IMG/VR virus record: IMGVR_UViG_3300034082_002553
Coordinates: 1 to 21,728 of that record
Source: a virus
DNA length: 21,728 nt
Direction: 5' to 3' (one strand)
Part shown: positions 1 through 21,728 of the stretch, piece by piece
How the letters are laid out: every line of letters begins with the position of its first letter
How positions within the stretch are numbered: position 1 is the first letter of the stretch
Made by a program: the position numbers and the translations under genes
The notes under the pieces: model-generated
Database searches by the model: none
The model's input: the letters and a program-made list of their open reading frames with translations, nothing else
Told to the model about the DNA's origin: nothing

Positions 1-144
1 ATTTTCAAAGTTAATAGTTTTATCTTTTTGAATACCGTCAAGACAAATTGGTAAAAATTGCAATGATTGTATTTTTTTACTAAGTTTAGTAGATATTCGT
101 TTTTTATACTCTTGTTCGTCAGTGGTGGAATTTGTCAATCTCAT
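1..144 (-). CDS. Truncated hypothetical phage protein (N-terminal 48 residues)
   Basis: An open frame reads leftward from an ATG at 144-142 and leaves the window without a stop, so only the first 48 residues are visible. They begin MRLTNSTTDEQEYKKRIS and are lysine-rich and hydrophilic, with no motif I recognise. The gene lies downstream of the small gene ending at 168 in the same direction, 23 bases away, so it probably belongs to the same leftward transcript. The string TATAAATA, identical to the T4 late promoter element, sits at 147-154 on this strand, but only two bases before the ATG, which is too close for a normal leader. The A/T-rich start without Shine-Dalgarno is typical of the window. 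Function unknown. Confidence 0.6.
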   Translation of the reverse strand, partial: MRLTNSTTDEQEYKKRISTKLSKKIQSLQFLPICLDGIQKDKTINFEN

Positions 145-167
145 ATTATTTATATTTAAAAAACTAG

Positions 168-365
168 TTATGGTTTGACTTTATTAAATATATTTTTAAT
201 CTTTACCTTTCTTATCTCACTTCTTAATGATTTCTCCAATATACTAGGATCTAATCCATGAAAACTATTTAAATCAGATGCCATTTCGACAGTCCAAGTA
301 GACCTAAGTGGTCTAACTTCAGCTTTAACTTCAACAGAAGTCATGTTAAGATTAATTGAACTCAT
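168..365 (-). CDS. 65-aa protein resembling a segment of T4-type major capsid protein
   Basis: This small basic protein contains the stretch KAEVRPLRSTWTVEMASDL followed by NSFHGLD and LRSEIRK. From memory this resembles the conserved internal segment of gp23-type major capsid proteins of T4-like phages, where a basic R-x-L-(K/R)-x-x-(Y/W)-(T/S)-x-E-x-A-x-D-L core is followed by H-G-L-D and an acidic helix. Here the segment makes up most of the protein, so it is not a capsid protein itself. It could be a relic, a capsid-binding mimic or an accessory head protein. The start ATG overlaps the stop of the upstream 446-aa gene as TAATG, which implies translational coupling. The similarity is recalled, not computed; function is unproven. 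Confidence 0.6.
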   Translation of the reverse strand: MSSINLNMTSVEVKAEVRPLRSTWTVEMASDLNSFHGLDPSILEKSLRSEIRKVKIKNIFNKVKP

Positions 366-1705
366 TACTTAATAGGAGTTTCAGGTTCTTTACCACTTGT
401 AGGCTCAATTGGAAATTTACCACCTTTGCCTTTTTTCTTCTTGTCATTATCAACACCTTTCTCAAATTCAGAGTAAACATCAGGATAAACTTGACCTTCA
501 CCATCTTGGTCGTATTGAATATCAAAGAAATCACCAAAGTCCAAAAGACCCGCTCTACCAAGTTCAATCTCATGTAGTTTATTTAAGTACTTAGAAATGT
601 AAGCATCGATATCATCAACAAATTTATTAAATAGTTTAACAGTATTCTCTGTGAATATACCAATTGGTTTCTTTCTTCTCTTATTGAATGATCCTAAAAC
701 AACTTTAAATATATACTCTAATTTTTCATCTTCTTGTATATAATCTTTAGTCAATTTATTTTTAATCAATTCAGTGTTAATTTTGAATTTATCTTTATCA
801 AAAAACTCAGGTACAACAAAATCAAAGTCTAATAAATCTTGTTTAATTTCAGAAACATAAACATTGAATATTTTAGAGATAAGATAAATATAAACGTCAT
901 CTTTTTTATCTCCTTTAAGTTTAACATCTTCTAAATTTATTGATTGACAGAAGTTTAAGAAGTTAACAAGTATTAATGTATAAATCTCAACAAACTCTGT
1001 GTTATTTTCCTCACTTATTCTTTTATAAAGAGGATTTAATAATTCAAATGAAATATCTTTAGTTTTACTTCTTATTATTAACTTCTCAATATTCTTTTGG
1101 AAGTCATCATCCATTAAAAATGAATTATCAATTTTAGGATTTAAAACTTTATAGAAGAAATAGGCAAATGATCTTTCACCAAAGATATAATCTAAGTCTT
1201 CCTCACTTGTATGAATGAAATACTTAATAGCTTCTTTCATACTTTCAGTTAAATTACCTTGATAAATAACAGGAATAACATCAACATCTAATAGTCTAGA
1301 GTATTCATCTAACTCATCTATTAAAAATTCATATTTACCAGATTTATTGATACTACTAAGAACTAACTGATTTTTAGGAACTCTGTTATATTCTATGTTA
1401 GCTGGTTGATTGTCTGGAAAATATTCAAAACAAAACCACCATTTTCTATTCAATAAACTTTTAACTCTATCATCTAATGAATTTAGATAGTTAAGAGCTG
1501 GATTGTAATAGTTTTGCATCGCCAAATCAACTAAATTGATAGGATCACTAGAGATAGACTTAGGTCTTATTTCAAATTCTTTACCATTCCAATTAACCCA
1601 GATTTTACTACCCTGAACATCTTCATAAACAAAGATTTCATCATTGAAAAGATCATTTAAAATCTCTTCGTTATTCATGCCATTTAATGTAATTAACTTA
1701 CTCAT
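365..1705 (-). CDS. RNA-ligase/nucleotidyltransferase-like protein, probably catalytically inactive
   Basis: The 446-aa protein has an N-terminal half laid out like a covalent nucleotidyltransferase of the RNA/DNA ligase superfamily. A motif-I-like stretch (VYEDVQGSK, residues 26-34) is followed by an EIRPKS stretch (about 45-50), then a motif-III-like WFCFEYF (90-96) with IEYNRVPKNQLVL after it, and DVIPVIYQG (142-150). In active ligases motif I reads K-x-D-G; here the catalytic lysine position is Asp29 and the Asp is Gln31, so adenylylation is unlikely. Residues 150-370 are helical and unrecognised, and the last 40 residues are low-complexity Lys/Gly/Pro/Glu. A start at 1705 fits a putative promoter about 20 bases upstream. 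The stop is coupled to the next gene (TAATG). The fold assignment is pattern recognition only, so this could also be an unrelated structural protein. Confidence 0.55.
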   Translation of the reverse strand: MSKLITLNGMNNEEILNDLFNDEIFVYEDVQGSKIWVNWNGKEFEIRPKSISSDPINLVDLAMQNYYNPALNYLNSLDDRVKSLLNRKWWFCFEYFPDNQPANIEYNRVPKNQLVLSSINKSGKYEFLIDELDEYSRLLDVDVIPVIYQGNLTESMKEAIKYFIHTSEEDLDYIFGERSFAYFFYKVLNPKIDNSFLMDDDFQKNIEKLIIRSKTKDISFELLNPLYKRISEENNTEFVEIYTLILVNFLNFCQSINLEDVKLKGDKKDDVYIYLISKIFNVYVSEIKQDLLDFDFVVPEFFDKDKFKINTELIKNKLTKDYIQEDEKLEYIFKVVLGSFNKRRKKPIGIFTENTVKLFNKFVDDIDAYISKYLNKLHEIELGRAGLLDFGDFFDIQYDQDGEGQVYPDVYSEFEKGVDNDKKKKGKGGKFPIEPTSGKEPETPIK

Positions 1706-1725
1706 ATTTGATTTCTGTTTTTTAT

Positions 1726-1734
1726 CAAATTGTA
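1726..1734 (-). promoter_or_regulatory. Putative host-type promoter core (TACAATTTG)
   Basis: On the minus strand TACAATTTG lies about 20 bases before the ATG of the 446-aa gene. It resembles the Bacteroidetes -7 element TAnnTTTG, but with three rather than two spacer bases. Similar TA-N3-TTTG strings precede the genes at 2566 and 18312. No clear -33 element was identified. Inference only. Confidence 0.3.
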
Positions 1735-1744
1735 TATATAAAAT

Positions 1745-2023
1745 TTAGTTATTCTGTATATAATCTAATATTGTATTAATATTTTCTAAAGAAAATCCGT
1801 GTAAAGGTGAACCACCCATTTTTAAATACTCATTGTAAAGGTTATTGTATTCATCTTCTGAATAAACACTACCATCCAATTCTGAATAAATAACGTTAGT
1901 ATCAGAAGCATCTACTGTTTTGTTTTGTAAACGTGTCTCACCGTAAGCAGGACCAATTGGACCAACCAATTCAGTTCCAGATATTTCTTCATTCACAAAT
2001 TTGTTAAACTTTTTAATCTTCAT
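1745..2023 (-). CDS. 92-aa hypothetical protein with capsid-targeting-like N-terminus
   Basis: The protein starts MKIKKFNKFVNEE, a short amphipathic tag that matches the pattern at the start of several proteins encoded at 14388-16552 and resembles the capsid-targeting sequence of T4 internal proteins (MKTYQEFIAE). The possible cleavage point would be after V-N-E12, a conservative variant of the T4 gp21 consensus (I/L)-x-E. The rest is acidic, with GPIGP near residue 22 and a tyrosine-rich middle (SEDEYNNLYNEYLKM); no domain is recognised. Its ATG lies inside the end of the upstream gene with an 11-base overlap, so the two are probably co-translated. A head-packaged role is inference; otherwise function unknown. 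Confidence 0.7.
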   Translation of the reverse strand: MKIKKFNKFVNEEISGTELVGPIGPAYGETRLQNKTVDASDTNVIYSELDGSVYSEDEYNNLYNEYLKMGGSPLHGFSLENINTILDYIQNN

Positions 2024-2477
2024 TTTTAACTGTTATTTTTTCAAAATACTCATCTTGTTCTTGTAATGAATACTCATCTTTTTTTGTATTGTAGATAATA
2101 TTATATAAAAACTTATCATGTAGTTTATGAGTTTCATTTCCCTTCATAATAACTAAACTAGTTTCTTCTTCATTATCTTCATCAACAATATCAATTATTT
2201 GTAATCCTATTCTACCATTTCTATCATGTAAGTCACAAATAACTTTCTTATATCTTTCAATAAGTTCTTTTATTTTCTTAACAGTAACATTTTTAGACAA
2301 ATACATAAGGTCTCTACCTTTTTCTTCATCTGTGGTCTCATTATACAAATTGAGAAAATCATTTTCTCTTTTTGTTAACTTACCTTTTTTTGATATTTTT
2401 TCTAGAATTCTATTCATTTCTATTTCTTTTAATGATTCACCTAAAATGTAATATTTAATCAGTCGTTTTATTTGCAT
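2013..2477 (-). CDS. Hypothetical phage protein, 154 aa
   Basis: I place the start at the ATG at 2477 (MQIKRLIKYYILGES) rather than at an in-frame ATG at 2750, because the longer version would run antiparallel through the first 185 bases of the 1447-aa gene and across the divergent promoter region. The protein is highly charged and mostly helical: KISKKGKLTKRENDFLNLY (about residues 28-46) looks like a short helix-turn-helix or hairpin, followed by a lysine/glutamate helix and a beta-rich segment (GRIGLQIIDIVDEDNEE). No family is recognised. It is the first gene of the leftward cluster, overlaps the next gene by 11 bases, and would be transcribed from the A/T-rich palindromic region at 2499-2515. 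Confidence 0.65.
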   Translation of the reverse strand: MQIKRLIKYYILGESLKEIEMNRILEKISKKGKLTKRENDFLNLYNETTDEEKGRDLMYLSKNVTVKKIKELIERYKKVICDLHDRNGRIGLQIIDIVDEDNEEETSLVIMKGNETHKLHDKFLYNIIYNTKKDEYSLQEQDEYFEKITVKNED

Positions 2478-2498
2478 TACTTGTCTTAATTGTCTTTT

Positions 2499-2515
2499 AA
2501 TATATAGTATATATT
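2499..2515. promoter_or_regulatory. A/T palindrome in divergent promoter region
   Basis: AATATATAGTATATATT is a perfect palindrome of 8-bp arms around a single central base. It lies between the leftward gene starting at 2477 and the rightward gene starting at 2566. Each arm offers an AATATATA core, also part of the TAATATATAA motif upstream of other structural genes. A bidirectional promoter or operator is plausible, but A/T-rich palindromes arise easily by chance. Confidence 0.35.
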
Positions 2516-2540
2516 CCAAGAAGGATTTACGTTTTTTATA

Positions 2541-2549
2541 TATACTTTG
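2541..2549 (+). promoter_or_regulatory. Putative promoter core (TATACTTTG) before the tape-measure gene
   Basis: TATACTTTG ends 16 bases before the ATG at 2566 and matches the TA-N3-TTTG pattern also seen before the genes at 1705 (minus strand) and 18312. It resembles the Bacteroidetes -7 element with one extra spacer base. The predicted leader would be about 10 nucleotides. Confidence 0.3.
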
Positions 2550-2565
2550 GAAATAAAAGTTTTTT

Positions 2566-5500
2566 ATGGATAAGATACTATTAAAAGCATTAGACAATTT
2601 ATCAGTCGCTCTTGAAAAGATTTCAGAGGCGTTGCAGAAAAAAGGTGATGGGAAAGACCAATCAGCTACTGCTACTGCTTTACAAAGTGGAGATTTCTCA
2701 GATACATTAGCAGAAATTAACACCAGTGTTAAATCTATAAAAGTTGACACTCAGCAGATTCTAAAGAATCAAGAAACTATCATTCAGTTACAAAAGCAGA
2801 AAAGTAGTGATAAGAAAACTGAAGCTGTTGAAGACTCTGGTGATGATAAGAAAAAAGGTCAAATTAAAAAAGGTGTAACAGCTATTTTATTAATAGCAGT
2901 AGCGGTTTTAGCAATTGGTTTAGCATTTAAATTAGTTGGTAAAATAGACTTCTTATCAGTAGTTGGATTATCAATTGCGATAGTTTTAGTAGCAATAGCA
3001 TTTGAAAGAGTAGCTAAATTAGACTTAACTCCTAAAAAGGCAGCGTTTGCCTCATTAGCAATGGTTATAATGTCAGTCGGTGTAATGATATCATCTTTCT
3101 TTTTATCAAAAGTATCACCTATATCAATAAAACAATTCTTAACAGCTGCTGCAATAGCTGGATTATTCTATTTTGTCGGACCAACAATGGCAACTATGAT
3201 CAATGCTCTTGAAAATGAGACAACAGTTGAAGCAGAAGGAATGGGTAAAGTAAAAACTAAAAAATTAAGTTTTGGTAAATTAATAGCAACTGCTATATTC
3301 TTACCTATACTAATGGCAACTATGGCATTAGGTATAATGATAGCATCAAGAATATTATCGGGAGTTAAACCAATGTCAATGGGTCAGATAATAACTTCTT
3401 TATTAATAGCAGGAATGTTTATGATGGTTGCTAGTGGAATCAAAGGTTTAATACACGCACTAACAGAAGAAACCGAAGTAAAAGCCAAAGGATTTGGTGG
3501 AAAACAAAAAGGATTAAATATGGGTAAACTTTTACAAGTGGCTCTTATCTTACCTCTTATAATGTTAAGTATCTCAGTTGGTATTTGGTTATCATCTATG
3601 ATATTAAGTAAGGTTCAACCTATTGGATTTATGCAAGCTTTATCAGCGATAGCAATTGCGGCGATATTCTCAGTAGCGGCTTTTGGTATTAGTAAGTTAA
3701 TTAAAGTCTTAGGTGAAATACCTTTACCAATGGCTATATTTGCGGCGATAGCTCTTCCATTAATACTTCCAGCAATGGCTTTATCAATAACTTTATCTTC
3801 TTATATATTTTCTAAAATTAAACCAATTGGATTCATGCAATTCCTAACAGCAATTGCAATTGCTGCGGTATTTGTAATAGTTTCTTTTGGAATGAAACAA
3901 ATAGTTAGTTCAATATCAACTATGAAATGGGGTGATGTTCCTAAAATACCAGTATTCTTCACATTAGTATCATTAGCTATTGCAACATCAGCATGGATAT
4001 TTAATAAATTTAAAAAAGAAATAGATGGATTAGGATTCTTAACAATACTTAAAGTTTTATTCTTAGGGGTGGCAATTGGATTAATAGCACTTGTTGTTGG
4101 ATTCGCATTAAGAATAATGGGAACATTAAAATGGGGTGATGTTATAAAAGTTCCGGTGTTCTTCGCATTAATGGCAGCTGCCATCGCAGGAGCGGCTTGG
4201 ATATTCTCTAAATTTCAAAAAAATATAGACGGATTAGGATTCTTAACAATACTTAAAATATTAATACTTGGAGTTGCTTTAGGAATAGTAGCGGCAGTTA
4301 TTGGTATTGTAATGAGAATTTTCAAACTCATAGGACTTGGAGTAACAGATGCTGTAAAAGGAGGTTTAATAATTGTAATCATAGCGGCTGTAGTTGCAAT
4401 ATCATCACTCATACTATCCAAAGGAAGTTATAAAAAATATCCATCCTTAAAATGGTCACTTGGAGTGGCTGCAGCTTTAGGAGTATTTGGTGTTGCTGCT
4501 TTACTTTTAGGAACACAAGCACTTAATCCATTCTTTTATGCAGGACTAGGTATAATAATGTTAGTGGCCGCAACTATAATAGCAACATCTCATATATTAG
4601 CAGCTGGTAAATACACTAAATATCCGACTCTTAAATGGAATCTAGGAGTGTCAGCGGCATTAGCATCATTTGGAATAGCAGCTATACTATTAGGATTTAA
4701 TGCAATTAATCCATTCTTCTACGCAGGATTAGGAATAATAGTATTAGTGGCGGAAACAATTCTTGATGTCTCTAAGATTTTAGCAAAAGGTAAATATAAT
4801 TTACCGGGATTAGCGACTTGGACAGCATCTGTTGTACTATTATACACATTATTTACTCCACTTATTATACTATTAGGTGCAGTAGGAGCGATGGGAGCAG
4901 TAGTTGAATTCTTTGGAGGATCTAATCCATTTGACGAAGGTCGTAAAATGTTGAAACAAATAGCATGGTCCATAGTTGATGTTTCAAATATACTACAAAA
5001 AGGTAACTATAAACAAGGTCCAACGAAAGAGTGGGCGACCGGTATATCAATTGCATTAGGTGCATTTGCACCGGTTTATAAAATGTTAGTTGACAATGCA
5101 CCAGGACTTTTTGGCGGAGGAGGCGGAGTCGGACCAGATGATTTTGCAAAAGCAATAAAAACAGTATCTCATGGTATTATAGCAGCGGCTTGGTATTTCT
5201 CCAAAAATAAAGCGGCTTTCGTAAATGGACCACCTGAAAAGTGGGCCAAAGGCGTTGGACTAGCAATTGGAGCTTTTGCACCGGTTTATAAAATGTTAGT
5301 TGACTTCCCATTCAGTGGCGGTCATAAAATGAAAAGAGCTATTGTTCTAATTGCGGAGGGTGTTGTCGCAGCAGCTGGTGTTTTTGAGAAAGGAAAGGCT
5401 AAATTTGAAGAAGGTAAATATCCGTCAAAAAAATGGGGCAAAGGAGTAGGTGCTGCATTAAAAGCATTCGCTCCAGTATTTGAGGCTTTATCAGGTAGAA

Positions 5501-6909
5501 GTTGGTATGAAAGTGGTGACGATGTTATAGATAATATGAAATATGGTATTGTTACTATCGCAAAAGCATTAGTATTAGCAGCAAAAGAATTTATAAAAGT
5601 AAAACCAGAAGCTTGGAAATCACACCCAACATCTGAATGGGCAAGAGGTGTAGGTAAAGCGGTTATCGGATTTATGGACCTATTTGACACAATTGAAGAA
5701 AGAGGTTACACAACTACTTCATTTGCTTTGAACTCAATGATATTAAAAGTTGGTATTAGAGCGATGGCTGATGTGGCAAGAATTCTTTGGACAAATAAGA
5801 AATTCTTTACCGTTAAGTTAGATCCAAACTTTATAAAAAATATATCTAAGAATCTTTTAGGATTTGGAGCTTTAGCCTTAGCATTAGATAAGATGTTAGT
5901 AAGTGAAAAAATGGTAACATCATCAAATAGTGGAGTCTTTGGAATTGGTGCTTCTAAATCCACAAAAACTGTAAGAGAAAGAAGAGATTTAAGTTTAGTT
6001 AAAGACCTTACTATACAATTAATAAGTGTTGCTCAAATATTGTGGAAAAATAAAAAGTTTTTTGAGTTTAGTTTAGATCAAAATTGGGTTAAAAATTTAT
6101 CAAAAAATTTACTTGGTTATGCGAAGTTACTAAAACAATTAGACACGGGTAGTGGTTTAAAAAATGTTCTAATGGCTGGTCTAACTGCTATAAATCCAAT
6201 AGCTGGGTTAGCATCAGTACTTATAGAATCTAATAGTGATGATGCTGTTACTAAAGCGGCTAAAAAGTTAGTAAATGTTGCTAAAATAATTCACTCTGGT
6301 AGAAAAGCATTTGAAACAAAGATAGATCCAAACTACATGAAGAATGTAGGTAAGAACATATTAGATTTCAATCAAGTTATTAAGAAACTAGCTGAGGCGG
6401 AAAAAGGTACAAGTTTCTTTGGAAGAATAGGCCAAGGAATTGAGGGTATGTTAGGAACAGATCCAATATCTCAAATAGTTAGAAAAATGGTAACATTAGC
6501 AAAAGGATATGATGCTCTAGCAAGTTCTTTAATGAAATTAGGATTTGCAATGAGAACTCTCAATGTTAAAAATATGAGAGATTTGGGAGTAATGACTAGA
6601 GATTTAGCAGAAGGAAAAATGCCTAAAAAGGGTGGAGCGCCTAGTCAAACTCAAATGCAGATGCCGGCACCATCCAAAATGGCAAGTGTTGGTGATAGAG
6701 CATCGGATAAAAAATTAAATCCTAACAAATATTTAACTGCGGATCAAGCTAAGAGAAATCACCTGTATTACTTATCAAAACAAATGGATATGATGATTGA
6801 TGGTCTAGGAGCAGGTAAAGGTGATCCAAATGCTCCTAACCCAGTAGTTGAAAAATTAGACGAAATACTAAGATTATTAAAAGATGCTGAACTTGATGAA
6901 AAGAAATAA
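2566..6909 (+). CDS. Probable tail tape measure protein, 1447 aa, built of ~71-aa repeats
   Basis: The N-terminus (residues 1-85) is coiled-coil-like (LLKALDNLSVALEKISEAL). Residues 100 to about 760 are a chain of hydrophobic segments resembling membrane helices, and the rest is progressively more hydrophilic, ending in another coiled-coil helix (VVEKLDEILRLLKDAEL). Large size, hydrophobic stretches and terminal coiled coils fit a tail tape measure protein, which sets tail length and exits during DNA ejection. At the usual ~0.15 nm per residue it predicts a tail near 0.2 micrometres. A degenerate unit, ending in (L/F)-S-K-x-x-P or K-G-x-Y-K-x-x-P-x-x-x-W-x-x-G-V, recurs about every 61-85 residues through most of the chain. 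No lysozyme or peptidase domain is seen. Alternative: an internal virion or ejection protein. It heads the rightward block. Confidence 0.6.
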   Translation: MDKILLKALDNLSVALEKISEALQKKGDGKDQSATATALQSGDFSDTLAEINTSVKSIKVDTQQILKNQETIIQLQKQKSSDKKTEAVEDSGDDKKKGQIKKGVTAILLIAVAVLAIGLAFKLVGKIDFLSVVGLSIAIVLVAIAFERVAKLDLTPKKAAFASLAMVIMSVGVMISSFFLSKVSPISIKQFLTAAAIAGLFYFVGPTMATMINALENETTVEAEGMGKVKTKKLSFGKLIATAIFLPILMATMALGIMIASRILSGVKPMSMGQIITSLLIAGMFMMVASGIKGLIHALTEETEVKAKGFGGKQKGLNMGKLLQVALILPLIMLSISVGIWLSSMILSKVQPIGFMQALSAIAIAAIFSVAAFGISKLIKVLGEIPLPMAIFAAIALPLILPAMALSITLSSYIFSKIKPIGFMQFLTAIAIAAVFVIVSFGMKQIVSSISTMKWGDVPKIPVFFTLVSLAIATSAWIFNKFKKEIDGLGFLTILKVLFLGVAIGLIALVVGFALRIMGTLKWGDVIKVPVFFALMAAAIAGAAWIFSKFQKNIDGLGFLTILKILILGVALGIVAAVIGIVMRIFKLIGLGVTDAVKGGLIIVIIAAVVAISSLILSKGSYKKYPSLKWSLGVAAALGVFGVAALLLGTQALNPFFYAGLGIIMLVAATIIATSHILAAGKYTKYPTLKWNLGVSAALASFGIAAILLGFNAINPFFYAGLGIIVLVAETILDVSKILAKGKYNLPGLATWTASVVLLYTLFTPLIILLGAVGAMGAVVEFFGGSNPFDEGRKMLKQIAWSIVDVSNILQKGNYKQGPTKEWATGISIALGAFAPVYKMLVDNAPGLFGGGGGVGPDDFAKAIKTVSHGIIAAAWYFSKNKAAFVNGPPEKWAKGVGLAIGAFAPVYKMLVDFPFSGGHKMKRAIVLIAEGVVAAAGVFEKGKAKFEEGKYPSKKWGKGVGAALKAFAPVFEALSGRSWYESGDDVIDNMKYGIVTIAKALVLAAKEFIKVKPEAWKSHPTSEWARGVGKAVIGFMDLFDTIEERGYTTTSFALNSMILKVGIRAMADVARILWTNKKFFTVKLDPNFIKNISKNLLGFGALALALDKMLVSEKMVTSSNSGVFGIGASKSTKTVRERRDLSLVKDLTIQLISVAQILWKNKKFFEFSLDQNWVKNLSKNLLGYAKLLKQLDTGSGLKNVLMAGLTAINPIAGLASVLIESNSDDAVTKAAKKLVNVAKIIHSGRKAFETKIDPNYMKNVGKNILDFNQVIKKLAEAEKGTSFFGRIGQGIEGMLGTDPISQIVRKMVTLAKGYDALASSLMKLGFAMRTLNVKNMRDLGVMTRDLAEGKMPKKGGAPSQTQMQMPAPSKMASVGDRASDKKLNPNKYLTADQAKRNHLYYLSKQMDMMIDGLGAGKGDPNAPNPVVEKLDEILRLLKDAELDEKK
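3925..4332 (+). repeat. Tandem 204-bp duplication inside the tape-measure gene
   Basis: Two adjacent 204-bp (68-codon) units, 3925-4128 and 4129-4332, are still recognisable at DNA level. A 15-base string starting AAATGGGGTGATGTT begins both units, and a 27-base string is identical at 4027-4053 and 4231-4257, at the same 204-base offset. In protein both contain the block I-D-G-L-G-F-L-T-I-L-K. The reading frame is preserved, so this looks like a recent in-frame duplication. Confidence 0.85.
5065..5304 (+). repeat. Second direct repeat in the tape-measure gene (30 bp, 210-bp offset)
   Basis: A 30-base string is identical at 5065-5094 and 5275-5304 and encodes F-A-P-V-Y-K-M-L-V-D in both copies. 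The offset of 210 bases is exactly 70 codons. It marks another duplicated unit of the same periodic protein, in its hydrophilic half. Confidence 0.8.
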
Positions 6910-6941
6910 ACAAATAAGTAAACTTTTTATATAATATAAAT

Positions 6942-7367
6942 ATGAAAACATCATTTTTAAAAAAATTAAAACTGTTTCTTTCTTATAGAAAGATTATCAA
7001 ATCCAATAAATCAGAGATTTTACAAAAATTTGGTTTTAGAATCGATAATGCTAATAGATTATATACTGTCTTAAATGTACCTGAAGAATTAGTTGGAGAA
7101 GCCTACTCACTTAAAAAATCAGATATAGATACTATATCACAAAACTTTATTAGAGAGTTTGCAAAAGAAACATCAACGTTTTTAAACACCAAAGGATTAA
7201 ATGAGTTATTTGATATTTACGAAGTTAAAAAGGTGGATAAATATTCATATTTAATTGTAATTGGATTCTCTTTATTTAAAAGTAATAAATTCTATAATCG
7301 ATTGTATTATGTATTTATACCAACTACTGTAATATTAGGTACTATTTTAACATTTTTGTTAGTTTAA
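6942..7367 (+). CDS. Hypothetical 141-aa protein with C-terminal membrane helix
   Basis: The N-terminal third is basic and helical (FLKKLKLFLSYRKIIKSNKS), followed by a mixed region containing RLYTVLNVPEELVGEAY. The last 20 residues (about 122-141) form one strongly hydrophobic segment at the very C-terminus, which looks like a tail-anchored transmembrane helix. No signal peptide is evident. The gene starts 32 bases after the tape-measure stop, and its ATG is embedded in TATAAATATG, with no Shine-Dalgarno. It may assist tail assembly or act at the host membrane, but nothing in the sequence fixes a role. Confidence 0.7.
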   Translation: MKTSFLKKLKLFLSYRKIIKSNKSEILQKFGFRIDNANRLYTVLNVPEELVGEAYSLKKSDIDTISQNFIREFAKETSTFLNTKGLNELFDIYEVKKVDKYSYLIVIGFSLFKSNKFYNRLYYVFIPTTVILGTILTFLLV

Positions 7368-7422
7368 CACTAAACATTTTCACTTAATTTTCTTATAATA
7401 AAAAACAAATAAATAATAATAT

Positions 7423-7854
7423 ATGGATAATTTCTACGAATTGTCAGAGGATACAATAGCAACATTCTTTGAAGTATTTAACAAAAAAGCTTTTCCAGTT
7501 TCTATCAAATTTCAATTTGAGGGAGATGAGAAACAAAAGGAACTGATTAAAGTATCAGTAATTCCACCAAAATTCGCATTTCTTTTAGAAAAAGAAATAT
7601 TAGTATCTATCAATGAAGATTTAATGATGGTGTTTGACGAAGAGTCAACAACAATTTTAATTGAACAAGAAATTGATAAGATTAATATCAACATTGAAAC
7701 AGGTAAAATTAAATTAGGTAAAACTGATTTGAATACTTTCTCATCAATTGTTAACAAATATGGTGTGGAAAAAGTAGCGAGAGCTAATAAAGTTGAAGAA
7801 CTTTATCAAGAACAAAAGAAAGATGCGAAAACTGACGAAGAATTCATAGCATAA
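7423..7854 (+). CDS. Hypothetical 143-aa protein downstream of the tape measure
   Basis: This acidic protein appears beta-rich in its first two thirds (SIKFQFEGDEKQKELIKVSV, then ILVSINEDLMMVFDEE) and ends in a charged helix (VEELYQEQKKDAKTDEEF). No motif or membrane segment is recognised. It sits between two other unknown genes in the rightward block and starts behind the A/T tract AATAATAATAT. Position after a large tail gene suggests a tail or baseplate component or a chaperone, but this is weak. Confidence 0.7.
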   Translation: MDNFYELSEDTIATFFEVFNKKAFPVSIKFQFEGDEKQKELIKVSVIPPKFAFLLEKEILVSINEDLMMVFDEESTTILIEQEIDKININIETGKIKLGKTDLNTFSSIVNKYGVEKVARANKVEELYQEQKKDAKTDEEFIA

Positions 7855-7874
7855 TAAAAAATAATAATATAAAA

Positions 7875-8528
7875 ATGGAAAAAATAGAAACAAATGTAAT
7901 CAAACCAGAAGTTAGCTTTGTGGAAAATGATAAACAATACCTTTTGATCAACAAAGAAGTTGAAAATACATTAGACGATAAGTTAACCTCAATTAAAGAG
8001 TATATATTTACAAACTCTGGAAAAGGTAAATCAAATAAAGAAAAAGATGAACTTTATCAAAATGCTCAATCTTTATGGAAAGAATATATCAATGAGTTAA
8101 AAGAAGCTAAATACAACTTCCAACTTAATAGACCACAACATAAATTCTTAACAGAATTGGTTTTAACTAAATTAGAATATGATGTAAATAGTGTATTCTT
8201 TGCAATTGAATTGAAAGATTTATTCGAAACTATGAAAGAAGGTAAATACACAAATGATGAAGATTTGATTTCTTTTCCAGTTAACGCAACTGAAATCACA
8301 TATATTTATCACTTAATTTCTAAACATACAATTAAAGGATTGGTGAAAGATTCTTATCTTTTCGCAGAAGTTCTAATGAAGATTGGTGCTATCAGCAAAA
8401 TATTCAACTACTATGATACAACTGGTAAAAATTTATCAGCTGATGTTCAAGACTGGGTATTAACATTTGAAGATGGTGTAACAATGGAAAATAGACAACC
8501 TGAAACTGTTCAAGGTGAAGTTCTTTAA
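7875..8528 (+). CDS. Hypothetical 217-aa protein, last gene of the tape-measure block
   Basis: The protein is mostly helical and acidic, with a possible globular core between residues 65 and 165 (Q-N-A-Q-S-L-W-K-E-Y, then ITYIYHLISKHTIKGLV). No signal peptide, membrane helix or known motif is seen. Its start follows AATAATATAAAA, a tract also found before the tail-tube gene. A strong bidirectional hairpin terminator lies about 20 bases past the stop, so it closes the rightward transcription unit that starts at 2566. Function unknown; a tail-associated role is suggested only by context. Confidence 0.7.
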   Translation: MEKIETNVIKPEVSFVENDKQYLLINKEVENTLDDKLTSIKEYIFTNSGKGKSNKEKDELYQNAQSLWKEYINELKEAKYNFQLNRPQHKFLTELVLTKLEYDVNSVFFAIELKDLFETMKEGKYTNDEDLISFPVNATEITYIYHLISKHTIKGLVKDSYLFAEVLMKIGAISKIFNYYDTTGKNLSADVQDWVLTFEDGVTMENRQPETVQGEVL

Positions 8529-8549
8529 TTAATAAACTAAACTTAAAAA

Positions 8550-8574
8550 CCTCAGAATATTCTGAGGTTTTTTT
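8550..8574. terminator. Bidirectional intrinsic terminator
   Basis: CCTCAGAATATTCTGAGG (8550-8567) is a perfect 18-base palindrome preceded by five A and followed by seven T. It can terminate both the rightward block ending at 8528 and the leftward 1912-aa gene ending at 8579, which lie convergently on its two sides. Confidence 0.9.
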
Positions 8575-8578
8575 ACGC

Positions 8579-11500
8579 TTAATAAACTGGAACTATTGCT
8601 TGGAAAGGTCCGATTGGATCAATATAAGAATACTCATCGGTTAAGTCTTTAAGTCCTTTTATTAAATAACTCTTCTTATCAGTATATGTTTGACCATAAC
8701 TATTATCAGAACTAACTTCAATAACTATAAATGGATCTAAATTTGAGTCTATTGTAAAGTTATAAGGTAACAAATCATCACCAGACCTAAATTCAGTTAT
8801 TGTTTGAACCGGCTCTAAATCTATCTTTCTCCATTCTGTTACATTTAACCAATTTAATGTATCATTATTTGGAGTACTAGAAGTCGCCGTTCCTAATCCA
8901 CTATAAACATAGAAATCTTTATTATACTCAGCAACATTAGACACTTGATAAGGTATATTAGCGGACCATGTACTAATATTCTCATACTTTCTAGGATTTT
9001 TTACTCTATTATTATCAATAACAGATTCATATAAATTATTAAAATAAAGAACTTTATCACCCATGTTATATGTTGTAAATGGCACCCACTCTTTATATGT
9101 TTTATATGTTCTTATTTTAATATTAAAGTAATCAGGTGGTGTTAAATTAGAGTCATTATAAGGTTTTGGATTATCAACATATAATTCGACAGGTAAACTA
9201 CTATTTGGTATTATACTATAGAAGTCTAATACACAATTATAAACGGTAGATCCACTATTAACTGGATAAAGATATGTTTCATTCATTTTAAATGTAACTG
9301 GAGTCATTTCTTCTCTCATATTAAATATCTTAATATCATATAAATTATGTTGTATTTGTGTAGCACTCTTTAAGAACGTTCTTCCAGTTATGTCTAATAT
9401 TTTATGAGTTAGTGGAACTATATTCTTTTTTAACCAAAACTTCAATCCTTGTAATTTTATTATAATTTCATCTAAACTATAATTAAGTATATAATTACCA
9501 TCCATATCTGTTATAAAATAAGTTAAGTTAAATAAATTAGTTTCTTCAAAATTATTATTTGGCAAATCTTTTTTAAGAAAGTCATTTTCATTCCATCCTT
9601 TAATAGTATTGTCAAATATATCCGGAATTTCAACTTTAAATAGTTTACCAAATTCTCTAGAAGAAGCATCAATATTTCTATAATACTCATTTAACTGCAA
9701 ATCATTATAACCAAAGTAGTTTATAGCATTTATTAGTGATTTATAAGAACCTATATAAGAAAATATAACATCTTTATTCATTAACATTTCTTTTCTTTTC
9801 TTATTCAAGAAAATCCAGTCAATACCACCTTCATTGATATCATACTCTTTAAAAATAAATATCTCATCAGGGTTAATCAATTTACCGATATTTCCCAATT
9901 CGACTTTAAATCTAATATCCTCTTCTTCTGTCTGACCATAAGTTATAAATCTTCCTATTTCTCTGTCCTTAACTTTTATAGTAGTTTTTAAATATGTAGT
10001 ATTACCAGTAGACGGATAGTTAGAAATAACAGTTGACTCAGTTTCCAATGTGTCATAAGAAACGTTAAAGAAATCAACAATTAAAACTTTAGTATAAACT
10101 TCTCTAATCTTAAGCACAATACCGTTATTCTCAGAAATATATTGGTTTTTAGAATTGGTATCATCTTTAATATAGATTACAATATGTTGACCAGGTTTGA
10201 GTCCTTTACCAGTAAATGTTTCCGAAGAGTTTGTGTTTATAGTTATTATACCTCTTTTATCATTATCATTAATTGTATTAAAATTTAAAGTTGTATTAAT
10301 ATCAGAAGTAATATCAAATTGAATTTCCTCACTTTTATAAAGTTGAAGAACAGATCTCAAGGCTCCTTCATCATTAGATTTAAATCCTAAGAATAATTCT
10401 AATGGTTCAGCTGCTGTTGATATATCAGTTTCATCATCAATATAACTTAAAGTAAAGTCAACTCTATCAAATATAGTTTGTTGGTATTCAGGATATGAAA
10501 CCTTTGTTACATCTCTATTAGGTAACTTATTAAGTACAACGTTTGTTAATGGTTTTGGACCAGTATAAGCATAAGAACCCGTAGATGGTAATTGGTCACC
10601 TGAAAAGTCGTAAATAAAAAAATCAGGAACTTCATCAGATAACCATTTCCAGTAATACTTAACAGGAATCGAATCATTTTGGAAGTTTTCTCTTGGTCTT
10701 CTAAAATACTCTCTTGTTTTTAACCAAATATCATCTTTCGGTACATAATTAGGATCTAATGTACCATATAGATTATCAGTAACAAGAGATGATGTAGATG
10801 ATATTAAATTTATAGATCCATTAAGAGTTACTAAAATCTCAACAACTGAATTTATTGATGGTTGTATAGCCCAAACTGACTTTCTTTCAGGATTATAAAT
10901 TATCTTAGTAGCAATAGCCGATAACAAAGGTAATCCAGTAGGTTTAACAGTACCAGTAATTGAATCAAAAACTCTGATACCAGGAGATGTTAAATTTGTT
11001 CTATAAACATCACCATCAAACTGATTAACACTTAGATAACCATATTCACCAGATGTAAAAGTCTGAGGTGCAATATTGTTATTTAAATCCAATCTTGTAA
11101 AATTACCCGAAGAATCTGAAATATTCATTTGTCCTGAGATGTTATTATAAATAATATCCGAAAAACCAGCTGTTAATACAGATATTGATTGAGTAATACC
11201 ATTATCTATCTTAAAAAGACTGGCCGATCCATAAACATAAATAGCTTCTTCAATTGGCTCATAGAATATAGAATGTGTCAATCCAGGTATACCGTATGTA
11301 GTTTGAATAGTTCTATTAGAGTTAACTCTAACAACAAAATCATCATCAGTTGTAATATACATATCACCTTCAAAATCGTTAAATACCATTTTACCAGTTC
11401 TAGTAGCACTAATAGGAAATCCAGTAGTAGATGAGTTAATAACATCACTAGGAACGGATGTTAAATTATTATAAGCAAATATATCAACCTTAGGAGATGT

Positions 11501-14317
11501 TTCATAAGAAATATAAACATCACCATTAACAGGGTTAATAGCCATATCACTAGCAGTAGCAGATAAACTCATACTACCAACTAAAACATTTATCATTGAG
11601 TCAACAACATAAATATTGTGTTTAGATAAGCAATAAACATAGTTATTAATTGTATTGAACTCCATTTCAATACTTTGTGTGTTACCTGGTAAATTAACCG
11701 TAGTAATATAATCGCCAAAGTAAGAATCGACAGCTATTAAATCATCACCATATATTAAAACAGAACTTGATAGTTGTATATATTTAATATCTACTAAATT
11801 ACCAGAACCCGGATAAGAACTAAAGTCAAATCCATTTAAAGTATAACTATTTGGATTATATGTAACACTAAACATGACCGGATTAAATCCACCATAAGGC
11901 AAAGTATCAAACTCACCACCAAATCCAGTTGGTCCAATTGGACCAGAACAAGCTGTTTGACCAAATCCTGTATTAAAAGCTAAGGTTATAAATGCTGAAG
12001 AATTACAAATACTATCTGTTAATCCCCAGAAAGGACCTTGGTAGCTTAAATCCATAACTAATGGGTCTAAAAATTGAACAACATACTCTTGGTTAACATA
12101 AGGATAAAATGTATTATTTATAGCAAGTGCCATTCCAGTAGCAAATCCTTCTTCTTCAAAAGAAACACCAGATGTAGATGGAAGTAAAATTTGATTTGAT
12201 GCAATTAAAGCACCATGATTACCCAAAATCTTATCAGTTATTGTGTAGTCATATATACCCGGTAGATTAATTTTACCAGAGTTAATAGTATATTCTAATC
12301 TTCTTTCTAAACTTGTAACATCAAACTTTAATAGATTGTTTATATTACTCACAATTATATCAAACGGCAGTAATGTCTCAGCATGTGAGTCTACCCAACT
12401 TTGTAAAGTACTTGGTATATTTGGAATAGCAGAAGCACCATAAACAGTAGATACTCCATAATCATTATTATTTATATTAATATTAAAATAAGGTCCTAAA
12501 TCATTAAGTAGAACTCTTGAATGTTCAATATAAAAATAAGCGGTTGATCCAACCAAAACACTATTAAGTATCATAGGAACATTAGGATATTCAGAAATAA
12601 GTACAATAGAGTTATAGAATATAGAATTGTAATTACCAATGTATCTTATCTCAGCATTTATACCTAATGTATAAAGTTGAACATAATATCTTGTTAACCA
12701 GTTTCTAAGAGTTCTATCAATAGTTCTCTCCATATCTATAACAGATCCAGTATAAACAAAAGCGACCTCCTCATCATATACCATTCCATTTATAGTAACT
12801 TTGAATCCGTACTCATCTAAGTCAGTAAAAACAATATTATATCTAATATTCTCAGAATAATCATAGTTAAACTCATAGTTTAATATCTCTTCAACCTCAA
12901 CCAATCTTTCGCGAGTTTCCAACATATTACCAATTGAATATGTTGATCCTAACTGAGTATGATAAAAATTAACCGTTGCATATTTACTCGGATAAACCAA
13001 ATCCGCTTTTAATTGATTATCTTTATAATATAAATCAATATTAAAAACACTTAAATCATTTTGATACTTTTGAGCCACAGAAGCAAGTGTTATTGCATTA
13101 GATCCGGTCCAGCCAAAGTCAAAATAATATCTATCTGTTGTTAGATATACTTGACCAAATAATAAAGTTTCAGGTACAATTGCCTCATTAACTTTTATAT
13201 GGTCAGGATTTCCCCAATATTCTGTATTATCAGGATTTATGTAAGAAATATTAATTGATCCACCATAACTTTGAGTATATCCCTTTACACATTGATATAT
13301 TTTATTATTAAATAAAACATGAGATTGTGTTGCATGATATGTAGTGGTGGTGATATAATTAAAATCTGGAATACTAGCAACTGTGAAGAAGTTAGTATTA
13401 TCTTGAGATCCAATTACTTTAAATTCAGTTCCAGACTTTAATATTCTAGGATATAAATTAGGATCAATATAAATTCTATTATTAGAAGTCATATCAATTC
13501 CACCTTCATATATTTTAGGAACATCGGTTCTTGTTATAACCTCCATTACAAGATTTGTGTTATTAGGAAGTGATGTTTTATTAACATAATACTCAAAATG
13601 AGTGGTATCTGTAACATCTATATCTTTAACTGTTAAAATACCATCATTTTTTTCGGTATTAACTATATTTAATTTTTTACCAACGTAATACTTATCATAG
13701 AAATTAGGTTCAGACCAAAGAGATAAATTATTAGAATAATCTGGTTTAATATAATTATAAACACCAACAGCATTAATACCAGAGATTGTAATATTAACAA
13801 AATTCTCACCATACTCATCTAAATAAATCTGATAATAAGATGTCTCAAATGTTGCATTATCCATTTGGGATAATATCATTATAGCTCCTTTTTTAGAACC
13901 AACAACAACATATGTCTGATTTAAGTTTATGAACTCTAAAATTATACTATTAAATTTAATTAATGTACCAAGTGGAAACTTAACATCAAAATCATCACCA
14001 TAAACCCACTTTGTATAAAAATCAGGATCGTTATTAACAGGTTCTACTTTTGTCACACTTTGAGTATCATACTTAGCTGAATAAAAGTGAAGTCCATAAT
14101 CGTTGAATAATTGAAATTTATCAGTTGTTAACTGACCTGGTAACTCATACTCAAATGAATCTATTTTTTCTAGTGTGTAAATTCCATACGTTTTATATGT
14201 ATCATTAGAATTTTCATGGAAAAGTATATTTCCTTCAAATCTTTGATCAAATTGATTATAATTGAAATTTAGATAGTCTCCTTCTTTGTTAAAGAAATAA
14301 AGATTCTTTTCTGACAT
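8579..14317 (-). CDS. Giant composite baseplate wedge/tail adhesin protein, 1912 aa
   Basis: This is the largest gene. Residues about 850-1165 contain repeated blocks such as INPVNGDVYIS, FNDFEGDMYIT, YEPIEEAIYVY, NQFDGDVYRT and YNPERKSVWAI, spaced like the blades of a YVTN-type beta-propeller. Residues about 1495-1640 (DWIFLNKKRKEML, then FSYIGSYKSLINAINYFGY) match the K-G-T/S-x-x-x-(I/L)-x-x-x-L-x-x-F-G pattern of P2 gpI/T4 gp7-like tail proteins. Residues about 1740-1830 hold two modules with the Y-x-x-G-D-x-V-x-Y-x-x-x-x-Y pattern of chitin/cellulose-binding CBM5/12 domains; a weaker one lies near 326-372 (VLFNNKIYQC). I infer a baseplate wedge component carrying receptor-binding modules. 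T4 gp7 is about 1030 residues, so this is much longer. The gene has its own promoter region and terminator. The domain calls are by eye. Confidence 0.6.
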   Translation of the reverse strand: MSEKNLYFFNKEGDYLNFNYNQFDQRFEGNILFHENSNDTYKTYGIYTLEKIDSFEYELPGQLTTDKFQLFNDYGLHFYSAKYDTQSVTKVEPVNNDPDFYTKWVYGDDFDVKFPLGTLIKFNSIILEFINLNQTYVVVGSKKGAIMILSQMDNATFETSYYQIYLDEYGENFVNITISGINAVGVYNYIKPDYSNNLSLWSEPNFYDKYYVGKKLNIVNTEKNDGILTVKDIDVTDTTHFEYYVNKTSLPNNTNLVMEVITRTDVPKIYEGGIDMTSNNRIYIDPNLYPRILKSGTEFKVIGSQDNTNFFTVASIPDFNYITTTTYHATQSHVLFNNKIYQCVKGYTQSYGGSINISYINPDNTEYWGNPDHIKVNEAIVPETLLFGQVYLTTDRYYFDFGWTGSNAITLASVAQKYQNDLSVFNIDLYYKDNQLKADLVYPSKYATVNFYHTQLGSTYSIGNMLETRERLVEVEEILNYEFNYDYSENIRYNIVFTDLDEYGFKVTINGMVYDEEVAFVYTGSVIDMERTIDRTLRNWLTRYYVQLYTLGINAEIRYIGNYNSIFYNSIVLISEYPNVPMILNSVLVGSTAYFYIEHSRVLLNDLGPYFNININNNDYGVSTVYGASAIPNIPSTLQSWVDSHAETLLPFDIIVSNINNLLKFDVTSLERRLEYTINSGKINLPGIYDYTITDKILGNHGALIASNQILLPSTSGVSFEEEGFATGMALAINNTFYPYVNQEYVVQFLDPLVMDLSYQGPFWGLTDSICNSSAFITLAFNTGFGQTACSGPIGPTGFGGEFDTLPYGGFNPVMFSVTYNPNSYTLNGFDFSSYPGSGNLVDIKYIQLSSSVLIYGDDLIAVDSYFGDYITTVNLPGNTQSIEMEFNTINNYVYCLSKHNIYVVDSMINVLVGSMSLSATASDMAINPVNGDVYISYETSPKVDIFAYNNLTSVPSDVINSSTTGFPISATRTGKMVFNDFEGDMYITTDDDFVVRVNSNRTIQTTYGIPGLTHSIFYEPIEEAIYVYGSASLFKIDNGITQSISVLTAGFSDIIYNNISGQMNISDSSGNFTRLDLNNNIAPQTFTSGEYGYLSVNQFDGDVYRTNLTSPGIRVFDSITGTVKPTGLPLLSAIATKIIYNPERKSVWAIQPSINSVVEILVTLNGSINLISSTSSLVTDNLYGTLDPNYVPKDDIWLKTREYFRRPRENFQNDSIPVKYYWKWLSDEVPDFFIYDFSGDQLPSTGSYAYTGPKPLTNVVLNKLPNRDVTKVSYPEYQQTIFDRVDFTLSYIDDETDISTAAEPLELFLGFKSNDEGALRSVLQLYKSEEIQFDITSDINTTLNFNTINDNDKRGIITINTNSSETFTGKGLKPGQHIVIYIKDDTNSKNQYISENNGIVLKIREVYTKVLIVDFFNVSYDTLETESTVISNYPSTGNTTYLKTTIKVKDREIGRFITYGQTEEEDIRFKVELGNIGKLINPDEIFIFKEYDINEGGIDWIFLNKKRKEMLMNKDVIFSYIGSYKSLINAINYFGYNDLQLNEYYRNIDASSREFGKLFKVEIPDIFDNTIKGWNENDFLKKDLPNNNFEETNLFNLTYFITDMDGNYILNYSLDEIIIKLQGLKFWLKKNIVPLTHKILDITGRTFLKSATQIQHNLYDIKIFNMREEMTPVTFKMNETYLYPVNSGSTVYNCVLDFYSIIPNSSLPVELYVDNPKPYNDSNLTPPDYFNIKIRTYKTYKEWVPFTTYNMGDKVLYFNNLYESVIDNNRVKNPRKYENISTWSANIPYQVSNVAEYNKDFYVYSGLGTATSSTPNNDTLNWLNVTEWRKIDLEPVQTITEFRSGDDLLPYNFTIDSNLDPFIVIEVSSDNSYGQTYTDKKSYLIKGLKDLTDEYSYIDPIGPFQAIVPVY

Positions 14318-14335
14318 TTAGTTTAATTGGTTTTC

Positions 14336-14383
14336 ATTATATATTAATTTTACATTTCTTAATACTCAAAATTAATATATAAT
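14336..14383. promoter_or_regulatory. Perfect 16-bp inverted repeat in divergent promoter
   Basis: ATTATATATTAATTTT (14336-14351) and its exact reverse complement (14368-14383) flank a 16-base spacer, so TAATATATAA reads outward on both strands. Rightward it ends 5 bases before the ATG at 14388; leftward it ends 19 bases before the ATG at 14317. The same 10-mer lies upstream of the tail-tube and gp26-like genes. The likely role is mirrored promoter elements or an operator for both directions. Confidence 0.55.
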
Positions 14384-14387
14384 CATT

Positions 14388-14759
14388 ATGTCAAAGATAA
14401 ATAATTACGAAGAATTCATAAATGAAGGGTTCTTTAGAAAGGTATTTGGTAAGAAAAAGAAATCTATGAATACAGTTAAGTCAAGAATTGATTTATGTGT
14501 TGATGAGATAGTTAAATTTCTAAGTGATAATAATATATATACTTGGGATAGATTTGGAAGTAGTACTAAGTTTGAAAGAGATACAGTTAATAAACTAATA
14601 GACCATCATGCAATGAATATGAAAGAGTTGGGAGAAATAAGATTTAGAATTAGATTAGAATTATCCGATAGAAGACAACTCTTAGATTACATTAAAGAGT
14701 TAGAACAAAATGAGGAGTATGAAAAATGCGCCAGAATAGTAAAAAAGATAAGTGAATAA
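14388..14759 (+). CDS. 123-aa protein with capsid-targeting-like N-terminus and UVR-like C-terminus
   Basis: The first residues, MSKINNYEEFINEG, match the T4 internal-protein targeting tag (MKTYQEFIAEA) at Y-x-E-F-I-x-E, including a canonical I-N-E13 | G site for a gp21-type prohead protease. A basic patch (GKKKKS) follows, which could bind DNA. The C-terminal 30 residues (LLDYIKELEQNEEYEKC plus ARIVKKI) resemble the UVR helical hairpin of UvrB/UvrC and ClpATPase adaptors, and closely match the end of the small protein at 16807-17016. It is the first gene of a five-gene rightward operon whose promoter lies in the inverted repeat just upstream. Packaging in the head is inference; the partner of the UVR-like hairpin is unknown. 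Confidence 0.7.
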   Translation: MSKINNYEEFINEGFFRKVFGKKKKSMNTVKSRIDLCVDEIVKFLSDNNIYTWDRFGSSTKFERDTVNKLIDHHAMNMKELGEIRFRIRLELSDRRQLLDYIKELEQNEEYEKCARIVKKISE

Positions 14760-14760
14760 T

Positions 14761-15150
14761 ATGAAAATCAAAAGATTTGAATCAAAAGAAGAAAAGGTAA
14801 AAGACCAAGAGGTTTTATTTACTGCTAAATCCTTAGAAAAAGATAAGGAAGAAAAACCATCATTCAAGACCGAAGTTGAGGATAATGAAAAAGTTCAGAA
14901 AGAATTCAAGAAGTCTATGGATAAAATTGAAAAATTTGAAAACTTCACAATCGAGATTGAAGTTAAAACTGAAGAGGAGGAATCTGAAGAAGAAATTCAA
15001 GAAGTTGGATGTGGCTGTTGTGATGACTGCAACGGAGAAGAAGGATGTGAATGTTGTGATGATTGTAATTGTGGAACAGAAGAAGTAAACCCTGAGTCAG
15101 ATGTTAAAGTTATGAACATACAAGACTTTATAGGATCATTAAATAAATAA
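14761..15150 (+). CDS. 129-aa acidic protein with nine-cysteine cluster
   Basis: I use the ATG at 14761 (MKIKRFESKEEKVKD), one base after the previous stop, rather than an upstream in-frame GTG at 14752. The N-terminus resembles the short tags of the neighbouring proteins. The middle is almost all Lys and Glu and probably disordered. Residues 84-104 hold nine cysteines in 21 positions, arranged as two copies of G-C-x-C-C-D-D-C-N 12 residues apart, suggesting a metal-binding or disulfide-rich knuckle. The C-terminus ends MNIQDFIGSLNK, again a short amphipathic tag. No family is recognised; a metallothionein-like or zinc-structural role is possible. It is translationally linked to both neighbours. 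Confidence 0.7.
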   Translation: MKIKRFESKEEKVKDQEVLFTAKSLEKDKEEKPSFKTEVEDNEKVQKEFKKSMDKIEKFENFTIEIEVKTEEEESEEEIQEVGCGCCDDCNGEEGCECCDDCNCGTEEVNPESDVKVMNIQDFIGSLNK

Positions 15151-15156
15151 TAACAT

Positions 15157-15729
15157 ATGGAAGTTGTAAAATTCACCGAATCTATTAACATATCAGAATC
15201 TCTTAAATATCATTTAGAGAATAACAAGCCTATTACTGAAAATATATTCAGACCAGGTTCAGAAGCTTTCTATGAAGTAATCAAAGAAGCTAGAGAACTA
15301 TTTGACTTAGGTAGAGTTAATCTATGTGATGTTGATAAAGAATTATATGAGTCAACTGATATTGGTAAGTTTGGAATGTTCAACGGTGAGTTGGTTCCTT
15401 TAGATTTACCAATGGAATACATTGAGGAATTAAATGAAGCTGAATACCACGGTAAAGAAGTTAAGTTAAATCATCCAATGCGTGGTGGAACTAAAAAATA
15501 CCACGTTTATGTGAAGAATCCAAAAACAGGTAAAGTTAAAAAGATAGCATTTGGTGATGTACACGGTGGATTAACTGCTAAAGTTAGTAATCCTAAGGCA
15601 AGAAAGTCATTTGCGGCTAGACACCAATGTCATTTGAAGAAAGATAAGACAAAAGCTGGGTACTGGAGTTGCAGACTCAATAAATTTGGTCACTTGTGGG
15701 GCGGAAAAACTTATCCGGGATTCTGGTAA
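15157..15729 (+). CDS. Conserved phage protein with R-x-S-F-x-x-R-H-x-C...Y-W-S-C domain
   Basis: The C-terminal half (about residues 96-190) has a pattern I recognise from T4-like marine phage proteins: KLNHPMRGGTKKYHVYVK, then KKIAFGD, then A-R-K-S-F-A-A-R-H-Q-C158 and D-K-T-K-A-G-Y-W-S-C172-R, ending in an aromatic tail (YPGFW). The His and Cys residues may bind metal. I do not know its biochemical role; it recurs in virion-associated genes. The N-terminal half is helical and acidic and begins MEVVKFTESINISES, weakly like its neighbours' tags. Two (I/L)-x-E sites, I26-T-E28 and L92-N-E94, could be prohead-protease cut points, the second exactly before the conserved domain. It starts six bases after the previous stop. 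Confidence 0.75.
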   Translation: MEVVKFTESINISESLKYHLENNKPITENIFRPGSEAFYEVIKEARELFDLGRVNLCDVDKELYESTDIGKFGMFNGELVPLDLPMEYIEELNEAEYHGKEVKLNHPMRGGTKKYHVYVKNPKTGKVKKIAFGDVHGGLTAKVSNPKARKSFAARHQCHLKKDKTKAGYWSCRLNKFGHLWGGKTYPGFW

Positions 15730-15748
15730 CTAATATAAAAATTAAACT

Positions 15749-16552
15749 ATGAAACACTTAAAAACATATCAAATATTTGAATCTGAATTCTTTACAATCA
15801 GTGATGAGAGAAGAAAAAAACTAATTGATTATATAAATAGTAGTTTAGATGGCGCGGATATGGATTTTTCTTCTTGGATATATCAAAATATAATTCGAGG
15901 AAAAGAAGAACATACAGAACTTAATGATTTTATTCAAAAAGTATCTCCTAATTGGAAAAAAATACTCGATGAATACTTAGCTAAGTATAAAAGTGGAGTA
16001 ATGAAAATTGGACAAGATGACCAAAATGAGTGGTTTGGTGTAAATTATAACTCAAGTCTTAAACAAAAAGAAGTAATAGGTGATCAAGAGATAACAAAAA
16101 ACTTTTATGTAACATTTGAGAAAAGCGAAGACAACCTGAAAAGATGGTTCAATGGACTAGGAACTCTTATAAGTGACTTTTACAAAGCTTGCACAGAAGG
16201 TGAATTAAAAAACTCGGCAATTTCTTTCAAATGTGGATATGATGGTAAACATTTTATAGAAGACAATGACCATCTAAAGTTTTATTGGTATAAAGATGAT
16301 GATAAAAATAAAGTATTAGAAGTATATAATAATTGGTTGAAGAAAACTGGTATACAAACTAAGAAAAGAGCTTATGATTTTGGAATAGACACTGCAAAAG
16401 GTAGAGATAAAAATAGCTTTGGTCTAATGGTTGCAACTAAGGTGAATAACCAGTTTCAAAAACTTAAATCACAGTATGGAAAAAAGTTTACATCTGAACA
16501 ATATGCAGATTATATAATAGATATGTTAAACAAAACAAAGTTTAAAATATGA
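15749..16552 (+). CDS. 267-aa protein with capsid-targeting-like tag; weak HopA1-effector resemblance
   Basis: The start MKHLKTYQIFESE shares K-T-Y-Q-x-F-x-x-E with the T4 internal-protein tag MKTYQEFIAE, the closest match in the window. The body has no signal peptide or membrane segment. From about residue 118 the order N-F-Y-V-T-F, then a helix, then I-S-F-K-C-G, then D-H-L-K-F-Y-W-Y, then R-A-Y-D-F-G-I-D and S-F-G-L-M-V-A resembles the phosphothreonine-lyase/HopA1-like effector fold, with a basic residue in the expected strand and a D-x-(L/V)-x-x-Y strand. This is a weak pattern match. If both readings hold, it would be a head-packaged protein delivered to the host cell. It overlaps the next gene by ATGA. 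Confidence 0.7.
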   Translation: MKHLKTYQIFESEFFTISDERRKKLIDYINSSLDGADMDFSSWIYQNIIRGKEEHTELNDFIQKVSPNWKKILDEYLAKYKSGVMKIGQDDQNEWFGVNYNSSLKQKEVIGDQEITKNFYVTFEKSEDNLKRWFNGLGTLISDFYKACTEGELKNSAISFKCGYDGKHFIEDNDHLKFYWYKDDDKNKVLEVYNNWLKKTGIQTKKRAYDFGIDTAKGRDKNSFGLMVATKVNNQFQKLKSQYGKKFTSEQYADYIIDMLNKTKFKI

Positions 16553-16812
16553 CACTTCCTTTTCAAGAAACTAAATTAAGTGATAATGAATTTATCAGAG
16601 TGTTCAGTCAAGATACTGATTCTGGTGAGTTTATGTGGCACCGTGATAGAGAAGATAGAATAATCGAATCCATTGAAACCACAGACTGGAAAATACAAAT
16701 AGATAACGAATTACCAAAGGTAATAGAAGGGAAAGTATTTATACCAATGGGTGTTTATCACAGACTGATAAAAGGCACAAATGACCTAAAGATTAAGTTA
16801 GTAAAATTATAA
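16549..16812 (+). CDS. Small cupin-like phage protein, 87 aa
   Basis: The protein reads F-S-Q-D-T-D-S-G-E-F-M-W-H-R-D-R-E-D-R, then WKIQIDNELP, then KVFIPMGVYHRLIKGTNDLKIK. This is the order of a minimal cupin barrel: an early W-H-x-D metal-ligand strand, a turn, then the late P-x-G-x-x-H-x-x strand with the third ligand. The same small protein type is familiar to me from T4-like phages of aquatic bacteria, with no assigned role. The start overlaps the previous stop as ATGA, so it is co-translated. Its stop shares the palindrome TTATAA (16807-16812) with the convergent gene. A metal-binding or small-ligand-binding function is inference. Confidence 0.75.
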   Translation: MTLPFQETKLSDNEFIRVFSQDTDSGEFMWHRDREDRIIESIETTDWKIQIDNELPKVIEGKVFIPMGVYHRLIKGTNDLKIKLVKL

Positions 16813-17016
16813 AGTATAATTTGATATATGGTCAAATCTTGACTCTATAAATTTCTTAAAAATTATACATTTCTCAAACTCTTCATCTTCTTCTAACATT
16901 CTTAATATTTTATTAAGATATCTTTCAGAGTAAATAGCAAGTCTTTCACTATAAAACTTACCAGACATAACTCGATTGTAAACATTAATTGGGTCTACAG
17001 AAACTTGACTTTTCAT
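16807..17016 (-). CDS. 69-aa protein with UVR-like helical hairpin
   Basis: The C-terminal half reads YLNKILRMLEEDEEFEKC followed by IIFKKFI, a pattern L-x-x-x-I-x-x-L-E-x-(D/N)-E-E-(F/Y)-E-K-C shared with the protein encoded at 14388-14759 and similar to UVR hairpins that mediate protein-protein contacts. The N-terminus (VDPINVYNRVMSGKFYSERL) looks like a short helical extension. It starts one base after the stop of the gp47-like gene (TAA-A-ATG), so it is translationally coupled to it and may act in recombination or repair. The convergent upstream gene ends in the same six bases, with no terminator between them. Role otherwise unknown. Confidence 0.65.
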   Translation of the reverse strand: MKSQVSVDPINVYNRVMSGKFYSERLAIYSERYLNKILRMLEEDEEFEKCIIFKKFIESRFDHISNYTL

Positions 17017-17017
17017 T

Positions 17018-18139
17018 TTAATTTTTATTTGTAGTATAATTTTCTTTATAAATTCTAATCACATCATCAAATTCAGTAAGTATACCAGATTTGAATTTTT
17101 CATTATCATATTTCTGTTTTAGAATGTATTCTTTAACATAATCCTCATAGTCTAATTGAATAGATATATCAATAGAATCTTCATCAACTTCAACAGACTC
17201 ATTTACTTCTTCACCATCAACTAACTCTTTTGTTATATCGTCAATATATTCGACAGAAGCAAAGTTACTTTTCTCTAAAATAATTTCTAACTTTCTTCTT
17301 AATTTTCTATTAGAAACAAGTAAGTTATTAGATATAGCAATATCAATATAATCTTTAGTATCTTTTAATGATTCTAACTCTTCAACATCATCTTCATTAA
17401 CAACTCTAACTTTCTTAAATACTGGAGAATATGTATTGTGTACAAACTCAATTGTATCATCTTCTAAGTTTAGAACAGTTATTCCTTTTTGGTCTCCATA
17501 ATCATTTCTATCCATTTGATATAATGATCCAATAAACATAAAGTTACTATTAACTTGTCTAATATGAATATGACCTGAGAATACATTCTTATATCCTGAG
17601 AAATTCTCAACATCAATTTTATCTGGATTTCTATGAGCAACTGAGTTTAAGTGCATTCTACATCCATTAAGGTCGGAGTGACACATAAGATAATCTCCTT
17701 TGTTGGAAGATAACTCATTAATCATATCTACTCTTTTTTCAACCCAAGGCATAAGAATTAACTTCTGACCACCAACTTCTAAAGTTGTTGTTTTCTCATA
17801 AACAGTTATATTCTTATTGATATATCCATAAAGACGAACAGAGTTAACTTCATTAGAACCTTTATTCCAAAGGTCGTGGTTACCAACCATAATGTGCATT
17901 GGTAGAATATCGGAGACTTCTTTGAGTATTTTTTCTACTTTGTTAAGTACGATAATAGGTAAACTATTTCTATTATCAAACAAGTCACCTAAGTGAATAA
18001 GTATATCACCTGGTTTAGCATTTTCTTTTAAGTAAGGTATAACAAAGTTATAAAAAGTAGACTCCATCATATTTAACCATTTATCTAAATTATTAAGATA
18101 AATACCAAAATGTGTATCTGTTATCATAAAAACTCTCAT
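17018..18139 (-). CDS. 47: Recombination endonuclease subunit, gp47-like (Mre11/SbcD family)
   Basis: A calcineurin-like metallophosphoesterase with the full Mre11/SbcD motif set: D8-T-H10, G51-D-L-F-D55, G-N87-H88-D89, C-H154-S-D and G-H190-I-H192. These residues bind two metal ions for the nuclease. The length of 373 residues is close to T4 gp47 (339). In T4 it pairs with the ATPase gp46 to process DNA ends for recombination-dependent replication; no gp46 gene is visible here, so it should lie outside the window. The C-terminal 100 residues are acidic and variable. I chose the ATG at 18139; an in-frame GTG lies six bases upstream. The gene probably belongs to an earlier expression class than its structural neighbours. 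Confidence 0.93.
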   Translation of the reverse strand: MRVFMITDTHFGIYLNNLDKWLNMMESTFYNFVIPYLKENAKPGDILIHLGDLFDNRNSLPIIVLNKVEKILKEVSDILPMHIMVGNHDLWNKGSNEVNSVRLYGYINKNITVYEKTTTLEVGGQKLILMPWVEKRVDMINELSSNKGDYLMCHSDLNGCRMHLNSVAHRNPDKIDVENFSGYKNVFSGHIHIRQVNSNFMFIGSLYQMDRNDYGDQKGITVLNLEDDTIEFVHNTYSPVFKKVRVVNEDDVEELESLKDTKDYIDIAISNNLLVSNRKLRRKLEIILEKSNFASVEYIDDITKELVDGEEVNESVEVDEDSIDISIQLDYEDYVKEYILKQKYDNEKFKSGILTEFDDVIRIYKENYTTNKN

Positions 18140-18257
18140 CTGCACAGTTTATTTTTAATTATAGTTGGTCATTTTACTATAGTTTAGAAAAAAATCACTT
18201 TTTATAACTAATATATACACTAAGAACTAATAAATTATATAGAGACAAAAAATAATA

Positions 18258-18278
18258 TAATATATAAGTTATAATTTG
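18258..18278 (+). promoter_or_regulatory. Candidate promoter elements for tail tube gene
   Basis: TAATATATAA (18258-18267) is identical to the 10-mer upstream of the genes at 14317, 14388 and 20208. Three bases on, TATAATTTG (18270-18278) resembles the Bacteroidetes -7 element. The ATG is 34 bases downstream. Tube protein is needed in large amounts, so a strong late promoter is expected here. Confidence 0.4.
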
Positions 18279-18290
18279 TCAGACAAATTA
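18272..18290. promoter_or_regulatory. 19-bp palindrome upstream of tail tube (possible operator)
   Basis: TAATTTGTCAGACAAATTA is a perfect palindrome with 9-bp arms and one central base, placed 22 bases before the tube start and overlapping the TATAATTTG string. The absence of a proper loop favours a DNA-binding site for a dimeric regulator over an RNA hairpin. Unlike the other palindromes here it is not pure A/T. Confidence 0.4.
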
Positions 18291-18311
18291 AATAAAAAAT
18301 AATATAAAAAG

Positions 18312-18932
18312 ATGGCATTACCACATTTTACACAGGTAAAAGGAGGAGGCTCACCAGGTGGTCCAGGTACACTTCCAGATGAAGTAGTATACCTAAACCT
18401 ATTTGAGATTACTTTTATCTTACCAGTAATATTAACAGCTCAAGGAAGAGACCCAATTTTATTGTTACAAAATGCAACTAAAATTGATATGAACTTAACT
18501 GAATTCGATGTTGCTGCAAAAACACAAAGATTCAAATATTCAACTAGAATGTTTATGGCATCACCTACTAAAACAGATGGTACTCTATCTATTCCAATTC
18601 AGGTGAATGTTAACCAAAATGGTTCTCTGGAAACTTGGAATACAATGAAAGCATGGTACGATTTAGTATTTAACTCTCAAAATGGTGGTCTTCACTATAA
18701 GAGTGATATTATTGGTACTATCATTGTTAATCAACACGATAAAAAAGGTGTTGTATTAAGACGTGTTACTTTCCAAAACGTACAAATTACAAAATTAGCT
18801 GGTTACTCACTTGACTGGTCATCAAACAACATCATTGAATCTTCTCAAGCCGATTTCGTTTATGATTACTTCATTGATGAGTATATCGACCAAAACTTTG
18901 GTATTAATCCACCATTAGTAGACGGATATTAA
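18312..18932 (+). CDS. 19: Tail tube protein, gp19-like
   Basis: A 206-residue protein with the layout of T4-type tail tube proteins, which stack as hexameric rings inside the sheath. An N-terminal Gly-rich arm (GGGSPGGPG) precedes strands around NLFEITFILP. A helix with LETWNTMKAWYDLVF follows, then K-K-G-V-V-L-R-R-V-T-F-Q-N and a C-terminal VYDYFIDEY. The K-G-x-x-x-R-x-x-x-F-x-N strand and the (F/Y)-x-Y-D-Y-F end are family features. T4 gp19 is 163 residues, so loops or termini are extended here. It stands alone between its own promoter region and a terminator, which fits separate high expression. The sheath gene is on the other strand 1.4 kb away rather than next to it. Confidence 0.88.
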   Translation: MALPHFTQVKGGGSPGGPGTLPDEVVYLNLFEITFILPVILTAQGRDPILLLQNATKIDMNLTEFDVAAKTQRFKYSTRMFMASPTKTDGTLSIPIQVNVNQNGSLETWNTMKAWYDLVFNSQNGGLHYKSDIIGTIIVNQHDKKGVVLRRVTFQNVQITKLAGYSLDWSSNNIIESSQADFVYDYFIDEYIDQNFGINPPLVDGY

Positions 18933-18953
18933 TATTTAACAATATAATTAAAA

Positions 18954-18976
18954 ACTCACCAATGGTGGGTTTTTTT
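18954..18976 (+). terminator. Intrinsic terminator of the tail tube gene
   Basis: ACTCACC-AAT-GGTGGGT forms a 7-bp stem (one T-G pair) with a three-base loop, followed by six T, 21 bases after the tube stop. Confidence 0.85.
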
Positions 18977-18995
18977 ATTTTAAACTAGGAAGCAT

Positions 18996-19031
18996 AAAAA
19001 AACCAGTATAAATACTGGTTTTAATTTTTTA
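18996..19031 (-). terminator. Intrinsic terminator of the leftward gp26-like unit
   Basis: AACCAGTAT-AA-ATACTGGTT (19001-19020) is a perfect 9-bp stem with a two-base loop. On the minus strand it is followed by TTTTTATG, and it sits directly after the stop at 19029. It also has a T-rich 3' side on the plus strand, so it may work both ways as a second barrier behind the tube terminator. Confidence 0.82.
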
Positions 19032-19289
19032 CATACTTGGCATATTAAAATTTCCCATATTACCCATATTTGACGCATTTTTCATCATCGAGTTGGTATC
19101 TGGCATACCTTTTTGTTGTGATTCTTCATCTTTCTTTCTATTCGATTCCTCTTCTTCCATAATTTCGTTAACTAACTTAACATTTTCTTCCAACATCCAG
19201 AATGGCCAATTATCCATAGCCCACTCTTGTGTGTGGAAATGTTTCTGTAATAGTAACTTATTCTTTAATATATGTTTCAAAGGCATCAT
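19029..19289 (-). CDS. Small Met/Asn-rich protein overlapping gp26-like gene
   Basis: The 86-aa protein starts at ATGATG (19289), inside the last 32 bases of the gp26-like gene and in a different frame. I prefer this start to a longer in-frame one at 19358, which would overlap by 100 bases. Residues 1-45 are helical with aromatic residues (HTQEWAMDNWPFWMLEENVK), then comes an acidic/basic helix (IMEEEESNRKKDEESQQKG), and the last 25 residues are a Met/Asn/Gly low-complexity tail. In T4 the gp26 gene has a small partner needed for hub assembly (gp51), and other myophages have overlapping tail-assembly-chaperone pairs. By position this is a candidate for such a partner; sequence similarity is not evident to me. 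Confidence 0.65.
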   Translation of the reverse strand: MMPLKHILKNKLLLQKHFHTQEWAMDNWPFWMLEENVKLVNEIMEEEESNRKKDEESQQKGMPDTNSMMKNASNMGNMGNFNMPSM

Positions 19290-20208
19290 GAATAACGAAA
19301 ATACCTGACGCTCCGTTGGGAAATTGCATGTCCGTGTGGACCTCCTCACCACACTCACACACTTTCTTTAATTCTTTAATACCAAAAGTCATCTTACTAA
19401 CAGCACCATTTAAGAATTGAAAAGAGATATCATCCATATCTTCAAAATCTTTTAATTTAGCTTTAATACCATCATAAGTTATTGCTGATCTACCAGCCAA
19501 CATAAATGGAATAATTTTCAAGAACGATAAGTTAGGTGTTCTTTTTTCATTATTTTCTTTAACAATATAATCAGTAAATGCCTTTTGTAATCCAATGTTT
19601 GGTGGAGTTAATTCAAAAGTTTTACCATTAACGGTCTTAAAGTTATATGTTCTACTACTTTGGTTAAAGTATTTATCTAGTTTTTCATCAATTTCATGAA
19701 AGTGAAAAGTATCTCTTTTCAACTCTAAAGAGACATCAGTTGAACAACTAGGACATTTAGCCGTAACAGCTAAAGAGTTTCCTTGTTGGAAAGTTAATTC
19801 TCTAATTAAGAAAATTAAAAATAATCTATCTTGGTCTTTAATCTCCAAAAAAGATCCTAATTTTCCATCAGGAAATTTAATTCTAACACAAGACTTCAAA
19901 ATGTCATTCATTTTCTCAATAATATCATAGAAGTTTTCATCATCAACCATCGAATAAGCTTGAATCTCTTTAACTTGAGCTGGTCTAATCATAAAGAGTG
20001 TACCAGTTGGATAAAATTGACCACAAGGCAATTCTCTAATATCAAAATTAAAGAAATTTAAATCATTTGTTCTTGTGTTATCAACAACAGGTTCCGCAAA
20101 AGGAATATCTGAGTTAACAGATTGTTGTTTACCAGTTTCTAAATCAGAAAGGTGTCTTTTTAAGTAGTCTTCTTCCGACATTTCCTGTTTTTGATTGTTA
20201 TCTGACAT
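19258..20208 (-). CDS. 26: Baseplate hub / tail assembly protein, T4 gp26-like, with zinc ribbon
   Basis: The 316-residue protein matches the T4 gp26-like baseplate family (Pfam T4_baseplate) as I remember it: a disordered N-terminal 45 residues, then ELPCGQFYPTGTLFMIRPAQ, a helical D-I-L-K-S-C-V block, the strand K-D-Q-D-R-L-F-L-I-F-L-I-R-E, then C152-P-S-C155 and later C284-E-C286-G, which together look like a split zinc ribbon. T4 gp26 is 208 residues and acts in assembly of the central baseplate hub. The gene is preceded by TAATATATAA (20235-20244 on the minus strand, 27 bases before the ATG) and is followed by the overlapping small ORF and a terminator. Confidence 0.8.
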   Translation of the reverse strand: MSDNNQKQEMSEEDYLKRHLSDLETGKQQSVNSDIPFAEPVVDNTRTNDLNFFNFDIRELPCGQFYPTGTLFMIRPAQVKEIQAYSMVDDENFYDIIEKMNDILKSCVRIKFPDGKLGSFLEIKDQDRLFLIFLIRELTFQQGNSLAVTAKCPSCSTDVSLELKRDTFHFHEIDEKLDKYFNQSSRTYNFKTVNGKTFELTPPNIGLQKAFTDYIVKENNEKRTPNLSFLKIIPFMLAGRSAITYDGIKAKLKDFEDMDDISFQFLNGAVSKMTFGIKELKKVCECGEEVHTDMQFPNGASGIFVIHDAFETYIKE

Positions 20209-20233
20209 ATTTGTTATATTATTTTTTTATATT

Positions 20234-20244
20234 TTATATATTAG
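20234..20244 (-). promoter_or_regulatory. Candidate promoter element CTAATATATAA before gp26-like gene
   Basis: On the minus strand this contains the same TAATATATAA 10-mer as at 14337-14346, 14373-14382 and 18258-18267. The A/T tract AATAATATAACAAAT lies between it and the ATG. It is placed in the 137-bp gap that separates this unit from the sheath terminator. Confidence 0.4.
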
Positions 20245-20299
20245 TTATATTATTCTCTCTATTATACTAAATAATAACAAATAAGTTTATTTAAAATAA

Positions 20300-20325
20300 A
20301 AAATCCCTCATTTCTGAGGGATTTT
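20300..20325 (-). terminator. Intrinsic terminator of the tail sheath gene
   Basis: AATCCCTCA-TTTC-TGAGGGATT is a perfect 9-bp stem with a 4-base loop, extendable to 11 bp with flanking A/T pairs. On the minus strand it is followed by a T-rich tract (TTTATTTTAAA), 20 bases past the sheath stop at 20346. Confidence 0.88.
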
Positions 20326-20345
20326 CATTGATTTTTATTTAATTC

Positions 20346-21728
20346 TTATGAGTTGATGAATCCACCCGCACTGATTGCTCCAGTTCTCAAGATTGTAATG
20401 TTATTTACAATAACACCCATACCCTTGATTGGTTCAACATATGTATCAAGAACACCAATTTGGTTGTCAATGATTTCAGCTGTGTTGTTTTCATCATCCA
20501 TTTTATTAAAGTAGTTAAATAAACCATTCTTACTTACATAAGTTTCACAGATAACGTCTGCTCTAAGTTTAATTTCAGCTCTAATATCAGGAGTGTTAAA
20601 TTTCCATTGGAAGTCTAACAACATTCTTGATAATTCTCTTTCAAGTTCAATCAATACCTCTCTAACGTGAATGTAAGAAAGTGCTGATTTATAAAGAGTT
20701 TGTCCAGTATTTTCAGTTTCGATAACGAATCCTCTGTTTCTCTTGAACACTAATGGGTTCATTTGAGCCACATTTAAGAACTCGATGTCACTTGGAGTAA
20801 AGTCCATTTCAAGACTATTGATATTTGTAATTCTACCATTAGTAACACCAGCAGCGATAGTCCAAGGAGTAACACTACCAACATTAGAAATGTGTTTTCT
20901 CATATAAGTTGTAGCTACATAAGATGCTGGTGGGAAGTCAATTGGTCTACCATTATCATTCACAACAACATAAGGTGTAAAGTAACCCACACAAGTTGTT
21001 CCAGCTCCATCTCCAAATGTGTAAAGGAAAGCTGGATTACTTTCAGGATCACCACCTTTAGCAACATACTCTAATTGTAAAACACCTTCAGTATTAACAA
21101 ATGTTGGAGAAGAAGAGTTCTTAAAGCTTCTTAATGAAGGCATATTTAAGAATCCAAATGCGTCTAATCTATCCCCACAAATATCAACTAATTGTTGTTT
21201 AGATCTTTCTGTTAATCCTAATCCAAAAGAGTCAATTAAATATCTAAAGTCGATTGCTTCTTTATTTGTTAACGCTTTGAATAAAGGTGTTCCCTTTGCT
21301 ACTAAGTTAAGAACTTGATTTTGTTTAGTTTCAGTTCCATCAGGTAAAGAAGCATTTCTGATTCTAAATCCTTTAAGTGAAATTGCTTTGTATGTAGTAG
21401 CATATTGGTCGATTGTTACAAATCTTGTAGTTTGTAAGTCACCACCATAGTTATAAGTAGCGATTCTAGAATCACAAGTAACCTCTGTTAATGAAGTATC
21501 ACCAGCATATTGTCTTTTACTTAAAACTCTTGTTAATTTTCTTGGGAACTCACCAGTTTGTAATAAACTAGAATCATAATAAGCCTCTAAGAAATCACCA
21601 ACTTTAAGTTCAGTGTATCTTGATCCATCAACTAATATTTTGTTAGGAACTTGAACATATCCAGCTGGTACCTCAATCTCTATTGTTTGAGTGAAGTTTG
21701 ATTTTTCTGACTGAATATAAAAAGTGTT
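20346..21728 (-). CDS. 18: Tail sheath protein, gp18-like (C-terminal 460 residues, 5'-truncated by window)
   Basis: The frame is open from the window edge at 21728 to the stop at 20346 without interruption, so the ATG at 21143 is an internal methionine and the true start lies outside. The C-terminal domain is typical of contractile tail sheaths: TPWTIAAGVTNGRI, then F-T-P-S-D-I-E-F-L-N-V-A-Q-M-N-P-L-V-F-K, a G-F-V-I-E-T-E-N-T strand, the helix LSYIHVREVLIELERELSRM, and the final strands V-E-P-I-K-G-M-G-V-I-V-N-N-I-T-I-L. T4 gp18 has 659 residues, so roughly the first third is missing if this one is similar in length. Sheath subunits surround the gp19 tube and contract to drive it into the host. 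A terminator follows. Confidence 0.9.
   Translation of the reverse strand, partial: NTFYIQSEKSNFTQTIEIEVPAGYVQVPNKILVDGSRYTELKVGDFLEAYYDSSLLQTGEFPRKLTRVLSKRQYAGDTSLTEVTCDSRIATYNYGGDLQTTRFVTIDQYATTYKAISLKGFRIRNASLPDGTETKQNQVLNLVAKGTPLFKALTNKEAIDFRYLIDSFGLGLTERSKQQLVDICGDRLDAFGFLNMPSLRSFKNSSSPTFVNTEGVLQLEYVAKGGDPESNPAFLYTFGDGAGTTCVGYFTPYVVVNDNGRPIDFPPASYVATTYMRKHISNVGSVTPWTIAAGVTNGRITNINSLEMDFTPSDIEFLNVAQMNPLVFKRNRGFVIETENTGQTLYKSALSYIHVREVLIELERELSRMLLDFQWKFNTPDIRAEIKLRADVICETYVSKNGLFNYFNKMDDENNTAEIIDNQIGVLDTYVEPIKGMGVIVNNITILRTGAISAGGFINS

Follow-up and report, generated by a model that had tools for sequence, protein, structure and literature searches.

A candidate tape measure protein built of repeated units in Mahaphage-type huge phages

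The ladder gene and its neighbours

The window analysed here is a stretch of 21,728 bases, and the IMG/VR record behind it is a fragment of that length only. An uninterrupted open reading frame at 2566-6909 (+), here called the ladder gene, encodes a protein of 1447 aa, and the same window carries genes for a tail tube protein, a baseplate-hub-like protein and a tail sheath that runs past the contig end (Table 1). The sheath is 86% identical to that of a 634,780 bp genome (LR745206) and 81% identical to that of a 642,428 bp genome (LR756502), with tube protein identities of 87% and 69%, respectively. Both genomes belong to the Mahaphage clade and have predicted Bacteroidetes hosts (Al-Shayeb et al. 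2020, PMC7162821). The sheath identities place the window, by its sequence, as a fragment of a Mahaphage-type huge phage.

Table 1. Features of the window, with the evidence on which each is placed.
Feature	Position	Strand	Evidence or remarks
Conserved neighbour, 92 aa	1745..2023	-	78/83 loci
Tape measure protein candidate	2566..6909	+	intact ORF; relative at 83 loci; LR745206 homologue with at least 4 hydrophobic segments
Charged/helical N-terminal head, residues 1-95, conserved start MDKxLLxxLxNLSxALE	2566..2850	+	family consensus
Possible extra first unit, marginal	2848..3003	+	residues 94-146; HMM E 0.009-0.05; two predicted helices
Block A, four very hydrophobic units (anchors 182, 266, 349, 417)	2992..3903	+	unit alignment and profiles
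Hydrophobic cassette without DNA similarity to near relative L010	3075..4421	+	flanks both 88-92% identical
Block B, two hydrophobic units (anchors 481, 549), DNA 72% identical	3886..4296	+	DNA repeats, unit alignment and profiles
Block C, seven units (anchors 619-1011), near-invariant G/Y/P/W anchor residues	4300..5691	+	unit alignment and profiles
Block D, three soluble units (anchors 1076, 1161, 1244)	5668..6384	+	unit alignment and profiles
C-terminal region, residues 1274-1447, helix then low-complexity tail	6385..6906	+	family consensus
Conserved neighbour, 141 aa, C-terminal hydrophobic segment	6942..7367	+	79/83 loci
Conserved neighbour, 143 aa	7423..7854	+	79/83 loci
Conserved neighbour, 217 aa	7875..8528	+	78/83 loci
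Conserved neighbour, 1912 aa	8579..14317	-	68/83 loci; weak beta-propeller match
Tail tube protein	18312..18932	+	phrog_45, E 7.6e-14
Baseplate-hub-like protein	19258..20208	-	phrog_36717 / phrog_150
Tail sheath, continues past contig end	20346..21728	-	phrog_34521, E 7e-57; 86% identity to LR745206

The ladder gene has more than 100 relatives, all of them unannotated. A first scan of IMG/VR returned 5 relatives and a second one 117. The best 80 were retained, and these together with three GenBank genomes make up the 83 loci over which conservation of the neighbouring genes was counted. The tube, hub, and sheath genes lie within 12-15 kb of the ladder gene in the window and are near it also in LR756502, where the sheath is 15 kb away, with distances to the sheath of ~50 kb in LR745206 and ~160 kb around the circle in LR756501 (735 kb). 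Such unequal distances among related huge phages indicate that the tail genes are scattered and have been reshuffled.

The three small + strand genes 3' of the ladder gene (141, 143, and 217 aa), for which searches yielded no functional assignment, are perhaps chaperone candidates. The middle part of the 1912 aa neighbour is weakly similar to the beta-propeller 1l0q (E 0.0019), and a CBM_5_12 carbohydrate-binding module is found in 9 of 11 scanned members of its family (best E 4e-6), which has relatives of up to 2521 aa. Its sequence would be consistent with a baseplate or fibre-linked protein, possibly a sugar binder.

The listed ORF at 2013-2750 (-) overlaps the start of the ladder gene. Its relatives are only ~150-165 aa, and its real start is therefore probably near 2480, in which case the two genes would probably be divergent with a short gap between them. 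A similar starting motif is present in the unrelated small proteins encoded at 1745-2023 (-), 14388-14759 (+), and 15749-16552 (+) (MKIKKFNKFVNEE, MSKINNYEEFINE, and MKHLKTYQIFESE), and looks as if it were a sorting or cleavage signal. The 132 aa ORF at 14752-15150 contains a cysteine-rich repeat, GCGCCDDCNGEEGCECCDDCNC, at 15000-15068, encoded by a 36 nt tandem repeat and possibly metal-binding.

Repeated units in the 1447 aa protein

The original prediction was that the protein is a ladder of units of about 70 residues, marked by a recurring anchor at 16 positions. The anchor motif is present at all 16, with successive spacings of 84, 83, 68, 64, 68, 70, 61, 61, 71, 68, 62, 69, 65, 85, and 83 residues (range 61-85, mean 70.8). 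When all pairs of units were locally aligned and compared with shuffles preserving composition in 10-residue windows, the mean Z for adjacent units was 11.05 and the highest 19, which is beyond chance. It had been set beforehand that a lack of periodicity outside two duplications visible in the DNA would count against the ladder; the test was run and the periodicity stood. BLASTP of the protein against itself returned the identity alone, with no off-diagonal match. A Z of 13 for a possible unit before the first anchor was discarded, as it was due to overlap with the next unit.

The units become less membrane-like along the ladder, as had been noticed at the outset, mean Kyte-Doolittle hydropathy falling from 1.3 to 0.06 and charged residues rising from 9% to 20%, a change that is seen family-wide. 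There are 27 hydrophobic segments in the 1447 aa, most of them before residue 790 and ~25 in the hydrophobic half. Within block C the first three units are hydrophobic and the remainder amphipathic, and the invariant positions of C units are the anchor residues G, P, and W. Repeats are also detectable in the DNA, at 3918/4122 (72%) and 5017/5227 (76%), and as a three-copy family of 46 nt at 5815/6070/6319.

It might be argued that the periodicity is a by-product of the composition of hydrophobic or amphipathic helices, with no duplication involved, as the early units are almost pure membrane helix and A and C can hardly be aligned on the single sequence. However, the Z values within blocks are 10-19 against shuffles that preserve local composition, the repeats are visible in the DNA, including a 255 nt copy with one mismatch in contig L011, and the G/P/W anchors are invariant residues. 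For adjacent units a composition artefact is already refuted, and as a general explanation it was rejected, its probability being close to nil.

On the single sequence the units group into four blocks, with anchors 182-417 in A, 481-549 in B, 619-1011 in C, and 1076-1244 in D. A and B are linked at Z ~4-6, B and C at up to ~4, and C and D at up to 5.8, with weak or no links for A-C and A-D. With unit profiles made from all relatives, A matches B at 99.4% (E 2e-21) and C matches D at 96.5% (E 9e-10), which, as far as sequence goes, makes the existence of two super-blocks, A+B and C+D, certain. Between A and C the profile match is 22% (E 9.5e-4), aligned in the correct anchor register, and between A and D there is no match. 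The proposal that the anchors correspond from end to end thus holds strongly within A+B and within C+D, and weakly across the join near residue 580.

This weak link would be expected if the hydrophobic (A/B) and soluble (C/D) ladders had separate origins and were joined, each then duplicating by itself, and the hydrophobic block has indeed been swapped as a cassette in relative L010. Against this, the A-C match lands exactly on the common anchor, the unit at 619 is mixed, with an A-like hydrophobic helix followed by a C anchor, and the profile self-alignment is unbroken over the join at a shift of one to several units, although it may blur units. Separate origins are therefore considered rather unlikely, and common descent of the hydrophobic and soluble units, as judged from their sequences, likely. 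The profile self-alignment of whole relatives reaches E 8e-174, which is not taken as the main evidence because an alignment of whole relatives blurs the units.

In low-confidence models each unit has two predicted helices, which flank the anchor. The AlphaFold models of two parts of the ladder, made with alignments that exclude three rows from GenBank records, have a mean pLDDT of 54 and 59, too weak for conclusions on the fold. No credible match was found in a search of solved structures. Foldseek with one of the models gave one significant match, to an uncharacterised 983 aa marine phage protein; many of the non-significant matches are named tape measure, and these were given no weight as evidence.

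Gain and loss of whole units among relatives

Unit profiles were applied to a non-redundant set of 58 full-length relatives, less than 90% identical to one another and 956-1691 aa long. These contain 10-19 units each, at a median spacing of 67 aa (5th-95th percentile 58-83.5 aa, 714 spacings), and in all 58 the hydrophobic units come before the soluble ones. Protein length follows unit number (r = 0.96, slope 73 aa per unit), a correlation that describes the family and is not independent proof, because it is expected of any protein that is mostly repeat. There are 4-7 A/B units and 5-13 C/D units per protein, and the variation in length comes mainly from the C/D units (r 0.94, against 0.40 for A/B). 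The homologues in the GenBank genomes have 12 units in 1128 aa (LR745206), 10 units in 995 aa (LR756502), and 17 units in 1691 aa (LR756501). No match to the family profile was found in LR756504 (636 kb, sheath 56% identical), which would mean that the ruler of this genome has diverged greatly or belongs to a different kind.

That the ladder grew by serial duplication, as originally proposed, is borne out by whole-unit duplications and losses seen directly between near-identical phages. Contigs L011 and L016, from different metagenomes, align over ~24 kb with 3 mismatches in 13,364 bases and 1 in 10,847, and are thus at least 99.98% identical apart from exactly one 255 nt tandem copy, corresponding to one D unit, with four D units in L011 and three in L016. 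The two 255 nt copies in L011 differ at one position. An assembly artefact is possible in this pair in the one sense that a collapsed repeat could be hidden in L016.

The same pattern is found across the family. Where the neighbouring 143 and 217 aa proteins are at least 90% identical, the ladder proteins have equal unit numbers or differ by a single unit (57-85 aa) or a pair of units (122 aa), and gaps of at least 30 aa between relatives more than 50% identical mostly measure 50-75 aa or about double to triple this size. In 30 of the 58 genes there are tandem repeats, some 92-99% identical, whose period is 174-255 nt, and on a tree of the neighbouring 143 and 217 aa proteins 32 changes in unit number are needed. 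The ladder is thus still changing by serial duplication and by the loss of whole units. The cassette of hydrophobic units that has no DNA similarity to L010 (Table 1) indicates, at the sequence level, that cassette exchange is a second mode by which the ladder changes.

The tape measure role and comparison with known systems

That the ladder gene encodes the tail-length ruler, or tape measure, is well supported but not proven. The original suggestion of this role draws support from the gene being the sole candidate, from its counterparts in isolated phages, from the tail genes nearby, and from the tail lengths of the isolates. In the complete LR745206 genome the ladder homologue is the sole ORF of at least 250 aa with at least 4 hydrophobic segments. 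As is typical of tape measure proteins, the product is long and mainly helical, as far as the helix predicted at low confidence across the two modelled parts can tell, and has a hydrophobic region, made up of its 27 segments, of the sort associated with membrane passage or the binding of chaperones. A tape measure gene is usually the largest helical one in its tail cluster. Tube, hub, and sheath genes are in the neighbourhood in the window, in LR756502, and in the isolates, and are not close in LR745206 and LR756501. For the Mahaphage family there was no match to a tape measure model in Pfam or PHROGs for any member tested, which is not a defining failure, because these models cover described families only.

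One large unannotated counterpart is present in each of Chryseobacterium phage MA9V-1, Sphingomonas phage PAU, and Tenacibaculum phages PTm1 and pT24; the genes concerned are MA9V1_009, MA9V2_061 (in MA9V-2), PAU gp97, PTm1 ORF-027/028, and pT24 BPT24_118. The product of PAU gp97 has 1096 aa and that of the pT24 gene 925 aa. In PAU, MA9V-1, MA9V-2, and PTm1 the counterpart comes after genes for the sheath, a tube-like protein (phrog_32623), and a hub-like protein (phrog_36717), a few genes past them in MA9V-1, PAU, and PTm1. The isolate counterparts are linked to one another in sequence, that of pT24 being joined via PTm1, as its direct link is weak. Within its unit region, the ladder family is matched by a profile of the isolate genes at 92.3% (E 5.5e-7); the reversed control reaches 0.9% and eight shuffles at most 0.4%. 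MA9V1_009, the sole ORF of the multi-hydrophobic kind in MA9V-1, matches phrog_4372, 'tail length tape measure protein' (E 2.1e-6), a match whose hydrophobic part may reflect composition. The PTm1 counterpart (L128:10671-13321) is split into ORF-027 and ORF-028, which overlap by 4 nt and are annotated as 'hypothetical' and 'ubiquitin-like proteins', the split being put down to a frameshift or a sequencing error.

The tails of MA9V-1 and MA9V-2 have been measured at 170.34 nm (PMC10537231) and 166 nm (PMC13414440). The tail of TP901-1 shrinks from 118 to 65 nm with deletions that remove 347 aa, that is (118-65)/347 = 0.153 nm per residue (PMC5099701). With 0.15 nm for each residue of an extended helix, the 1082 aa of the MA9V counterparts would give 162 nm against the measured 170.34 and 166 nm, a comparison at a single protein length that yields no slope. 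On this scale the tail would be expected to be ~190-230 nm long in the phage of the window and ~120-255 nm across the family, the lower values resting on a length of 937 aa for the TP901-1 tape measure protein. Two helices per unit would not be extended if they form hairpins, and to the extent that the low-confidence models can be relied upon this counts against an extended ruler.

It could instead be that the 1447 aa protein is a DNA-ejection or membrane-channel protein rather than a ruler. It has ~27 hydrophobic segments, far above the six predicted in TP901-1 (PMC5099701), and there are weak PHROG matches to a DNA ejection protein in two members of the family and to a virion structural protein in three. 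The protein length nevertheless agrees with the measured MA9V-1 and MA9V-2 tails. Contractile-tailed phages need a ruler, and neither LR745206 nor MA9V-1 has another candidate of the multi-hydrophobic kind. The two roles are also compatible, because tape measure proteins are themselves thought to form a membrane channel, and an ejection or channel protein that is not a ruler is improbable.

It had been suggested as well that each unit matches a constant number of rings of the tail tube. With 1.5 A for each residue, a unit would span 87-128 A, or 2.1-3.1 rings of 40.6 A, with 3.1 rings for an 85 aa unit and 2.1-2.3 for one of 58-61 aa; these would fit the suggestion, but unit sizes are 57-85 aa in the family and 61-85 aa in the 1447 aa protein, and the median unit of 67 aa spans 2.5 rings. 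With a spacing of 58-83.5 aa and single-unit changes of 57-85 aa, the ring number is neither constant nor an integer. The idea of a ring register is not supported by these values and is very unlikely. The unit makes more sense as a module of evolution whose size can vary within limits than as a fixed multiple of tube rings. Variable unit size is what would be expected if total length alone matters, and replacement of a repeat by alanines in TP901-1 left infectivity unaffected (PMC5099701).

The ladder gene is thus, with high probability, a tape measure of contractile-tailed Mahaphage-type phages. Its head of ~95 aa is followed by ~16-17 two-helix units, each roughly 60-85 residues long, and the protein ends in a C-terminal anchor; the row of units grows and shrinks by unequal recombination. 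Such recombination between adjacent units would shift the length of the row by one or two whole units. Stretched out inside the tail tube, with ~0.15 nm for each residue, the protein would set the length of the tail; chaperones, perhaps among the 141, 143, and 217 aa products, would hold it before tube assembly, and the tube would polymerise to its end. At infection the ruler would be released, and its hydrophobic half may exit the tube and line a channel through the inner membrane. The chaperone-bound ruler, tube polymerisation, release, and channel are drawn from the general background on tails (PMC8718954, PMC9022992). Hydrophobic and soluble units may derive from one ancestor, and a more tentative extension, held at somewhat below even chances, is that every segment, including the membrane-active half, copies one ancestral two-helix unit, the soluble form serving as spacer and the hydrophobic form as a channel helix pair, so that the ruler is quantised and tail length jumps by ~9-13 nm per recombination event.

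The term 'tape measure' is absent from the main text of Al-Shayeb et al. 2020 (PMC7162821), and a recent lineage paper reports that it found no tape measure gene (PMC12619734). Tape measure genes have been missed in many huge phages, and the ladder provides a recognisable family in the largest of them. The ruler appears to change length stepwise, related viruses gaining or losing whole units, and such steps make the old question of 'units on the tape' directly testable. The near-isogenic pair L011/L016, which differs by one unit, is a natural experiment on the setting of tail length and its rate of change.

A literature search of partial coverage found no paper describing such a tape measure ladder. 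The kind is already known, because repeats, duplications, and losses have been described for tape measure proteins with 11-residue repeats (Belcaid et al. 2011, PMC3271669). What is new is the size of the unit and its two-helix nature, the presence of units in the hydrophobic half, the family across huge phages, the five isolates with a previously unnamed counterpart, and the one-unit pair. The size of the hydrophobic half, with ~25 segments against six in TP901-1 (PMC5099701), is unusual.

Like the ladder family, the tape measure proteins with 11-residue repeats are long helical tail proteins with tandem repeats, aromatic markers, and gain and loss of repeats, and in these systems (PMC3271669; TP901-1, PMC5099701) there are likewise hydrophobic and repeat regions; the length of these 11-residue-repeat proteins is proportional to the tail, as it would be for a ladder ruler. 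They differ in having units of 11 or 18 residues, in ~29 copies outside the hydrophobic regions, whereas in the ladder each unit has 58-85 residues and is predicted to form two helices, and units make up the hydrophobic half as well. A test for W/F-marked repeats of 11 or 18 residues in the ladder family found a period of 58-85 residues instead, with W and P invariant once per C unit. T4 gp29 likewise acts as tape measure in a contractile tail whose sheath and tube are T4-like, and is ~590 aa without such a ladder. The isolate counterparts (MA9V-1/-2, PAU, PTm1, pT24), recorded as 'hypothetical' or 'ubiquitin-like' in phages of 213-235 kb, share with the ladder family the order of charged N-terminus, hydrophobic ladder, soluble part, and low-complexity end, with units that are fewer and more diverged.
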